Shown here in pieces: positions 1 through 64,000 of a stretch of 64,000 nt of DNA (the first letter of the stretch is position 1; every line of letters begins with the position of its first letter). Where the stretch lies: positions 682,001 through 746,000 of the forward strand of contig NZ_JAENZZ010000002.1 of the NCBI RefSeq assembly GCF_016612865.1, written 5' to 3'. The notes under the pieces were generated by a model. The model worked only from the letters and a program-made list of their open reading frames with translations. It searched no databases and had not been told where the DNA came from. This DNA is from Blastococcus sp. TML/M2B. GTDB taxonomy: Bacteria; Actinomycetota; Actinomycetes; Mycobacteriales; Geodermatophilaceae. The translations under genes and the position numbers were made by a program.

Positions 1-1
1 C

Positions 2-869
2 GACGAGAAGCCCGAGCGCGTGGCCACGGTGGCCTGGGCCAACCACGAGGTGCCGCTGGCCCTCGGCGTCGTGCCGGTCGGCATGGCCGCGGCGAACTTC
101 GGTGACGACGACGGCGACGGCCTGCTCCCCTGGGTCAGCGAGCGCCTCGAGGAGCTCGACGCCGACGTGCCGGTGCTGTTCGACGAGACCGACGGCATCG
201 ATTTCGAGGCCGTCGCCGACACCGCGCCCGACGTGATCCTGGCCGGCTACTCCGGGCTGACCCAGGAGGACTACGACACGCTCAGCGAGATCGCGCCGGT
301 CATCGCCTACCCCGAGGGCCCGTGGGCCACCTCGTGGCGCGACATGATCGAGATCAACTCCGCCGGCATGGGCATGGCCGCCGAGGGCGAGGAGCTGGTC
401 GCCGACCTCGAGCAGGAGATCGCCGACACCGTGGGCGAGTACCCGCAGCTCGCCGGCCGCGCGACGATGTTCCTCACCCACGTCGACACCACCGACCTCA
501 GCGAGGTCAGCTTCTACACCCCCTACGACACCGCGGAGCGCCTTCTTCGAGGACCTCGGCCTGACCACGCCGGCGAGCGTGCAGGACGCCTCGACCGACC
601 CGGAGAAGTTCTCCGGCTCGATCAGCGCCGAGCAGATCGACACCCTGGACGACGTCGAGCTGATCGTCACCTACGGCGACCAGGAGCTGGTGGACGCGCT
701 CAACGCCGACCCGCTGCTCTCGCAGATGCCCGCGGTCAAGAACGGCGCGATCGTGCTGCTGCCCGACACCCCGCTGGGCACCGCCGCCAACCCGACGCCG
801 CTGGCCATCTCCTGGGTCCTCGCCGACTACGTCGGCATGCTCGCCGAGGCCGCCGACAAGGCCTCCTGA
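2..869 (+). CDS. Iron-siderophore ABC transporter substrate-binding protein (5' partial, frameshifted)
   Basis: Periplasmic-binding protein of the FepB/FecB class, expected to capture a ferric siderophore outside the membrane and deliver it to the two permeases downstream. The window edge removes the start and signal peptide. Visible family features are the PERVATVAW lobe start, the DETDGIDFEAVADTAPDVI segment and the YSGLTQEDYDTLSEIAPVIAYP segment. The frame breaks near 533-541: deleting one base there joins ...FYTPYDTA to SAFFEDLGLTTPASV and runs to the TGA at 867-869. The gene is followed after 34 bp by the first permease, in the usual binding protein-permease-permease-ATPase order. The frameshift is probably a sequence error, because both halves keep good codon bias. 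Exact ligand unknown. Confidence 0.85.
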
Positions 870-903
870 CCGCCCCGCGACGGACGGCTGTGACGATCTC
901 CTC

Positions 904-1947
904 GTGACCTCGGTCCTCCCCGTCCCGACCCCGGACGCCGCTCCCCCGCGGCGCCCGGGGTCGGTGCGGTTCCTCTGGCTGGTCGTCGTCCTGGCGGCCC
1001 TCGTCCTGCTGATGGCCGCCTCGGTCGCCATCGGCTCCCGCGGCGTCGGCTGGTCCGACATCGTCGCGGCCCTCGGCGGCTCGCAGGAGACCGTCGCGGA
1101 GGCGGCGGTCACCAAGCGGATCCCCCGCACGTTCCTCGCGGTGCTGGTCGGGGCCGCGCTGGGCCTCTCCGGCGCGGTGATGCAGGGCGTCACCCGCAAC
1201 CCGCTGGCCGACCCGGGCGTCCTCGGCATCACCATGGGCGCCTCGCTCGCCGTCGTCGCCGGGCTCGCCTGGTTCGGCCTGTTCACCGCGACCAGCAAGA
1301 TCTTCACGGCGATCGCGGGCGCCGCCCTGGCCGCGGTGTTCGTCTACGCGGTCGGCTCGCTGGGCCGCGGCGGCGCCACCCCGCTCAAGCTGGCGCTGGC
1401 CGGAGCCGCCACCTCGGCCGCCCTGACGTCGTTCGTCACCGCCATCGCGCTGCCGCGCGGCGACATCGCCGCCGACGTGCAGTCCTGGCAGGTCGGCGGC
1501 GTCGGCGGCGCGACCGTCTCCACGATCACGCCGGTGCTGCCGTTCCTCGCCGTCGGCCTGGTCATCAGCCTGCTGTCGGCGCGCAGCCTGAACTCCCTCG
1601 CGCTCGGCGACGAGCTCGCCGCAGGCCTCGGGGAGCGCGTGGCCCTCGCCCGCGGCCTGGCCGCCCTGGGCGCCGTGCTGCTGTGCGGCGCGGCCACCGC
1701 CGTCGCCGGCCCGATCTGGTTCGTCGGCCTGGTCGTCCCCCACCTGTGCCGGCTGCTCGTCGGCGTGGACCACCGCTGGCTGCTGCCGTTCAGCGCCCTC
1801 GCCGGGGCCTGCCTGGTCACCGCCTCCGACGTGCTGGGCCGCATCGTCGCCCGGCCCGGCGAGCTCGACGTCGGCATCATCACCGCCCTGGTCGGCGCCC
1901 CGTTCTTCATCGCCGTCGTGCGCCGGCAGCGGGTGCGCGAGCTGTGA
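904..1947 (+). CDS. FecCD-family iron-siderophore ABC permease 1
   Basis: Membrane permease (347 aa) of the FecCD/BtuC family, one half of the inner-membrane channel for ferric siderophores. GTG start. The N-terminal hydrophobic helix around residues 22-42 is followed by the family landmark near residues 80-110 (RIPRTFLAVLVGAALGLSG, then MQGVTRNPLADPGVLGI). About ten membrane segments are expected. The C-terminal WFVGLVVPHLCRLLVG stretch is the cytoplasmic coupling region that contacts the ATPase. Its stop overlaps the start of the second permease (GTGA at 1944), so the two are probably translationally coupled. Confidence 0.93.
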   Translation: MTSVLPVPTPDAAPPRRPGSVRFLWLVVVLAALVLLMAASVAIGSRGVGWSDIVAALGGSQETVAEAAVTKRIPRTFLAVLVGAALGLSGAVMQGVTRNPLADPGVLGITMGASLAVVAGLAWFGLFTATSKIFTAIAGAALAAVFVYAVGSLGRGGATPLKLALAGAATSAALTSFVTAIALPRGDIAADVQSWQVGGVGGATVSTITPVLPFLAVGLVISLLSARSLNSLALGDELAAGLGERVALARGLAALGAVLLCGAATAVAGPIWFVGLVVPHLCRLLVGVDHRWLLPFSALAGACLVTASDVLGRIVARPGELDVGIITALVGAPFFIAVVRRQRVREL

Positions 1948-2997
1948 CCGCCGTCGTCGCCCCCGCGGCCACCGTCGTCGACGCCGTGACCCGGCAGCGG
2001 GTCCGCCGCGCGGCGCGCCGCCGGGTCGTCGTCGACCGTCCTGGCGGTGCTGGTGGTCGCCGCGTTCGCGGTCACTCTCATGGTCGGCCGTACCTTCTAC
2101 CCGCCGGGCGACGTGCTGCGCGTCGTCCTGGGCGAGCAGGTGCCGGGCGCCTCGTTCACCGTCGGCCGGCTGCGGCTGCCGCGCGGCGTGCTGGCCGTCG
2201 TCGCCGGGCTCGCCTTCGGGCTGGCCGGCGTCACCTTCCAGACGATGCTGCGCAACCCGCTGGCCAGCCCCGACGTCATCGGCATCAGCTCGGGTGCGAG
2301 CGCCGCGGCCGTGGTCGGCATCGTGCTGCTCGGCCTGGACGGCACCTCGGTGTCGACGCTGGCGGTGGTCGCGGCGCTGGTCGTCGCACTGCTGATCTAC
2401 ACGCTGGCGTTCAAGGACGGGGTGGCCGGCACCCGGCTGATCCTCATCGGCATCGGCGTCGGCGCGATGCTCACCAGCGTCATCCAGTACGTCCTGTCGC
2501 GCGCCGGGCAGTGGGACTACCAGGAGGCGCTGCGCTGGCTGACCGGCAGCCTGAACGGCACCTCGTGGACGACGGTCGGGCCGGCGCTGGTCGCCCTGCT
2601 CGTGCTCGGCCCGGTGCTGCTCGGGCAGACGCGGAACCTCGCCGCCCTGCAGCTGGGTGACGACACCGCCGCCGCGCTGGGTGTGCGCGTGGAGCGGACG
2701 CGGGTCATCGCGATCGTCGCCGCCGTCGGCCTGGTCGCCTTCGCCACCGCCGCGTGCGGGCCGATCGCGTTCGTCTCGTTCCTCGCCGGCCCGATCGCGG
2801 CACGGATCGTGGGCCCGAACGGCTCGCTGCTCGTGCCGGCCGCGCTGGTCGGCGCCCTCCTGGTGCTGGTGGCCGACCTGGTCGGCCAGTTCGCGCTGGA
2901 CACCCGCTTCCCCGTCGGCGTCGTCACCGGCGTGCTGGGCGCGCCCTACCTGGTCTACCTGATCGTCCGCACCAACCGGGCCGGAGGCTCGCTATGA
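1944..2997 (+). CDS. FecCD-family iron-siderophore ABC permease 2 (frameshift near the N-terminus)
   Basis: Second FecCD-type permease, partner of the preceding gene. The GTG at 1944 overlaps the upstream stop, but that frame ends about 30 codons later at RRAARRRVVV and the conserved frame (TVLAVLVVAAFAVTLMVG) resumes one base further on. Removing one base at about 2034 in the gtcgtcgtcgacc run restores one protein of about 350 aa. If the break is real, translation would have to begin at the internal GTG 2047, inside the first membrane helix. Family landmarks are intact: LPRGVLAVVAGLAFGLAG, QTMLRNPLASPDVIGI and CGPIAFVSFLAGPIAARI. The gene ends in an ATGA overlap with the ATPase gene. Confidence 0.88.
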
Positions 2998-3827
2998 CGT
3001 CCACGCACTCGCTCGTCGCCGAGGAGCTGACGCTCGCGTACGGCGAGCGGACCGTGATCGACGGGCTGGACCTGGCCGTACCGGCCGGCCGGATCACCGC
3101 GATCGTCGGCGCCAACGCGTCGGGGAAGTCGACGCTGCTGCGGTCGATGTCGCGACTGCTCGCGCCGCGGGCCGGTCGGGTGCTGCTCGACGGCGCCGCG
3201 GTGCACCGGATGCCGGCGAAGGAGCTGGCCCGCACGCTCGGCCTGCTGCCGCAGTCGCCGATCGCACCCGAGGGCATCACCGTCTCCGACCTGGTCGGCC
3301 GCGGGCGGCACCCGCACCAGGGCGTGTTCTCCCGGTGGAGCCGGGAGGACGACGCGGCGGTCGCGGCGGCGCTGGAGGCCACGCAGACCACGGAGCTCGC
3401 CGAGCGGGCCGTCGACGAGCTCTCCGGCGGGCAGCGCCAGCGGGTGTGGATCGCCATGGCGCTGGCCCAGCAGACCGACGTCCTGCTGCTCGACGAGCCG
3501 ACGACGTTCCTCGACGTCAGCCACCAGGTCGAGGTGCTCGACCTGCTCACCGACCTCAACGCGGTGCGCGGCACCACGATCGTCATGGTGCTGCACGACC
3601 TCAACCTCGCCGCCCGCTACGCCGACCACCTGGTGGCGCTCGAGGCCGGGCGGATCCACGCGGCCGGAGCCCCGGGCGACGTCCTCACCGAGGACTGCGT
3701 GCGCGCGGTGTTCGGGCTGGCGAGCCGGGTGATCGTCGACCCGGTGTCCGGCAAGCCCCTGGTGCTGCCGATCGGCCGGCACCACGCCGCGCCCAGCACC
3801 GCGGGAGCGGTCGCCGCCGAGGTCTGA
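2994..3827 (+). CDS. Iron-siderophore ABC transporter ATP-binding protein
   Basis: ATPase (277 aa) that energises the FecCD-type importer on the cytoplasmic face. ATG start overlaps the stop of permease 2. The Walker A is GANASGKST (about residues 39-47), the signature is LSGGQRQRVWIAMALAQ, the Walker B is DVLLLDEPTTFLD and the switch histidine lies in MVLHDLNLAARYADH. The sequence belongs to the FepC/FecE class. The C-terminus ends 5 bp before the end of the opposing DUF3099 gene. With an interrupted ideR elsewhere in the window (59274-60933), control of this operon is of interest, but its promoter lies outside the window. Confidence 0.95.
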   Translation: MTSTHSLVAEELTLAYGERTVIDGLDLAVPAGRITAIVGANASGKSTLLRSMSRLLAPRAGRVLLDGAAVHRMPAKELARTLGLLPQSPIAPEGITVSDLVGRGRHPHQGVFSRWSREDDAAVAAALEATQTTELAERAVDELSGGQRQRVWIAMALAQQTDVLLLDEPTTFLDVSHQVEVLDLLTDLNAVRGTTIVMVLHDLNLAARYADHLVALEAGRIHAAGAPGDVLTEDCVRAVFGLASRVIVDPVSGKPLVLPIGRHHAAPSTAGAVAAEV

Positions 3828-3832
3828 CCGGG

Positions 3833-4165
3833 TCAGCCGTCGATGACCCGGTGCGGGCGGCTCTCCAGCTGCCGGTCGGGGCCGGCGACGTACCGGTTGA
3901 CGTGCTGCTTCTTCTTCGGCGGCCGGTCGTTGGCCATGACGACGGCGATCCAGGGCAGCACGGTGCCGAGGAACGCGAAGATCAGCATCAGCCAGACGAT
4001 CTGGTAGAACACCGCCGCCAGGACCAGGCAGATGCCGCGGACCAGCATCGTCAGGGCGTAGCGCTTCTTGCGGGCCGCGTGCTGGTCCACCTGGCTGACC
4101 TGCGCCTCGGTGATGAGCACGGGCTCGGCACGGCGCGGCCGCGGGAACTGCTGGCTGGTGGCCAC
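3833..4165 (-). CDS. DUF3099 family small membrane protein
   Basis: Small inner-membrane protein (110 aa) of the actinobacterial DUF3099 family, function unknown. The family core is visible: EPVLITEAQVSQVDQHAARK leads into RYALTMLVRG, then two adjacent hydrophobic helices (about residues 40-60 and 63-82, the second ending WIAVVMAND) and a basic KKKQHV tail. The GTG at 4165 is chosen because a GGAGG lies 11 bases upstream. An ATG at 4175 is out of frame. The gene is divergent from the universal stress protein gene and convergent with the ABC ATPase gene. Confidence 0.8.
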   Translation of the reverse strand: MATSQQFPRPRRAEPVLITEAQVSQVDQHAARKKRYALTMLVRGICLVLAAVFYQIVWLMLIFAFLGTVLPWIAVVMANDRPPKKKQHVNRYVAGPDRQLESRPHRVIDG

Positions 4166-4366
4166 GGGCTTCCATCCCTCCGCGGGCCGGTCCGCGGGGG
4201 CGAGCGCCCCGGGCGCTCCCCGGTCCGCGCTCCATGGTGCCACCGCGGACGGGGTCCGTGCAGGCGGCGGCCGGAGCTCCGCCGGCACCCCCGCCCCCGA
4301 TCCGCGCCCCCGTCCGGTAGGACTTGGAGAGCCCCGCCGGACGGGGCTCGAGACGGGAGGTGCGGG

Positions 4367-5284
4367 GTGACCGGAGCACAGGTGTCCGCGGCGGGACGGG
4401 TCGTCGTCGGCGTCGACGGGTCGGAGGCGTCCACCCGGGCCGCCCTGTACGCGGCGGAGTGCGCCCGCCGCCGGGCGACCGGGCTGCTGATCGTCCACGT
4501 CACCCCGCGGCAGGGCGCCGGGGACGCGGTGCCGATGGCCGACCGCGAGGTGCAGGAGCGGTTCGACGCCAGCGCCACCGCTCTGGTGCAGGCCGCCGCC
4601 GACGCCGTCCGCGCGGGGAGCGACCTGACCGACGTGGACACCGCGGTCGTCGACGACTACCCCGTCGACGGGCTGCTGGCCCTCTCCGCCGGGGCCGCGC
4701 TGCTCGTGACCGGGCGCCGCGGGGCCGGCGGGCTCCCCGGGCTGCTGCTGGGGTCCACCGCGGGGGCGCTGGTGCAGCACGCGCACTGCCCGGTGATCGC
4801 ACTGCCCGACGAGGTCGTGAGGCGCGAAGACGGCCGGCCCGAGGTGGTCGTCGGCGTGGAGGGCGGGCCGGGTGACGCCGCCGTCCTCGCCGTCGCCGTC
4901 GCCGAGGCCACCGCCCGCGGCGCGGTCCTCACGGCGGTGCACGCGTGGCGGGACCTCGCGGCGGAGGCCGCCCTCGGGAGCTTCGGGCCGGTGGTCGACT
5001 GGAGCGTCCTGGCCGCCGACCAGGAGCAGCTGCTGAGCGAGGTGATCGCCCCCTGGCGGACGGCGGAGCCCGAGCTGGTGATCGAGGAGTCCGTGGTGCG
5101 CGGCCGACCCGCGGCGGCGCTGCTGGCCGCGTCGGCATCGGCCGACCTGCTCGTCGTGGGCCACCGGCACCGCGGCCGGCTGGCCCGCCTCGGGTCGACG
5201 ACGCACGCGGTCCTGCACCGGACCACCTGCCCGCTCGCGGTCGTGCCGGTCCGGGAGCACCCGAGCACGCCGCCGTCCCCCTAG
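4367..5284 (+). CDS. Universal stress protein, two UspA domains
   Basis: Cytoplasmic stress protein (305 aa) with tandem UspA domains. Domain 1 opens with RVVVGVDGSEASTRAALYAA and carries the nucleotide-binding pattern GRRGAGGLPGLLLGST (G-2x-G-9x-GS). Domain 2 opens with EVVVGVEGGPGDAAVLAVAV and carries GHRHRGRLARLGST with the same spacing, so both halves should bind ATP. The GTG at 4367 is chosen for its gggaggtgcggg Shine-Dalgarno context and because it begins just before domain 1. The next gene is a CBS-BON protein 36 bp downstream. USP and CBS proteins often co-occur in hypoxia or energy-stress regulons of actinobacteria; that role is inference here. Confidence 0.92.
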   Translation: MTGAQVSAAGRVVVGVDGSEASTRAALYAAECARRRATGLLIVHVTPRQGAGDAVPMADREVQERFDASATALVQAAADAVRAGSDLTDVDTAVVDDYPVDGLLALSAGAALLVTGRRGAGGLPGLLLGSTAGALVQHAHCPVIALPDEVVRREDGRPEVVVGVEGGPGDAAVLAVAVAEATARGAVLTAVHAWRDLAAEAALGSFGPVVDWSVLAADQEQLLSEVIAPWRTAEPELVIEESVVRGRPAAALLAASASADLLVVGHRHRGRLARLGSTTHAVLHRTTCPLAVVPVREHPSTPPSP

Positions 5285-5320
5285 GCTCGATCCCCAGCTG
5301 CCCGACGGCGAGGAGGACCC

Positions 5321-5947
5321 GTGCGTGCCCACGAGGTGATGACCACCGAGGTGGTCGCCGTCCGGCCGGGCTCCTCGGCCAAGGACGCCGCGGAGCTGCT
5401 GGCCGAGCGCGGGTTCGCCGCGCTGCCGGTCGTCGACGACGAGGGCCACGTGCTCGGCATCGTGGCCGAGGCCGACGTGCTGCGGGGCCGGCTGCCCCGG
5501 GACCCGCGCGCGCACGTGCTCCGCGACGTCGCCGACGGCGAGCCGCCTCCCGCGGAGGTGCGCGGGATCATGACGACAGAGGTGCGCACGGTCGAGACCA
5601 CCGCCGACGTCGCCGACATCGCGCGCCTGTTCGTCGACGCGCGGCTGCGCAGCGTCCCGGTCACCGACCGCGGGCGGCTGGTGGGGATCATCAGCCGGCG
5701 CGACCTGCTGCGCACGCTGCTGGTCCCGGACGAGCGGCTGCGCGCCGACCTGGTCCGGCTCGTGACCGAGTACACCGGTGAGCCGGACGCCTGGGAGGTC
5801 GCCGTGACCGACGGCTACGCGACGATCAGCCGGACGTCGGGCAGCCCCGAGGGCGCCGTCGAGACCGAGGAGCGGGCGCTGCGCGCGCTGGCGCACACGG
5901 TGAGCGGGATCGTCGGCGTGCGGGTGCACGCGCAGCCCGCCCGCTGA
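5321..5947 (+). CDS. CBS-pair protein with C-terminal BON domain
   Basis: Protein of 208 aa with two CBS motifs followed by a BON domain. The first CBS repeat covers about residues 1-60 (RAHEVMTTEVVAVRPGSSAK). The second covers about 82-140 (GIMTTEVRTVETTADVADIA, then VGIISRRDLLRTLL). The BON-like tail, about 145-206, includes WEVAVTDGYATIS and ends VSGIVGVRVHAQP. CBS pairs sense adenylates or other nucleotides and BON domains bind phospholipid or hydrophobic ligands; the combination is common in actinobacteria but its target is unknown. GTG start, aggagg-type ribosome site just upstream (gcgaggaggacc). Probably co-expressed with the preceding universal stress gene. Confidence 0.9.
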   Translation: MRAHEVMTTEVVAVRPGSSAKDAAELLAERGFAALPVVDDEGHVLGIVAEADVLRGRLPRDPRAHVLRDVADGEPPPAEVRGIMTTEVRTVETTADVADIARLFVDARLRSVPVTDRGRLVGIISRRDLLRTLLVPDERLRADLVRLVTEYTGEPDAWEVAVTDGYATISRTSGSPEGAVETEERALRALAHTVSGIVGVRVHAQPAR

Positions 5948-6000
5948 GTGGCTCCTCGGTACGGGCCGCCGTCCCGGACGGCACGCGATCCCGACGCTGC

Positions 6001-6327
6001 TCAGGCTCGGCCGCTGCGGCTCGACCGTCGGTCTCGGTCGGACCTGCGGGCTCGCCGGCTGAGCCCGACCGCCATCAGGGGTAGTGCGACAGTCGCTGCT
6101 GCAGCGGCGAAGACGCCGATCTGTGCCGAGCGCGTGGCGTGCGCGCCCAGCATGGCCGCGCCGATCGCCGCTGCGGCCACTGCGGCAGCGAGCAACCACA
6201 GCACCGTGATCCCGCGCTGTGTCCCCGCCTCTTCCGCGGCGCCGGACCGTTGCCCGAGGGCCACCACCGCGCCGGCCGTCGCGCACGCCGCTGCGACAAC
6301 CATCAGGAGGATCGCCAGCCAGGTCAT
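6001..6327 (-). CDS. Small membrane protein of unknown function
   Basis: Hydrophobic 108-aa protein, not recognised. It shows about three membrane segments: an N-terminal helix beginning MTWLAILLMVVAAACATAGA, a second around residues 40-62 and a third around 68-90, then a short Arg/Ser/Asp-rich tail (SRRARRSDRDRRSSRSGR) that should lie in the cytoplasm. Its ATG overlaps the stop of the upstream CBS gene (ATGA, 6324-6327). That overlap argues for a real, translationally coupled third gene of the lipoprotein-CBS-membrane operon. Confidence 0.65.
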   Translation of the reverse strand: MTWLAILLMVVAAACATAGAVVALGQRSGAAEEAGTQRGITVLWLLAAAVAAAAIGAAMLGAHATRSAQIGVFAAAAATVALPLMAVGLSRRARRSDRDRRSSRSGRA

Positions 6328-6872
6328 GCGTTCCTCGGACTTCCCACGTCAGCGCCTCCCTGCCGACCACGGCTCCGGGAGGTCGCCCGGCTGCGTGCGG
6401 CCACACCGGCGTCCCTGCAGAAGCCGGTACGACTGCGCTTGAGGCACACCAGTCCCAGGAGGCGACCCGCTCCATCGACCACGGCCAGCCGGCGGGCACG
6501 GGCGTCCCGCAGCCGACGGAGCACGGCCGCGACCGGCTCCGTCGGCAGCACAGTCCTGCCACTGGTGGTCGACAGCGGAAGTGCGGGCGCGGATGCGGGG
6601 ACGGTGTCCGGCAGGTCTCCACGGAGCAGGGCGCCGAGGAGGAAGCCCCGCTCGGCGAGCAGGACCATGACCACGTGGTCGTCCTCGAACACGTGCCGGA
6701 CGTCTCCGACCGAGACGTCACCGGACACGACCTTCGGGCCGGCGATCATCACGTCGGCCGCGGTGACGACGTGTCCCGCACCTGGTGCCTCCGGCGACGA
6801 GCCGGGACAGCGCTCGCGCGCCTCGCCCGTCCGCCGGGGAAGGGATGCGGGGGCTACCGGGGTGGCCGTCAT
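6324..6872 (-). CDS. CBS domain protein (divergent)
   Basis: Protein of 182 aa with one fairly clear CBS pair: VVTAADVMIAGPKVVSGDVS near residue 35-55, FLLGALLRGDL near 78-88, then a second repeat with LPTEPVAAVLRRLRDARARR and LAVVDGAGRLLGLVCLK. The tail is Arg/Ser-rich. It is the middle gene of an overlapping trio: its ATG overlaps the lipoprotein stop (6869-6872) and its stop overlaps the start of the small membrane protein. The coupling suggests it senses a nucleotide signal for an envelope function, but no partner is identifiable. Confidence 0.8.
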   Translation of the reverse strand: MTATPVAPASLPRRTGEARERCPGSSPEAPGAGHVVTAADVMIAGPKVVSGDVSVGDVRHVFEDDHVVMVLLAERGFLLGALLRGDLPDTVPASAPALPLSTTSGRTVLPTEPVAAVLRRLRDARARRLAVVDGAGRLLGLVCLKRSRTGFCRDAGVAARSRATSRSRGRQGGADVGSPRNA

Positions 6873-7420
6873 TCGTCGGTCGGGTCGTCGGCGGGGTTCT
6901 CGAAGTCGAAGGACGGGTTCGGGGTCTGCCCCTCGGCGGCCACCATCGCGTCGATGGTGACCTCCCCCGCCTCCTCGAAGACGAAGGTCACGGGTATCGA
7001 CTCCGAGGACCGCAGAGTGGTCTGCACGTCCTCCAGCACGATGGAGGGCGCTCCCTCCGCCCCGACGTAGACGTTGTCGTCCTCGGGGACACGGATGACC
7101 CCCGGTTCGCCGTCGACGGTGATCCTGCTGTCGAGGAAGTCGGGCCCGCGGACGTCGACCAGGTCGTCCTCGGGCTCACCGGTGTTGGCGATGCCTGCGT
7201 AGAGGGGCACATCCTCGCCCGGCTCGTACACCCCGTCCTCCGGGTAGGCCAGCTGGACCTGGAGCAGCTTCAGGTCCTCGTTCACGGCCTCGTCCGGGCC
7301 GATCGCGCCGCTGTCGTCGACGTCGGGCGTCTCGTCGCCACAACCGCTGACGGTCAGGGCGAGAGCGGCCGCAGCGGCCGCCGCGCCCAGACGCGCTGTG
7401 GTGGAACTCCTGCGTGCCAT
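6869..7420 (-). CDS. Secreted lipoprotein, LpqE/PCuAC-like fold
   Basis: Lipoprotein of 183 aa. The signal peptide (MARRSSTTARLGAAAAAAAL) ends in a lipobox LTVSGC with Cys27 as the lipidated residue. The mature part is acidic and begins a beta-rich domain (LKLLQVQLAYPEDGVYEPGE, then VPLYAGIANTGEPEDDLV) resembling mycobacterial LpqE and the PCu(A)C copper-chaperone fold. The Met/His copper ligands of true PCuAC are absent, so copper binding is not supported. First gene of the lipoprotein-CBS-membrane operon. A copy of the 17-bp motif shared with two other promoters in this block lies about 240 bp upstream. Confidence 0.8.
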   Translation of the reverse strand: MARRSSTTARLGAAAAAAALALTVSGCGDETPDVDDSGAIGPDEAVNEDLKLLQVQLAYPEDGVYEPGEDVPLYAGIANTGEPEDDLVDVRGPDFLDSRITVDGEPGVIRVPEDDNVYVGAEGAPSIVLEDVQTTLRSSESIPVTFVFEEAGEVTIDAMVAAEGQTPNPSFDFENPADDPTDE

Positions 7421-7465
7421 GTCGGTACTCCTCTCCGTCAGGGGCGGCGGGCCGGTTCCCGCGGT

Positions 7466-8002
7466 TCACCGACGGCGACTCGCGGCGCACCGCGGGCGCG
7501 TGCGGTTCCGCCTCCGAGGCCCACGTGGCGCGGCCCGCTGTGGCGCAGGTCCTCGGTGTGGCTGCGGGCCTGCTCGACACGTCTCCGCCTGCCGGTCGAT
7601 CCCCGTGCAATGACGGGCTGCCCGAGCCGGCGACCGGAAAACGACCACAGCGCCGTCTGTCACGGAACTGACATGCGGGGGTTCCGGCCCCTGATGTCCG
7701 GACCCCGGCGGTCCCGGGGAACCCTCGGCGCGGGAACCGGTGGGTCGGACATCCCCGACGCCGGTGCGCCCCCACACCGTCGGGACGTACCGGGCGCACA
7801 GCCGCCGCACCGGCCGGACGCCGAGCGGGTCCGGCGCTGCAGACGGCTCGACCGCGGCGTCGAGCACCAGCAGGCCGTCGTCGAGGGCAGCGATGGCCCC
7901 CTGCGCGGACTCGTCGGGTCCCCGGCATCCGAGCGCCCGGATCTGCGTGGCCAGCGCGCCACGCGAGACCACGGACGACCCGGCGGCGCCCAGCACCCTC
8001 AC
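7466..8002 (-). CDS. Hypothetical protein, 3' part doubtful
   Basis: Open frame of up to 178 aa, not recognised. Its GTG at 8002 overlaps the stop of the ZIP-like gene (GTGA). The first 80 or so codons show the strong G/C third-position bias of real genes here, for example ALATQIRALGCRGPDESAQ and GAIAALDDGLLVLDAAVEPS. After about position 7745 the bias collapses and composition becomes Arg/Pro-rich, so the true end is uncertain. A +1 shift there would end the protein at 7660. If the gene is rejected, 7421-7998 is an intergenic stretch holding only the 17-bp motif at 7658-7674. Confidence 0.4.
   Translation of the reverse strand: MRVLGAAGSSVVSRGALATQIRALGCRGPDESAQGAIAALDDGLLVLDAAVEPSAAPDPLGVRPVRRLCARYVPTVWGRTGVGDVRPTGSRAEGSPGPPGSGHQGPEPPHVSSVTDGAVVVFRSPARAARHCTGIDRQAETCRAGPQPHRGPAPQRAAPRGPRRRNRTRPRCAASRRR
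7658..7674 (-). promoter_or_regulatory. Putative operator, copy 1 of shared 17-bp motif
   Basis: Reads ATGTCAGTTCCGTGACA on the minus strand. It matches the copy at 8843-8859 in 14 of 17 positions. The two half-sites (TGTCA and TGACA) are 11 bp apart, as expected for an OmpR-type dimer on one helix face. It lies about 240 bp upstream of the lipoprotein start in the same orientation. Function is inferred only from recurrence. Confidence 0.45.
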
Positions 8003-8772
8003 TTCCCCAGCGCCGTGACCGCGGTCAACAGCGCGGCGTAGAAGGCCAGGCCGGTGAGGAACCAGCCGTAGCTCGACCGGCCGGTGGAGGGCAGTTCCTC
8101 CTTGAAGACGTTGAGCAGGATGGATCCACCGAGCAGCGCGGTGAGAAGAGCGACGACCACCGTGCTCGTGGGTGCGAAGAGCGCGTCCAGGCCCCACCCG
8201 AGCAGGAGGGCGGCGGCGAGGAGGGCGCGGCCGCTGCGGGGGAACCGGCGCGGGTAGTGCTCCTCGAGCGAGCGGTCCGTGAGCACGAAGTGCAGGCCCA
8301 TCGCGAGGGCGAACAGGACGGCGAAGGCGACGCCGGTCCGGAGCCGTAGGGCCATCGTGTAGGTGATCAGGGCGTTGTAGATCATGAACGACCCCAGGTG
8401 CAGCCAGTAGACCCCGGCCGGTTCCCGCGCTCCCCCCGCCGTGGCCGCCCGGGACCGGGCCAGGCGCTCCAGCCCGTAGAAGGCGGCGAATCCGGCCAGT
8501 GCGACCAGGAAGATGCCGAGGTCCAGCAGCGGTGTCGGCTCCAGCACGTCGCTCAGGGCCTCGCCGATCGCCTCGTTGCCCTCGGCGAGCTCCGGCAGCA
8601 GGTGCAGGAAGACGTACGCCACCGCCAGGCCCCCAGCGAAGGAGCCGGTCACCCGCTCGGGAACGAGGGGCAGCCGACGGATGCGTGGCGCCGCCACGTG
8701 CAGCGCGGCCAGCAGCAGGCTGATGACCAGCGCCCCCACCACCGACCCCGTCGTCGTGAGATCGACGTCCAC
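7999..8772 (-). CDS. Polytopic membrane protein, ZIP-like
   Basis: Inner-membrane protein of 257 aa with about eight hydrophobic segments. The GTG at 8772 is chosen over upstream in-frame starts because GGGAGG lies 6 bases before it and the first helix follows at once (VVGALVISLLLAALHVAAP). The FAGGLAVAYVFLHLLPELAE segment resembles the metal-site helix of ZIP transporters, and a loop YWLHLGSFMIYNALITYTMA precedes further helices. Zinc/iron transport is only a suggestion, as the diagnostic second HE motif of ZIP proteins is not clear. Divergent from the response-regulator gene, with the 17-bp motif between them. Confidence 0.75.
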   Translation of the reverse strand: MDVDLTTTGSVVGALVISLLLAALHVAAPRIRRLPLVPERVTGSFAGGLAVAYVFLHLLPELAEGNEAIGEALSDVLEPTPLLDLGIFLVALAGFAAFYGLERLARSRAATAGGAREPAGVYWLHLGSFMIYNALITYTMALRLRTGVAFAVLFALAMGLHFVLTDRSLEEHYPRRFPRSGRALLAAALLLGWGLDALFAPTSTVVVALLTALLGGSILLNVFKEELPSTGRSSYGWFLTGLAFYAALLTAVTALGK

Positions 8773-8842
8773 CCGATGCCTCCCGCCGCCGGTTGCCGAC
8801 GAGGTGCCCTTCCCCCGCCCTGTGGCGGTAGTCCGCCCGGCC

Positions 8843-8859
8843 ATGACAGATCCGTGACG
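8843..8859 (+). promoter_or_regulatory. Putative operator, copy 2 of shared 17-bp motif
   Basis: ATGACAGATCCGTGACG, 36 bp upstream of the response-regulator ATG and about 70 bp upstream of the divergent membrane protein. It differs from copy 3 (19874-19890) at only two positions. Half-sites TGACA and TGACG are 11 bp apart. Its position suits autoregulation by the adjacent two-component system; this is inference. Confidence 0.5.
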
Positions 8860-8895
8860 ATCTCCGCGCTCAGCCCGCCTTCCCGTGGAGAGGAG

Positions 8896-9630
8896 ATGCA
8901 CAGTTCGGACGTGGACCGTTCAGGCCGTGCGCACGCGGGCACACTGCCCGACGTGCCGCAGTCGGTTCTGGTCATCGAGGACGACGCCCGCATCCGCCGG
9001 GTGGTCGAGATGACCCTGCAGCGCGAGGGCTTCGAGGTGAGCGGTGCCGCCTCCGGCGAGGAGGGATTGGCCCGTCTGAGCGGCCGGCCGTTCGACGTGG
9101 TCCTCCTGGACCTCCGCCTGCCCGGCCTCGACGGTTTCCAGGTGTGCCGCGAGATCCGGAAGACGAGTACGACTCCCGTCATCATGCTGACCGCCCGGTC
9201 CGACAGCGACGACGTCGTGGCCGGACTGGAGGCGGGCGCGGACGACTACGTCACCAAGCCGTTCGTACCCAAGGAGATCGTGGCGCGGGTGCGCGCCATC
9301 GCCCGGCGCAACCGCGGGGGCGGCGAGCCGCCGACGATCGTCGTCAACGGCATCGAGGTGTCCCCGCTCGCCGGCTCGGTCACCCGCGACGGTGTGCCCA
9401 TCGAGCTGACCAAGACCGAGCTGCGCCTCTTCGTCGAACTCGTCGCCGACCGCGGCCGCGTCCTGAGCCGCGAGGACCTGCTGCAACGGGTGTGGGGCTA
9501 CGACTACTTCGGGGACTCCCGCCTCGTGGACGTGCACATCCGCCGGCTGCGCAAGAAGGTCGAGGCCGATCCGGCCCGACCGGAGGTGGTCACCACCGTG
9601 CGGGGCCTGGGGTACCGGGTGCCGGCATGA
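8896..9630 (+). CDS. OmpR-family response regulator
   Basis: Two-component DNA-binding regulator (244 aa). The receiver domain (about residues 23-140) has the acidic pocket VLVIEDD, phosphoacceptor Asp72 in VVLLDLRLPGLDG, and the conserved Thr and Lys in IMLTARS and YVTKPF. The winged-helix effector domain (about 150-244) has ELTKTELRLFVELVADRGRV and the recognition-wing SRLVDVHIRRLRKKVE. The ATG at 8896 has GGAG 5 bases upstream; a shorter start at GTG 8956 is possible. Stop overlaps the kinase ATG. Similar in order to MtrAB-LpqB (regulator, kinase, GerMN lipoprotein), though the lipoprotein here is much shorter. Confidence 0.95.
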   Translation: MHSSDVDRSGRAHAGTLPDVPQSVLVIEDDARIRRVVEMTLQREGFEVSGAASGEEGLARLSGRPFDVVLLDLRLPGLDGFQVCREIRKTSTTPVIMLTARSDSDDVVAGLEAGADDYVTKPFVPKEIVARVRAIARRNRGGGEPPTIVVNGIEVSPLAGSVTRDGVPIELTKTELRLFVELVADRGRVLSREDLLQRVWGYDYFGDSRLVDVHIRRLRKKVEADPARPEVVTTVRGLGYRVPA

Positions 9631-11024
9631 GAGCCGCCCGCTGGCCGGGAACCCTGCGCGGCCGCGCCACCCTGGCGTTCACCACCGTGGCCGTCGTGCT
9701 CAGCATCGTCCTCGCCGTCGGGGTGTGGCTCGGGGTGTCCCGCTACCTGCTCGTCGGCCGGGAACGGGCCACGCTGGCGCAGACCATGGCCAACGCGGCG
9801 CAGGTCCAGCGCGCATCCGGAGCCGCTGGGCTGTCCTCCGAACAGCTGCTGTCGCAGCTCCCGCGAGAGACCGGATCCACGTCCCTCCTGGGCGACGGCG
9901 ACCGCTGGATCACCACGTCGCTGACGGTCGGCCGCGACGACATACCGCCCCGCCTGCGGCAGGTGGTCCTGGACGGGACCCCCGCCCGCCAGCGGTTCGA
10001 CGTGGACGGCCAGACGGTCCTCGGGATCGGCGTGCCCCTCGAGACGACCGGCGGCGGCTACTTCGAGGTGTTCCCGCTGGACGAGCTCGACCACACCTAC
10101 CGGGTGCTCGCCGGCGTCCTCGCCGGCGCGACCCTGGCCGTGGTTCCGGCGTCGCTGCTGGTCGGCAGCTGGGCCACGCGGCCGACGCTCCGCCCGCTCG
10201 ACCGGGTGGCGGGCGCGGCGGCAGCGATCGCGGCCGGCGACCTGACCGCCCGCATCGATCCGCAGGGGGATCCGTCCCTGATCCCCATCGCCCGGTCGTT
10301 CAACGCCACCGTGGCCAGGCTGGAGGAGCGGGTCCGCAGCGACGCCAGGTTCGCCGCCGACGTCAGCCACGAGCTCCGCAGCCCGCTCACCACGATCACA
10401 GGTGCCCTCGCGCTGCTGGAGGCGTACGACGGACACCTCCCTGAGGACGGGCGCGAGGGTCTGGAGCTGCTCCGCGCCGAGGTCACCCGCTTCGAGCGGC
10501 TGGTGGCGGATCTCCTGGAGATCTCCCGCGCCGACGCCGGCGCGGAAGATGCCGTGCTCGAGGACGTCCGCCTGGCCGACCTGGTGACCGAGTCCCTGTC
10601 CAGGCGCCAGACCACCGGCGGGCCGGCTGTTCCCCTCGTCGTCGCCCCCGATGCGCGGACGGCCGTCGTACGTGCGGACAAGCGACGCCTGGAGAGGGTC
10701 GTGAGCAACGTGCTGGAGAACGCCGAGAAGCACGGCGGCGGCGCTACGGCTGTCCGGGTGGAGGCGAGTCCGGCCGAGGCCAGCATCCTGGTGGACGACG
10801 CAGGCCCCGGTGTCCCCGAGGCCGAACGGTCGCGCGTCTTCGAGCGGTTCGCCCGTGGGCGCGACGCGAACCGAGCTCGGTCCGACGGCTCCGGTCTGGG
10901 GCTCTCGCTGGTGGCGCGGCACGTAGGGGGCATGGGCGGCAGCGTCTCGCTGTCCGAGAGCCCCGAGGGCGGAGCACGTCTGACCGTCACCCTGCCCCGT
11001 TGGGAGGCGTCGTGCGACGACTGA
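9627..11024 (+). CDS. Sensor histidine kinase (HAMP, HisKA, HATPase)
   Basis: Membrane histidine kinase (465 aa), partner of the overlapping response regulator. TM1 is at about residues 17-37, an extracytoplasmic sensor domain at about 40-158, TM2 at about 160-181, then a HAMP linker. The phosphorylated His248 lies in FAADVSHELRSPLTTITGA. The ATP-binding domain has the N box NVLENAEKH, G1 DDAGPGVPEAE and G2 GSGLGLSLVARHVGG. The sensor domain has no recognised fold, so the stimulus is unknown; the location suggests an envelope signal. Followed at once by a GerMN lipoprotein whose start lies inside the kinase 3' end. Confidence 0.95.
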   Translation: MRAARWPGTLRGRATLAFTTVAVVLSIVLAVGVWLGVSRYLLVGRERATLAQTMANAAQVQRASGAAGLSSEQLLSQLPRETGSTSLLGDGDRWITTSLTVGRDDIPPRLRQVVLDGTPARQRFDVDGQTVLGIGVPLETTGGGYFEVFPLDELDHTYRVLAGVLAGATLAVVPASLLVGSWATRPTLRPLDRVAGAAAAIAAGDLTARIDPQGDPSLIPIARSFNATVARLEERVRSDARFAADVSHELRSPLTTITGALALLEAYDGHLPEDGREGLELLRAEVTRFERLVADLLEISRADAGAEDAVLEDVRLADLVTESLSRRQTTGGPAVPLVVAPDARTAVVRADKRRLERVVSNVLENAEKHGGGATAVRVEASPAEASILVDDAGPGVPEAERSRVFERFARGRDANRARSDGSGLGLSLVARHVGGMGGSVSLSESPEGGARLTVTLPRWEASCDD

Positions 11025-11558
11025 TCATCTGCTTCCCTCGCCTCGGGAATGGCGCTCGCCGCCTGCGGCGTGCCGACCCAGGACCGGCCCGAGAGCCTCG
11101 TCGTCGGGGCCCCGGCTCGGACCTCGACCACCGAGCCGGTGGTGGACGACGGCGCCGTCGAGCTGTGGTTCATCCGCGGCCGTCAGCTCGAGGCGGTGTC
11201 CCGGCCCGTCGGACCGGCCGACGTGCACGCCGCCCTGGACCTGCTCGTCGCAGGGCTGACACCGTCCGAGGTCGACGCAGGATTGCGGACGGCGCTGGCA
11301 CCGCAGACCCTGCGGCACAGCGGACCCACCCCGGACGACCCTTCGGTCACCGTCACGGTCACCCGTGAGTTCACCGGTCTCCTGGGGGGCAACCAGCAGC
11401 TCGCCGTCGCCCAGATCGTCTGGACGGTGACCGAGTTCCCCGGGGTGGACGAGGTCCGGTTCAGCGTCGACGGCAGCCCCCTGGAGGTGCCCACCGACGA
11501 CGGGCTCACCGACGAACCGGTCGACCGGGCCGACTACGGATCGGTGGCACCCCGGTGA
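11012..11558 (+). CDS. GerMN-domain lipoprotein (frameshift in signal peptide)
   Basis: Short secreted lipoprotein with one GerMN domain: VELWFIRGRQLEAVSRPV, the helix ALDLLVAGLTPSE, then LAPQTLRHSGP and the C-terminal strand VDEVRFSVDGSPLEVP. The downstream frame alone would start at ATG 11049, giving a truncated MALAACG. Joining from GTG 11012 after deleting one base near 11034-11037 yields a normal lipoprotein signal, MRRLIICFLASGMALAACG, with lipobox ALAAC. That reconstruction is convincing and points to a sequence error rather than a dead gene. It overlaps the kinase upstream and the DUF2254 gene downstream. Likely accessory to the two-component system, by analogy with LpqB. Confidence 0.8.
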
Positions 11559-12946
11559 GGGCGGGTCGAGCACGCCCGGGCGCCGGGAGCTGGGTGTGGA
11601 GCCGGTTGCGCAGCTCCCTGTGGCCACTCCCGGTCCTCGCCATCGCACTGGCCATCGGGCTCGGCATCGGTCTGCCGGCGGTGGACCAGGTTCTCGAGGA
11701 ACCCGGCGGGGAGCATCCGCTCACCTTCGTGTTCGGAGGGGGACCCTCCGCGGCGCGCGACGTCCTCGCCGCCATCGCCGGATCCCTGATCTCGGTGACC
11801 GGCCTGACGTTCTCCTTCACCGTCGTCGCCCTCCAGCTGAGCAGCAGCCAGCACTCACCGCGTCTGCTGCAGACGTTCGTGACCGACCGCGTCGTCCAGG
11901 CCACCCTCGCCGTCCTGGTCGGCACCTTCGTCTACGCCCTGACGGTGCTGCGGACGGTGCGGACGGAGCAGTCGGCCGGTCCCGCGTTCGTCCCCCGGGC
12001 CTCGGTCACCGCGGCGTTCGTGCTGACGGTGGTCAGCGTCGTGGCCCTGGTCCTCTTCCTCGGCCACCTGGCGCGCTCGCTCCGCGTCGAGACCATGCTG
12101 CGGGACGTCTCCGACGAGGCCCAGGCCACCTTCGCCCGCGAACTTCCGAGCGACGACGGCGATGCGGCGGGCTATGTCCTTCCGACCGGCACCCCGGCAA
12201 TCGTCGTCGCCTCGGCCAGCGGGTTCATCACCCATGTGGACGGGCCCCGCATCGTGGATGTGGCCGAGTCCGCCGGGGCCACGGTGCTCCTCGCCCACCG
12301 CATCGGGGACTCCGTCGTCGCCGGTACCCCCCTTGCACACGTCTGGCCCTCACACCCGGGAGCGGAGGCCGACACCGATGCGGTGAAGCGGTCGCTGGAC
12401 GAGAGCGTGCACCTGCGCTTCGAGCGCGTCCCCGACCACGACATCGCCTACAGCCTCCGCAAGACGGTCGACATCGCCGTGCGGGCGCTCTCCCCGGGCA
12501 CCAACGACCCGACGACAGCCGTGCACGCCCTCTCGCACGTCTCCGCCCTGCTGGGCGAGGTCCTCACCCGCCCGCCTCGGGCGACGCCCTTGCACGACCA
12601 CGACGGCGTCCTGCGCCTCCTGCTGCCCCAGTGGGACCTGTCGGCTCTCGTCCAGCTGGGGCTCGAGGAGCCGGTGCACTTCGCGGAGGGACAGCCCGCC
12701 GTCCTGCGCCGCCTGGCTGCCCTGCTGCGCGAGCTCGCTTGGCGGGCTCCACGCGGGGTGATCGATCAACAACTGACCGACCACATGGATCGGATCGTCC
12801 GGCTGTCGGAGACGTCCGCGGCCGTGGACGCCACCGAGACGGCGCGCTGGCGGCGGCAGCTCGCGGACGCGCTCGCGGGCGACTGGCCCCCGGACACGTG
12901 GACCGACCGGTCAGGCGTCGCGGGCGCGCACCCCTTCCAGGCTTGA
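11555..12946 (+). CDS. DUF2254 membrane protein
   Basis: Protein of 463 aa from the DUF2254 family, function unknown. The N-terminal half holds membrane helices: WPLPVLAIALAIGLGIGLP (about 24-42), a pair around 68-90 with the family motif SVTGLTFSFTVVALQLSS, and two further helices near 108-130 and 145-170. It continues SQHSPRLLQTFVTDRVVQ, typical of the family. The C-terminal soluble part contains ALSPGTNDPTTAVHALSH, also diagnostic. GTG start overlaps the preceding stop. The 3' end overlaps the convergent DUF421 gene by 36 bp. Confidence 0.92.
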   Translation: MRAGRARPGAGSWVWSRLRSSLWPLPVLAIALAIGLGIGLPAVDQVLEEPGGEHPLTFVFGGGPSAARDVLAAIAGSLISVTGLTFSFTVVALQLSSSQHSPRLLQTFVTDRVVQATLAVLVGTFVYALTVLRTVRTEQSAGPAFVPRASVTAAFVLTVVSVVALVLFLGHLARSLRVETMLRDVSDEAQATFARELPSDDGDAAGYVLPTGTPAIVVASASGFITHVDGPRIVDVAESAGATVLLAHRIGDSVVAGTPLAHVWPSHPGAEADTDAVKRSLDESVHLRFERVPDHDIAYSLRKTVDIAVRALSPGTNDPTTAVHALSHVSALLGEVLTRPPRATPLHDHDGVLRLLLPQWDLSALVQLGLEEPVHFAEGQPAVLRRLAALLRELAWRAPRGVIDQQLTDHMDRIVRLSETSAAVDATETARWRRQLADALAGDWPPDTWTDRSGVAGAHPFQA

Positions 12947-13432
12947 CCCGTTCCCCAGCCGACTGGCCGAGATGACGCTCAAGGAGCCGTCGCTCTCCAG
13001 GACGACGGCGGCGGTCGACGTGAGGTCGCCGGACCCGGTCGCTCTCACCGCCTGGCGGACCTCGTCCATCGTCACGCGTTCGGCCCGCAACGCCTCCGGC
13101 AGGGCGCGCCCGTCGCGGAGCAGCAGGGTCGGCCGTGCGGTCACCACCTTCCGACCGCCCGGCCAGCGCACGGTGCCCCAGGCCACCAGCGACTGGAGCA
13201 GCGCCAGCACGGCCAGCGCAAGCGCACCCTCTGTCCAGGACACGTCGCTGTTGAGCAGGATCGTCGCCAGGGTGGAACCGAGGGCGACGGTGACGACCAG
13301 GTCGAAGGCGTTGAGCTTGGCCAGCGTGCGCTTGCCGGACAGCCGGAGGACCACCACCACGGTGAGGTAGGCGCTGGCGCCGATGACGGCCACCCGGACC
13401 AGGTCGGACCACGAGTCGAACCACACGGTCAC
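12911..13432 (-). CDS. DUF421/YetF-family membrane protein
   Basis: Protein of 173 aa, DUF421 (YetF) family. Three membrane helices lie in the first 90 residues, including the diagnostic RLSGKRTLAKLNAFDLVVTV and LGSTLATILLNSDVSW. A cytoplasmic alpha/beta domain follows, with RPTLLLRDGRALPEALRAER and the closing strand VVLESDGSLSVI. The function of the family is not established; related proteins influence spore and germination membranes in Bacillus. ATG start overlaps the antiporter stop (13429-13432), so it is the last gene of the minus-strand operon that begins with the oxidoreductase. Confidence 0.9.
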   Translation of the reverse strand: MTVWFDSWSDLVRVAVIGASAYLTVVVVLRLSGKRTLAKLNAFDLVVTVALGSTLATILLNSDVSWTEGALALAVLALLQSLVAWGTVRWPGGRKVVTARPTLLLRDGRALPEALRAERVTMDEVRQAVRATGSGDLTSTAAVVLESDGSLSVISASRLGNGSSLEGVRARDA

Positions 13433-14679
13433 TCCTCCCTCTCGCTCACGCGTTTCCTGTGCCCGCTGCCGGCCCCGGCCTGGGCGGCCCGCCGGTAGAA
13501 CACCCGGCTAGGCGCCGACGTCGTCCCGTGGACGACCGTGCTGGCGGCGACGACGAGGCTGCCGGCCGCGAGCACGACCGGATCCACGGCCAGCCGCTCG
13601 GCCTCCATCGCCAGGTAGAACACCGCCGACACCCCGATCGGGCCGAACCACCCGAGGAAGGCCGCGTCCGGCCCACCCAGGCCGAGGGGCCGGCGCAGCA
13701 ACCACACCACCGGTAGCCGACGGAGAAGCAGGACACCGACGACGAGGGCGAGCCCACGCCAGCCCAGGTCTGCCCACGCCGACCACGGCAGGACGGCTCC
13801 GAGGCCCACGAAGAGCGGCAGCACCAGGAAGCGGTTGACCGCCTCGTCGATCGGCACGTCGTCGGTGCGGTCCGGGCCGGTGGCCGCGTAGTTGAAGGCG
13901 AGCCCCGCCACGAACACCGCGAGGATGCCGTCCACGTGCAGCAGCCCGGCTGCCCCCAGGACGGCGAAGGCCAGCACCGCGGTGAAGAGCAGCCGGGGGC
14001 CGGTGTCGACGGACCCGTGGTTCTTCCCCGCCTGCAGCGCGCGGGCGCCGAGCCAGCCGGCCGGGACGCCCAGCAGGACCGCCCCGGCCACCTGCCACAC
14101 CGACTCGGCCAGCGCGGCACCGATGCTGTCGGCGCCGGCCACGGCGAGGGCCAGCAGGACCAGGGGCAACGCCAGGCCGTCGTTGGCCCCGGACTCCAGC
14201 GACAGGATCTGCCGGTCCGGGGCCGGGAGGTCCTCCTCGGCCGGCCCGCCGGTCACGACGCTGGAGGCCAGCACGGGGTCTGTGGGGCACAGCGCGGCAC
14301 CGATCAGCACCGCCGTGCCGAGCCCGACACCCAGCACCCACGCGGCGAGCCCCGCGGTGACCCCGGCCATGACCGGCATCGCGACCGCCAGCAGGAGGAG
14401 CACCGGGCGCAGCCGCCTGCGGGCGCCGCCGAACGGGTACCGCAGGGCCACCGCCATCACCGAGATCGCCAGCAGCAGGCGGGTGGTCGTGTGCAGCCAG
14501 GTGCTGTCCTCGGTCAGGGGCGGCACGTCGAGCAGGCCCAGCAGCTCCGGCCCCAGGAGCACGCCCGCGGCGAGCGCGAGAACCGGCTCGGAGACGGGGA
14601 GACGACGCAACCGATCCGACAGCGCAGCCACCGCCAGGCCCAGCACGCCCGCGGCGACGAGCACGACGTCGATCAGCAC
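13429..14679 (-). CDS. CPA-type cation/proton antiporter
   Basis: Inner-membrane Na+(K+)/H+ antiporter (416 aa) with about 12 hydrophobic segments. Family signatures are ALAAGVLLGPELLGLLDVPP near the N-terminus, the unwound core motif CPTDPVLASSVVTG, and SLESGANDGLALPLVLLALA with an Asn-Asp pair that would carry the ions. The GTG at 14679 is used because it directly precedes the first helix (VLIDVVLVAAGVLGLAVAAL) with a GAAGG/GCGAGG context; an upstream ATG at 14763 would add 28 non-hydrophobic residues. It may move protons or sodium to support the neighbouring transport and redox genes. Ion specificity cannot be read from the sequence. Confidence 0.9.
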   Translation of the reverse strand: MLIDVVLVAAGVLGLAVAALSDRLRRLPVSEPVLALAAGVLLGPELLGLLDVPPLTEDSTWLHTTTRLLLAISVMAVALRYPFGGARRRLRPVLLLLAVAMPVMAGVTAGLAAWVLGVGLGTAVLIGAALCPTDPVLASSVVTGGPAEEDLPAPDRQILSLESGANDGLALPLVLLALAVAGADSIGAALAESVWQVAGAVLLGVPAGWLGARALQAGKNHGSVDTGPRLLFTAVLAFAVLGAAGLLHVDGILAVFVAGLAFNYAATGPDRTDDVPIDEAVNRFLVLPLFVGLGAVLPWSAWADLGWRGLALVVGVLLLRRLPVVWLLRRPLGLGGPDAAFLGWFGPIGVSAVFYLAMEAERLAVDPVVLAAGSLVVAASTVVHGTTSAPSRVFYRRAAQAGAGSGHRKRVSEREE

Positions 14680-14704
14680 CGGCCTCGCCCTTCGCGACCA
14701 GTAC

Positions 14705-15364
14705 TCACAGCTGGGGCCGGACGCCGGCCTCGTCCCGGAGGTCGGCGGGCTGCAGCGGTCCACGTCCGTCGACTGCGGCCTGCCCCGGGCCGCGCCGCCC
14801 CAGCGGAAGCACCGTCCGCCGCCGGGCGCCCTCGAGCTCCAGCGCCAGAGCCGCGTAGAAGGCGACGACCGCCAGCGCCAGACCGACCCAGCCGGCCGCG
14901 GTCTTCCACCCGGTCGAGCCGGTGAGCTCGTAGGCCCCCGTGACGAGGAAGCGGGTGCCGGCCAGCGCCATGACCGCGGCAGGCACGGCCTTGCTGCCCG
15001 CGGCGGCGGCCGCCGGGACGACCATGGCGAGGCCGGCGGTCAGCAGGAAGACGCCGAGGCCGTCGCTGACCGCGCCCGGGGGCGAGGTCAGCGTCGTGTA
15101 GCCGATGACCGCCCAGGTGCCAGACAGGATGCCCATGCCGGTGGCGGCCACCGGATCGCGGCTGAGGAAGCCGATGACCGCGGCCAGGAACTGCAGCGGC
15201 AGCGTGGCGAGCAGCGCCGTCAGCGCCGCGATCCGGCCCTCGGCGAGAGCGATCCAGCCGAGCTGGACCGCGCTGAACATCACGGTCGACAGGGCCAGCG
15301 CGAGAAACCCCGGGGGCAGCGGGGTGGCGATGGGCCGGAGGACGACGCGGGTCTGCGGCTCCAT
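14705..15364 (-). CDS. GPR1/FUN34/YaaH-like membrane protein
   Basis: Membrane protein of 219 aa with six predicted helices, resembling the acetate/succinate uptake family. The family start pattern is visible in PIATPLPPGFLALALSTVMF, followed by alternating helices such as LPLQFLAAVIGFLSRDPVAA and GILSGTWAVIGYTTL. The C-terminal 30 residues are hydrophilic. ATG start overlaps the stop of the helical-protein gene (ATGA). Position between an oxidoreductase and an antiporter suggests transport of a small acid linked to the redox reaction; this is inference. Confidence 0.72.
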   Translation of the reverse strand: MEPQTRVVLRPIATPLPPGFLALALSTVMFSAVQLGWIALAEGRIAALTALLATLPLQFLAAVIGFLSRDPVAATGMGILSGTWAVIGYTTLTSPPGAVSDGLGVFLLTAGLAMVVPAAAAAGSKAVPAAVMALAGTRFLVTGAYELTGSTGWKTAAGWVGLALAVVAFYAALALELEGARRRTVLPLGRRGPGQAAVDGRGPLQPADLRDEAGVRPQL

Positions 15365-15846
15365 CAGCTGACCAGCGCCTGCGTCGCGGACTCCTTGAGC
15401 TTGGCGTTGGCCCAGCGCATCTGCCGCAGCGTGTCGGGGTGGCAGCGCTCGGCCAGTTCCAGCAGTTCCCGCTTGCGAGCGCCCTGCGCGGCCTGGGCCA
15501 GCAGCTCCCAGTCCAGGGACACCCCGGCGGCCTCGCGGTGCACGTGCCGCAGATCGGCGAGCAGCAGCAGCCCGGGCTCGGGCCGGCGGCCGAGCAGGTC
15601 CGACGTGGCCTGCTGGATCTTCTCCAGGATCCCCGGCTCGCCCTCCGGTTCGGGGTCGAGGTCGACGCCGAAGTCTGCCCCGATGCGGGCCAGCTCCTGC
15701 ACGTGCCGCTGCGACCAGCCGGCGATGTCGCGGGCGACGTAGAACACCTCGTGGTCGGCCTTGTGCCGGTCGGACACGGCCAGCAGCACCCGGGCGAGGT
15801 GGTTCTCCGAGCGGTGCAGTTCCTCGATGGCCAGGCCCAGCTTCAT
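15364..15846 (-). CDS. All-helical cytoplasmic protein, ferritin-like candidate
   Basis: Soluble protein of 160 aa, not assigned to a named family. It reads as long amphipathic helices with many His and Glu: MKLGLAIEELHRSENHLARV, DRHKADHEVFYVARDIAGWS, LLLLADLRHVHREAAGVSLD and KRELLELAERCHPDTLRQMR. The spacing resembles a four-helix bundle with candidate metal ligands (E8, H11, H16; H34; H125-H127 region), but no ExxH pair is unambiguous. Its ATG overlaps the oxidoreductase stop and its stop overlaps the next ATG, so it is tightly coupled and may be a dedicated partner of that enzyme. Confidence 0.7.
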   Translation of the reverse strand: MKLGLAIEELHRSENHLARVLLAVSDRHKADHEVFYVARDIAGWSQRHVQELARIGADFGVDLDPEPEGEPGILEKIQQATSDLLGRRPEPGLLLLADLRHVHREAAGVSLDWELLAQAAQGARKRELLELAERCHPDTLRQMRWANAKLKESATQALVS

Positions 15847-17898
15847 CGCGCACCTCCCGTGGCGAGCTCCTCCACGGCCTCGGCCGCAGGCCCGCCCCGC
15901 GTCGGCGGTACGTCGCCGGTGACCGGCCGCGAGCTCGTGGTGGTGGGCGCCGCCGACGGGCCGTCCCCGGAGCCGAGCCGGTCGGCCGCGGCGGCGGCGG
16001 TCTTGAAGATCGGCTGCTTGGAGCAGGGGTCCCAGTCGGTGAGGGTGAGTTCGTTGGCCGCCCGGCCGAAGCCGTCCGGCTCGTGCCCGCCGGGCTCGTC
16101 CCAGTAGCCGTAGTGGAACGGCAGGAACAGCACCCCCGGCCTGATGCCGCTGATCCGCAGCTTCGCCTCCACGCGCCCGCGTGGCGTCCGCAGCTCCAGC
16201 AGGTCGCCCTCGGCCCAGCCTCGGTCGGCGACGTCCGAGGCCGACATCTCGACCCAGACCTCGGGCGCAGCGGCCTGCAGCTGCGGCGCTCGGCCGGTCT
16301 TCGTGCGGGTGTGGAAGTGGTAGAGCGTGCGGCCGGTGATCAGTTGGAACGGGTACTCCTCGCTGACCAGCTCGTGCGGCGGCAGGTACTCGGCAGCCTT
16401 GAGCACCGCCCGGCCCGTCGGGTTGAGCGCGCGGTACTCGGTCTCGTCCAGCGCGGCGCCGGTGACCAGGTCGCGGCCGTAGCTCTCGCAGTACTCCGGC
16501 TGCGCCCAGAACTGCCCGTCGACGTAGATGTGCTGGGTGCCGTCGGGCGCGTCCTCGGTGACCGGCCACTGGATCCCGCTACCGCCGCGCAGCTTGTCGT
16601 AGGACAGACCGCTGTAGTCGCACGGCCGTCCCTTCGAGCACTCCTTCCAGCCCTCGAAGGCGCCCTCGGGGTCCGACCACTTCACCAGCGGGGCGCCGTC
16701 CTTGTCCCGCAGGTCCAGCCGCCGGGCGAAGTCGATGAGGATGTCCAGGTCGGCACGCGCCTCCCCCGGCGGCTCGACCGCCTTCTCCGACAGGTGCACC
16801 GTGCGGTCGACGTTGGTGAAGGTGCCCGTCTTCTCACCCCACGTCGCCGCGGGCAGGACGACGTCAGCCAGCTGCGCGGTCTCGGACAGGAAGATGTCCT
16901 GCACGACCAGGAACAGCCGCTCCTGCGCCAGGATCTCCCGGATCCGGGCCAGCTCGGGCAGCGAGACCGCCGGGTTGGTCGCAGTGACGTAGAGGAAGCG
17001 GATCGACCCCTCCTCCGCGTAGCGGAACATCTGCATGGCGTGCGTGGGCGGCGAGTAGTGCGGGATGTCCATCGGGTCGACGTTCCAGATGCGGGCGAGG
17101 TCCTTGATGTGGCTGTCGTTGGACCAGTTGCGGAACGCCGGCAGGTCACCGTCGGCGCCCGCCTCGCGGGTGTTCTGCGCCGTCGGCTGGCCGTTCATCT
17201 GCAGGATCCCGCAGCCGGGCCGGCCGAGCATGCCTCGCACGACGTTGATGTTGTTGACCTGGACGGCGGCCGCCGTGGCCTGGTGGGACTGGTAGAAGCC
17301 CTGCAGCACCGTCGACAGCAGCCGCTGCGCGTGCCCGATGATGCGGGCCGCCGCGCGGATGTCCTCGGCCGGGACGTCGCACACCTCGGCAGCGACCTCC
17401 GGCGGGTAGTCGCGGACGCGCTTCTCCAGCTCGTCGAAGCCGACGGTGTGGGCCTCGATGTACTCGCGGTCGATCCAGCCGTTGCCGACGATCTCGTGCA
17501 GCAGAGCGTTCATCAGCATCACGTTGGTGCCCGGCCGTGGGGCCAGGTGCACGGTGGCCGCTCGGGCCACGGGCGTCTCACGCGGGTCGACGCAGATGAT
17601 CTGCGGCGGGTTCGGCCCGGCGAGCCGGTCGAGGATGCGGGTCCAGAGGACGGTCTGGGTCTCGGCCATGTTGTGCCCGTAGAGGGCTATCACGTCGGCG
17701 GAGTCGATGTCCGTGTAGCTGCCCGGCTGGCCGTCGGAGGCGAAGGTCTCCTTGAGCGCGGCGGCCGCCGTGGCCGTGCACAGCCGGGTGTTGCCGTCGA
17801 CGTGATTGGTGCCGATCCCGCCGTGCGCGATCAGCCCGAGGGTGTAGTACTCCTCGAGGAACAGCTGCCCGGTCGTGTAGAAGGCGACTGCGCTCGGG

Positions 17899-19382
17899 AA
17901 GGAGCTTGTCAACTTCTCTGTGTAAGACCTGCAGTCGATCTTGATGTTGTCAGCTGAGGTAAGGCTCGATGCGGTCGCCGAAGGCGATCATCATCTCGGC
18001 CATGGCCGGCTTCCAGCCCTGGGTGACCGCGCCCTCGACGAGCTTGCCGGGTGCGGTGCGCTGGTTGGCCGGCTTGCCGCGGTCCTTGAGCCGCTCCCGG
18101 GCCCGCTTGTCCTCGATGTCGCGGATCGCCAGCCAGAGCAGCTTGATCACCGCGGCGTCGTTGGGGAAGTGCCCCCGGTTCTTGATGATCTTCCGGAGCT
18201 GGTAGTTCAGCGACTCGATCATGTTCGTCGTGTAGATGATCTTGCGGAGCGCGGGTCCGAAGGCGAGGAACGGGATGAACCGCTCCCAGGCGTTCTGCCA
18301 GGTCGCCACCGCCGCCGGGTATTTGCGTCCCAGGTCGGAGTCGGCGAACTCCAGCAGCGTGGTCTCGGCGGCATCGGCGGTCGGGGCGGTGTAGACGCCC
18401 TTGAGCGCGGCGGCCACCTTCTTGCGGTCGCCGTAGGACACGAACCGCATCGAGGCGCGGATCAGGTGCACCACGCAGGTCTGCACGGTCGTGTGCGGAA
18501 AGGTCGCCTCGATCGCCTCGGGCAGGCCGGTCAGCCCGTCACAGCAGGCGATGAGGATGTCCCGCACGCCGCGGTTGGCCAGTTCGGCCACCACGCCGGC
18601 CCAGAACTTCGCGCCCTCGGTGGCCTGCACCCAGATCCCCAGCACGTGCTTGATGCCGTCGAGGTCCACTCCGACCACGATGTGCGCGGCCCGGTTGCGC
18701 ACCTGATGGCCGTCGCGGATCTTCACCACCAGCGCGTCGACGTAGACGATCGGGTAGATCGGCTCCAGCGGCCGAGCCTGCCATGCGCCGACCTCGTCGA
18801 GCACCGCGTCGGTGATCTTGCTGATCGTGTCGTGGGACAGCTCGGTGCCGATCGTGCGGGCCAGATGGTGCTGGATGTCGCGCACCGTCATCCCACCCGC
18901 GTAGAGCGAGATGATCATGTCGTCCAGGCCGCCGAGGCGGCGTTCGCCCTTGGGCACCAGCTGCGGGGTGAAACTGCCCGCCCGGTCCCGGGGCACGGCC
19001 AGCGGCAGCGGGCCGACCTCGGACTGCACCGTCTTGGGCGTGCTGCCGTTGCGGCTGTTCGGCGAGCCCCGGCCGACCGGATCGCCCCGCTCGTAGCCGA
19101 CGTGCTCGGTCAGCTCAGCGGCCAGTCCCCGCTCGAGGACGGCCTTGACCAGCTCCGGAAGGAACCCGCCCTCCCCGGTCAGCGCCACTCCGCCGGTCTC
19201 GGCCCGGTCGATCAACGCATCCAGCCACGTGTCATCGGCCAACAGCTGCCGCAGCTGCGCCCCGCTCACCCGGCCCGGGCCACCCGGGTCGCCGGCCTGC
19301 TCATCGGTCACGGTCATCAGGGTGCTCCCTCCCGAGGCCACAGCCCCAGGCTCACGCAGCTCCTACACAGACCATCTGACAC
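17899..19382 (-). mobile_element. IS256-family insertion sequence
   Basis: Element of about 1484 bp with a single transposase gene. Imperfect 26-bp terminal inverted repeats lie at 17906-17931 and 19357-19382 (19 of 26 match; shared core TGTCA then CTGTGTA). Flanks form a candidate 9-bp target duplication, 17890-17898 (gcgctcggg) and 19383-19391 (gccctcggg), with one mismatch. The left repeat sits 7 bp inside the deduced boundary, so the exact end is uncertain. It interrupts the molybdopterin oxidoreductase; excision with one duplication restores the reading frame. Confidence 0.88.
17950..19317 (-). CDS. IS256-family (Mutator-like) transposase
   Basis: DDE transposase of 455 aa that moves the surrounding element. 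ATG 19317 is preferred over 19341 because GGGAGGGAG lies 7 bases before it. Family features are GFLPELVKAVLERGLAAELT at the N-terminus, the first Asp in YPIVYVDALVVKIRDG, the second Asp in DILIACCDGLTGLPEAIEAT, and the Glu helix TTNMIESLNYQLRKIIKNRG. The reading frame is intact and full length for the family, so the element may still be active. Confidence 0.95.
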   Translation of the reverse strand: MTVTDEQAGDPGGPGRVSGAQLRQLLADDTWLDALIDRAETGGVALTGEGGFLPELVKAVLERGLAAELTEHVGYERGDPVGRGSPNSRNGSTPKTVQSEVGPLPLAVPRDRAGSFTPQLVPKGERRLGGLDDMIISLYAGGMTVRDIQHHLARTIGTELSHDTISKITDAVLDEVGAWQARPLEPIYPIVYVDALVVKIRDGHQVRNRAAHIVVGVDLDGIKHVLGIWVQATEGAKFWAGVVAELANRGVRDILIACCDGLTGLPEAIEATFPHTTVQTCVVHLIRASMRFVSYGDRKKVAAALKGVYTAPTADAAETTLLEFADSDLGRKYPAAVATWQNAWERFIPFLAFGPALRKIIYTTNMIESLNYQLRKIIKNRGHFPNDAAVIKLLWLAIRDIEDKRARERLKDRGKPANQRTAPGKLVEGAVTQGWKPAMAEMMIAFGDRIEPYLS

Positions 19383-19873
19383 GCCCTCGGGCCCTGCTCG
19401 TCCAGCAACTCGCGGCACCGGCCGGCGACGGCGTCCATCGCGGTGTCCCAGTCGGTCTCCACCAGCTCGCCGTTCCGGCGGATCAGCGGCCTGGTCAGCC
19501 GGTCGGGCGAGTTGTTCGCCTGCCACCCGTACAGGTCCTTGGGGCCCAGCCGGCCGTGGTTGACCCGGTCCACCGCCCGGCCCCGGACGCCGACGATCCG
19601 GGCGTCCTTGACCGCGATGTCGAGCCCGTCGCCGTTGGAGTGCATGATCGTCGCCGACTGCACCCACCGTTCGACGTCGTCCTCGGTCAGCCCCTCGGCC
19701 AGGTAGGAGTCCACCCGGGTCGGCCACGTCTCCCCCGGCCCGTACGGCGTGCGGGTCCCCCACGGTTCGGCGATCCGGTCGATGCGCCCCATCACGTCCT
19801 CCTCCGCTCCACGAACGGCCCGGTAGAGCCGCCCGACCCCTACCCGTGCCTGCACGTCTGCCGCTGGCACCAC

Positions 19874-19890
19874 ATGACAGATCTGTGACA
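19874..19890 (+). promoter_or_regulatory. Putative operator, copy 3 of shared 17-bp motif
   Basis: ATGACAGATCTGTGACA in the divergent region between the oxidoreductase operon (start 19792) and the DUF326 gene (start 19990). It contains the perfect palindrome ACAGATCTGT and direct half-sites TGACA 11 bp apart. It matches the copy upstream of the response regulator in 15 of 17 positions. It could control either or both directions. Confidence 0.5.
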
Positions 19891-19989
19891 TCGGAGCGGT
19901 GCGTGCGACGCCCGGGGTAGGTGGCGAGTGGTCGGTGGAAGCCGCATGCGTCGAAAGAACGCCTCCCACCGGCGCCCGGAGGAGGAGAC

Positions 19990-20397
19990 ATGACGGTTGC
20001 CAGCCAGATGCTCGAGACCTACCCCAAGGACCTCGGCGGCGTTGACCGCGACAAGCTGAGGGAGTGCATCGAGGCGTGCGTCGAGTGCGCCCAGGCCTGC
20101 ACCGCCTGCGCCGACGCCTGCCTGTCCGAGGACATGGTCGCCGAGCTCACGAAGTGCATCCGCACCAACCTCGACTGCGCCGACGTCTGCGACGCCACCG
20201 GCCGGGTGCTCTCCCGTCACACCGGCTACGACGCGAACCTGACCCGCGCGGTGCTCGAGGCCTGCGCGGCGGCCTGCAAGGCCTGCGGGGACGAGTGCGG
20301 GGGGCACGCCTCCATGCACGAGCACTGCCGGGTGTGTGCGGAGTCCTGCCGTCGTTGCGAACAAGCCTGCCTGGAGCTCATCTCCGCACTGGGCTGA
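19990..20397 (+). CDS. Cys-rich four-helix-bundle copper-binding protein (DUF326/Csp-like)
   Basis: Protein of 135 aa with 18 cysteines, mostly in CxxxC spacing on helices: RECIEACVECAQACTACADA, then KCIRTNLDCADVCDATGRVL and EHCRVCAESCRRCEQACLEL. This is the DUF326 family, which includes the copper-storage proteins Csp that hold Cu(I) inside a four-helix bundle lined with Cys. No signal peptide, so probably cytosolic (Csp3-like). ATG with GGAGGAG just upstream. It is divergent from the oxidoreductase operon and has the 17-bp motif 100 bp upstream. Confidence 0.9.
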   Translation: MTVASQMLETYPKDLGGVDRDKLRECIEACVECAQACTACADACLSEDMVAELTKCIRTNLDCADVCDATGRVLSRHTGYDANLTRAVLEACAAACKACGDECGGHASMHEHCRVCAESCRRCEQACLELISALG

Positions 20398-20500
20398 CCC
20401 ACCTCCCCATCGCCGCTCCTGCTCCCCGTGTCAGGAACGAAGGCACCAGTTCCTGCGCGCGTGGCCGAGCAGGGGCCCCAACTCGAGAACGGAGTCCTCC

Positions 20501-21106
20501 ATGGCCTCGCCAGCCGAGCATGACCCCCCGCAGACGCATGACGGGAACCACGGCGGCAGCGACCCGATGAGCAGGACCATGTACCTGCGCTTCGGGGCGA
20601 TGATCCTCACCGCCATGGTGGTGATGTACGCGGCCATGTTCGCCGGCACGTACGAGTGGGGTCACGTGCGGTTCAGCGAGAGCCGCGTGTTCATGGCGCT
20701 CACCATGGGCGGGACGATGGGCCTGGTGATGCTCGGCTGGATGCTGAACATGTACCGCAACACCAAGGCCAACATCGCGATCGTGGTAGCGAGCCTCGTT
20801 CTGCTCGGCGTCGGGGTGTTCCTCGACCGCAGTCAGACGACCGTCCAGGACGAGGACTGGATGAGCTCGATGATCCCGCACCACTCGCTGGCCATCACCA
20901 GGTCAGAGCGTGCCGGGATCTCCGACGTCCGCGTCTGCGAGCTCGCCGTCTCCATCAGCGAGGCCCAGCGCCGGGAGATCATGGAGATGGATTGGCTCCT
21001 CGACGACATCGAACGCAACGGGAAAGCCTCGACCGCGCAAGAGGCAGCGGCGCGTCCCATCCCGGAGTTCGACGTGTCGGCCCTGCGCGACTGCCCCACC
21101 GGCTGA
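20501..21106 (+). CDS. DUF305-type membrane-anchored protein
   Basis: Protein of 201 aa. The His/Asp-rich N-terminus (about 1-22) is followed by three hydrophobic helices (LRFGAMILTAMVVMYAAMFA; LTMGGTMGLVMLGWMLNMYR; IAIVVASLVLLGVGVFLD). It ends in a DUF305 domain with the diagnostic DWMSSMIPHHSLAITRSERA and REIMEMDWLLDDI. DUF305 proteins often accompany copper-handling genes; the His pair and Met residues are candidate ligands. It lies 103 bp after the Cys-rich copper protein gene, and GGAG stands 6 bases before the ATG. Confidence 0.85.
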   Translation: MASPAEHDPPQTHDGNHGGSDPMSRTMYLRFGAMILTAMVVMYAAMFAGTYEWGHVRFSESRVFMALTMGGTMGLVMLGWMLNMYRNTKANIAIVVASLVLLGVGVFLDRSQTTVQDEDWMSSMIPHHSLAITRSERAGISDVRVCELAVSISEAQRREIMEMDWLLDDIERNGKASTAQEAAARPIPEFDVSALRDCPTG

Positions 21107-21206
21107 CCGGCGGAGGCGGCGGCGGCGCGTCCGTTCGCCTAGCGACGGGCCGGTTGCTCCGCCTGCAGCGGGCTCTGCGCGCAGGACGTCCGGCATCCCT
21201 CTGCCA

Positions 21207-21794
21207 TCACCCGGCGCCTGCCGCCTTCTTGACGGCCGCCTTCTGCTCCTGCTTGAACCGGCGCACCTCGGCCAGCGACTCCGGCCCGGTGATGTCGGCG
21301 ACCGAGCGGTGCGAGCCCTCCTCGCCGTAGGCGCCGGCGGCCTCCCGCCAGCCGTCCGGGGCGACGCCGTACTGCTTGCCGAGCAGCGCCAGGAAGATCG
21401 ACGCCTTCTGCGCGCCGAAACCCGGGAGCTCCTTCAACCGGCGGAGCAGCGCCTTGCCGTCGGTGGCGCCGGCCCACAGGTTCTCCGCGCGCCCGTCGTA
21501 GCGCTCGACGAGCAGCCGGCACAGCTCCTGGGCGCGGCCGGCCATCGATCCCGGGTAGCGGTGCAGCGCCGGCGGCCCCTGGAACACCGCGGTCAGGGCC
21601 TCGGGGTCCATGCCGGCCAGCTGCGCGGCGTCGAGGGTGTCGACGCCGAGCCGGTCGGCGAGCAGCCGGGGCGCGGAGAAGGCCCGCTCCATGGGGAACT
21701 GCTGGTCCAGCAGCATCCCGATCAGCAGCGCGAGCGGGTCGCGGCCCAGCAGCTCGTCGGCGGCGTCGTCCTGGGCGATGCGGAGGTTCGGCAC
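21207..21794 (-). CDS. HhH-GPD-type base-excision DNA glycosylase
   Basis: Endonuclease III-like DNA repair protein (195 aa). The start LIGMLLDQQFPMERAFSAPR is the family helix that inserts into DNA. The helix-hairpin-helix is LKELPGFGAQKASIFLALLG, with Lys in the catalytic-lysine position, followed by a GPD-like Gly/Pro/Asp (GVAPDGW). The four Cys of the endonuclease III iron-sulfur cluster are absent, as in this actinobacterial subgroup. It lies 24 bp downstream of cobN on the same strand and may be co-transcribed with it, with no obvious functional link. Confidence 0.85.
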   Translation of the reverse strand: MPNLRIAQDDAADELLGRDPLALLIGMLLDQQFPMERAFSAPRLLADRLGVDTLDAAQLAGMDPEALTAVFQGPPALHRYPGSMAGRAQELCRLLVERYDGRAENLWAGATDGKALLRRLKELPGFGAQKASIFLALLGKQYGVAPDGWREAAGAYGEEGSHRSVADITGPESLAEVRRFKQEQKAAVKKAAGAG

Positions 21795-21818
21795 CCCGGC
21801 AGTGTGCCGCTCCGCCGG

Positions 21819-24800
21819 TCAGCGACGGGCCGTCGCCGGGGACTCCCCGCCCTCCAGGTCGCCCTCGGTGTCGAGGTAGGCCTGCTGCAGCTCCGCCAGC
21901 AGAGCGGGGTCCGGCTCGGCCCACATCTTCCGGTCGACCGCCTCCAGCAGCCGCTCGGCGATGCCGTGCAGCGCCCACGGGTTCGACTGCTCCATGAAGG
22001 CACGGTTCTCCGGGTCGAGCACGTAGGTCTGGGCGAGCTTCTCGTACATCCAGTCCGCGACCACGCCGGTGGTGGCGTCGTAGCCGAACAGGTAGTCGAC
22101 CGTGGCGGCCAGCTCGAACGCGCCCTTGTAGCCGTGCCGGCGCATGGCGGCCAGCCACTTGGGGTTGACGACGCGCGCGCGGAACACCCGGGCGGTCTCC
22201 TCGGTCAGCGACCGGGTGCGCACCTGCTCGGGCCGGGTGGAGTCGCCGATGTAGGCCGCCGGCGCGGTGCCGGTCAGCGCGCGCACCGTGGCGACCATCC
22301 CGCCGTGGTACTGGAAGTAGTCGTCGGAGTCGGCGATGTCGTGCTCCCGGGTGTCCACGTTCTTCGCCGCCACCGCGATCCGCCGGTACGCGGCCTCCAT
22401 GTCCGGCCGGGCCTGCACGCCGTCCAGGTCGCGGCCGTAGGCGTAGCCCCCCCACACCGCGTACACCTCGGCGAGGTCGGCGTCGCCCCGCCAGTTGCGG
22501 CTGTCGATCAGCGACAGCAGGCCGGCGCCGTAGGCGCCCGGCTTGGAGCCGAAGACCCGGGTGGTCGCGCGGCGCCGGTCGCCGTGGGTAGCCACGTCGG
22601 CGTCCACGTGCGCCTTGACGTAGTTCTGCTCCGCGGGCTCGTCCAGCCCCGCGGCCAGGGTCACCGCGTCGTCCAGCATGGTCACGACGTGCGGGAAGGC
22701 GTCGCGGAAGAAGCCGCTGATCCGCACCGTGACGTCGATGCGCGGCCGGCCGAGTTCGTCGAGCGGAACGACCTCCAGGCCGGTGATCCGGCGGGACGCC
22801 TCGTCCCAGACCGGCTGCACGCCCAGCAGTGCGAGCACCTCGGCGATGTCGTCGCCCGACGTGCGCATCGCCGAGGTGCCCCACACCGACAGCCCGACCG
22901 AACGCGGGTACTCCCCCGTGTCGGCGCGGTACCGGTCGACGAGCGACTCGGCCATCGCCTGCCCGGTCTCCCAGGCCAGCCGCGACGGCACCGCGCGCGG
23001 GTCGACGGAGTAGAAGTTCCGGCCCGTCGGCAGCACGTTGATCAGCCCACGCAGCGGCGAGCCCGAGGGGCCGGCCGGCACGTAGCCGCCCTCCAGGGCG
23101 TGCAGGGTCGCGTCGAGCTCGTCGGTCGTCCGGTCCAGCCGGGGCACGACCTCCTCGGCGGCGAACCGGAGGACGGCGGCGACCCCGGCGTCGTCGCGGT
23201 CGAGGACCTCGCGGACGACGTCCCCGACCGCCGCCACCGTCCAGCCGCGGCTCTCCATCCCCTGGACGAGCGCCTCGGCCAGCGCCTCGACGCGGTCGGT
23301 CTCCTGCAGGCCCGCGGTGCCGTCCTCCACCAGGCCCAGCGCCTGGCGCAGCCCGGGCAGCGCGACCGAACCGCCCCAGATCTGGCGGGCGCGCAGCATG
23401 GCCAGCACGAGGTCGACGCGGTTCTGCCCGGTGGGCGGCGCCCCGAGCACGTGCAGGCCGTCGCGGATCTGGGAGTCCTTGATCTCGCAGAGCCACCCGT
23501 CGACGTGCAGGATCATCTCGTCGAAGTGGTCGTCCTCGGGGCGCTCGTGCAGGCCCAGGTCGGCGTCGAGCTTCGCGGCCTGCAGCAGCGTCCAGATCTG
23601 CGCGCGGACGGCGGGCAGCTTCGCCGGGTCCATCGCCGCGACGTTCGCGTGCTCGTCGAGCAGCTGCTCCAGCCGGGCGATGTCGCCGTAGCTGTCCGCC
23701 CGCGCCATCGGCGGGACCATGTGGTCGACCAGGGTGGCGTGCGCGCGGCGCTTGGCCTGCGACCCCTCGCCCGGGTCGTTCACGAGGAACGGGTAGATCA
23801 GCGGCAGGTCGCCCAGCGCGGCGTCCGGACCGCAGGAGGCGGACAGGCCGACGTTCTTGCCCGGCAGCCACTCGAGGTTGCCGTGCTTGCCCACGTGCAC
23901 GAGTGCGTGCGCGCCGAACTCCGAGCGCAGCCACCAGTAGGCCGCGAGGTAGTGGTGCGAGGGCGGCAGGTCGGGGTCGTGGTAGATCGCGATCGGGTTC
24001 TCGCCGAAGCCGCGGGGCGGCTGGACCATCACCACGACGTTGCCGGCCCGCAGGGCGGCGAACACGATGTCGTCCCCGTCCACGAACAGCGAGCCGGGCG
24101 CGGGGCCCCAGTGCTCCTCCACCGTCTCGCGCAGGTCGGCGGGCAGGGAGTCGAAGTGCGCGCGGTAGGCGGCCGCCGGGATGCGCACCGGGTTGCCGGA
24201 GACCTGCTCCTCGGTGAGCCAGTCGGCGTCCTGCCCACCGGCGGCGATGAGCGCGTGGAACAGGGCGTCGCCGTCGAGCTCGGCCACGCCGGGCAGCGCG
24301 TCCGGCCCGTCGAACGGCCCGATGTCGTAGCCCTGGCCGGCCATCGCGGCGAGCAGCCGGACGACGGACGCCGGGGTGTCCAGACCGACGGCGTTGCCGA
24401 TGCGGGCGTGCTTGGTCGGATAGGCCGACAGCATCACGACGATCCGCCGCTCCCCGGGCGGGGTGTGCCGCAGCCGCGCGTGCGCGACCGCGGTCCCGGC
24501 GACGCGGGCGGCCCGCTCGGGGTCGGCGACGTAGGAGGTGAGCCCGTCCTCGTCGGTCTCCTTGAAGGAGAACGGCACGCTGATCAGCCGGCCGTCGAAC
24601 TCGGGGATGGCGACCTGGTTGCCGACGTCGAGCGGGGAGAGCCCGTCGTCGTCCGCGGCCCACTCGGCGCGCGACCGGGTGAGGCACAGGCCCTGGATGA
24701 CCGGGACGTCGAGAGCGGCGAGCTCGCCGACGTCCCACGCGCCGTCGTCCCCGCCGGCCTGGGCCGTGGCCGGCCGGGCCCCGCCGGCCGCGAGCACCGT

Positions 24801-25469
24801 GACGACCATGGCGTCCGCACCCCGCAGCGTCTCGAGCAGCCCGGGGTCGACCGACCGCAACGAGGAGGTGAACACCGGGAGCGCCCGCCCGCCGGCGTCC
24901 TCGACCGCGCGGCACAGCGACTCCACGAAGCCGGTGTTCCCGGAGAGGTGGTGCGCCCGGTAGTAGAGGACGGCGACGACCGGGCCGTCGGTGCGGCGCG
25001 GGGTGCGGTCCAGGACACCCCAGTCGGGCGCGACCGACGGCGGCTCGAAACCCTCGCCGGTGAGCAGCACGGTGTCGGACAGGAAGCGGCGCAGCTGCAC
25101 GAGGTTGTCCGGGCCGCCCTGCGCGAGGTAGCCGTGCGCCTCGGTGGCCACCCCCATCGGGACGGTGGACAGCTCCATGAGCTCGGCGTCGGGCACCTGC
25201 TCGCCGCCGAGGACGACGACCGGCGCCGGGCCGGCCAGCAGCGGGGCCAGCATCTCCTCGTACTGCCGCCGCACCCCCAGGATGCGGACGACGACCAGCG
25301 CGCTGCCCTCGACCATCGCGGCGAGCGCGGCGCCGTCGAGCCGGGCGGGGTTGCCCAGCCGCCAGCCGGCGCCCGAGGCGCGGGCGGAGAGCAGGTCGGT
25401 GTCGCTGGTGGACAGCAACGCGAAGGCAGGGGTGCTGGAGGCAGGGGTGCTGGAGGCAGGGTCGCTCAC
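21819..25469 (-). CDS. cobN: Aerobic cobaltochelatase large subunit CobN
   Basis: Large catalytic subunit (1216 aa) that binds hydrogenobyrinic acid a,c-diamide and Co2+ for ATP-driven cobalt insertion in the late-insertion aerobic pathway. Full length for CobN. Family segments include MVQPPRGFGENPIAIYHDPD, the His-rich stretch ALVHVGKHGNLEWLPGKNVG, LPLIYPFLVNDPGEGSQAKR and the C-terminal WMYEKLAQTYVLDPENRAFM. GTG start at 25469. The N-terminus carries two copies of a 5-aa repeat (SSTPA), from a 15-bp tandem repeat at 25426-25462. A cobalamin riboswitch precedes the gene. The required AAA+/VWA partner is probably the ChlI-ChlD fusion at 37401-39453. Confidence 0.95.
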   Translation of the reverse strand: MSDPASSTPASSTPAFALLSTSDTDLLSARASGAGWRLGNPARLDGAALAAMVEGSALVVVRILGVRRQYEEMLAPLLAGPAPVVVLGGEQVPDAELMELSTVPMGVATEAHGYLAQGGPDNLVQLRRFLSDTVLLTGEGFEPPSVAPDWGVLDRTPRRTDGPVVAVLYYRAHHLSGNTGFVESLCRAVEDAGGRALPVFTSSLRSVDPGLLETLRGADAMVVTVLAAGGARPATAQAGGDDGAWDVGELAALDVPVIQGLCLTRSRAEWAADDDGLSPLDVGNQVAIPEFDGRLISVPFSFKETDEDGLTSYVADPERAARVAGTAVAHARLRHTPPGERRIVVMLSAYPTKHARIGNAVGLDTPASVVRLLAAMAGQGYDIGPFDGPDALPGVAELDGDALFHALIAAGGQDADWLTEEQVSGNPVRIPAAAYRAHFDSLPADLRETVEEHWGPAPGSLFVDGDDIVFAALRAGNVVVMVQPPRGFGENPIAIYHDPDLPPSHHYLAAYWWLRSEFGAHALVHVGKHGNLEWLPGKNVGLSASCGPDAALGDLPLIYPFLVNDPGEGSQAKRRAHATLVDHMVPPMARADSYGDIARLEQLLDEHANVAAMDPAKLPAVRAQIWTLLQAAKLDADLGLHERPEDDHFDEMILHVDGWLCEIKDSQIRDGLHVLGAPPTGQNRVDLVLAMLRARQIWGGSVALPGLRQALGLVEDGTAGLQETDRVEALAEALVQGMESRGWTVAAVGDVVREVLDRDDAGVAAVLRFAAEEVVPRLDRTTDELDATLHALEGGYVPAGPSGSPLRGLINVLPTGRNFYSVDPRAVPSRLAWETGQAMAESLVDRYRADTGEYPRSVGLSVWGTSAMRTSGDDIAEVLALLGVQPVWDEASRRITGLEVVPLDELGRPRIDVTVRISGFFRDAFPHVVTMLDDAVTLAAGLDEPAEQNYVKAHVDADVATHGDRRRATTRVFGSKPGAYGAGLLSLIDSRNWRGDADLAEVYAVWGGYAYGRDLDGVQARPDMEAAYRRIAVAAKNVDTREHDIADSDDYFQYHGGMVATVRALTGTAPAAYIGDSTRPEQVRTRSLTEETARVFRARVVNPKWLAAMRRHGYKGAFELAATVDYLFGYDATTGVVADWMYEKLAQTYVLDPENRAFMEQSNPWALHGIAERLLEAVDRKMWAEPDPALLAELQQAYLDTEGDLEGGESPATARR

Positions 25470-25511
25470 GGCGCGTTCCTCACTCGGGGTCCGCGCCCCG
25501 GGTCGTCGGGC

Positions 25512-25625
25512 ACGGCAGCCGGAGTGTCTGGCTCACCCCGTTCTCGGGGCTGACAGTGGCGGGACCGCACCGGAATCGCACCGGTTTCCTCGCTGACTGC
25601 CGCGATGGGCGCACGCTACCGCGAG
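25512..25625 (-). promoter_or_regulatory. Cobalamin riboswitch upstream of cobN
   Basis: On the minus strand the leader contains the conserved core gattccggtgcggtcccgcc followed by ACTGTCAGCC, then a hairpin (ccccgagaacgggg) and GTGAGCCAGACACTC, the AdoCbl-riboswitch B12-box region. It lies about 45-155 bases before the cobN GTG. Expected to reduce cobN expression when adenosylcobalamin is abundant. Confidence 0.9.
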
Positions 25626-25661
25626 CGCCGCGCCGGCCCGGCGACGGGCCGGCCGGGCCCG

Positions 25662-26426
25662 TCAGGCCCGCTCGGGACGGCGGAGCAGGTAGGTGTCCAT
25701 CACCCAGCCCTTGCGCTCGCGGGCCGCGGCCCGCTCGTCGGCGATGTCGTCGATGACGTCGGCGAGCTTGCCGCTGACGAGGATCTCGTCCTCGGTGCCC
25801 AGGTAGGCCCCCCAGTAGATGTCGAGGTCCTGGTCGGCGTACTTCCGGCAGACGAGGTGCGAGTCGAGCATGACCACGACGTCGTCGGCGTTGTCCGGGA
25901 ACGCCTCGGCCAGCCGCCGGCCCGTCGTCAGGTGCACCGCGCCCGCCACCCGGTTGAGCAGGATCCGGTGCCGGGCGGTGAGCGCCTGCACGCTGGTGAT
26001 CCCCGGGACCACCTCCCACTCCAGGTCCATCGAGCCGTGCGCCGCGATGCTCTCGATGACCCGGATCGTGCCGTCGTAGAGCGACGGGTCACCCCACACG
26101 AGGAAGCCCGCGGTCCCGCCGTCGGGCACCTCGTCCGCGAGGGCCTGCTCGAGGAGCGCCGCGCGGTCGTCGCGCCAGTCGTCGACGGCCCGCTCGTAGG
26201 CGGGCGTGCGGCGGTCCCGCTCCGGGTCGGCCAGCTCCACCAGCCGCCAGCGGTCGTGGGTGATGAAGCGCTCGCACACGTCGCGGCGGGCGCGCGTGAG
26301 GTCCGCCGTCGCCGGCCCCTTGTCGAGCACGAGGAAGACGTCGACCCGGTTGAGCGCCTCCACGGCACCCACGGTGACGAAGGCGGGATCCCCGGCGCCG
26401 ATGCCGATGACGAGCAGGCGACGCAC
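25662..26426 (-). CDS. cobF: Precorrin-6A synthase (deacetylating) CobF
   Basis: SAM-dependent methyltransferase (254 aa) that methylates C-1 of precorrin-5 with loss of acetate, giving precorrin-6A in the aerobic pathway. The start RRLLVIGIGAGDPAFVTVGA is the nucleotide-binding loop of the precorrin methylase fold. Later landmarks are FLVWGDPSLYDGTIRVIESI and VVPGITSVQALTARHRI. GTG 26426 is chosen because it directly precedes the GIGAGDP loop and has GGAAGG upstream. Presence of CobF separates this pathway from anaerobic CbiD types. Confidence 0.93.
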   Translation of the reverse strand: MRRLLVIGIGAGDPAFVTVGAVEALNRVDVFLVLDKGPATADLTRARRDVCERFITHDRWRLVELADPERDRRTPAYERAVDDWRDDRAALLEQALADEVPDGGTAGFLVWGDPSLYDGTIRVIESIAAHGSMDLEWEVVPGITSVQALTARHRILLNRVAGAVHLTTGRRLAEAFPDNADDVVVMLDSHLVCRKYADQDLDIYWGAYLGTEDEILVSGKLADVIDDIADERAAARERKGWVMDTYLLRRPERA

Positions 26427-26572
26427 GCGCGCCCCTTCCGTACGGGTGGGTCCGGGACGGGAGCCACCGGTGGGTGTCCGAACCGGGACAGTGTCACCGA
26501 GACCACCCGGCCCGCCGCCACCGACCGGGCGCGCGCTCCGGGCACGCCCGCGGCGCACGGCATGCTGTGCGC

Positions 26573-27316
26573 ATGCCCGGGGACCCCGCCGCGCGCGCCG
26601 CGCTGGCCGCCGCGGCCGACCTCGGGCCGTTCTTCGCGACCTCCCCGGACGCGGGCCCGGACTGGGTCACCTGGGACCGGCTGACCGCCGACCCCGCCGT
26701 CCTGGGCGGCCGGCTGGCCGAGGTCCGCACGGTCCTCGCGGGCGGCCCCGGCTCCCCGGCGGTGGACCCGGTCGTGGGGGCGTCGATCGCCCACCTCGGC
26801 CTGGTCGCCCGGCTGGTCGCACCCGTGCTCGGCGCGGCGCTGCTGACCGGCACGCTGCCGGTGTCCGCCACGTCGTCGGTGCACCTGCGGCTGTCGGGCA
26901 CCAACCCCCACCCGCTGGCCGTCACGCTGCCGCGAGCGGTGCCGGCCGGCGGATCCGAGCAGCTGGCCGGCGCGTTCGACGAGCACTGGCTGGCGCCGGC
27001 GATCGCACCCCTCGGCGACGCGGTCCGGACGGCGACCGGCGTCCCGCCGCAGGTGCTCGCCGGCAACGTGGTCTCCGCGACGGCCGGCGCGTTGCGGATG
27101 GCCGCGCAGGCCCGCCCAGGGCTGGCCGCGGCGGCGGACGAGGTGCTGAGGGCGCTGCTGCGCAGCGGCCCGCTGGCCGGCACCGGCTCGCACCGGAGCG
27201 ACGGCTCCTTCGTCCGCCGGTCGTGCTGCCTCTTCTACCGGATCCCCGGCGCGGGGACCTGCGGTGACTGCGTCCTCCGGCAGGCGCCCGGGGGCACGCC
27301 CGACGACCCGGCGTAG
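26573..27316 (+). CDS. FhuF-like (2Fe-2S) ferric-iron reductase
   Basis: Cytoplasmic protein (247 aa) with the FhuF C-terminal cluster motif: SCCLFYRIPGAGTCGDCVL contains CC-x10-C-x2-C, the [2Fe-2S] ligands of siderophore-iron reductases. The N-terminal two thirds is Ala-rich with the FhuF-like segment SVHLRLSGTNPHPLAV. It would release iron from imported siderophores. Its position inside the cobalamin locus, divergent from cobF and just before a cobalamin riboswitch, is unexpected; a role in flavin/iron-dependent cobalt reduction is possible but unsupported. ATG 26573; no strong ribosome site seen. Confidence 0.85.
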   Translation: MPGDPAARAALAAAADLGPFFATSPDAGPDWVTWDRLTADPAVLGGRLAEVRTVLAGGPGSPAVDPVVGASIAHLGLVARLVAPVLGAALLTGTLPVSATSSVHLRLSGTNPHPLAVTLPRAVPAGGSEQLAGAFDEHWLAPAIAPLGDAVRTATGVPPQVLAGNVVSATAGALRMAAQARPGLAAAADEVLRALLRSGPLAGTGSHRSDGSFVRRSCCLFYRIPGAGTCGDCVLRQAPGGTPDDPA

Positions 27317-27324
27317 GGTCCCAC

Positions 27325-27475
27325 CGCCGCAGTGTCAGGGAAGCCGGTTCAAATCCGGCACGGTCCTCGCCACTGTGACCGAGGAGCAGACCCCGCATGG
27401 CACCACTGGTCAGAACATGACCGGGAAGGTCGGGGCGAGCGACGATCCGGGAGTCAGGAAACCTGCTGCGGCGCG
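27325..27475 (+). promoter_or_regulatory. Cobalamin riboswitch upstream of cbtB-cbtA
   Basis: Contains agggaagccggttcaaatcc, then ggcacggtcctcGCCACTGT, and the B12 box GAGTCAGGAAACCTGCTGC at about 27450-27468. It ends about 45 bases before the cbtB start. The core matches the AdoCbl class. Expected to shut off cobalt uptake when cobalamin is replete. Confidence 0.92.
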
Positions 27476-27518
27476 CACCATCCCACTCCACGAGGCATGG
27501 AAGAAAGGTTTCCCAGTC

Positions 27519-27722
27519 ATGACCTCCGTTCCGCACGCGCACCCGGCGACCGCCGCATCCCGCATCGCCGTCCCCGCCTGGGCCTGGGCACTCGCCCTGC
27601 TGGGCCTGTTCGGGCTCTACCTCATCGCCCAGGACAACGGGGCGGTGCTCGCCTCGATGGGCGGGACCGCGCACGAGTTCTTCCACGACGCCCGGCACTC
27701 GCTGGGCATGCCCTGTCACTGA
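27519..27722 (+). CDS. cbtB: CbtB-type cobalt transporter subunit
   Basis: Small protein (67 aa) with one membrane helix (VPAWAWALALLGLFGLYLIA) and a C-terminal His-rich tail HEFFHDARHSLGMPCH, the CbtB hallmark thought to bind cobalt. ATG 27519. It is under a cobalamin riboswitch and directly precedes cbtA, which is the usual two-gene arrangement of this B12-regulated cobalt uptake system (predicted by comparative genomics). Confidence 0.92.
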   Translation: MTSVPHAHPATAASRIAVPAWAWALALLGLFGLYLIAQDNGAVLASMGGTAHEFFHDARHSLGMPCH

Positions 27723-27735
27723 CGGGGCACGGGAG

Positions 27736-28503
27736 ATGACCGAGGTCCTCGACCGACCGTCCACCACCCAGCCGCCCGGCTTCGGCACGCTGTTCTCCCG
27801 CCTCGTGGCGGGAGGCCTCGTCGCCGGGGCGCTGGCGGGCGTCTTCTCGCTCCTGGTCACCGAGCGGGCCATCGCGCCCGCGCTCGACCTCGAGGAGGCG
27901 CGCACCGCCGGCGAGGCCGGCCACGACCACGGCGAGGAGCTGTTCAGCCGCGGCGAGCAGCTCGTCGGCGGTTTCCTGGGCACGGTGCTGGCCGGTGTCG
28001 TCCTGGCGGTGGTCTTCGCCGCCGTCTACGGCGCCGTCCGCCACCGGCTCCCCGGGCGCACCGACTTCGCCCGGGTGACCGTCCTCGCCGCCGTCGGGTT
28101 CGCGGTGCTGGCGCTGCTGCCGGCGCTGAAGCTGCCCGCCAGCCCGCCGGCCGTGGGCGACCCGGACACGGTGGGCACCCGGACCGCCATCTACGGCGCG
28201 ACCCTGCTGTGCGGGGTCGTCGCCGCCGTGCTGGTCGGCGTGCTGGTCCAGGCGCTGCGGGCCCGCGGCGTCGGCGTGCCCGGGACGACGGTGGCCGCGG
28301 TGGTGGCCTCCGCCGTCGCGCTCGCCCTGGTCCTGGTGCTCGTGCCGGACAACCCCGACGTGATCGCCGCCGACGTCCCGGCGGCCGTGGTCTGGGACTT
28401 CCGGCTCGCGTCGCTGGGGCAGCTGGCCGTCCTGTGGGCGGGCATCGGGCTGGCCGGCGGGTGGTTCGCCGATCGCGCCACCCGCGGTCCCCGGGTGCGC
28501 TGA
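27736..28503 (+). CDS. cbtA: CbtA-type cobalt transporter subunit
   Basis: Inner-membrane protein (255 aa) with about five to six helices, partner of CbtB. The first helix is LVAGGLVAGALAGVFSLLVT. A His-containing periplasmic loop EAGHDHGEELFSRGEQLVGG follows, typical of CbtA, then helices to FRLASLGQLAVLWAGIGLAG. It supplies cobalt for the CobN chelatase encoded on either side. A strong stem-loop follows the gene. Confidence 0.92.
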   Translation: MTEVLDRPSTTQPPGFGTLFSRLVAGGLVAGALAGVFSLLVTERAIAPALDLEEARTAGEAGHDHGEELFSRGEQLVGGFLGTVLAGVVLAVVFAAVYGAVRHRLPGRTDFARVTVLAAVGFAVLALLPALKLPASPPAVGDPDTVGTRTAIYGATLLCGVVAAVLVGVLVQALRARGVGVPGTTVAAVVASAVALALVLVLVPDNPDVIAADVPAAVVWDFRLASLGQLAVLWAGIGLAGGWFADRATRGPRVR

Positions 28504-28528
28504 CCGGCGCGTCCCGCCCCGTGCGACC

Positions 28529-28568
28529 GCACGGGGTGGCCGTCCCGCCGTGGACGGCCACCCCGTGC
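28529..28568 (+). terminator. Perfect 17-bp stem-loop after cbtA
   Basis: GCACGGGGTGGCCGTCC pairs exactly with the segment 28552-28568 across a 6-base loop. No U-run follows, as is common in high-GC actinobacteria. It separates the riboswitch-controlled cbtBA unit from cobG, whose start is 43 bp downstream. Confidence 0.8.
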
Positions 28569-28611
28569 GCGTCGACGTCTCCGACCGACGACCCGACCCC
28601 CAGGTATCGCC

Positions 28612-29769
28612 GTGACCCCCACCCCTGCCCGCAACCGGGCCGACGCCTGCCCCGGCGCGCTCCGGACCCATGCCGCCGCGGACGGCCGGCTCGCGCGGGT
28701 GCGCGTACCGGGAGGGCTGCTCACCGCCGACCAGTGCCGGGTGCTGGCGGCGGCCGCCCGTGACCTCGGCGACGCCGCGCTCGAGCTGACCAGCCGGGGG
28801 AACCTGCAGCTGCGCGGGCTCCTCGACGGCGCCGAGGGAGAGCTGGGCGCGCGGCTGGCCGACACCGGGCTCCTCCCGAGCGAGACCCACGAGACGGCCC
28901 GCAACGTGCTGGCCAGCGCCCTCACCGGGCGGTCCGGAGGGCTGGTCGACGTCCGCCCCTGGGTCCGGGCCTTCGACACCGGCCTGTGCGGGGACCCGTC
29001 GCTCGCCGCACTCCCCGGCCGGTTCCTGGTCGCGTTCGACGACGGCCGCGGCGACGTCGCCGGCCAGGGCGCGGACGTCGCGCTCCGGGCGCTCGGGCCG
29101 GGCAGCGCGGCGCTGCTGCTGGCCGGCCACGACAGCGGGCTGCGCGCCGATCACGCGGGCGCGGTCGATCTGGCCCTGGCCGCGTCCCGCGCCTTCGTCG
29201 CCGAGCGCGCGGCGCAGGGCGGCACCGCGTGGCGGCTCGGCGAGCTGGCCGACGGGCCGGCGCGCGTCGCCGCGACCCTCGGCGACCCGGTGCCCGTGCG
29301 GATCGCGCCCGCCCCTCCCCTCCCGGCCGGACCGGCCGGCGCCGTGCACCAGGACGACGGGCGGACGGCGCTGACCGCCGTCGTCCCGCTGGGCCGGCTC
29401 ACCACCGACCAGGCGCTGCTGCTGGCCGACCTGTCCAGGGGCGAGCTGCAGCTCACCCCCTGGCGGAGCGTCGTGGTCCCCGACCTGCCGGACGCGTCGG
29501 CCACGGCCACCCTCACCGCTGCCGGCCTGGTCCTGGACCCGGGCAGCGCCTGGCTGCAGGTCACCTCCTGCGCCGGACGCCCGGGATGCGCGAACTCCCT
29601 CGCGGACGTCCGGGCCGACGTCGTCCGCGCGGTGACGGCCGGCGCCCTCCCGGCGGGCGGCACCCGCCAGCACTGGGTGGGCTGCGCCCGCCGCTGCGGC
29701 CGCCCCGCAGGCCCTGTCCTCGACGTCGTCGCCACCGGCGACGGCTACCTGATCACGAACGGAACGTAG
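28612..29769 (+). CDS. cobG: Precorrin-3B synthase CobG
   Basis: Oxygen-dependent monooxygenase (385 aa) converting precorrin-3A to precorrin-3B, the ring-contraction trigger of the aerobic pathway. Related to sulfite/nitrite reductases: the substrate motif [13 protein letters not shown] lies near residue 58. The [4Fe-4S] ligands lie in [18 protein letters not shown] and [20 protein letters not shown] (four Cys). GTG start. It heads the cobG-cobH-cobIJ run. Its presence is the clearest marker that corrin synthesis here is oxygen-dependent. Confidence 0.93.
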
Positions 29770-29777
29770 CGACGCCG

Positions 29778-30410
29778 ATGCCCGAGCACCTGCACGAGTA
29801 CGAGAGGGACGGCGCCGAGATCTACCGGCAGTCGTTCGCGACCATCCGCGCCGAGGCGGACCTGCGCGGCATGCCCGCGGACGTCGCCCGCGTGGCCGTG
29901 CGGATGATCCACGCCTGCGGGCAGGTCGACCTGGTCGAGGACGTGGCCTGGTCCCCCGCCGTCGTCCAGCGCGCCCGGGCAGCTCTGGACGCCGGGGCGC
30001 CGGTGCTCTGCGACGTCCGGATGGTCGCGTCCGGCGTCACCCGGCGCCGGCTGCCCCGGGACAACGACGTGGTCTGCACCCTGGACGACCCGCGCACGCC
30101 CGCCCTCGCCGCCGACCTCGGCACCACGCGCACCGCCGCCGCGACCGAGCTGTGGCGCGACCGCCTGGAGGGCGCCGTCGTCGCGATCGGCAACGCCCCC
30201 ACCGCGCTGTTCCACCTGCTGGAGATGGTCGCCGCGGGCGGGCCCCGGCCGGCCGCCGTCCTCGGAATCCCGGTCGGCTTCATCGGCGCCGCGGAGTCGA
30301 AGGAGGCGCTGGCCGCCTCCGACCTCGACTTCCTGGTCGTCCGCGGCCGCCGCGGCGGCAGCGCGATCACCGCGGCTGCGGTGAACGCGATCGCGAGCGA
30401 CGTCGAATGA
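29778..30410 (+). CDS. cobH: Precorrin-8X methylmutase CobH
   Basis: Isomerase (210 aa) that moves a methyl from C-11 to C-12, turning precorrin-8X into hydrogenobyrinic acid. Family segments: [20 protein letters not shown], the active-site region [20 protein letters not shown] with the catalytic His, [20 protein letters not shown] and [23 protein letters not shown] 29778 follows cobG after 8 bp. Its stop overlaps an in-frame ATG of the original cobIJ start (see repeat at 30407-30498). Confidence 0.95.
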
Positions 30411-30498
30411 GCGGACAGGGGCGTGAGCATCGCAGCGAGGAACGAGCGAGGAGCGGAGGGCCCCGCGGGAGCGAAGCAGGAGCGATGAGCGGACAGGG
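30407..30498 (+). repeat. Purine-rich insert flanked by a 14-bp direct duplication of the cobIJ start
   Basis: ATGAGCGGACAGGG occurs at 30407-30420 and again at 30485-30498. The 64 bp between are GA/GC-rich (catcgcagcgaggaacgagc, then gaggagcggagg) and end gggagcgaagcaggagcg. The offset is 78 bp, a multiple of three, so the upstream ATG stays in frame with cobIJ and still forms the ATGA overlap with cobH. It looks like an insertion with target duplication, or a slippage duplication. Confidence 0.75.
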
Positions 30499-31987
30499 AC
30501 GGCTGTACGGGGTCGGGCTGGGCCCGGGCGACCCGGAGCTGGTCAGCGTCAAGGCCGCCCGGCTCATCGGCGCGGCCGACGTCGTGGCCTTCCACGCGGC
30601 CCGCCACGGCCGGTCGGTGGCGCGCGGCATCGCCGAGCCCTACCTGCGCGCGGGCCAGATCGAGGAGCTGCTGGTCTACCCCGTCACCACCGAGGCCACC
30701 GACCACCCCGGCGGCTACCAGGGCGCCATCGACGAGTTCTACGAGGCCGCGGCCGCCCGGCTGGCCGCGCACCTCGAGGCCGGCCGCGACGTCGTCGTCC
30801 TGGCCGAGGGCGACCCGTTCTTCTACGGCTCGTACATGCACATGCACAAGCGGCTGGCGCACCGCTACCCGACCGAGGTCGTCCCGGGCGTGACCAGCGT
30901 GAGCGGCGCCGCCGCGGCCGTCGGCCGGCCGCTGGTAGAGCGGGACGAGGTGCTCACCGTGCTCCCCGGCACGCTGCCCGCCGACGAGCTGACCGAGTGG
31001 CTGTCCACGACGGACTCGGCCGCGGTCATGAAGCTCGGCCGCACGTTCCCGCACGTCCGCGAGGCGTTCGAGCGGGCGGGCGTCCTCGACCGCGCCCTGT
31101 ACGTCGAGCGCGCCACCACCGTCGGGCAGCGCACGGCGCCGCTGGCCGACGTCGACCCGGAGACGGTTCCCTACTTCTCCCTCGCGCTGCTGCCCAGCCC
31201 GCTGACCGGCGAGCTGCCCGGAGCCGAGCCGGACCCGGGTGGCGGCACGGCCACCGGCCAGGTGGTCGTCGTCGGCCTGGGGCCGGGGGCGCGGTACTGG
31301 ACCACCCCCGAGGCCGCGGACGCGCTGGCCTGCGCCGAGGTGCTGATCGGCTACGGGCCCTATCTGGACCGGGTGCCGGCCAACCCCCGCCAGGAGCGCT
31401 TCCCGACCGACAACCGGGTGGAGGCCGAGCGCGCCGCGCACGCCCTCGGGCTGGCCCGCTCCGGCCGGCGGGTGGCCGTGGTCTCCAGCGGCGACCCGGG
31501 GGTCTTCGCGATGGCGGCCGCGGTGCTGGAGGTGGCCGAGCGGCCGGAGTTCGCGGGGGTGCCGGTGCGGGTGGTGCCCGGCCTCACCGCGGCCCAGGCG
31601 GTGGCCTCGAAGGTGGGGGCCCCGCTCGGGCACGACTTCTGCGTGCTGTCGCTGTCCGACGTCCGCAAGCCGTGGGACGTCGTCCTCGACCGGCTGCGCC
31701 ACGCGGCCGCGGCCGACCTGGTCATCGCCCTCTACAACCCGCGCTCGAAGCACCGCCCGCACCAGCTCGGCGAGGCACAGCAGGCGCTGCTGGAGGTCCG
31801 AGCGCCGGAGACGGTGGTCGTCGTCGGCCGGGACGTCGGCGGGGCCGAGGAACGCCTCACCGTGACCACGCTGGGCGACCTGGACCCGGAGACCGTCGAC
31901 ATGCGGTGCCTGCTCATCATCGGCTCGTCGCAGACCCGGGTGGGGCCCTCCGGCCTGGTCTGGACGTCGCGGACCTACCCGGGCTGA
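30485..31987 (+). CDS. cobIJ: Fused precorrin-2 C20-methyltransferase / precorrin-3B C17-methyltransferase (CobI-CobJ)
   Basis: Bifunctional SAM methyltransferase (500 aa). The N-terminal CobI part (about 1-240) begins RLYGVGLGPGDPELVSVKAA and has VVPGVTSVSGAAAAVGRPLV. The C-terminal CobJ part (about 255-500) begins VVVVGLGPGARYWTTPEAAD and has SSGDPGVFAMAAAVLEVAE and LVIALYNPRSKHRPHQLGEA. It performs C-20 methylation of precorrin-2 and the ring-contracting C-17 methylation. The start at ATG 30485 directly precedes the GLGPGDP loop. ATG 30407 is also in frame and would add 26 residues of insert-derived sequence, so either could be used. The 3' end overlaps the opposing cobK by 13 bp. Confidence 0.95.
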   Translation: MSGQGRLYGVGLGPGDPELVSVKAARLIGAADVVAFHAARHGRSVARGIAEPYLRAGQIEELLVYPVTTEATDHPGGYQGAIDEFYEAAAARLAAHLEAGRDVVVLAEGDPFFYGSYMHMHKRLAHRYPTEVVPGVTSVSGAAAAVGRPLVERDEVLTVLPGTLPADELTEWLSTTDSAAVMKLGRTFPHVREAFERAGVLDRALYVERATTVGQRTAPLADVDPETVPYFSLALLPSPLTGELPGAEPDPGGGTATGQVVVVGLGPGARYWTTPEAADALACAEVLIGYGPYLDRVPANPRQERFPTDNRVEAERAAHALGLARSGRRVAVVSSGDPGVFAMAAAVLEVAERPEFAGVPVRVVPGLTAAQAVASKVGAPLGHDFCVLSLSDVRKPWDVVLDRLRHAAAADLVIALYNPRSKHRPHQLGEAQQALLEVRAPETVVVVGRDVGGAEERLTVTTLGDLDPETVDMRCLLIIGSSQTRVGPSGLVWTSRTYPG

Positions 31988-32724
31988 CCCCGCAGCCAGG
32001 AGAGCGCCTCGTCGACCGTCCCCACCACCGGCACCCCCGGAGGCAGGGGCGGCCGGCGCACGACCACCACGGGCAGCCCGAGCTCGCGGGCGGCGGTCAG
32101 CTTGGCCGCGGTCATGGCGCCGCCGCTGTCCTTGGTGACGAGGACCTCCACCGCGTGCTCGCGGAGGAGCGCGAGCTCGTCGGCGAGGCTGAACGGGCCG
32201 CGTTCGAGGACGACGGTGGTCCGCGCCGGCAACGGCGGGTCCGGGGGGTCGACCGAGCGGACGACGCAGTGCGCCGTGAGCGTCGCGAAGGCGGCCAGCC
32301 CCTGGCGCCCGGTGGTGAGGAAGACGCACCCGAAGCCGCGCACCGCCTCGGCCGCCCCGGTCAGCGAGTCGACCCAGCGCCAGTCGTCGGCGGGTTCCGC
32401 CGTCCAGCCCGGGCGCTGGAGGCGCAGCAGCGGGACGCCGGTGGCCGCGGCGGCGGTCGCGGCCGAGGCGGTCATCGCGACGGCGAACGGGTGCGTCGCG
32501 TCCACGATCACCTGGACGGGGTGCGCCGAGAGCCAGGCGGCCAGCCCATCGCTGCCCCCGAAGCCGCCGACGCGCACGTCACCGGGCGGCAGCACCGGAT
32601 CGGCGACCCGCCCGGCCAGGGAGCTGAGCACCGGGACGCCCTCGTCCACCAGGGCCGTGGCCAGCCGGCGCGCCTCGCCGGTGCCGCCGAGCACCAGCAC
32701 CCGCCCCGGCGGCGTCCCGCTCAC
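31975..32724 (-). CDS. cobK: Precorrin-6A reductase CobK
   Basis: NADPH-dependent reductase (249 aa) that reduces precorrin-6A to precorrin-6B. N-terminal nucleotide-binding start RVLVLGGTGEARRLATALVD. Substrate/NADPH signatures: VIVDATHPFAVAMTASAATA, FLTTGRQGLAAF and VLVTKDSGGAMTAAKLTAAR. GTG 32724 overlaps the cobM stop (GTGA). Last gene of the minus-strand cobL-cobM-cobK run. Confidence 0.94.
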   Translation of the reverse strand: MSGTPPGRVLVLGGTGEARRLATALVDEGVPVLSSLAGRVADPVLPPGDVRVGGFGGSDGLAAWLSAHPVQVIVDATHPFAVAMTASAATAAAATGVPLLRLQRPGWTAEPADDWRWVDSLTGAAEAVRGFGCVFLTTGRQGLAAFATLTAHCVVRSVDPPDPPLPARTTVVLERGPFSLADELALLREHAVEVLVTKDSGGAMTAAKLTAARELGLPVVVVRRPPLPPGVPVVGTVDEALSWLRGQPG

Positions 32725-33461
32725 CGCGGTCGCGTCGTCGAGTACAGGTGGCTGTCGGGGAACTGCCCCGCGGTCAGCACGGGCCCGACGACGACGACCG
32801 CCGTCCGGCGCACCCCCGCCGCCTCGACCTGCGCGGCGATGTCGGCCAGCGTGCCGCGGAGCACCAGCTCGTCGTCCCGGCTGGCACGGGCCACCACGGC
32901 GACCGGCCCCTCGGGCCCGTAGTGCTCGGCCAGCTGCGGCGCGAGCTCGCCGAGCCGCTGCACCGCCAGGTGCAGCACGAGCGTGGCCCCGGTCGCGGCG
33001 TAGGCGGCGAGCTGCTCCCCCGCGGGCATCGGCGTGGAGCGGGCCGAGGTCCGGGTGAGCACGACGGTCTGCCCGACGCCGGGCACGGTGAGCTCCCGCT
33101 TCAGCGACGCGGCGGCCGCGGCGAACGCCGGCACCCCCGGCACGACGTCGTAGGGCACGCCGTGCGCGTCCAGCCGGCGCATCTGCTCGGCCATGGCGCT
33201 GTAGACCGACGGGTCGCCGGAGTGCAGCCGGGCGACGTCGAGCCCGGCCTCGTGGGCGGCCAGCAGCTCCGCGGTGATCTGGTCCAGGTCCAGGTCGGCG
33301 GTGTCGACGAGGCGGGCGCCCTCGGGCGCGGTGTCCAGCAGCTCGCGCGGCACCAGCGCGCCCGCGTAGAGGCACACCGGAGCGCTCGCGATGAGCCGGG
33401 CGGCGCGGACGGTGACGAGGTCGGCCGCACCCGGTCCGGCGCCGATGAAGTGCACGGTCAT
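32721..33461 (-). CDS. cobM: Precorrin-4 C11-methyltransferase CobM
   Basis: SAM methyltransferase (246 aa) adding the C-11 methyl to precorrin-4. The fold start is VHFIGAGPGAADLVTVRAAR. Further family segments are LHSGDPSVYSAMAEQMRRLD and YDVVPGVPAFAAAAASLKRE. ATG 33461 lies 5 bp after the cobL stop, so the three genes are one transcription unit. Length is normal for the family. Confidence 0.95.
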   Translation of the reverse strand: MTVHFIGAGPGAADLVTVRAARLIASAPVCLYAGALVPRELLDTAPEGARLVDTADLDLDQITAELLAAHEAGLDVARLHSGDPSVYSAMAEQMRRLDAHGVPYDVVPGVPAFAAAAASLKRELTVPGVGQTVVLTRTSARSTPMPAGEQLAAYAATGATLVLHLAVQRLGELAPQLAEHYGPEGPVAVVARASRDDELVLRGTLADIAAQVEAAGVRRTAVVVVGPVLTAGQFPDSHLYSTTRPR

Positions 33462-33466
33462 GGCCG

Positions 33467-34696
33467 CTACCGAACCACGCTGAGGAGGGTCACCGGCATG
33501 GCCGGTCGCCAGCCGGTGAACGAACCGACCGGCGAGCCGTGCGCGACCGACAGCCGGACCAGGTCACCCCCGACGCGCGCGAACCAGCCGGCCAGCACCG
33601 CCTCGCTCTCCAGCGTGACCGCGGTGACCACCAGCCGCCCGCCCGGCCGGAGTGCGGCCCAGCAGGTGTCCAGCAGGTCCGGGGTCGTCGCCCCGCCGCC
33701 GACGAAGACGGCGTCGGGGGCGGGCAGCCCGGCGAGGGCCTCGGGCGCCCGCCCCTCCACGACCTGCAGTCCGGGGACACCCAGCCGGGCGGCGTTGCCG
33801 CGGATCCGCGCCGCGCGGTCCGGCCGGCTCTCGACCGCCACGGCCCGGCAGGACGGGTGGGCGCGCATCCACTCGATGCCGATCGACCCCGCCCCGGCGC
33901 CGACGTCCCACAGCAGCCGGCCCGGCAGCGGCGCGAGCCGCGCCAGCGTGACCGCCCGCACGTCCCGCTTGGTGAGCTGCCCGTCGTCCTCGAACGCCTC
34001 GTCGGGCAGCCCGGGCACCACCGGCAGGGGCACCGTGGCCTCGTCGGCCACCGCCTCGACCGCGGTGACGACCAACGGGTCGACGACGCCGTGCGGCCAG
34101 TCCGCGGCCGATCCGGTCAGCACGTGCTCGGCGGGCCCGCCGAGCTGGGCGAGCGCGGTGATCCGGCTCGCGCCGTAGCCCAACCGCGCGCAGAGCGCCG
34201 CCACCTCCGCCGGCGTGCCACCGTCGGAGCCCAGCACGAGCAGCCGGCGCCCGGGGGTCACGTGCGGGGTGACCAGCTCCAGCGCCCGTCCGACGACGGT
34301 CACGAGGGCGGTCTCCTCGACCGCCCAGCCCAGCCGCGCGCAGGCCAGGCTCGCCGACGAGGGGTGCGGGAGGACGTGCACCGCGCCGGGTCCGTGCAGC
34401 CGGACCAGCGCGGTGCCGACCCCGGAGAGCATCGGATCGCCGCTGGCCAGGACCACCACGCGCCGGCCGGGGTGCGCCTCCGGCAGGGCGGCGAGCGCCG
34501 GTGCCATCGGCGAGGGCCAGGGCACCCGCTCGGCCGGCACGTCGCCGGGCACGAGCCCGAGCTGGCGGGCGCTCCCGCGCAGGACGTCGGCGCCCTCGAT
34601 CACCCGGCGGGCGACCGGCGGCAGCCCGTCCCAGCCGTCGGCGCCGATGCCCACGACGGTCACCGGCGCGCTCGTCCCCTGCTCGTCGGCGCGCAC
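33467..34696 (-). CDS. cobL: Precorrin-6Y C5,15-methyltransferase (decarboxylating) CobL, CbiE-CbiT fusion
   Basis: Bifunctional enzyme (409 aa) methylating C-5 and C-15 and removing the C-12 acetate carboxyl. The N-terminal CbiE-like half begins VTVVGIGADGWDGLPPVARR and has VLASGDPMLSGVGTALVRLH. The C-terminal CbiT-like half is a Rossmann methyltransferase with LLWDVGAGAGSIGIEWMRAH and PDAVFVGGGATTPDLLDTCW. The GTG at 34696 starts 12 residues before the first domain. It is divergent from cobD, whose ATG is only 54 bp away, so the two operons share a short promoter region. Confidence 0.94.
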   Translation of the reverse strand: MRADEQGTSAPVTVVGIGADGWDGLPPVARRVIEGADVLRGSARQLGLVPGDVPAERVPWPSPMAPALAALPEAHPGRRVVVLASGDPMLSGVGTALVRLHGPGAVHVLPHPSSASLACARLGWAVEETALVTVVGRALELVTPHVTPGRRLLVLGSDGGTPAEVAALCARLGYGASRITALAQLGGPAEHVLTGSAADWPHGVVDPLVVTAVEAVADEATVPLPVVPGLPDEAFEDDGQLTKRDVRAVTLARLAPLPGRLLWDVGAGAGSIGIEWMRAHPSCRAVAVESRPDRAARIRGNAARLGVPGLQVVEGRAPEALAGLPAPDAVFVGGGATTPDLLDTCWAALRPGGRLVVTAVTLESEAVLAGWFARVGGDLVRLSVAHGSPVGSFTGWRPAMPVTLLSVVR

Positions 34697-34750
34697 AGCG
34701 GGCGATCCTAGGCACGGGGTCCGCGGAGCCCATTGGCACGATGACCGGCG

Positions 34751-35689
34751 ATGGACACCCCGATCGCGGCCGGCCTCGCCCTGGGCGCCGCCGCCGACCT
34801 GCTGCTGGCCGACCCCCGGCGCGCCCACCCCGTGGCCGGCTTCGGTGCCGTCGCAGCCGGGCTCGAGCGCCGGGTCTGGCGCGACTCCCGGGCCGCCGGT
34901 GCCGGCCACACCGCCGCGCTGGTCGCGGGCGCGGCCGGGATCGGCGTGCTCGTTGACCGCGGCACGCGCCGCCGGCCGGCGGCGCGGACCGTCGCCACCG
35001 CGGTGGCCGCCTGGGCCGTGCTCGGCGGCACCTCGCTGGGCCGGGCCGCCGAGCGGATGCGGACGGCGTTGGACGCCGGCGACCTCGCCGCCGCCCGGGC
35101 GGCCCTGCCGGCGCTCGCCGGCCGGGACCCGCAGTCGCTCGACGCGGACGGCCTGGCCCGGGCCACCGTCGAGTCGGTCGCCGAGAACACCTCCGACGCC
35201 GCCGTCGCGCCGCTGTTCTGGGGTGCGGTGGCCGGGCTCCCCGGGCTGCTCGGCTACCGCGCGGTGAACACCCTCGACGCGATGGTCGGGCACCGCTCGC
35301 CGCGCTACGCGCGCTTCGGCTGGGCCGCCGCCCGGCTCGACGACGTCGCCAACTGGCTGCCGGCCCGGCTCACCGCCGCGCTCACGGTCGCCTGCGCACC
35401 CGTGGCCGGCGGCTCGGCCGCCGGCGCGCTGCGCACCTGGCTCCGGGACGGCGCCGCCCACCCGAGCCCCAACTCCGGCCGCTGCGAGGCGGCCGCAGCC
35501 GGCGCGCTGGGTGTGCGGCTCGGTGGGCGCAACGTCTACGGCACCCGGGTCGAGGTCCGGCCCGCGCTGGGCTCCGGACGGGCGCCGGGGCCGGCCGACA
35601 TCACGGCCGCGGTGCGGCTGTCGCGGGCGATCTGGCTCGGCGCCACGGGGCTGGCGGTCGGCGGTCGGCTGCTGCGGAGCCGGCCGTGA
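34751..35689 (+). CDS. cobD: Adenosylcobinamide-phosphate synthase CobD/CbiB
   Basis: Inner-membrane protein (312 aa) that attaches the aminopropanol linker to adenosylcobyric acid. Family landmarks are [20 protein letters not shown] near residues 12-31, [20 protein letters not shown] near 137-156, [20 protein letters not shown], and the C-terminal [23 protein letters not shown] start; stop overlaps the cobQ GTG (35686-35689). It works with the threonine-phosphate decarboxylase CobC encoded downstream. Confidence 0.95.
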
Positions 35690-37185
35690 GCGGGGCGCTG
35701 CTGGTCGCCGGCACCACGTCGGACGCCGGCAAGTCGGTGGTCACCGCGGGCATCTGCCGGTGGCTGGCCCGGGAGGGCGTCTCGGTGGCGCCGTTCAAGG
35801 CGCAGAACATGAGCAACAACTCCGTGGTCACCCCCGACGGCGCCGAGATCGGCCGGGCGCAGGTCATGCAGGCCGCGGCCGCGCGGGTAGTGCCCGAGGC
35901 GGCGATGAACCCGGTGCTGCTCAAGCCCGGGGGCGACAACTCCAGCCAGGTGGTGGTGCTGGGCCGGGCGGTCGCCGACGTCACCGCGCTGTCCTACCGG
36001 CCGATGAAGGCCGCCCTGCTCGAGCAGGCCCTGGCCTCCCTGGCCGACCTGCGCGCCCGCTTCGACGTCGTGATCTGCGAGGGCGCCGGTTCCCCGACCG
36101 AGATCAACCTGCGCGCCGACGACATCGCCAACATGGGGCTGGCGACGGCGGCCGACCTGCCCGTGCTGGTGGTCGGCGACATCGACCGCGGCGGGCTCTT
36201 CCCGGCGCTCTACGGCACGGTCGCGCTGATGCCGCCGGCCGACCAGCGGCTGGTCGCCGGCTTCCTGGTCAACAAGTTCCGCGGTGACGTCCGCCTGCTG
36301 GAGCCGGGCCTGGTGGAGCTGGAACGGCTCACCGGCCGGCCGACGCTGGGCGTGCTGCCGTGGCTCGGCGGCCTGGAGCTGGACGTCGAGGACTCCCTCG
36401 GCGTCCCCACCGGCGCCGTGTCGGGCGCCCCCCCGCACGGCGAGGAGGTGCTCCGCGTCGCCGTCGCCCGGTTGCCGCGCCTGTCGAACGTCACCGACCT
36501 CGACGCGCTCGCCGCCGAGCCCGGGGTCCTGGTCCGGTACGTCACCCGGCCCGAGGACCTCGCCGACGCCGACCTGGTCGTCCTGCCCGGTACCCGCGCG
36601 ACGGTCGCCGACCTCCGCTGGCTCCGGGAGACCGGGCTGGCCGAGGCGGTCTCCCGGCACGCCGCGGCCGGCCGGCCGGTGCTCGGCATCTGCGGCGGGC
36701 ACCAGATGCTGGCCCGCAGCATCACCGACGCCGTCGAGTCCCGCGCCGGCACCGTCGCGGGGCTCGGTCTGCTGCCCACCGAGGTGCGCTTCGAGCGGGA
36801 GAAGACCCTGGGCCGCCCGACCGGGTCGGCCCTCGGCCAGCAGGTCACCGGCTACGAGATCCACCACGGCGTGGTGACCGTCGACGACGGCGCCGAGCCC
36901 TTCCTGGACGGCGCGCAGGCCGGGGCGGTCTCCGGCACGACGTGGCACGGCGCGCTGGAGAACGACGGCTTCCGCCGCGCGTTCCTCGCCGAGGTCGCGC
37001 GCACCACCGGTCGCCGGTTCGTGCCAGCGCCGGACACCGACTTCGCCGCCGTCCGCGAGGCCCGGCTGGACCGGCTCGGCGACCTGATCGCCGAGCACGC
37101 GGACACCGACGCGCTGTGGCGGCTGATCGAGTCCGGCGCCCCCTCCGGGCTGCCGCTGCTGCCGCCGGGTGCGGCCGGCGCCTGA
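35686..37185 (+). CDS. cobQ: Adenosylcobyric acid synthase CobQ
   Basis: Glutamine amidotransferase (499 aa) that amidates four side chains of adenosylcobyrinic a,c-diamide. The N-terminal ATPase domain has the modified P-loop [20 protein letters not shown], followed by [20 protein letters not shown]. The GATase domain (about 255-440) has the nucleophile Cys in [20 protein letters not shown] and the His in [17 protein letters not shown] start overlapping cobD. The conserved NMSNNS segment distinguishes it from CobB. Confidence 0.96.
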
Positions 37186-37237
37186 CCCCCGGGGCTGTCC
37201 GGCCGCCGGGAGGCTGTGGTTGCATGACGCCGCCACA

Positions 37238-37340
37238 CGCGACGGCAGTGGAGGAAGCCCGGTGAGATTCCGGCGCGGTCCCGCCACTGTGAGCCGGCCC
37301 CCGGGTCGGTGAGTCAGGAACTCCCGCCGTCGCGCTCCTG
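37238..37340 (+). promoter_or_regulatory. Cobalamin riboswitch upstream of the chelatase-cobOBECA operon
   Basis: Contains gaggaagcccggtgagattc, then cggcgcggtcccGCCACTGT, a cggcccccgggtcg hairpin and the B12 box GTGAGTCAGGAACTCCCGCC at 37309-37328. It lies in the 215-bp gap between cobQ and the ChlI-ChlD gene, about 60 bases before the ATG. It should control the whole downstream run to cobA. Confidence 0.92.
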
Positions 37341-37400
37341 CCACCTCCGGGCGTGGACACCCGGGGAGAGGAAGCGTGCTCCCGTGCGCCGTATCCACGC

Positions 37401-39453
37401 ATGACCTACCCCTTCAGCGCCGTCGTCGGCATGGACGACATGCGACTGGCCCTGCTGCTCAACGCCGTCTCCCCCGCCGTCGGCGGCGTGCTCGTGCGCG
37501 GCGAGAAGGGCACGGCGAAGTCGACGACGGGTCCGCGCCCTGGCCGCCGTGCTGCCGCCGGTCGCCGTCGTGCCCGGCTGCCGCTTCGCCTGCGACCCGG
37601 CCGCCCCCGATCCCGCCTGCCCCGACGGCCCGCACGAGCCGACCGCGGCCGGCCCCGAGCGGCCGGCCCGGCTGGTCGAGCTGCCGGTGGGGGCCTCGGA
37701 GGACCGCGTCGTCGGCTCGCTGGACCTGGAGCGTGCGCTCACCGCGGGCGTGAAGGCCTTCGAGCCCGGCCTGCTGGCCGCCGCCCACCGGGGCGTCCTC
37801 TACGTGGACGAGGTCAACCTGCTGCACGACCACCTGGTCGACCTGTTGCTGGACGCGGCCGCGATGGGCACCGCCTACGTCGAGCGCGAGGGCATCTCCG
37901 TCCGGCACGCCAGCCGCTTCCTCCTGGTCGGGACCATGAACCCCGAGGAGGGCGAGCTGCGGCCGCAGCTGCTCGACCGGTTCGGCCTGACCGTCGAGGT
38001 CGCCGCGCCGCGGGACCCGGCGGTCCGCGCCGAGGTGGTGCGCCGGCGGTTCGCCTCCGACGCCGACCCGACGGGTTTCGCCACCGGGTGGGCGGCCGAG
38101 GAGACCGCGCTGGCCGACCGGATCGCCGACGCCCGGGCCCGGCTGCCCCGCGTGCTGCTCTCCGACGCCGCCCTGCGGCAGATCACCGCCGTGTGCGCCG
38201 CCTTCGACGTGGACGGCCTGCGCGCCGACCTGGTCACCGCCCGCGCCGCCATGGCGCACGCCGCCTGGTCCGGCCGCGACGAGGTGACCGAGGACGACGT
38301 CCGGGTGGCCGCCCGCCTCGCGCTCCCCCACCGCCGCCGGCGCAATCCCCTCGACGCCCCCGGCCTCGACGAGGACAGCCTGGAGCAGGCGCTCGCCGAC
38401 AGCCGCCCGGAGGACGACGGCCCCGGGGACGGCGGCGGTGCACCTCCCCCGCCGAGCGACCCGGACGTCTCCTCCACGGACGACGAGGGACTTCCGGTAC
38501 AGGAAGTCCCGGACGACGAGGGACTTCCGGTACAGGAAGTCCCGGACGGCGACGGCGGGTCCCCGACGACGGCGCCGCGCGGTGAGGGCGGCGGCCGCAC
38601 CGATGCCGCGCCGGTCCCCGACCAGGCGGCGGCCGCACCGTCCGGGACGTTCCGCGCGCGACGGCTCGAGGTGCCCGGCATCGGTGCCGGCGCGGCCGGC
38701 CGCCGGTCCCGCGCCCGCTCGGAGCGCGGCCGGGTCGTCGGCTCCACCCGCCCGGTCGCGAACGTCACGAAGCTGCACCTCACCGACACCGTGCTCGCCG
38801 CCGCGCCGCACCAGCGGGCGCGCGGCCGCACCGGCCCCGGCCTGCGGATCGTCCGGGAGGACCTCCGCCAGGCGACGCTCGAGGGGCGGGAGGGCAACCT
38901 CGTGCTCTTCGTCGTCGACGCCAGCGGCTCGATGGGGTCGCGCGCCCGGATGGGCGCGGTCAAGGGTGCGGTCCTCTCGCTGCTGGTCGACGCCTACCAG
39001 CGCCGGGACAAGGTCGGGCTGGTCACCTTCCGCGGTGCGGAGGCGGAGCTGGCCCTGCCGCCCACCTGGTCGATCGAGGCCGCCGCCGCGCGGCTCGCCG
39101 AGCTGCCCACCGGCGGCCGCACCCCGCTGGCCGCCGGGCTGCTGCGCGCCGCCGAGGTGCTGCGGGTGGAGCGCATCCGGGACCCGCGCCGCCGCCCGCT
39201 GCTCGTCGTCGTCACCGACGGTCGGGCCACCGGCGCACGGGGCGGTGCCCCTCTCGCCGAGGCGCACGCCGCCGCCCGGCTGCTCGCCGCCTCGGGGGTG
39301 GCCGCCGTCGTCGTCGACTGCGAGTCCGGGCCCGTCCGGCTGGGCCTGGCCTCGGCCCTCGGCGCCGTCCTGGGCGGGCCGACCCTGAGCACGGGCGACC
39401 TCGCCGCCGACGGCCTCGCCGCGACCGTGCGCGACGCCCGGCAGGTGGCCTGA
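37401..39453 (+). CDS. ChlI-ChlD type chelatase subunit (AAA+ and VWA), probable CobN partner (frameshift)
   Basis: Mg-chelatase-like fusion of about 683 aa. The AAA+ domain starts [20 protein letters not shown] with Walker [11 protein letters not shown] and sensor segment [21 protein letters not shown] long acidic/Pro linker follows, then a VWA domain with MIDAS motif [12 protein letters not shown]. The frame breaks just after Walker A: deleting one base at 37529-37531 gives [20 protein letters not shown], as expected. Given riboswitch control and genomic context it probably serves as the motor for CobN in place of CobS/CobT. The linker holds a tandem 11-residue repeat (38479-38544). Bacteriochlorophyll synthesis is unlikely, as no bch genes are present. 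Confidence 0.87.
38479..38544 (+). repeat. Tandem 33-bp in-frame repeat, each unit a 9-bp-stem hairpin
   Basis: Two identical 33-bp units (38479-38511 and 38512-38544) encode [11 protein letters not shown] twice. Each unit holds GGGACTTCC and GGAAGTCCC as a perfect stem with a 6-base loop (38487-38510 and 38520-38543). The repeats lie in the linker between the AAA+ and VWA domains, where length change is tolerable. Confidence 0.9.
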
Positions 39454-39454
39454 G

Positions 39455-40069
39455 ATGCCGAAGGGGCAGGTCGAGGCCGTCCCGGCCGACGGGCTGACCA
39501 CGCGGCAGCGGCGCAACCGGCCGCTGCTCGTCGTGCACACCGGCCCGATGAAGGGCAAGTCCACCGCCGCCTTCGGGATGGCGATGCGCGCCTGGAACCA
39601 GGGCTGGCCGATCGCGGTCTACCAGTTCGTCAAGAGCGCCAAGTGGAAGGTCGGCGAGGAGAACGCGCTGACCGCGCTGGGCCGCCTGCACGAGCAGACC
39701 GGCGAAGGCGGGCCGGTCGTCTGGCACAAGATGGGCTCCGGCTGGAGCTGGTCACGCCGCGCGGGCACCGAGTCCGACCACGCCGCGGACGCCGCCGAGG
39801 GCTGGGCGCAGATCAAGCGCGACCTCGCCGCCGAGGCGCACCGCTTCTACGTGCTCGACGAGTTCACCTACCCCCTGACGTGGGGCTGGGTGGACGTCGA
39901 CGACGTGGTCGAGACGCTGACGCACCGCCCGGGCGCCCAGCACGTGGTCATCACCGGCCGGGACGCCCACCCGGCGCTGATCGGGGCGGCAGATCTCGTG
40001 GTCGAGATGACCAAGGTGAAGCACCCGATGGACGCCGGCCAGAAGGGACAGCGAGGCATCGAGTGGTGA
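39455..40069 (+). CDS. cobO: Cob(I)yrinic acid a,c-diamide adenosyltransferase CobO
   Basis: Adenosyltransferase of the CobO/BtuR type (204 aa) that adds the 5'-deoxyadenosyl upper ligand. The P-loop is HTGPMKGKSTAAFGMAMRAW (about residues 27-46). Further family segments are WPIAVYQFVKSAKWKVGEEN, YVLDEFTYPLTWGWVDVDDV and HVVITGRDAHPALIGAADLV. ATG 39455 begins 1 bp after the chelatase stop. Stop overlaps the cobB GTG. Confidence 0.95.
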   Translation: MPKGQVEAVPADGLTTRQRRNRPLLVVHTGPMKGKSTAAFGMAMRAWNQGWPIAVYQFVKSAKWKVGEENALTALGRLHEQTGEGGPVVWHKMGSGWSWSRRAGTESDHAADAAEGWAQIKRDLAAEAHRFYVLDEFTYPLTWGWVDVDDVVETLTHRPGAQHVVITGRDAHPALIGAADLVVEMTKVKHPMDAGQKGQRGIEW

Positions 40070-41491
40070 CGGCAGTGCCGCGGCTCGTCGTGGCCGCCCC
40101 CTCCTCGAACGCCGGCAAGACGTCGGTGGCCACGGGGCTCATCGCCGCGCTCACCGCCCGCGGGCTCGCCGTCTCCCCGCACAAGGTCGGTCCCGACTAC
40201 ATCGACCCCGGGTACCACGGCCTCGCCGCCGGCCGCCCGGGCCGCAACCTGGACCCCTGGCTGGTCGGCGAGGACCGCATCGCCCCGCTGTTCCTGCGGG
40301 GTGCGCTGCACCCGCGTCCCGCCGACGTCGCCGTCGTCGAGGGCGTGATGGGCCTGTTCGACGGTGCCACCCACCCGTCGGTCGAGCCCGGCTTCGCATC
40401 GACGGCCCACGTCGCGGGTCTGCTGCGGGCGCCGGTGCTGCTCGTCGTCGACGGCTCCTCGCAGGCCCGCTCCGTGGCCGCGCTCGTGCACGGCTTCGCC
40501 ACGTTCGACCCCGGCGTCCGGCTCGGTGGCGTGGTCCTCAACCGGGTCGGGAGCGACCGGCACGAGGCGATCCTGCGCGATGCGCTGGCCGCCGCCGGGG
40601 TGCCGGTGCTCGGCGCGGTCCGGCGGATGGAGCGGCTGCGCACCCCGTCGCGGCACCTGGGGCTGATCCCGGCGGCGGAGCGATCGGACGCCGCCGTGGC
40701 GACCGTCCGCCTGCTCGGCGATGTCGTGCAGCACGCTGTCGACCTGGACGCCGTGCTGGCCCTCGCACGCTCCGCTCCCCCGCTGGACGCCGCGCCGTGG
40801 GACCCGGCCGACGAGGTCACGCCGGCACCCGGCCGCCCGCGGATCGCGGTGGCCGGCGGCCCCGCCTTCACCTTCGGCTACGCCGAGAACACCGAGCTGC
40901 TCGAGGCGGCCGGTGCGGAGGTCGTGGCGGTGGACCCGCTGCGCGACGAGGCGCTGCCACCGGGGACCGCGGGCCTCGTCGTGGGCGGCGGCTTCCCGGA
41001 GGTGCACGCCGCCGAGCTGTCCGCGAAGCGGAACCCTGCGCGCCGGCATCGCGGCACTCGCGGCGCGCGGTGCGCCGATCGCCGCCGAGTGCGCCGGGCT
41101 GCTCTACCTGGCCCGCGAGCTCGACGGCAGGCCGATGTGCGGGGTGCTCGACGTCGTCACGGCGATGTCCCCCCGGCTGACCCTGGGGTACCGGGAGGCG
41201 GTCGCCGTCGGTGACTCCGTGCTGGCCCCGGCCGGGGCCCGGGTGCGCGGGCACGAGTTCCACCGCACGCGCGCCGATCCCCCGGTCGGTCGCGACGGCG
41301 CCTGGCGTTGGTCCCCGACCGGAGCCGAGGGCTTCACCCCCGGCTCCGTGCACGCCTCCTACCTGCACCTCAACTGGGCCGGCAGCCCGCGGCTTGCCGA
41401 ACGCTTCGTCGCGGCGTGCGCCACCGCCGGACGACCGGAGGACGTCCGCGCGGCACCGCTGCGGGTCCCCGAACCGGCGGAGCGCCCGTGA
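40066..41491 (+). CDS. cobB: Hydrogenobyrinic acid a,c-diamide synthase CobB (frameshift)
   Basis: Glutamine-dependent amidotransferase of about 474 aa that amidates the a and c acetate groups before cobalt insertion. N-terminal P-loop VVAAPSSNAGKTSVATGLIA and KVGPDYIDPGYHGLAAGRPG, then VVEGVMGLFDGATHPSVEPG. The GATase domain contains GGGFPEVHAAEL and the nucleophile AAECAGLLYLARELDGRPMC. The frame shifts at about 41028: removing one base changes ...ELSAKRNPAR to ELSANGTLRAGIAALAARGA and restores the family sequence. GTG start overlaps cobO; the true end overlaps the cobE start at 41488. Confidence 0.9.
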
Positions 41492-41853
41492 TCACCGTGG
41501 GCGTGGGGACGTCGAGCGGGGTGGGCGCCGACGAGGTGCTGGCCGCCGTGGACGCGGTGCTGGCCGCCGTGGACGCGGTGCTGCCGGCCGCGCCCGGTCG
41601 TGTGCGCCTCGCGACGCTCGACGCCCGGCTCGCCGAACCGGGCCTGGTGGAGGCGGCGACCCGGCGGGGCTGGCAGCTCGTCGGTTCCCCGGCGGCCGTG
41701 CTGGCCGCCGTCCTCGTGCCGTCCCCGTCCGACCGGGTGGCGGCTGCGGTCGGCACCGCCTCGGTGGCCGAGGCCGCCGCCCTGCTGGGCGGCGGCTCGC
41801 TCCTGGTGCCGAAGACGGTGGTCGGCCGGGTCACCGTGGCGGTGGCCCGGTGA
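41488..41853 (+). CDS. cobE: CobE / CbiG C-terminal-domain protein
   Basis: Small protein (121 aa) of the CobE/CbiG-C family, required for efficient aerobic cobalamin synthesis, exact step unresolved. Family start: ITVGVGTSSGVGADEVLAAV; end: VAEAAALLGGGSLLVPKTVV, the conserved PK motif. An internal 21-bp tandem duplication (41536-41556 and 41557-41577) yields LAAVDAV twice and lengthens the first helix by seven residues, two turns. Overlaps both cobB and cobC by four bases. Confidence 0.88.
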   Translation: MITVGVGTSSGVGADEVLAAVDAVLAAVDAVLPAAPGRVRLATLDARLAEPGLVEAATRRGWQLVGSPAAVLAAVLVPSPSDRVAAAVGTASVAEAAALLGGGSLLVPKTVVGRVTVAVAR

Positions 41854-42893
41854 CCGACCTGCGCCACCACGGCGACGCCGACCTGGGCCCCGGCCTGGTC
41901 GACCTGGCGGTCAACGTGCGCGCTGACGCCCCGCCCCCCTGGCTGCGCGCCGTCCTGCACGCGTCCCTCGACGCGTCGGCCGCCTACCCGGACCCCGTCG
42001 CCGCCCGTGCGGCGGTCGCCGCCGCGCACGGCCGCCCCGTCGAGGAGGTGCTGCTGGCCGCCGGCGCCGCCGAGGTCTTCGTCCTCGTCGCACGGGCGGT
42101 GCGCCCCCGGCTCGCCGCCGTGGTGCACCCCTCGTTCACCGAGCCGGAGGCGGCGCTCCGCGCGGCCGGGCACCCGGTCACCCGGGTGGTGCTGAGCGCC
42201 GACGACGGCCGGCGGCTCGACCCGGCGGCCGTCCCCGGGGACGCCGACCTCGTCGTGCTCGGCAACCCCACGAACCCGACCTCGGTGCTGCACCCGGCAG
42301 CGGACATCGCCGCCCTCGCGCGACCGGGCCGGGTGCTCGTCGTCGACGAGGCGTTCGCCGACACGGTCCCCGGCGAGCGGGAGTCGCTGGCCTCCCGGCG
42401 GGACCTGCCCGGGGTCCTCGTCGTACGCAGCCTGACCAAGACCTGGGGGCTGGCCGGCCTGCGGGTCGGCTACGCGCTCGGTCCGGCACCGCTGATCGCC
42501 GCCCTGGAGGCGCAGCAACCGCACTGGCCGGTGTCGACGCCCGCCCTCGCCGCGCTCGCCGCGTGCAGCACCCCGGCCGCCCGCGCGGAGGCCGACGCCG
42601 CCGCCCGCGAGCTGGGCCACCGGCGGGAGGTCCTGCTCCGCAGCCTGCCGCCGTCGGTGCTGGTGGAGGGCACCCCCCGCTCGTCGTTCGTGCTCCTCCG
42701 CGTCCCGGACGGCGCCCGGGTGCGTGCGGAGCTCCGGCAGCGCGGCTGGGCGGTGCGCCGCGGCGACACGTTCCCCGGCCTGACGCCGGACCACCTGAGG
42801 GTGGCCGTGCGGACCCCCGGGATCTCCTCCGCCTTCTCCGCCGACCTCGCCGCCGTCCTGTCGTCCGCCCCCACCCCCGAGGAGGTGCCGTGA
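41850..42893 (+). CDS. cobC: Threonine-phosphate decarboxylase-like aminotransferase CobC
   Basis: PLP enzyme (347 aa), class I/II aminotransferase fold, which makes the (R)-1-amino-2-propanol phosphate linker or assists its attachment with CobD. The PLP lysine lies in VVRSLTKTWGLAGLRVGYAL near residue 196. Other fold markers are LAAGAAEVFVLVARAVRPRL, VVLGNPTNPTSVLHPAADIA and VLVVDEAFADTVPG. GTG start overlaps cobE; stop overlaps cobA (42890-42893). Confidence 0.92.
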   Translation: MTDLRHHGDADLGPGLVDLAVNVRADAPPPWLRAVLHASLDASAAYPDPVAARAAVAAAHGRPVEEVLLAAGAAEVFVLVARAVRPRLAAVVHPSFTEPEAALRAAGHPVTRVVLSADDGRRLDPAAVPGDADLVVLGNPTNPTSVLHPAADIAALARPGRVLVVDEAFADTVPGERESLASRRDLPGVLVVRSLTKTWGLAGLRVGYALGPAPLIAALEAQQPHWPVSTPALAALAACSTPAARAEADAAARELGHRREVLLRSLPPSVLVEGTPRSSFVLLRVPDGARVRAELRQRGWAVRRGDTFPGLTPDHLRVAVRTPGISSAFSADLAAVLSSAPTPEEVP

Positions 42894-44066
42894 GCACCCC
42901 GCCGCTCCCCCGCCCGTCCGCTCCCCTCCACCCCGTCGGCCTGCGGCTGGAGGGTCGCCCGGTGGTGGTCGCCGGTGGGGGCACCGTCGCCTACCGGGCG
43001 ACCGCCGGGCTGCTCGCCTCCGGCGCGCTGGTGACCGTCGTGAGCCCGGCCGTCGTCCCCGCGCTGGAGGCGCTGGCCGACTCCGGCGCCCTGGCCTGGA
43101 TCCGCCGCCGCTACGCACCGGGCGACCTGGACGGCGCCTGGTACGCGGTCACCGCGACCGCGGACCCGGTGGTGGACGGGGCCGTCGCCGCCGACGCCGA
43201 GCGCGCCCGGGTCTTCTGCACCCGCACCGACGCCCCGGACGCGTCCAGCGCCCGGCCGGCGCTGCCGGACGGCGGGGCCCCGCTCCTCCGCGACCGCCGG
43301 GGCGGCCGGGTCGTGCTCGTCGGCGGCGGCCCCGGCGACCCCGGGCTGATCACCGTCCGCGGGCGGGAGGCGCTGGCCGAGGCCGACGTCGTGGTCGTCG
43401 ACCACCTGGGTCCCCGGACGCTGCTGGCCGGGCTGCGACCCGATGTCGAGGTGGTCGACGCGTCGAAGCTGCCGCGCAGGCGGGCGATGCCCCAGGACGA
43501 GATCAACGCGCTGCTGGTGTCGCACGCCCGTGCGGGCAGGTGCGTGGTGCGTCTCAAGGGCGGGGACCCGTTCGTCTTCGGCCGCGGCATGGAGGAACTG
43601 CTCGCGTGCACGGCCGCCGACGTCCCGGTGGAGGTGGTCCCGGGCGTGACCAGTGCCGTCGCGGTGCCCGGGGTCGCCGGCATCCCCGTCACGCACCGCG
43701 GTCTCACCCACGAGTTCGTCGTCGTCTCCGGCCACCTGCCGCCGGGGCATCCGCAGTCGCTCGTCGACTGGGCCGCGATCGGGCGGTTGCGCGGCACGGT
43801 CGTCGTCCTCATGGGGGTCGAGACCGCCGCCGCGATCGCGGCAGCGCTGGTCGACCATGGCCGCCGGCCGGACACCCCGGTCGCCGTCGTCACCGAGGGG
43901 ACGACGGATGCGCAGCGGGTCGTCACCACGTCGCTGGCGCGGCTCGGAGCCACGATCCGCGACGAGGGGATCTGCCCGCCCGCCGTCTGGGTGGTCGGTG
44001 ACGTCGCCGGGTTCGCCGGCGGTGCCCATCGGGCAGCACGCGGCTCGGGGTGCCCTCCTCGGCTGA
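42890..44066 (+). CDS. cobA: Uroporphyrinogen-III C-methyltransferase with N-terminal precorrin-2 dehydrogenase-like domain (frameshift near 3' end)
   Basis: SUMT enzyme, first committed step to precorrin-2. Residues about 1-125 form a Rossmann domain like CysG-B/Met8 (LRLEGRPVVVAGGGTVAYRA), here short. The SUMT domain starts VVLVGGGPGDPGLITVRGRE and contains VVRLKGGDPFVFGRGMEELL and VVPGVTSAVAVPGVAGIPVT. The frame shown runs on to 44266 with Arg/Pro/Ala-rich sequence antisense to tetR. Deleting one base near 44018 instead gives ...VAGFAAVPIGQHAARGALLG and a stop at 44064-44066, about 391 aa in all, which is the normal length. Confidence 0.88.
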
Positions 44067-44101
44067 GCCCCCGCCACCTCCGGGCCCCCGCCGGCGGCGT
44101 C

Positions 44102-44136
44102 GTCCCGGCCGGTGCGGGGCTCCGGCACGCCGGGAC
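44102..44136 (+). terminator. Stem-loop between convergent cobA and tetR
   Basis: GTCCCGGC (44102-44109) pairs with GCCGGGAC (44129-44136), with partial pairing inside the loop. It is located between the corrected cobA stop and the tetR stop and would serve both strands. Confidence 0.5.
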
Positions 44137-44138
44137 GG

Positions 44139-44744
44139 CTAGAGCCCGCGCGCCAGGCGGTCGAGCAGGCCGTCCAGCTGCTCCTCCCGCTGCTGCTCCG
44201 GCAGGTCGCGCAGGGGGCCCTGCAGGCAGAGGACGGCGAAGCCGTGCACCCCCGCCCAGCAGGTGACGTCCGCGCCGGGGCGGCGCTCGGCGGGCAGCAC
44301 CCCGGTGGCGACCAGCTCGTCGAGGACGCCGGAGAGCACCCCGTAGGCGCCCTCCCCCGCGGCACCCTCCTCGGGCCGCGCGCAGGCGAACGCGGTCGCG
44401 AAGAGCCCGGGCTCGGCGAGCGCGAAGTGCACGTACTCCCGGCCGACCGCGCGCAGCCGCGCGGTCGGCTCGCCCTGCCCGGCACCGGGGAGCTCGTCGA
44501 GCCGGTCGCGCATACGCCGCTCCAGCTCGGCCATGCCCCGGGCGGAGACCTCCGCGAGCAGGTCGTCGCGGTCGGCGAAGTGCCGGTAGGCCGCGTTGTG
44601 CGAGACCCCGGTGCGGCGGGCCGCGTCGCGCAGCACGACGGCCTCGGCCCCACCGGCCCGGGCCTGGTCGACGGCGGTGTCGATGAGCGCGACCCGCAGG
44701 TTGCCGTGGTGGTAACGCCGCGCAGCGCGGGGGTGCTCAACCAT
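44139..44744 (-). CDS. TetR/AcrR-family transcriptional regulator
   Basis: Repressor of 201 aa. N-terminal HTH: YHHGNLRVALIDTAVDQARA, then AVVLRDAARRTGVSHNAAYR with the recognition helix ending HFADRDDLLAEVS. The C-terminal ligand domain (EYVHFALAEPGLFATAFACA) is of the WHG/TetR_C_13 type. The ATG at 44744 overlaps a near-repeat TTGACAGTGTCCAC element, so it probably represses itself and the divergent genes from 44832. Effector unknown. Confidence 0.9.
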   Translation of the reverse strand: MVEHPRAARRYHHGNLRVALIDTAVDQARAGGAEAVVLRDAARRTGVSHNAAYRHFADRDDLLAEVSARGMAELERRMRDRLDELPGAGQGEPTARLRAVGREYVHFALAEPGLFATAFACARPEEGAAGEGAYGVLSGVLDELVATGVLPAERRPGADVTCWAGVHGFAVLCLQGPLRDLPEQQREEQLDGLLDRLARGL

Positions 44745-44795
44745 GTTGACAGTGTCCACCGGCCGTACTGCGATGTCCATGTTGCCGGCGTCCAC
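44743..44795. promoter_or_regulatory. Putative TetR operator, two 17-bp direct repeats
   Basis: ATGTTGACAGTGTCCAC at 44743-44759 and ATGTTGCCGGCGTCCAC at 44779-44795 match in 14 of 17 positions. The first covers the tetR start codon; the second lies 36 bp before the DUF4188 start. The TTGACAGTGTC core is an imperfect palindrome similar to TetR-family sites. Confidence 0.45.
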
Positions 44796-44831
44796 ATGGG
44801 CAGCCGGAACGCCCCACCCCCAGGAGATCCG

Positions 44832-45266
44832 ATGAGCCGCATCGCACTCGCCGGCCGGACGACCGCCGACGCCCCGCCCGGAACCGTCGCCTTCCTGATC
44901 GGCATGCGGGTCAACCGCCCGGCGCGCCTCCGGCACTGGCTGCCGGTCGCGGCGGCGATGCCCCGGATGCTGCGCGAGCTCGCCCGGCACCCCGAACTCG
45001 GCCTGCTCTCCGCCCGCACCTATGTCAGCGGCCGCGCGGTGCTCACCGTCCAGTACCGGCGCAGCGCCGAGGACCTCGACCGCTACGCCCGCGCGCGGGA
45101 CGCCGCACACCTCCCCGCCTGGCGGGAGTTCAACCGGCGCACCCGCGACAACTGCGACGTCCCCCGCCGCCGGCGGTCCTGGGGCGCCGGCGTGGGTGTG
45201 CCAGACTCGGTCGGCCCTCGACACGGACCCGGGCCGGCCGCCGCCCCGAGGAGTTCCCGACCATGA
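44832..45266 (+). CDS. DUF4188 family protein, 3' end apparently truncated
   Basis: Protein of 144 aa. Residues 1-110 match DUF4188 (heme-degrading monooxygenase-like fold): AFLIGMRVNRPARLRHWLPV, LLSARTYVSGRAVLTVQYRR and HLPAWREFNRRTRDNCDV. The family normally continues with a GIWHETY-type segment and about 40 more residues. Here the sequence after 45161 becomes unrelated Arg/Gly/Pro-rich codons until the stop, which overlaps the next ATG. A 3' deletion fused to upstream DNA of the next gene would explain this. Divergent from tetR and probably its target. Confidence 0.75.
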   Translation: MSRIALAGRTTADAPPGTVAFLIGMRVNRPARLRHWLPVAAAMPRMLRELARHPELGLLSARTYVSGRAVLTVQYRRSAEDLDRYARARDAAHLPAWREFNRRTRDNCDVPRRRRSWGAGVGVPDSVGPRHGPGPAAAPRSSRP

Positions 45267-46331
45267 GCACCTCCAGCACCACCGGCCGGCACGAGGCTCC
45301 CGCCGAGCCCGGCCGGCCCGCCACGGAGACGTTCGCCGAGGAGCTGCGAGACGCCTTCGCGCCCCGGACGCTGCTGCTGGTGGTCGGCGTGGCCCTGCTC
45401 TGCCTGGGGTTCGTCCTCTCCTACGTCGGCGCCTTCCACGCCCCGACCCCGCACCGCATCCCGGTCGCCCTCGTCGCCCCGGCGCAGGTCAGCGGGCAAC
45501 TCGTGGACGGGCTCAACGGGATCGACGGCGGAGCCGCTGCGGGCCCGCGCGGTCGAGGACGAGGCGGCCGCGCGCCGCCTCCTGGAGCGCGACGAGATCT
45601 CCGGCGCCCTGCTCGTCGACCCCGCCGCAACCGAGGACACCCTGCTCGTCGCCTCCGGCCAGGGCGCGGCGATCTCCACGGCGGTGCAGCGGGTGCTCAC
45701 CGCGGTCGAGGACGAGCAGGGGCGCACGCTCGCCGTCTCGGACGCCGTGCCGCACCAGTCCGGGGACCCGCAGGGCTCGAGCGCGTTCTACGTCGCCGTC
45801 GGCGCGGTGCTCGCGGGCTACCTGCTGGCCGCCGTCCTGGGCATGGCGAAGGGCGCCCGCCCGGCCACCTTCCGCCGCACGCTGTGGCGCCTCGCCGCCA
45901 CCGTCCCCTACGCGCTCGCCGTGGGGCTGGGCATCGCGATCATCACCGGCCCCGTGCTGGGCGCGATCACCGGGCACGTCGGCGCGGTCTTCGCCGTGGC
46001 CACGTTGCTCGTGCTGAGCGCGGCCACGGTCACCATGAGCTTCCAGGTGCTCTTCGGCATCTTCGGGATCGCCGCGACCATCCTGGTCTTCGTCGTCGTC
46101 GGCAACCCGTCGGCCGGGGGCGCCTACCCCTACCCCCTCCTGCCCGGGTTCTGGCGCGAGATCGGCCCGTGGCTGCCGAACGGCGCCGGCGTCGACGCGC
46201 TGCGCAGCGCCGTCTACTTCGGCGGCACCGGGATGGCGCCGGCCCTCTGGGTCATCGTGGGGTGGATCGCCGCCGGGACCGTGCTCACCGTGCTCGCCGC
46301 CCGCGTCATCTCGCGCCGCGCCACCGCCTGA
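45263..46331 (+). CDS. ABC-2/YhgE-Pip-type membrane protein (frameshift)
   Basis: Membrane protein of about 355 aa. TM1 at about 34-56 (TLLLVVGVALLCLGFVLSYV), a large extracytoplasmic domain (IPVALVAPAQVSGQLVDGLN, later ERDEISGALLVDPAATEDTL), then five C-terminal helices including YVAVGAVLAGYLLAAVLGMA and TVTMSFQVLFGIFGIAATIL. This is the DUF3533/YhgE-like layout. The frame shifts at about 45530; removing one base joins GLNGIDG to EPLRARAVEDEAAARRLLER. It may export drugs or lipids under TetR control. ATG overlaps the DUF4188 stop; GAGGAG upstream. Confidence 0.82.
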
Positions 46332-46435
46332 GCCGGAGCGCGGCCGCCGTGGACGTCGTCCACGGATGGCGGGAGGATCCGTGCACCCAGGACCCACCCC
46401 ACCCAGGACCACCAGCCCACGACCGAGGAGGACCG

Positions 46436-46652
46436 ATGGCGCGACGACGCTGGCGCGACCTGAGCCCGGCCCAGCAGACCGGGGTGCTCGTGCTCGCCTC
46501 GGTCCAGCTCTCCCTGGCCGCGACGGCGTGGGGTGGACCTCGCCTCCCGCCCGCCCGCGCGGGTCAACGGGCCCAAGCCGGTGTGGGCCGCGGTCATCGC
46601 CGTGAACTTCGTGGGACCGGCGGCCTGGTTCCGCTGGGGACGCCGCGGCTGA
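46436..46652 (+). CDS. Small PLDc_N-type membrane protein (frameshift)
   Basis: About 71 aa after deletion of one base near 46532. The first frame gives MARRRWRDLSPAQQTGVLVL and ASVQLSLAATAW; the second continues VDLASRPPARVNGPKPVWAA and VIAVNFVGPAAWFRWGRRG. This matches the phospholipase-D-nuclease N-terminal (PLDc_N) two-helix membrane domain found as a stand-alone protein in actinobacteria. ATG with GAGGAGGACC upstream. Without the correction the frame runs into unrelated sequence. Function unknown. Confidence 0.75.
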
Positions 46653-46661
46653 CGCCCGCGC

Positions 46662-47528
46662 TCAGCCGCGGAGGTCGCGACGCCGGAACGTGGACACCGC
46701 GACCACGCCCAGCACCAGGACCGTGCCGGCCGACACCGCGACGGCCGGCCAGGAGACCCCGGAGGCCAGCGGGACGTGCCCCTGGTACTGCGCGAACGGG
46801 GACAGGTCGCGCACCGGCTCCAGCCAGCCGACCAGGGGCGCCAGCCCGTTGACCAGGTAGGCGAGGACCGCCGTCGCGGCCGGCACCGCACGCGCGAGGG
46901 CCACGCTGCCGGTGGCCGCGCCGACGGCTGCCGCGAGGGCGCCGAAGACGGCGCCGAGCAGCCACAGGTGCAGCATCGCGGCGAGCACGTGCGCCAGCGG
47001 GAGGTCCAGGCCGAAGAGCACGCCCCCGGCGGCCAGAGCCACGCCCAGGGCAGTGACCACGACCGCGGTCGCGACCACCGTCGCGGCGGTGCGCTCGACG
47101 ACCACTCTCGTCCTGCTGACCGGGTTGGCCAGCAGCAGGTCGATCGACCGGCGGTCCTCCTCACCGGCGATCCCGGCGGCACCGGCCAGGACGGCGAACA
47201 GGATGACCAGCAGCGGGCCGGTCAGGCCCATGAGCTCCGCCTGGACGTACCCGACCGGCGTCGACATGTCGGCGGTCGCCAGGAGCGATCGCAGCACCTC
47301 GGGCAGCTGGTCCATGACGTCGGTGATCGACGGCTCGTCGCGGATGCTCGGCCACAGCGAGCCGTAGAGCACCACCATCGCGGCCAGACCCGCGCACCAC
47401 GCCAGCAGGCTGCGCCGCTGCAACCGCAGGCTCTGCCGGAGCACCTCGCCGGGCCGCGCACTCCGTCCCGCGCGCGGCCGCACGGCGTCCGGGGGCGACG
47501 GAGCGGGGTCGAGCACGTCAGGCAGCAC
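46662..47528 (-). CDS. ABC-2 type exporter permease
   Basis: Permease of 288 aa with about six helices (LLAWCAGLAAMVVLYGSLWP; GPLLVILFAVLAGAAGIAGE; VVATAVVVTALGVALAAGGV and others). The cytoplasmic EEDRRSIDLLLANPVSRTRV segment is typical of ABC-2 exporters such as the antibiotic-export permeases of actinobacteria. GTG 47528 overlaps the ATPase stop; GTG 47516 is an equal alternative. It is the partner of the ATPase encoded immediately upstream. Substrate unknown. Confidence 0.88.
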   Translation of the reverse strand: MLPDVLDPAPSPPDAVRPRAGRSARPGEVLRQSLRLQRRSLLAWCAGLAAMVVLYGSLWPSIRDEPSITDVMDQLPEVLRSLLATADMSTPVGYVQAELMGLTGPLLVILFAVLAGAAGIAGEEDRRSIDLLLANPVSRTRVVVERTAATVVATAVVVTALGVALAAGGVLFGLDLPLAHVLAAMLHLWLLGAVFGALAAAVGAATGSVALARAVPAATAVLAYLVNGLAPLVGWLEPVRDLSPFAQYQGHVPLASGVSWPAVAVSAGTVLVLGVVAVSTFRRRDLRG

Positions 47529-48438
47529 CGGCCCGCTCCGTCCCGTAGTAGGCGAGGAAGGTCTCCTCCAGGTCCGCCTCGGTGCACTCCAGGTCCGCCA
47601 GCCGGTGGGTGGCCATCCGCCGGCACAGGGCGTCCAGGGCCGACGCCGGCGCACTGCAGGACAGCGCCGTGCCGCTCACCACGACGTCGCGCAGGCCCGG
47701 TAGGCCCGCGAAGTCGCCGGCGGGGACCTCGTCCTCGAAGCGCGCGCGGACCCGGTGGAGGGAGCGGGCAGGCAGGTCCTCCATGGCCTCGACCGCCACG
47801 AGCCTGCCCGCGCGCAGGACGCCGATGCGGTCGGCGCTGCGCTGCACCTCCCCGAGGACGTGCGACGAGAGCAGGGCGGCGCCTCCGGTGGCCGTGTGCG
47901 CGCGCAGGAGCGCCTGGAACTCCTGCTGGGCCAGGGGGTCGAACCCGCTGGTCGGCTCGTCCAGGACGAGCAGCGGCGGGTCGGACATCATCGCCAGGAC
48001 CAGGGCGAGCTTCTGGCGGTTCCCCTTGGACAGCTCCCGCGCCGGCCGGTCCAGGTCCAGGTCGAGCCGGCCGGCCAGCTCCGGCGCACGACCGGGTCCG
48101 TCGCCCCCGCGCAGCCGCGCCGTCGCCCGGACGTGCTCCCGTCCGGTGAGGCGGTCGTGCAGCGCGGGTTCCCCGCCGACGTAGCCGACGTCGGCGTGGA
48201 CCCGGGCGGCGTCCCGCCAGGCATCCAGGCCGAGCACGCGGGCCGATCCGGAGGTGGGGCGCAGGAAGCCCATGAGCAGCCGCAGCGTCGTCGTCTTCCC
48301 CGCGCCGTTGGGCCCGAGGTACCCGAGCACCTCCCCGCGGCGGACCGCCAGGTCGACGTCCTGCAGGGCGGTCGTGCGCCCGAACCGCTTGGTCAGGCCC
48401 GTCGTGGCCACCGCGACCTCGGCTGCGCCGCCGGTCAT
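47518..48438 (-). CDS. ABC exporter ATP-binding protein
   Basis: DrrA-like ATPase (306 aa). Walker A LGPNGAGKTTTLRLLMGFLR, signature ELSKGNRQKLALVLAMMSDP, Walker B LLVLDEPTSGFDPLAQQEFQ and switch-His ALLSSHVLGEVQRSADRIGV. The C-terminal 80 residues (RVRARFEDEVPAGDFAGLPG onward) form the DrrA-type regulatory tail. ATG overlaps the metal ATPase stop by four bases, so both share an operon with the P1B-5 pump. Substrate unknown. Confidence 0.93.
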   Translation of the reverse strand: MTGGAAEVAVATTGLTKRFGRTTALQDVDLAVRRGEVLGYLGPNGAGKTTTLRLLMGFLRPTSGSARVLGLDAWRDAARVHADVGYVGGEPALHDRLTGREHVRATARLRGGDGPGRAPELAGRLDLDLDRPARELSKGNRQKLALVLAMMSDPPLLVLDEPTSGFDPLAQQEFQALLRAHTATGGAALLSSHVLGEVQRSADRIGVLRAGRLVAVEAMEDLPARSLHRVRARFEDEVPAGDFAGLPGLRDVVVSGTALSCSAPASALDALCRRMATHRLADLECTEADLEETFLAYYGTERAGAA

Positions 48439-50795
48439 CCCGACTCCCCGGCCCGGTCGGTCGCCATCGCGAAGTAGTTCTCCTCCTCCTGGAGGTAGTG
48501 CAGCTCCAGCAGGGCGTGCAGCCCGTACAGGCAGGCCAGGAGGTCCTGCCGGCGCGCCGGGTCGAGCTCCGCCCCGAGGTCGAGGGCGTGCAGGTGGGTC
48601 GCCAGCCGGCGGGTGAGCCGGCCGATCTCGGCGTGCGCCCGGCTCATCGGCGCCACCGCCTCACCGCTGCCCAGCGCCCGGGCCAGGGCGGGGTACAGCT
48701 CGGCCTCCTCCGCCTCCTCGTGCGGCACGAGCCGGTCCTCCAGGGCCGCCCTCGCCCGGTGCAGCGCCTCGACCGCCTGCGGCGCGGACCCCGTCGCCAG
48801 CGCGTCCGCCGCCTCCCGCACCAGCGGGAGGACCTGGCGGAGGTCATCGTGCTCGGCCTCGAACCGCCGGAGCAGGGCCTGCGTGCCGGGCTGGACGGGC
48901 CGCCCACCGACCTCGCCACCGCGGAGCGCGCGCAGCGCGTTGACGATGACGGCGACGTCGATCGCCTCCTGGAGCAGCGCCCCGAACGCCGGCGGCAGCA
49001 ACCCGACGGCGGCCACCGCCATGGCCGCGAGCGACATGCCCATGCCCGCGACGGCGCTCTGCACCGCGATGCGGCGGGCGTGGCGGGCGATCTCCATCGC
49101 GTCGGCCACCCGGTCGAGCCGGTCGGTGGTCAGCACCACGTCGGCGGCCTCCGACGACGCGGTGGCGCCGCGTGCCCCCATCGCGATCCCCACCGTGGCG
49201 GCGGCCAGGGCGGGGGCGTCGTTGAGCCCGTCCCCGACCATGATGGTGACGGCGCGCCGCTGCTCGTCGCGGACGGCGTCGACCTTGCTCTGCGGCGTCT
49301 GCTGGGCCCGCACCTCGTCGAGGCCGAGCACTGCGCCCACCTCGCGCGCCGGTTCGGGACGGTCGCCGGTGAGCATGACCAGCCGCTCGATGCCGGCCGC
49401 CCGCAGCCGCCGCAACGTCCGGCCGGCGTCGGCCCGGACCGGGTCCCTGAGGAGGACCGCTCCGACGGGCGCGGCGTCCGCCTCCACCCACACCACCGCG
49501 CAACCGTCGAGCCCCGCCCGGCTGACGGCCGTCCGCGCCCACCCGTCCCCGGGTACCTCCTCGCGCTTGCCGACGCGGATGCGGACGCCGTCGACGGTGG
49601 CGGCGACCCCTCGGCCGGGCACCTCCTCGACGGCGGTCGGGAGCGACAGCCCCAGGCCGCGGACCCGCGCCTCGGCGACGACGGCCTCGGCGAGCACGTG
49701 CGGGGAGAGCTGATCGGCCGACGCGGCCAGCCGCAGGACCTCCTCCGGGGAGCCGCCCGGGGAGGTCAGCACCTCGACGACCGCCGGCCGGCCCGCCGTG
49801 AGCGTGCCGGTCTTGTCGACGACCATCGTGCGAGCGTGCCCCAGGTTCTCCAGCGCGCCCCCGGTGCGGACCACCACCCCCAGCCGGGAGGTCCGGGACA
49901 GGCCGGAGACGATCGCGACGGGGGCGGCCAGCAGCAGCGGGCACGGGGTGGCCACCACCAGCACCGCCACCGCGCGCTCGGCGGAGCCGCTCCCCGCCCA
50001 GGCCAGCCCGGCCACGGCGAGCGACAGCGGGAGGAACCAGGCGGCGAACCGGTCCGCCAGGCGGACCACCGGCGCGGTGTCCGCCCCCGCCTGCTCGACC
50101 AGGGCGACGATCCCCGCGTAGGTGCTGCGGGAGGCCGGTGCCGTGCACCGCAGCTCGAAGGCCCCGCCGGCGTTGAGCGTGCCGCTGCGCGCGGCGTCCC
50201 CGGCCGCCCGCTCGACGAGTTCCGCCTCCCCGCTCAGCGCCGACTCGTCCAGCACCGCCGGCCCGGCCAGCACCTCGCCGTCGACCGGCAGCACCTCACC
50301 CGGGCCCACGACCACGACGTCGTCGACGGCCACCTCTCCGACGTCGACCTCGGTCACCTCACCACCGACCCGCCGGCGGGCCGTGCGCGGCGCCCGCTCC
50401 AGCAGCGCGCGCAGGTCCCGCGTCGCCCGCCGTTGCGCGGCGGCGTCCAGCGCCCGCCCGGTCGCCAGCATCACCGCGATCAGCGCGCCGGCCAGGTGCT
50501 CGCCGACCGCCAGGGTGCCCACCAGGGCCAGCACGGCGATGAGGTCCACGCCGAGTCTCCCGCGCAGGAGCGCGACGACCACCCACCCGACGGCGGGTAC
50601 GAGGGCGAGCAGCGTCGCCGCCGCCCACAGGACGTCGTCCCAGCGGCCGGCGCCGGTCGCCCAGGCGAGCCCGCCGGCGGCGAGCAGCCCCGTCGTCGCG
50701 ACCAGGAGGGCCGGCTCGACCCACCGCCGCGCCGTCCGCAGCGGCCACGTGCCGGACCGGAGCGTCGTCGCGTCGCCGTCCCGACCGCCGTCCAT
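48435..50795 (-). CDS. P1B-5 type metal-transport ATPase with C-terminal hemerythrin domain
   Basis: Heavy-metal pump of 786 aa. There is no N-terminal metal-binding domain. Transmembrane core with the metal motif TPC (VLVVATPCPLLLAAPVAIVS), actuator motif DESALSGEAELVERAAGD, phosphorylated Asp in VVDKTGTLTAGRPAVVEVLT and hinge MVGDGLNDAPALAAATVGIA. Residues about 645-786 form a hemerythrin-like HHE domain (RFEAEHDDLRQVLP; RLVPHEEAEEAELYPALARA; LHALLELHYLQEEENYF). The TPC motif with a hemerythrin tail defines the P1B-5 subgroup, known from Acidothermus and the nickel/iron pump Nia of Sinorhizobium. Likely exports Fe(II), Ni(II) or Co(II). The diiron site may sense oxygen or iron. Confidence 0.93.
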   Translation of the reverse strand: MDGGRDGDATTLRSGTWPLRTARRWVEPALLVATTGLLAAGGLAWATGAGRWDDVLWAAATLLALVPAVGWVVVALLRGRLGVDLIAVLALVGTLAVGEHLAGALIAVMLATGRALDAAAQRRATRDLRALLERAPRTARRRVGGEVTEVDVGEVAVDDVVVVGPGEVLPVDGEVLAGPAVLDESALSGEAELVERAAGDAARSGTLNAGGAFELRCTAPASRSTYAGIVALVEQAGADTAPVVRLADRFAAWFLPLSLAVAGLAWAGSGSAERAVAVLVVATPCPLLLAAPVAIVSGLSRTSRLGVVVRTGGALENLGHARTMVVDKTGTLTAGRPAVVEVLTSPGGSPEEVLRLAASADQLSPHVLAEAVVAEARVRGLGLSLPTAVEEVPGRGVAATVDGVRIRVGKREEVPGDGWARTAVSRAGLDGCAVVWVEADAAPVGAVLLRDPVRADAGRTLRRLRAAGIERLVMLTGDRPEPAREVGAVLGLDEVRAQQTPQSKVDAVRDEQRRAVTIMVGDGLNDAPALAAATVGIAMGARGATASSEAADVVLTTDRLDRVADAMEIARHARRIAVQSAVAGMGMSLAAMAVAAVGLLPPAFGALLQEAIDVAVIVNALRALRGGEVGGRPVQPGTQALLRRFEAEHDDLRQVLPLVREAADALATGSAPQAVEALHRARAALEDRLVPHEEAEEAELYPALARALGSGEAVAPMSRAHAEIGRLTRRLATHLHALDLGAELDPARRQDLLACLYGLHALLELHYLQEEENYFAMATDRAGESG

Positions 50796-50891
50796 CCCCC
50801 GATGATGGTGGCGCCCACCCCACCGGCCCGTGGCGTTGGTCCTCGAAACCGAGGACGGAGGTCCCGGCTCCTCCGCGGGTGGGGCGCCGGG

Positions 50892-51875
50892 TCAGGACCC
50901 CGCGGTCAGCGCGGGCACCTCGACCCCCGCGCGGCGGTCGGGCAGGCCGTGCGGGGCGGCGTCCGGACCGCTGCCGGCCCGCCGCCGCGGACGGAGCTGC
51001 AGAACGGCCACCGACGCCAGCACCAGCAGCCCGCCGCCGGCCTGCAGCGGCGTGAGCACCTCCCCGAGCGCGACCGCCGCGAGCGCGGCGGTGACGACGG
51101 GCTCCAGGGTGGAGAGGATCGCCGCCCCGGACGGCCCGACCCGGCGCAGCCCGGCGAAGAAGGTCAGCATCGCCACGACCGTGCAGACCACGGCGATGCA
51201 CCCGATCCAGAACCACCCGGCCGGGCCGAACCCCAGGTCGATCCCCCCGGAGACGAGGGCGCGGAGCGCCAGGGCGACGGCGGCACCGCTCATGACCAGC
51301 GCGGAGAGCACCACCGGCGGCACCCGGTGCACCACGCCGTCGGCGACGAGGATGTAGGCGGTGTAGGTGACCGCGCAGCCGAACGCCATGGTCACGCCGG
51401 CGACGTCGACCGGGACACCGCCGGCCCCGAGCAGGACCAGCAGCGTGCCGCACGACGCCACGGCCAGCGCGGCCGCCCGGGGCGGCGTCAGCCGCTCGCG
51501 ACCGAGGAGCGCGGCGGCCAGCGTGACCAGCGCCGGGTAGGTGTAGAACACCAGCGCCACGAGCGACGCGTCGGTGCGCTCGAGCGCCGCGAAGAACAAC
51601 GAGGCCTGGGTGGCGTAGCCGAACGCGCCGAGACCGAGGGCGGTGAGCACCACCCGGCGGGGCAGCCGCGCCGGTGCTCCTCCCCTGGCCGGGTCCGGGC
51701 GCCCGGTGCGCAACCCGGGCCGCAGCCGCAGCAGCGCGAGCAGGAGCAGCGCCGCCAGGGCGAAGCGGAGCAGCACCAGCGCCGCGGGGGTCACGCCGGC
51801 CTCGTAGGCGAACTTGCCGAAGACGGCCATCGCGCCGAAGCAGGTGGCCGAGACCAGGCAGAGGAGGGGACCCAC
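50892..51875 (-). CDS. EamA/DMT-family permease
   Basis: Ten-helix drug/metabolite transporter (327 aa) with two EamA repeats. The first begins PLLCLVSATCFGAMAVFGKF and has AYEAGVTPAALVLLRFALAA. The second begins GVTMAFGCAVTYTAYILVAD and ends FFAGLRRVGPSGAAILSTLE with PVVTAALAAVALGEVLTPLQ. GTG 51875 precedes the first helix directly. It is divergent from a LysR regulator across 72 bp, the usual arrangement for a regulated exporter of amino acids or metabolites. Confidence 0.92.
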   Translation of the reverse strand: MGPLLCLVSATCFGAMAVFGKFAYEAGVTPAALVLLRFALAALLLLALLRLRPGLRTGRPDPARGGAPARLPRRVVLTALGLGAFGYATQASLFFAALERTDASLVALVFYTYPALVTLAAALLGRERLTPPRAAALAVASCGTLLVLLGAGGVPVDVAGVTMAFGCAVTYTAYILVADGVVHRVPPVVLSALVMSGAAVALALRALVSGGIDLGFGPAGWFWIGCIAVVCTVVAMLTFFAGLRRVGPSGAAILSTLEPVVTAALAAVALGEVLTPLQAGGGLLVLASVAVLQLRPRRRAGSGPDAAPHGLPDRRAGVEVPALTAGS

Positions 51876-51947
51876 GCAGCCAGCATCCGGTCCCCATCCG
51901 TCCAGGTCCAGTGACGGTTCCTGGAGCGGACTGGTTAGCATTCCTGC

Positions 51948-52916
51948 ATGGTCGATCTGGACCTCCGGCGGTTGCGGCTGCTCCGCGAGCTGGAGACCCG
52001 CGGCACGCTCGGCGCCGTCGCCGCCGCGCTGGGCTACAGCCCCTCGGCGGTGTCCCAGCAGCTCGCCGTCCTCGAACGCGAGGTCGGGGCGCAGCTGGTC
52101 GAGAAGGCCGGCCGCGGGGTCCGGCTGACCGACGCCGGGCACCTGCTCGCCCGGCACGCCGCCGTCCTGCTCGCCGCGGCGGAGTCGGCCCGGGCCGACC
52201 TCGCCGCGCTGACCGACGACGTCCGCGGCACGGTCCGCGTCGGTGGCCTGCAGTCGGCCACCCGCCGCGTCCTCGTGCCGGCGGTGGCCCGGCTGCTCGC
52301 CGAGCACCCCCGGCTCCGGGTCGAGATCTCCGAGTTGGAGGTGGAGCAGGCGCTGCCGGAGCTGCGCCTGGGCCGGCTCGACCTCGTCGTCAGCGACGAG
52401 TACGACGGCCACCCGCGACCCCGCCCGGCCGGCCTGGCGTTCACCCCGCTGCTGGAGGAACCGCTGCTGCTCGTGCTGCCCGCCGGGCACCCGTTCGCCG
52501 CGCCGGGCGGCGCCGTCCCCCTGGCGGCCCTGCGGGACGAGGTGTGGGCCTCGTCCGCCGCTGGCACCGGCCACCACGCGTCGGTCGTGGGCACCTGCCG
52601 GGAGCTGGGTGGTTACGAGCCGGACCTGCGGCACCGCTCGAACGACGCCGACGTGCAGCTCGAGCTCGTCCGCACCGCCGGCGCGGTCGCCCTGATGCCG
52701 GCGCTCACCCTGCCGGCTGCGGACCCCGGCCTGGCGGTCAGCAGCGTTGCCGAGGGCGTCGTCCGGCGGCGGCTGGTGGTCGCGACGCGCGAGGGCCGGC
52801 CCGGTCCCGCGCTGCGCACCGTCCTGGCCACCGTGGACCGGCAGGGCCGCTCGCTGGCCGGCGCCGCGCCCGCTGCGCCCTCGAGCGGCTCGTCCGGGGC
52901 GCCGGGACCGCGATGA
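51948..52916 (+). CDS. LysR-family transcriptional regulator
   Basis: Regulator of 322 aa. Winged HTH at the N-terminus: LRRLRLLRELETRGTLGAVA and AALGYSPSAVSQQLAVLERE. The periplasmic-binding-like effector domain (about 90-300) starts VRGTVRVGGLQSATRRVLVP and includes LRLGRLDLVVSDEYDGHPRP. It probably controls the divergent DMT permease. The C-terminus ends in a Ser/Ala/Gly/Pro stretch. Inducer unknown. Confidence 0.93.
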   Translation: MVDLDLRRLRLLRELETRGTLGAVAAALGYSPSAVSQQLAVLEREVGAQLVEKAGRGVRLTDAGHLLARHAAVLLAAAESARADLAALTDDVRGTVRVGGLQSATRRVLVPAVARLLAEHPRLRVEISELEVEQALPELRLGRLDLVVSDEYDGHPRPRPAGLAFTPLLEEPLLLVLPAGHPFAAPGGAVPLAALRDEVWASSAAGTGHHASVVGTCRELGGYEPDLRHRSNDADVQLELVRTAGAVALMPALTLPAADPGLAVSSVAEGVVRRRLVVATREGRPGPALRTVLATVDRQGRSLAGAAPAAPSSGSSGAPGPR

Positions 52917-52990
52917 TCCCGACGTGTGGTCCGGGGCCCGTCGGCCCTGCGCAAGGCCGGCTGCTCCGGACGACGCTCGTGACCGCGGCG

Positions 52991-53332
52991 TCATGCCGCG
53001 GGCCCGCTCCGCGGGAAGAGTGCGTCCAGCCCCGCCGAGCGGAGCACGTGGTTCACCGTCGGTGACGCCGAGCGGAGCACCGGACGCCGGCCGGCCGCCG
53101 CAGCCGCCGCCTCCAGGTACATGACCATGAGGCTCAGGCCCGACGAGCTGATGAACGTGACCGACCCGGCGTCGATGGCGTCCACCACCTGCCGATCCCG
53201 CCCGTGGGCGGCGCGGAAGTGGGTGGCCTCGGCGGTGTCCACGGTGCCGCGGAGGACCAGCACCCGCTGATCGCCCTCGACCTCGATCGCGATCGTCCCC
53301 CCGGGCACCCCCGGGGCGGAGTCCGCGTCCAT
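52991..53332 (-). CDS. STAS-domain anti-sigma factor antagonist
   Basis: Protein of 113 aa with a STAS fold: [20 protein letters not shown], then [20 protein letters not shown], in which a Ser of the SSSG loop is the usual phosphorylation site, and [20 protein letters not shown]. Such proteins release an alternative sigma factor by binding its anti-sigma kinase; no partner kinase is encoded nearby. ATG 53332 has a GAGGGGG site upstream. Sequence before that ATG in the same frame is not conserved. Confidence 0.88.
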
Positions 53333-53426
53333 GGACGCCCCCTCGTGCTGGCCAGGTACGACCGTGCCGCCGGCCCCACATGGCACCTCGGGTGCACCGC
53401 GGGTCCGTGCCCCGACGGTACGACCG

Positions 53427-53876
53427 GTGCGCGACGATGACCAGGCGCGTGCGGTGGTGACCAGGGTCGGTGCAGCGGCGGTCACCGTGGAGGGCCGGAC
53501 CGTCGGCGAGATCGGCCCGGGCCTGCTGGCCCTGGTCGGGGTCGGCCACGACGACGACGCCGGCCGCGCCCGGCTGCTGGCCCGCAAGATCCACGAGCTG
53601 CGCATCTTCCCGGGCGACGACAGCACCGTCTCGGCCGCCGACCTCGGTCTGCCGGTGCTCGTCGTCAGCCAGTTCACGCTCTACGCCGACACCCGCAAGG
53701 GCCGGCGCCCCTCGTGGTCGGAGGCGGCGCCCGGCGAGGTGGCCGAACCGCTGGTCGACGAGGTGGTGGCCGAGCTGCGGCGGCGGGGCGCGACGGTGGC
53801 CACCGGCGTCTTCGGGGCGCGGATGCAGGTGTCCTCGGTCAACGACGGGCCGATGACCTTGCTCCTGGAGGTCTGA
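53427..53876 (+). CDS. dtd: D-aminoacyl-tRNA deacylase Dtd
   Basis: Enzyme (about 149 aa) that hydrolyses D-amino acids mischarged on tRNA. Family landmarks: [16 protein letters not shown] at the N-terminus, [18 protein letters not shown], the catalytic [17 protein letters not shown], and the cross-subunit Gly-Pro motif near [20 protein letters not shown]. The GTG at 53427 is the best start; longer in-frame starts (53331) add unrelated sequence antisense to the STAS gene. The usual M-R-A-V-V start is preceded here by six extra residues. Confidence 0.92.
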
Positions 53877-54122
53877 CCTCGCCCGTCCGCGGGTAGCAGG
53901 GGTGAGCGACGACACTCCCTGCGGATTGCCTGTGAAGCGGGGAACGGCGGAACACACGGGGCGGCTCGCGCCGTTGTGCATTCCGTACCACACCGGACAG
54001 ACGACAGACAGGGGCGGTCCGGCCAACCCGGGCGCCCCCGTCGACCCCCCGGATGACAGCACCGCCGAGCCACCGACGACCGGCGGGTGCATCCGCATCG
54101 AAGGCAAGGACGAAGAAGCATC

Positions 54123-55115
54123 GTGACGCTGCTGCAGTCTTCCCCCACCGACACCCTCGAGGTGCGCTCCCGCACCCCGCGCCGTGAGCCCGACACCACC
54201 GGCCTGGTGTCGACCGACCTCGTGCGGGTGTACCTCAACACCATCGGCAAGACCGCGCTGCTGACCGCCGAGCAGGAGGTCGAGCTGGCCAAGCGCATCG
54301 AGGCCGGCCTCTACGCCGAGCGCCTGCTCGCCGAGAAGCCGACGATCTCGGCCGCCAAGAAGCGCGACTACAAGATCCTCGCCGTCGACGGCAAGGCCGC
54401 GAAGGCGCACCTGCTGGAGGCCAACCTCCGCCTCGTCGTCTCGGTGGCCAAGCGCTACACCGGCCACGGCATGACGTTCCTGGACCTCATCCAGGAGGGC
54501 AACGTCGGCCTCATCCGGGCGGTGGAGAAGTTCGACTACACCAAGGGCTTCAAGTTCTCGACCTACGCCACCTGGTGGATCCGGCAGGCCATCACCCGGG
54601 CCATGGCCGACTCCGGGCGCACCATCCGGCTGCCCGTCCACCTCGCCGAGCAGGTGAACAAGGTGGTCCGCACCCGCCGCCGGATGCACCAGGAGCTGGA
54701 GCGCGAGCCCACTGCCGAGGAGATCGGCCTCGAGCTGGACATGACCGAGGAGCGGGTGGTCGAGCTGCTCGAGCACAGCCGCGACCTGGTCAGCCTGGAC
54801 CAGACCGTCGGTGCCGACGAGGAGTCGCGGCTCGGTGACTTCATCGAGGACGCCGACGCCGCCGTCGCCGAGGACGCCGTCGCCTTCCAGATGATGAAGG
54901 GCGACGTCCGCACCGTGCTGAACACCCTCGAGGACCGGGAGCGGGATGTCGTCATCCTGCGCTTCGGCCTCGACGGCTCGCAGCCGCGCACGCTGGAGCA
55001 GATCGGCAAGCAGTTCGGTCTGTCCCGCGAGCGGGTGCGCCAGATCGAGCGCGAGACGATGGCCAAGCTCCGCGACCCGGAGCGCGCCGACGCGCTGCGC
55101 GACTACCTCGCCTGA
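54123..55115 (+). CDS. sigB: Principal-like RNA polymerase sigma factor SigB (sigma-70 group 2)
   Basis: Sigma factor of 330 aa lacking the long region 1.1 of SigA. Region 1.2: [20 protein letters not shown]. Regions 2.1-2.4: [40 protein letters not shown] and [20 protein letters not shown]. Region 3: [20 protein letters not shown]. Region 4.2: [20 protein letters not shown]. Length and linkage upstream of ideR resemble mycobacterial sigB-ideR, though here two acetylation genes lie between. GTG 54123 is chosen; an ATG at 54087 is in frame with no better ribosome site. The 246-bp upstream leader shows no confident promoter. Confidence 0.92.
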
Positions 55116-55125
55116 GTTGCAGACG

Positions 55126-55159
55126 GGAGCGCCGGTCACCGAACGGTGACCGGCGCTCC
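55126..55159 (+). terminator. Perfect 15-bp stem-loop after sigB
   Basis: GGAGCGCCGGTCACC, loop GAAC, then the exact complement to 55159. It lies 10 bp after the sigB stop and before the convergent acetyltransferase end at 55198, so it may act in both directions. No long U-run. Confidence 0.88.
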
Positions 55160-55197
55160 TGCGTTCGTGGCCGCGGTGTCGTCCGGAGGACGACCGA

Positions 55198-57930
55198 TCA
55201 CATGGCGGACCGCATCCGGCGGGGGCCGGGGTCGATGCGCGCGGTCGGCGGGCCGACGCGGGCGGTGCCGCCGGCGACCACCAGCGACCGGCCGCCGTGC
55301 CAGGGGTTGGCCGGGCCGACGATCACCGGCTCGAGGGTCAGCCGCAGCACCTCGGGCAGGTCGTCGGCGAGCCGGGCGACGCGCAGCAGCAGGTCCTCCA
55401 GCGCGGCGGTGTCCACCGGCTCCGAACCCCGCCAGCCGTCCAGCAGCGGCCAGGCGCGCGGGCCCCGCACCAGCTCGGCGGCGTCCAGGTCGGTGAGCGG
55501 CAGGGTGCGGAACGCGCGGTCACCGAGCAGCTCGGTGGCCACGCCCCCGACGCCGAAGCTGACCAGCGCGCCGAACGACGGGTCGTCGACGATCTCCACG
55601 ACCGTGGCCACGCCCGGGGCGGCCATCTCCTGCACGATCACCGGGTCGCCGGAGGGGATGGCCGCGTACGCCGCGCGCACGTCGTCGGCGTCCACCAGGT
55701 CCAGCCGCACGCCGCCGAGATCGGACCGGTGCCGCAGCCACGGCGCGGTCGACTTGAGCACCACCGGGTAGCCGACCTCGGCCGCGGCGGCGACCGCGGA
55801 CTCGGGGTCGGTGACCGTGCGGGTGCGCAGCAGCGGCACCCCGTACGCGCCGAGCAGCGCGATCAGCTCGTCGTCGTCCAGCTCGCGGCCGGCCGGGGCC
55901 GAGGCCAGCGCCCGCGCCACCACCGCGCGACCGGCCTCCTCGTCCACGTCCGGCAGGTCGGGCACGTCGCCGACGGGGCGGCGTCGCCAGCGCGCGTACT
56001 CGCTCGCCTTGGCCAGCGCGATCACCGCGCGCTCCGGGGTGCTGTACGAGGGCACCGAACCGCGGGCCGGCATGCCGTGCTCGTCGAGGACGGCGAGCTC
56101 CGGCGGCACCCCCTCGGTCGACAGGAAGCTGGCCACCACCGGCTTGGTCGCACCCGCGGCCACCTCGCGCAGGGCCGGGCCGAACTCGTGCGAGCCCGCC
56201 ATCAGCGGCGGCAGGAACACCGCGATGACCGCGTCGACGCCGTCGTCGTCGACCGCGGCCTGCAGCGCGGCGGCGAACTGCTCGGGCGTGCCGTTCACGC
56301 CGATGTCGACCGGCTCGCGGTGGGCCAGCTGCAGCCCCTCCTCGAGGACCGCGTCGGCGACGAGCACCCCGATGGCGGTGGAGTTGCCGACGATGGCCAC
56401 CCGGTCGCCGGCCGGCAGCGGCTGGTGGGCCAGCAGGGTGCCGACGTCGAACAGCTGGGCCACGGTCTCCACGCGGATGACGCCGGCGGAGGCGAACAGC
56501 GCCGCGACCGACTGCTCGGGGACCGCCACCGACGTGCCGGCCAGGCCCGGCGTCACGCCGACGTGCCGGCCGCTCTTCACCGCGACCACCGGCTTGGTGC
56601 GGCCGACCGTGCGGGCCAGGCGGGCGAACTTGCGCGGGTTGCCGAAGCTCTCCAGGTGCAGCAGCACGACCTCGGTACCGGGGTCGGTCGCCCAGTACTG
56701 GAGCAGGTCGTTGCCGCTGACGTCGGCGCGGTTGCCGGCGGAGACGAAGGTGGACAGCCCGATGCCGCGGCTGCGCGCCCGCTCCAGCAGCGCGACGCCG
56801 AGCGCACCGGACTGGGCGAAGAAGCCCACCCGGCCGCGCCCCGGGACCATCGGCGCCAGCGAGGAGTTCAGCCGCACCGCGGGGTCGGTGTTGACGATGC
56901 CCAGGCAGTTCGGGCCCACGACCCGCATGCCCGACGCCCGGGCCGAGGCGACCAGGCGGCGCTCCACCGCCCGGCCCTCCGGGCCGGTCTCACCGAACCC
57001 GCCGGAGACGACGACCAGCCCGCGCACCCGCTTGCGGCGGCAGGCCTCGACCACGCCCTCCACCTCGTCGGCGGGCACGGCGAGCACCGCCAGGTCCACG
57101 TCGTCGGGGATGGACTCGATGTCGGCGTAGGCGGGGACGCCGCGCACGTGCCGGGCCGAGGGGTTCACCGGGTAGACCGGGCCGGCGAAGCCGTAGTCGA
57201 GCAGGTGCCGCAGCAGCGCGTTGCCGATCTTGCCCGGGTCGTTGCTGGCACCCACGACCGCGACCGACGACGGCGTGAGCAGCCGGGCGATCGACCGGGA
57301 CTCGCTGCGCTGCTCGCGCTCGTAGGCGACGGCCAGCGCGTCCTCGGTCTGCTCGATCGGGAAGGTGAGGTGGACGACGCCGTCCTCGTAGGAGCGCTTG
57401 GACTTGTAGCCGGCGTCCTGGAAGACCCGGACCATCGAGCTGTTCTGCGCCAGCACCTCAGCGACGAACCGCTTGATGCCCCGCTCGCGGCCGGCGGCGG
57501 CGAGGTGCTCCAGGAGCACCGAGCCCAGACCGCGGCGCTGGTGGGCGTCCTCGATGAGGAAGGCGACCTCGGCGTCGTCGGTGCCGGGGTAGCGGTCGTA
57601 GCGGCCCACCCCGATGACCTGGTCGCCGAGCAGCACGACGAAGGCGACCCGGGCGTCGTGGTCGACGTGGGTGAACCGGTGCAGCTCCTTGTCCGAGAGC
57701 CGCTTCATCGGCCCGAAGAACCGGTAGTACCGCGTCTGGTCGCTGCTGCGGTCCATGAGCCCGACCAGCCCGTCGGCGTCCTCGGGGGTGATCGGCCGCA
57801 GGTGCACGGTGCCGCCGTCGGCGGCCACGATGTCGGCCTCCCAGCCCGGCGGCGGCTGCGGGGTGTTCTCCTCAGGGGTCACGCCGTCCTCCGGCCGCGT
57901 CCCGGGAGCCGGTCGCGGATCGTCAGTCAC
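55198..57930 (-). CDS. GNAT acetyltransferase fused to ADP-forming acyl-CoA synthetase-like domains (Pat-like)
   Basis: Protein of 910 aa. The N-terminal GNAT domain (about 38-195) has VHLRPITPEDADGLVGLMDR and the acetyl-CoA loop EDAHQRRGLGSVLLEHLAAA. A CoA-binding domain follows (SVAVVGASNDPGKIGNALLR), then succinyl-CoA-ligase-like domains (FFAQSGALGVALLERARSRG) and a C-terminal ATP-grasp (VAAAAEVGYPVVLKSTAPWL). GNAT-first order is the actinobacterial arrangement; proteobacterial Pat has GNAT last. Such proteins acetylate or propionylate lysines, often acyl-CoA synthetases. The start overlaps the AcuC deacetylase gene, giving an acetylation/deacetylation pair. Confidence 0.93.
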   Translation of the reverse strand: MTDDPRPAPGTRPEDGVTPEENTPQPPPGWEADIVAADGGTVHLRPITPEDADGLVGLMDRSSDQTRYYRFFGPMKRLSDKELHRFTHVDHDARVAFVVLLGDQVIGVGRYDRYPGTDDAEVAFLIEDAHQRRGLGSVLLEHLAAAGRERGIKRFVAEVLAQNSSMVRVFQDAGYKSKRSYEDGVVHLTFPIEQTEDALAVAYEREQRSESRSIARLLTPSSVAVVGASNDPGKIGNALLRHLLDYGFAGPVYPVNPSARHVRGVPAYADIESIPDDVDLAVLAVPADEVEGVVEACRRKRVRGLVVVSGGFGETGPEGRAVERRLVASARASGMRVVGPNCLGIVNTDPAVRLNSSLAPMVPGRGRVGFFAQSGALGVALLERARSRGIGLSTFVSAGNRADVSGNDLLQYWATDPGTEVVLLHLESFGNPRKFARLARTVGRTKPVVAVKSGRHVGVTPGLAGTSVAVPEQSVAALFASAGVIRVETVAQLFDVGTLLAHQPLPAGDRVAIVGNSTAIGVLVADAVLEEGLQLAHREPVDIGVNGTPEQFAAALQAAVDDDGVDAVIAVFLPPLMAGSHEFGPALREVAAGATKPVVASFLSTEGVPPELAVLDEHGMPARGSVPSYSTPERAVIALAKASEYARWRRRPVGDVPDLPDVDEEAGRAVVARALASAPAGRELDDDELIALLGAYGVPLLRTRTVTDPESAVAAAAEVGYPVVLKSTAPWLRHRSDLGGVRLDLVDADDVRAAYAAIPSGDPVIVQEMAAPGVATVVEIVDDPSFGALVSFGVGGVATELLGDRAFRTLPLTDLDAAELVRGPRAWPLLDGWRGSEPVDTAALEDLLLRVARLADDLPEVLRLTLEPVIVGPANPWHGGRSLVVAGGTARVGPPTARIDPGPRRMRSAM

Positions 57931-59104
57931 GGGGGTCGTCCGGGTCGAGGCCGAACAGCGGGAAGCTGGCCCGGCGGGTGCGCAGGATCGCCCGGTCCAC
58001 CCGGTTCTCGGTGAACGCGTCCCAGCGGGCGAAACCGGTGTAGCCGCCCTCGGTCATGTGCGTGGGTGGCCGGGCGCGCAGCCCCCGGGACACGACGTCG
58101 TCCCGCCAGGACTGCGGGATCTCGGTGGCCGGGTCCAGCGGGGCGCCCACCGCCTCGGCGATGAGGTGCGTCCAGGCGCGCGGCACGGCGCGGACCAGGC
58201 CGTAGCCCCCGCCGCCGAGCGCGATCCACCTGCCGTCGCAGATCTCGTGGGCCAGCTCGTGCATCAGCCGGTAGCTGGCGCGCTGCCCGTCGATGGTGAG
58301 CCCGAGGTCCGCGAGGGGGTCCTCGTGGTGGGCGTCGCAGCCGCACTGGGTGACCAGGATCTGCGGCTGGAAGGCCCGCAGCACGCTGGGGACGACGGCG
58401 CTGAAGGCCCGCAGCCAGGCGGAGTCCTCGGTGCCGTTGGGCAGCGCCAGGTTGACCGCGCTGCCCGATGCCTTCTCGGCGTCCCCTGTCTCCTCGGGGA
58501 AGCCGGTGCCCGGCCAGAGGGTGAGCGGGGTCTGGTGGATGCTCACGGTGAGCACCCGCGGGTCGTCGTAGAAGGCGGCCTGGACGCCGTCGCCGTGGTG
58601 GACGTCGAGGTCGACGTAGGCGATCCGCTCGTAGCCCTGCCCGAGCAGCCAGGCGATGGCCACGGCGGCGTCGTTGAAGATGCAGAACCCCGACGCGGCG
58701 TCGCGCATGGCGTGGTGCAGCCCGCCGGCGATGTTCACGACGTGCTGCGCGGCGCCGCTGTGGATCTGCTGGGCGGCCATCACCGAGCCGCCGGTGATCA
58801 GCGCGGCGGCGTCGTACATGTCGGGGAAGATCGGGTTGTCCGAGGTGCCCAGGCCGTGGCCCACCGCCGGGTCCGCGGGCGCGCGGCGCACCGCCTCGAG
58901 GTACTCCGGGTCGTGCACCAGCGTGAGCAGCTCCTCGCCGGCCGGGGCGGGGCGCTCCACCCGCACCCGGTCGCTGGACAGCACGCCGAGGGTGTCGGCC
59001 AGGCGCATGGTGAGGTCCAGCCGCACCGGGTGCAGCGGGTGCTCGCCGCCCATCGTGTAGCCCAGCAGGCTCTCGTCCCACACGACGGTGACCGAGTCGC
59101 TCAT
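57923..59104 (-). CDS. acuC: AcuC-type histone-deacetylase-family protein
   Basis: Zn-dependent lysine deacetylase homologue (393 aa). Catalytic features: NIAGGLHHAMRDAASGFCIF with the His pair, zinc ligands in IAYVDLDVHHGDGVQAAFYD (Asp and His), QCGCDAHHEDPLADLGLTID with the second Asp, and IALGGGGYGLVRAVPRAWTH. ATG 59104 precedes SVTVVWDESLLGYTMGGEHP. It overlaps the Pat-like gene by 8 bp, as expected for an enzyme reversing its modification (AcuA/AcuC logic). Confidence 0.94.
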   Translation of the reverse strand: MSDSVTVVWDESLLGYTMGGEHPLHPVRLDLTMRLADTLGVLSSDRVRVERPAPAGEELLTLVHDPEYLEAVRRAPADPAVGHGLGTSDNPIFPDMYDAAALITGGSVMAAQQIHSGAAQHVVNIAGGLHHAMRDAASGFCIFNDAAVAIAWLLGQGYERIAYVDLDVHHGDGVQAAFYDDPRVLTVSIHQTPLTLWPGTGFPEETGDAEKASGSAVNLALPNGTEDSAWLRAFSAVVPSVLRAFQPQILVTQCGCDAHHEDPLADLGLTIDGQRASYRLMHELAHEICDGRWIALGGGGYGLVRAVPRAWTHLIAEAVGAPLDPATEIPQSWRDDVVSRGLRARPPTHMTEGGYTGFARWDAFTENRVDRAILRTRRASFPLFGLDPDDPRD

Positions 59105-59554
59105 CGCACCTCCTCGTGCAGCTGGCCTGCCCGGACGCACGCCGGCGCCCGACCGCCGGCAGGGGCGACGCTACCGGCGCCGACCGGGTGACGCGCCCCC
59201 TGCGACCCGCGTCGCGGGACCCGGACGGGTGGCGCAGCGCCCGTAGACTGGCCGCCGACCCGGAGGAGTACCTGTGAACGACCTGATCGACACCACGGAG
59301 ATGTACCTCCGCACCATCTTCGAGCTCGAGGAGGAGGGCATCACCCCTCTGCGGGCCCGGATCGCGGAGCGTCTCCACCAGAGCGGTCCCACCGTGAGCC
59401 AGACGGTGGCCCGCATGGAGCGCGACGGCCTGCTGACGGTGGAGGGCGACCGGCACCTCCAGCTCTCCGACGAGGGCCGCCAGCTGGCGACGGCGGTGAT
59501 GCGCAAGCACCGGCTCGCCGAGTGCCTCCTGGTCGACGTCATCGGGCTGGACTA

Positions 59555-60486
59555 GAGCGTGTCTGCCAAAGATCTGAGGGTTCGCAGGCGACGCTCGACG
59601 AATGCTGCGCGCGGACGAGATTCCAGACGAGTTGTGGGAGCTGATCGAGCCGGTGCTGCCGGCAGGCGGCCATCAAGGGCGGCCGTGGAATGACCACCGG
59701 CTGACGCTGGAGGGGATCAGTTGGAGGTTTCGCACGGGGTCGCCGTGGCGTGACCTGCCCGAGCACTTCGGGGCCTGGCAGTCGGTGTGGGAGCGCCACC
59801 GTCGGTGGTCTGACGACGGCACCTACCTGCGCATGTTCGCCGCGGTTCGCGCCGCAGCCCCCGAGCGCGACGAGCAGCTGCGCAGCCTGTTGTCGGTCGA
59901 CTCGACCATCGCCCGTGCCCATCAGCACTCCGCCGGCGCGCGGCACGAGGGCCACACAGGGGGCCCTGTCGAATGACAAGAACCTGACCAACGAGCCCGC
60001 CGATCACGCTCTGGGTCGTTCCCGCGGCGGGCTGAGCACCAAGATCCACGCGCTGACCGACCGGTACTGCTGCCCGCTGACGGTGCTGCTCTCACCGGGC
60101 CAGGCCGGTGACAACCCGCAGCTGATCCCGCTGTTGGAAGCCCACGACCGCGGCGACACCGGCGCCTTCCGGCTGCTGGCCGACAAGGCGTACTCCCACC
60201 CCAGCACCCGGGCGCACCTACGGGCGAAAAGGATCGCTCACACCATTCCCGAACGCAGCGACCAGATCGCCCGCCGCAAGGCGAAGGGCTCGGCCGGAGG
60301 CCGGCCACCTGCCTGCGATCCGGAGCGCTACAAGGACCGCAACACCGTCGAACGCGGCTTCGGCCGGCTCAAGCAGTGGCGCGCCATCGCCACCCGATAC
60401 GACAAGTACGCCACCACCTACCTGGGCGGCGTCCTCCTCGCCTGCATGATCATCCACCACCGGGTCCGCAGTTAGCAGACACGCTC
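59555..60486 (+). mobile_element. IS5-family insertion sequence (IS427-like), 932 bp
   Basis: Terminal inverted repeats GAGCGTGTCTGC at 59555-59566 and its complement at 60475-60486. A TA dinucleotide flanks both ends (59553-59554 and 60487-60488) as the target duplication. It carries a transposase in two overlapping frames. Same orientation as ideR, which it splits after codon 93. Confidence 0.92.
59602..60475 (+). CDS. IS5-family transposase in two frames (ORF A / ORF B)
   Basis: Part A (59602-59976, 124 aa) has the N-terminal DUF4096-like PDELWELIEPVLPAGGHQGR and WRDLPEHFGAWQSVWERHRR with the first catalytic Asp in LLSVDSTIARAHQH. Part B continues one base forward from the GGGGG near 59957-59961 (ALSNDKNLTNEPADHALGRS) to 60475, with the second Asp in RLLADKAYSHPSTRAHLRAK and Glu in NTVERGFGRLKQWRAIATRY. 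Two-ORF transposases with frameshifting are normal in this group. But the +1 direction equals the suspected sequence errors elsewhere, so either explanation holds. Confidence 0.88.
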
Positions 60487-60938
60487 TACGCCGACGTCCA
60501 CGAGGAGGCCTGCCGCTGGGAGCACGTCATGAGCGAGGCGGTCGAGCGCCGGCTGCTCGCCCTGCTCGGCAACCCCAGCGTCTCGCCGTTCGGCAACCCG
60601 ATCCCGGGCCTGGAGGCGCTGCGCGGGGACGAGCCGCTGGGCGGCGAGACCTCCGCGGTGCTCGACGCGCTCACCGTGCTCTCCACGACCGCGACCCCCG
60701 AGGGGCGTCCGGTCGTGATCCGTCGGATCAGCGAGCAGCTCCAGGAGGACGCGACGCTGCTGCGGTCGCTGGCCGACCACGGCGTGCGCCCCGGCGTCAC
60801 CATGCGGGCCCGGCTGGTCGAGGGGTCGGTGGTCCTGGACGACTACCCGCTCCCCCTGGACGTGGCCCGGCACATGTTCGTGAGCGCGGTCGACGAGGAG
60901 CTCACCCCGCTGGAGGCCGCTCCGCTGCTCTGAGTGCG

Positions 60939-60968
60939 GCCCCGCCCGGGTGCGAGCCCGGGCGGGGC
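60939..60968 (+). terminator. Perfect 12-bp stem-loop after ideR
   Basis: GCCCCGCCCGGG, loop TGCGAG, and the exact complement. It starts 6 bp after the ideR stop and precedes the S9 peptidase gene by about 50 bp. No U-run. Confidence 0.85.
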
Positions 60969-61020
60969 GAGCGCTCACTACGGTGGGGCCGACGTCGACC
61001 CCTCCTGAGAGCAGGTCCCG

Positions 61021-63162
61021 GTGAGCCCGTCCGACCCCACCGATCCGACGGGCCCCCACGCCCCGGGCTCTGCCTCGCCGGCCGACGACGCTCCGCCCGC
61101 CGACGCCGCGGCGACGGAGCCGACGGCTCCCGAGCCTGCGCGCACGCCGTTCTCCCGGCCGGCCGACGTCGCGGCGCTGCCCCGGATCGGCGCGCTGGCG
61201 CTCTCCGTCGACGGCACCCGGCTGGCGATCTCGGTCGCCACGCTGGACCCGGCCGGCAAGAAGTGGCAGTCGGCCCTCTGGGAGGTCGACCCCGCGGGGC
61301 AGCGGCCGGCCCGCCGGCTGACCCGCAGCGCGCCCGGCGAGTCCGCGCCGGTGTGGGCCCCCGACGGCTCGCTGCTGTTCACCTCCACCCGCCCCGACCC
61401 CACCGCCGCCGAGGCGGGTGACCCGAAGCCGGCGCTGTGGAGCCTGCCCGCCGGCGCCGGCGAGGCCCGGCCGCTGCTCACCCGGCCCGGCGGCATCTCG
61501 GGGGTCGCGGTGGCGACCGGCACCGGCGACGTCGTGGTCGCCTCCGCCACGCTGCCCGGCGGCGCGGAGGCCGCCGCCGACGAGGAGCGCCGCAAGGCGC
61601 GGGCCGACGCCGGCGTCACCGCCGTGCTGCACGAGAGCTACCCCGTCCGGCACTGGGACTCCGACCTGGGCCCGGCGTCCCCGCACCTGTTCTGGGCCGG
61701 CCCGCTGGCCGAGGACGAGGACGGCGAGCCCCCCGCGCTGCGGGACCTGACTCCTGACGCGACGCCGCCGAACGGCGCCGGCGAGGAGTTCACCCTCTCC
61801 CCCGACGGGCGCCTGCTGGCCCGCTCCGAAGAGGTGCCCGACGGCCCGGCCGGCCACCGCAACCGGGTGGTGCTCACCGCGACCGACGGCAGCGGCACGC
61901 GGGTCCTCGTGGACGACCCGCTGGCCGACGTCTACGGCGCCTCCTTCTCCCCCGACGGCTCCGCGCTGGTCTGCGTCCGGGAGGCGCTGTCCAGCTACGC
62001 CGAGCCACCGGACTACACGCTGCTGCTGGTCGACGTGGCCGACGGCGGGGTCCGCGACCTCACCGCCGGGTTCGACCGGTGGCCCAGCGCACCGCAGTTC
62101 TCGGCCGACGGCCGGGCGGTCTACTTCCTGGCCGACGACGACGGCCGGCACGCCGTCTTCCGGGTGCCCGTGGACGGCGGCGCCCCGGTCCGGCTCACCG
62201 CCGACGGCGCCTACAGCCACCTGCAGGTCGCCCGGGACGGCAGCGCGCTGTACGCGCTCCGCTCGGCCTACGACTCCCCGCCGCTGCCGGTGCGCCTGGA
62301 CCCGGAGGCCACCGGCCAGGAACCGTCGCCCCTGCCGAGCCCCGGCGCGATCGACGCCCTGCCCGGCACGCTGCACGAGGTGGAGGCCACCGCCGCCGAC
62401 GGCACCCGCGTGCAGTCGTGGCTGGTGCTGCCCGAGGGCACCTCCGCCGACTCCCCGGCCCCGCTGGTGCTGTGGATCCACGGGGGCCCGCTGATGAGCT
62501 GGAACTCGTGGTCGTGGCGGTGGTGCCCCTGGGTGCTCGCCGCCCGCGGCTACGCCGTGCTGCTGCCCAACCCGGCCCTCTCCCAGGGGTTCGGGCAGGA
62601 CTTCGTGCGCCGGGGATGGGGCACCTGGGGCGAGGCCCCCTACACCGACCTCATGGCCGCGGTGGACGCCGCCGAGCAGCGCCCGGACATCGACGCCACC
62701 CGGACCGCGGCGATGGGCGGCTCGTTCGGCGGCTACATGGCCAACTGGATCGCCACGCAGACCGACCGCTTCCGCGCCGTCGTCAGCCACGCCGGCCTCT
62801 GGCACCTCGACTCGTTCACCTCGACGACGGACGCCGCGTACTACTGGGAGAAGGAATGGGGCGACGCGCTCACCGAGCCGCGCCGCTACGAGCAGAACTC
62901 CCCGCACCGCTACGCCGACGCCCTGCGGACGCCGATGCTGGTCATCCACGGCGACAAGGACTACCGCGTCCCGGTCGGCGAGGCCCTGCACCTCTGGTAC
63001 GCCCTGCAGAAGCGGGCCGTGCCCTCGAAGTTCCTCTACTTCCCCGACGAGAACCACTGGGTGCTGACCCCCGGCAACTCGTCGGTCTGGTACGAGACGG
63101 TGCTGGCGTTCCTCGCCGAGCACGTGCTGGGCGAGCCCTGGCAGCGGCCCGCCCTGCTGTGA
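61021..63162 (+). CDS. S9-family (prolyl oligopeptidase-like) serine peptidase
   Basis: Cytosolic peptidase of 713 aa. The N-terminal 40 residues are Ala/Pro-rich. A beta-propeller of WD/TolB-like blades follows (about 45-430; for example SAPVWAPDGSLLFTSTRPDP and ASFSPDGSALVCVREALSSY). The alpha/beta-hydrolase domain has the catalytic Ser near 568 in AAMGGSFGGYMANWIATQTD, Asp in VIHGDKDYRVPVGEALHLWY and His near 679 in YFPDENHWVLTPGNSSVW. No signal peptide. GTG start; the next possible starts fall inside the propeller. Substrate probably oligopeptides. Confidence 0.94.
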   Translation: MSPSDPTDPTGPHAPGSASPADDAPPADAAATEPTAPEPARTPFSRPADVAALPRIGALALSVDGTRLAISVATLDPAGKKWQSALWEVDPAGQRPARRLTRSAPGESAPVWAPDGSLLFTSTRPDPTAAEAGDPKPALWSLPAGAGEARPLLTRPGGISGVAVATGTGDVVVASATLPGGAEAAADEERRKARADAGVTAVLHESYPVRHWDSDLGPASPHLFWAGPLAEDEDGEPPALRDLTPDATPPNGAGEEFTLSPDGRLLARSEEVPDGPAGHRNRVVLTATDGSGTRVLVDDPLADVYGASFSPDGSALVCVREALSSYAEPPDYTLLLVDVADGGVRDLTAGFDRWPSAPQFSADGRAVYFLADDDGRHAVFRVPVDGGAPVRLTADGAYSHLQVARDGSALYALRSAYDSPPLPVRLDPEATGQEPSPLPSPGAIDALPGTLHEVEATAADGTRVQSWLVLPEGTSADSPAPLVLWIHGGPLMSWNSWSWRWCPWVLAARGYAVLLPNPALSQGFGQDFVRRGWGTWGEAPYTDLMAAVDAAEQRPDIDATRTAAMGGSFGGYMANWIATQTDRFRAVVSHAGLWHLDSFTSTTDAAYYWEKEWGDALTEPRRYEQNSPHRYADALRTPMLVIHGDKDYRVPVGEALHLWYALQKRAVPSKFLYFPDENHWVLTPGNSSVWYETVLAFLAEHVLGEPWQRPALL

Positions 63163-63167
63163 GCGGA

Positions 63168-63189
63168 CCGGCCGGTGCGCACCGGCCGG
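63168..63189. terminator. Perfect 22-bp palindrome between convergent genes
   Basis: CCGGCCGGTGC followed by its exact complement, placed 5 bp after the S9 peptidase stop and 4 bp before the end of the DUF4192 gene. It could fold on either strand as a bidirectional terminator. Confidence 0.7.
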
Positions 63190-63193
63190 CCCG

Positions 63194-64000
63194 TCAGCTC
63201 CCCGCCGCACCCGGCAGCTCCGCCGCGGTGGTGGCGCCCGCCTCGTGCAGCATCGCGCGCAGCTGCCGGGGCGAGACGCAGATCGAGAGGGCGTCGGCGA
63301 TCAGGCGGGCCAGCGGGTTGCCCGGATCGCTGTCCAGCGCCCGGTCCAGCGCGGTGTTGGCCAGGGCGCCGTCGCCGCGCAGGTAGGCGCAGATCGCCAC
63401 CAGGGCGGCGGGGAAGCCGTCGAGCGGCGACGGCGCGCGCCGGGTGCACTCCGACCACAGCGCCTCGGCGCCCGCCCCGTCCTCCAGGCAGAGCAGGACG
63501 GCCCGGTCCCGGACGTCGGGCTGCCACAGGCTCCACACGAGCCGGGCCAGCTCCTCGTCGTCCGGCACCTCCTGGTCGGGCCCCGGCCGGGCGCGGGTGA
63601 CCGCTGCGCGGATCCGCCCCCAGGCCGTGGACACATCGGCCCGCCCCTCGCCGGCCACGCGCAGGACCGCCCGCTCCACCGCCACCCCGGCCGCGCCGGC
63701 CACCGGCGCGAGCCGGTCCGCCAGCGCGTCGCGGGTGGGCGCCACCACCTTGCCCGCAGCCACGGCGGCCACCGCCAGCTGGCCGACGCCGGTCGGCAGC
63801 GGCGTGCCACCCCACGGGTCGCAGCACGGGTCGGGGCAGTCGAAGTCCCACCAGCGGCCGTCGCGCACCAGGACCGCCGACCCCAGCGGGATGCCCACCG
63901 CGTCCAGCGCCAGCACCAGCTCGTGCACCAGCAGCCGGTGCGGCAGGTCGGTGCCGGGTTCCCCGCCGGGACCGGGCGGCAGCAGGGGCGAGGCGTCGTC
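63194..64000 (-). CDS. DUF4192 domain protein (5' partial)
   Basis: C-terminal 268 codons of an actinobacterial DUF4192 protein; the start lies beyond the window. The frame is open to base 64000 (DDASPLLPPGPGGEPGTDLP, then HRLLVHELVLALDAVG). The family core is PLGSAVLVRDGRWWDFDCPD with a CPDPCC cysteine cluster, then GTPLPTGVGQLAVAAVAAGK and a helical-repeat C-terminus (FPAALVAICAYLRGDGALAN). Function unknown; no neighbouring gene clarifies it. Convergent with the S9 peptidase. Confidence 0.88.
   Translation of the reverse strand, partial: DDASPLLPPGPGGEPGTDLPHRLLVHELVLALDAVGIPLGSAVLVRDGRWWDFDCPDPCCDPWGGTPLPTGVGQLAVAAVAAGKVVAPTRDALADRLAPVAGAAGVAVERAVLRVAGEGRADVSTAWGRIRAAVTRARPGPDQEVPDDEELARLVWSLWQPDVRDRAVLLCLEDGAGAEALWSECTRRAPSPLDGFPAALVAICAYLRGDGALANTALDRALDSDPGNPLARLIADALSICVSPRQLRAMLHEAGATTAAELPGAAGS

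Follow-up and report, generated by a model that had tools for sequence, protein, structure and literature searches.

The interruption of an iron-repressor gene, ideR/dtxR, by an insertion sequence, found in a 64-kb stretch of DNA (hereafter, the window), raises the question of whether the host has lost the iron-dependent control of its uptake genes and, if so, how long ago. The answer we consider probable is that an IS5-type insertion has recently inactivated the only ideR/dtxR gene found in this Blastococcus-like genome, an event that would derepress iron uptake. This explanation covers an allele fixed in the strain as well as an allele carried by part of the culture. The insertion event itself is ordinary, the disruption of genes by insertion sequences being routine.

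An earlier note on this DNA had described ideR as split by an IS5-family element, and profile matches, TA flanks and the alignment to intact relatives agree with that description; its coordinates and its 241-aa protein length hold as well (932-bp element, TA duplication, 93+148 = 241). The features are collected in Table 1. The element, 932 bp long and with 14 of 15 bp matching between its ends, lies inside codon 94 of the gene and is flanked by a TA duplication. The head frame opens with a GTG start, runs for 93 codons and is terminated by a TAG (59553-59555), formed by the duplicated TA and base 1 of the element, thus breaking a continuous frame which resumes past the element with the 148 codons of the tail (60487-60930) and ends at a TGA stop (60931-60933). 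Translated separately and unjoined, the two pieces add up to the 241 residues of the intact protein at three related loci, L016, L017 (B. aurantiacus) and L018, to which they align as consecutive parts of one protein, with identities of 100% (head) and 92-93% (tail).

Table 1. Features of the interrupted ideR/dtxR locus and riboswitch matches elsewhere in the window
Feature	Position	Strand	Content or evidence
Cobalamin riboswitch matches	27313-27484; 25522-25591; 37251-37323	+; -; +	Rfam
Histone-deacetylase/AcuC-like gene, divergent neighbour of ideR	57923..59140	-	PF00850 E 1e-86
5' piece of ideR/dtxR	59274..59552	+	residues 1-93; PF01325 E 1.5e-19
Left TA target duplication copy	59553..59554	.	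flank comparison
IS5-type insertion sequence	59555..60486	+	NF033580 transpos_IS5_3, both ORFs above cut-off
Transposase orfA, 124 aa	59602..59976	+	DUF4096 E 3.4e-26
Transposase orfB open frame, DDE domain	59750..60475	+	PF01609 E 6.2e-14; NF033580 149 bits
Right TA target duplication copy	60487..60488	.	flank comparison
3' piece of ideR/dtxR	60487..60933	+	residues 94-241; PF02742 E 1.5e-13

The 5' piece holds the DNA-binding head and the first part of the metal/dimer domain, and matched positions 2-92 of the 233-position profile NF053665, which describes the iron-dependent repressor DtxR (E 1.6e-55, 188 bits). The 3' piece holds four metal ligands, the remaining dimer domain and a C-terminal (FeoA/SH3-like) domain; in profile queries started one codon earlier, inside the element, it scored 116 bits with NF053665 (profile 95-231) and 22.7 bits with FeoA, for which the cut-off is 23. 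Neither piece reaches the 290 bits that NF053665 requires of a whole protein, which is normal for fragments, and the PF02742 domain is itself divided, with positions 2-29 in the head and 32-69 of 70 in the tail. The same continuity was seen against known structures, the head aligning to residues 1-92 of IdeR chains (gapless in the 1b1b and 2isy alignments) and the tail to residues 95-203 of IdeR 1fx7.

Judging from PF01325, PF02742, NF053665 and the translations, the ancestral gene has the N-terminal DNA-binding and metal/dimer domains together with all seven metal ligands, which we take to be Met10, His79, Glu83, His98, Cys102, Glu105 and His106 of IdeR/DtxR. The first three were read in the head translation, while the tail translation has H at residue 5, C at 9, E at 12 and H at 13, corresponding to 98, 102, 105 and 106 when counted from 93; the alignment of tail residue 2 to residue 95 of IdeR 1fx7 gives the same register. 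Translations and register thus place the seven ligands where they had been proposed, and the 93-residue peptide previously described, with the DNA-binding head and without four of the seven ligands, can be read directly from the translation. In the present allele the head lacks His98, Cys102, Glu105 and His106 together with the larger part of the dimer domain, and the DNA-binding portion is missing from the tail. Both pieces being incomplete, neither should form a metal-activated dimer.

The mycobacterial setting implied in the earlier note is unsupported; a mycobacterial host was discarded and the DNA placed in Blastococcus or a very close neighbour of it, since the four best relatives of the acuC-like neighbour all belong to Blastococcus (Blastococcus sp. 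DSM 44205, 92%; B. aurantiacus, 93%; B. aggregatus, 90%; Blastococcus sp. TF02-09, 91%), in a search from which the host genome's own records were possibly left out. The Blastococcus loci L016 and L017 encode proteins with 92% and 93% identity to the acuC-like protein, respectively, and the acuC-ideR neighbourhood matches that of relatives. The ideR gene was open throughout, with 229-244 residues, in all 30 loci examined out of the 79 retrieved by the acuC search.

Within the family, 110 of 112 genomes matched NF053665 and 109 exceeded its cut-off, with no stops in the gene; the exceptions were the host genome, whose gene is in two pieces, and a pair of unmatched assemblies of 81% and 70% completeness. 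When the comparison is restricted to a completeness of 90% or more and a contamination of 5% or less, all 96 genomes matched and the host was the only one not above the cut-off. The disrupted state is therefore unusual within its family, as far as these profile searches reach. In a phylum sample requested at a completeness of at least 95%, 352 of 398 genomes matched NF053665 (71 above the cut-off), including all 27 same-order genomes among the matches listed, at E 2.2e-95 or better. The remaining 46 genomes indicate that lineages lacking such a gene exist; the 20 of them that were listed are all outside the class. No IS-disrupted ideR/dtxR of Geodermatophilaceae was found among the titles and abstract openings listed by searches of the open-licence PMC literature, an absence that carries little weight.

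The inserted element was assigned through its two ORFs, scoring 121 and 149 bits with NF033580 (cut-off 110). We take it to be a member of the IS427-like group of the IS5 family. Members of this group have terminal inverted repeats and a short TA duplication, and two frames that overlap and are linked by a programmed frameshift. The match of orfB to the IS5 model starts at orfB residue 68 (~59951), in the +1 frame and overlapping the end of orfA, an arrangement that suggests programmed frameshifting in this element too. Two relatives of orfA (L131, 81% identity; L132, 66%) show the same layout of two overlapping frames in +1 relation, so that the two-frame structure looks like the normal state of the family rather than damage; in L132 the orfB frame holds a stop upstream of the homologous region.

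A second copy, 100% identical, was found on contig 1 of the same genome (G000 C1 854318-855249; L003 1501-2432). It has separate flanks and is likewise bounded by a duplicated TA, so that TA is duplicated at both copies. The two flanks of this second copy suggest a palindromic target around the TA, and the open frame pointing outward on its right side has a long Asp/Glu repeat tract and no Pfam match. DNA searches with the element gave only partial matches, of 64-93% identity, in 12 of 22 congeners, and matches at E 1e-100 in four of 298 genomes of the order sample, host genome included; a long residence of the element in the genus is thus unsupported. These searches scored part of the initial candidates (40 of 250 in the host's own genome, 21 per genome in the congeners and two per genome in the order), therefore the copy numbers, two in this genome, are lower bounds. 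In comparison with the IS5 family, IS5_3 type (NF033580), the element has the same transposase model, a length of ~0.93 kb, TA at both copies and two frames; it differs in having matched no named element. Outside the host genome its best relatives, likewise without a name, are in G104 (91% identity along 356 bp, at contig starts), G124 (80% along 681 bp) and G142 (73% along about 883 bp). On this sequence comparison, it looks like a recent, low-copy arrival.

The age of the insertion was approached through the state of the two pieces, neither of which contains a stop or a frameshift. Private codons, namely codons at which one of four sequences (the window and three of nine relatives, L016, L017 and L018) differs while the other three agree, were counted with the stop codon of the tail included; the counts are small and do not amount to a test. 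Of the private codons in the window tail, 12 are synonymous and 5 change an amino acid; the corresponding counts are 11 and 5 in L017, 5 and 1 in L016, and 4 and 3 in L018. The window head has 8 synonymous and none changing an amino acid. The larger number of private changes of both kinds in the window tail than in L016 and L018 was counted against a recent loss. However, these two loci differ from one another at 24 tail codons, a closeness that in itself lowers their counts. The fair comparison is with L017, relative to which the window has no excess, indicating that the gene was under selection until recently. An old pseudogene was accordingly ruled out by the lack of decay, there being no stops, no frameshifts and no excess of amino-acid changes over L017. 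Since the element is identical to its second copy and the pieces show no decay, the transposition of this low-copy element into codon 94 looks very recent.

The loss of such a repressor has precedents. The M. smegmatis ideR mutant, considered here by a reference title only, likewise lost its iron repressor and is viable in some iron conditions; by reference titles, ideR of that species and dmdR1 of S. coelicolor are reportedly dispensable. As given in the excerpted text of PMC1382209, the C. glutamicum dtxR gene is dispensable under specific conditions, as was found earlier for dtxR of C. diphtheriae, and the C. glutamicum dtxR mutant fails in CGXII minimal medium and grows like the wild type in low-iron CGXII. 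According to the same excerpts, ideR of M. tuberculosis is essential, its inactivation requiring either another copy of the gene or a suppressor (PMC1382209). The statement that ideR is essential or highly important in mycobacteria, made in advance of this analysis, agrees with M. tuberculosis; dtxR of C. glutamicum can be spared in low-iron medium (PMC1382209, in the part cited above). Essentiality is hence a weak argument, and loss of ideR would be tolerable in principle in Blastococcus, most easily at low iron. In C. glutamicum IB2103 and C. diphtheriae C7(beta)18.5, as they appear in the excerpts of PMC1382209, the repressor was lost by deletion or transposon with viability in some iron conditions; those and the M. 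smegmatis strain are laboratory mutants, whereas here the allele stands in a genome assembly and in another family.

A possible, if rather unlikely, variant is that not all of the sequenced culture or population carries the insertion, which could mark, for instance, a subpopulation with an advantage in low-iron medium, and that the assembly reports that form. It is a special case of the explanation preferred here, and the likelihoods assigned to the two overlap. The lack of decay and the identical second copy, pointing to a young event, are compatible with it, and the dependence of the C. glutamicum dtxR mutant on the iron level of CGXII, in the excerpted part of PMC1382209, means that selection could depend on the medium. 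Against it, the element lies inside a 2.04-Mb contig of a 4.11-Mb, four-contig assembly with both gene halves at its sides, so that the inserted form was the main or sole one for the assembler, and nothing in the data points directly to heterogeneity.

Searches with PF01325 and PF02742, in which all initial candidates were scored, gave one and two places in the genome, respectively, all belonging to the interrupted gene; a second DtxR-family gene was thus not found in this 96.76%-complete genome, whose missing part may hold one. Compared with the IdeR/DtxR repressors (IdeR 1fx7, DtxR 1bi0), the gene is alike in that its head and tail align to IdeR and match NF053665 in two consecutive pieces, and in the iron-box-like sites near iron genes described below, but it is interrupted at codon 94 and no intact copy was found in the genome. 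Fur-family genes number three here and three to five in the 22 congeners, placing the host at the genus minimum; one is next to a katG-like gene and another next to a gene for a metal ABC permease, as read by eye from the translations. The DtxR-family search of the genome and the Fur-family comparison with the 22 congeners gave no sign of a gained regulator of either family, and an extra Fur-family regulator was ruled out by the count. The second regulator that had been raised as one possibility therefore finds no candidate in these two families, the DtxR search giving a single locus and the Fur-family number lying within the range of the genus.

It is very unlikely that function persists, either through the head and the tail, or a tail restarted at ATG 60529, acting as a split repressor, or through a Fur-family protein covering the regulon. 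Both pieces are undecayed, the candidate restart ATG 60529 stands behind a GGGAG in the tail, and three Fur-family genes are available; yet the cut falls inside the metal/dimer domain, on either side of which PF02742 is divided, no congener has fewer Fur-family genes, and the youth of the insertion accounts equally well for the lack of decay. An assembly artefact, by misjoining of the two element copies or by a false insertion, is highly improbable: two identical copies in a genome are a usual cause of wrong joins, but here a single gene continues in register from one flank to the other with 2 bp duplicated, the other copy sits between separate flanks with a TA duplication too, and the acuC-ideR neighbourhood is as in relatives. 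We give hardly any credence to a reversible iron-regulation switch, in which precise excision of the element and of the 2-bp duplication in some cells would let the strain alternate between repressed and always-on uptake, with low or high iron selecting each state.

If, as we favour, the insertion has recently inactivated the gene, its consequences would be felt at the IdeR boxes. A search with a consensus that we take to be that of the IdeR box (at most three mismatches) retrieved three sites in the genome and none with a reversed control pattern. The first precedes, by 19 bases, the start (near G000 C2 1970277) of a gene for a Peripla_BP_2 protein (PF01497, 92 bits), whose best NCBIfam match, below cut-off, is an Fe(3+) dicitrate binding protein; from its sequence, this FecB-like, siderophore-type binding protein reads like a lipoprotein. 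The second (L099 1501-1519) has a ribosomal protein S4-type gene (above cut-off) at 13 bases and, 32 bases away on the other side, a gene for a 262-residue protein without an assigned family; an S4 gene under the control of iron would be out of the ordinary. The third is about 259 bases from the likely start, near G000 C1 901603, of a bacterioferritin gene (TIGR00754, above cut-off) and, on the other side, 13 or 55 bases from possible starts of a PEP-mutase-family gene.

The gene context was common to congener loci for site 1 (5/5), site 2 (3/3) and the bacterioferritin of site 3 (3/3), the PEP-mutase gene being whole in one and partial in another of the three site-3 loci; these 11 loci were selected for having a similar site and speak for a common gene context, not for site frequency. 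In the genus, 22 of 23 genomes, host included, have at least one box-like site, the exception being G021. In M. tuberculosis, according to the excerpted text of PMC9132128, uptake genes are repressed from a box that overlaps their promoter or transcription start, and the boxes at bfrA and bfrB, which lie farther away, are associated with activation. Since box-like sites remain at iron genes, derepressed uptake is plausible: the remaining boxes would be unoccupied and siderophore uptake on regardless of iron, while bacterioferritin might lose an activator. By analogy with M. tuberculosis, uptake would run permanently and the induction of bacterioferritin would perhaps be weaker. The only iron repressor gene found being cut, an off switch for iron uptake has probably disappeared.

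If fixed, the allele would make this strain a natural IdeR-null actinomycete with its iron boxes in place, offering a ready comparison with intact congeners on the cost of IdeR loss and the iron conditions that permit it. If confined to a subpopulation of the culture, it would suggest that the medium exerted selection while the strain was being isolated or passaged.

Two further observations concern the window at large. Its sole ARAGORN tRNA, a 94-base tRNA-Asp on the minus strand (49587-49680), has no Rfam match at the gathering score and is probably a false positive, by eye resembling G+C-rich coding sequence. Three cobalamin riboswitches exceed the Rfam gathering score, one full-length (103 bits) and two short (39 and 37 bits).
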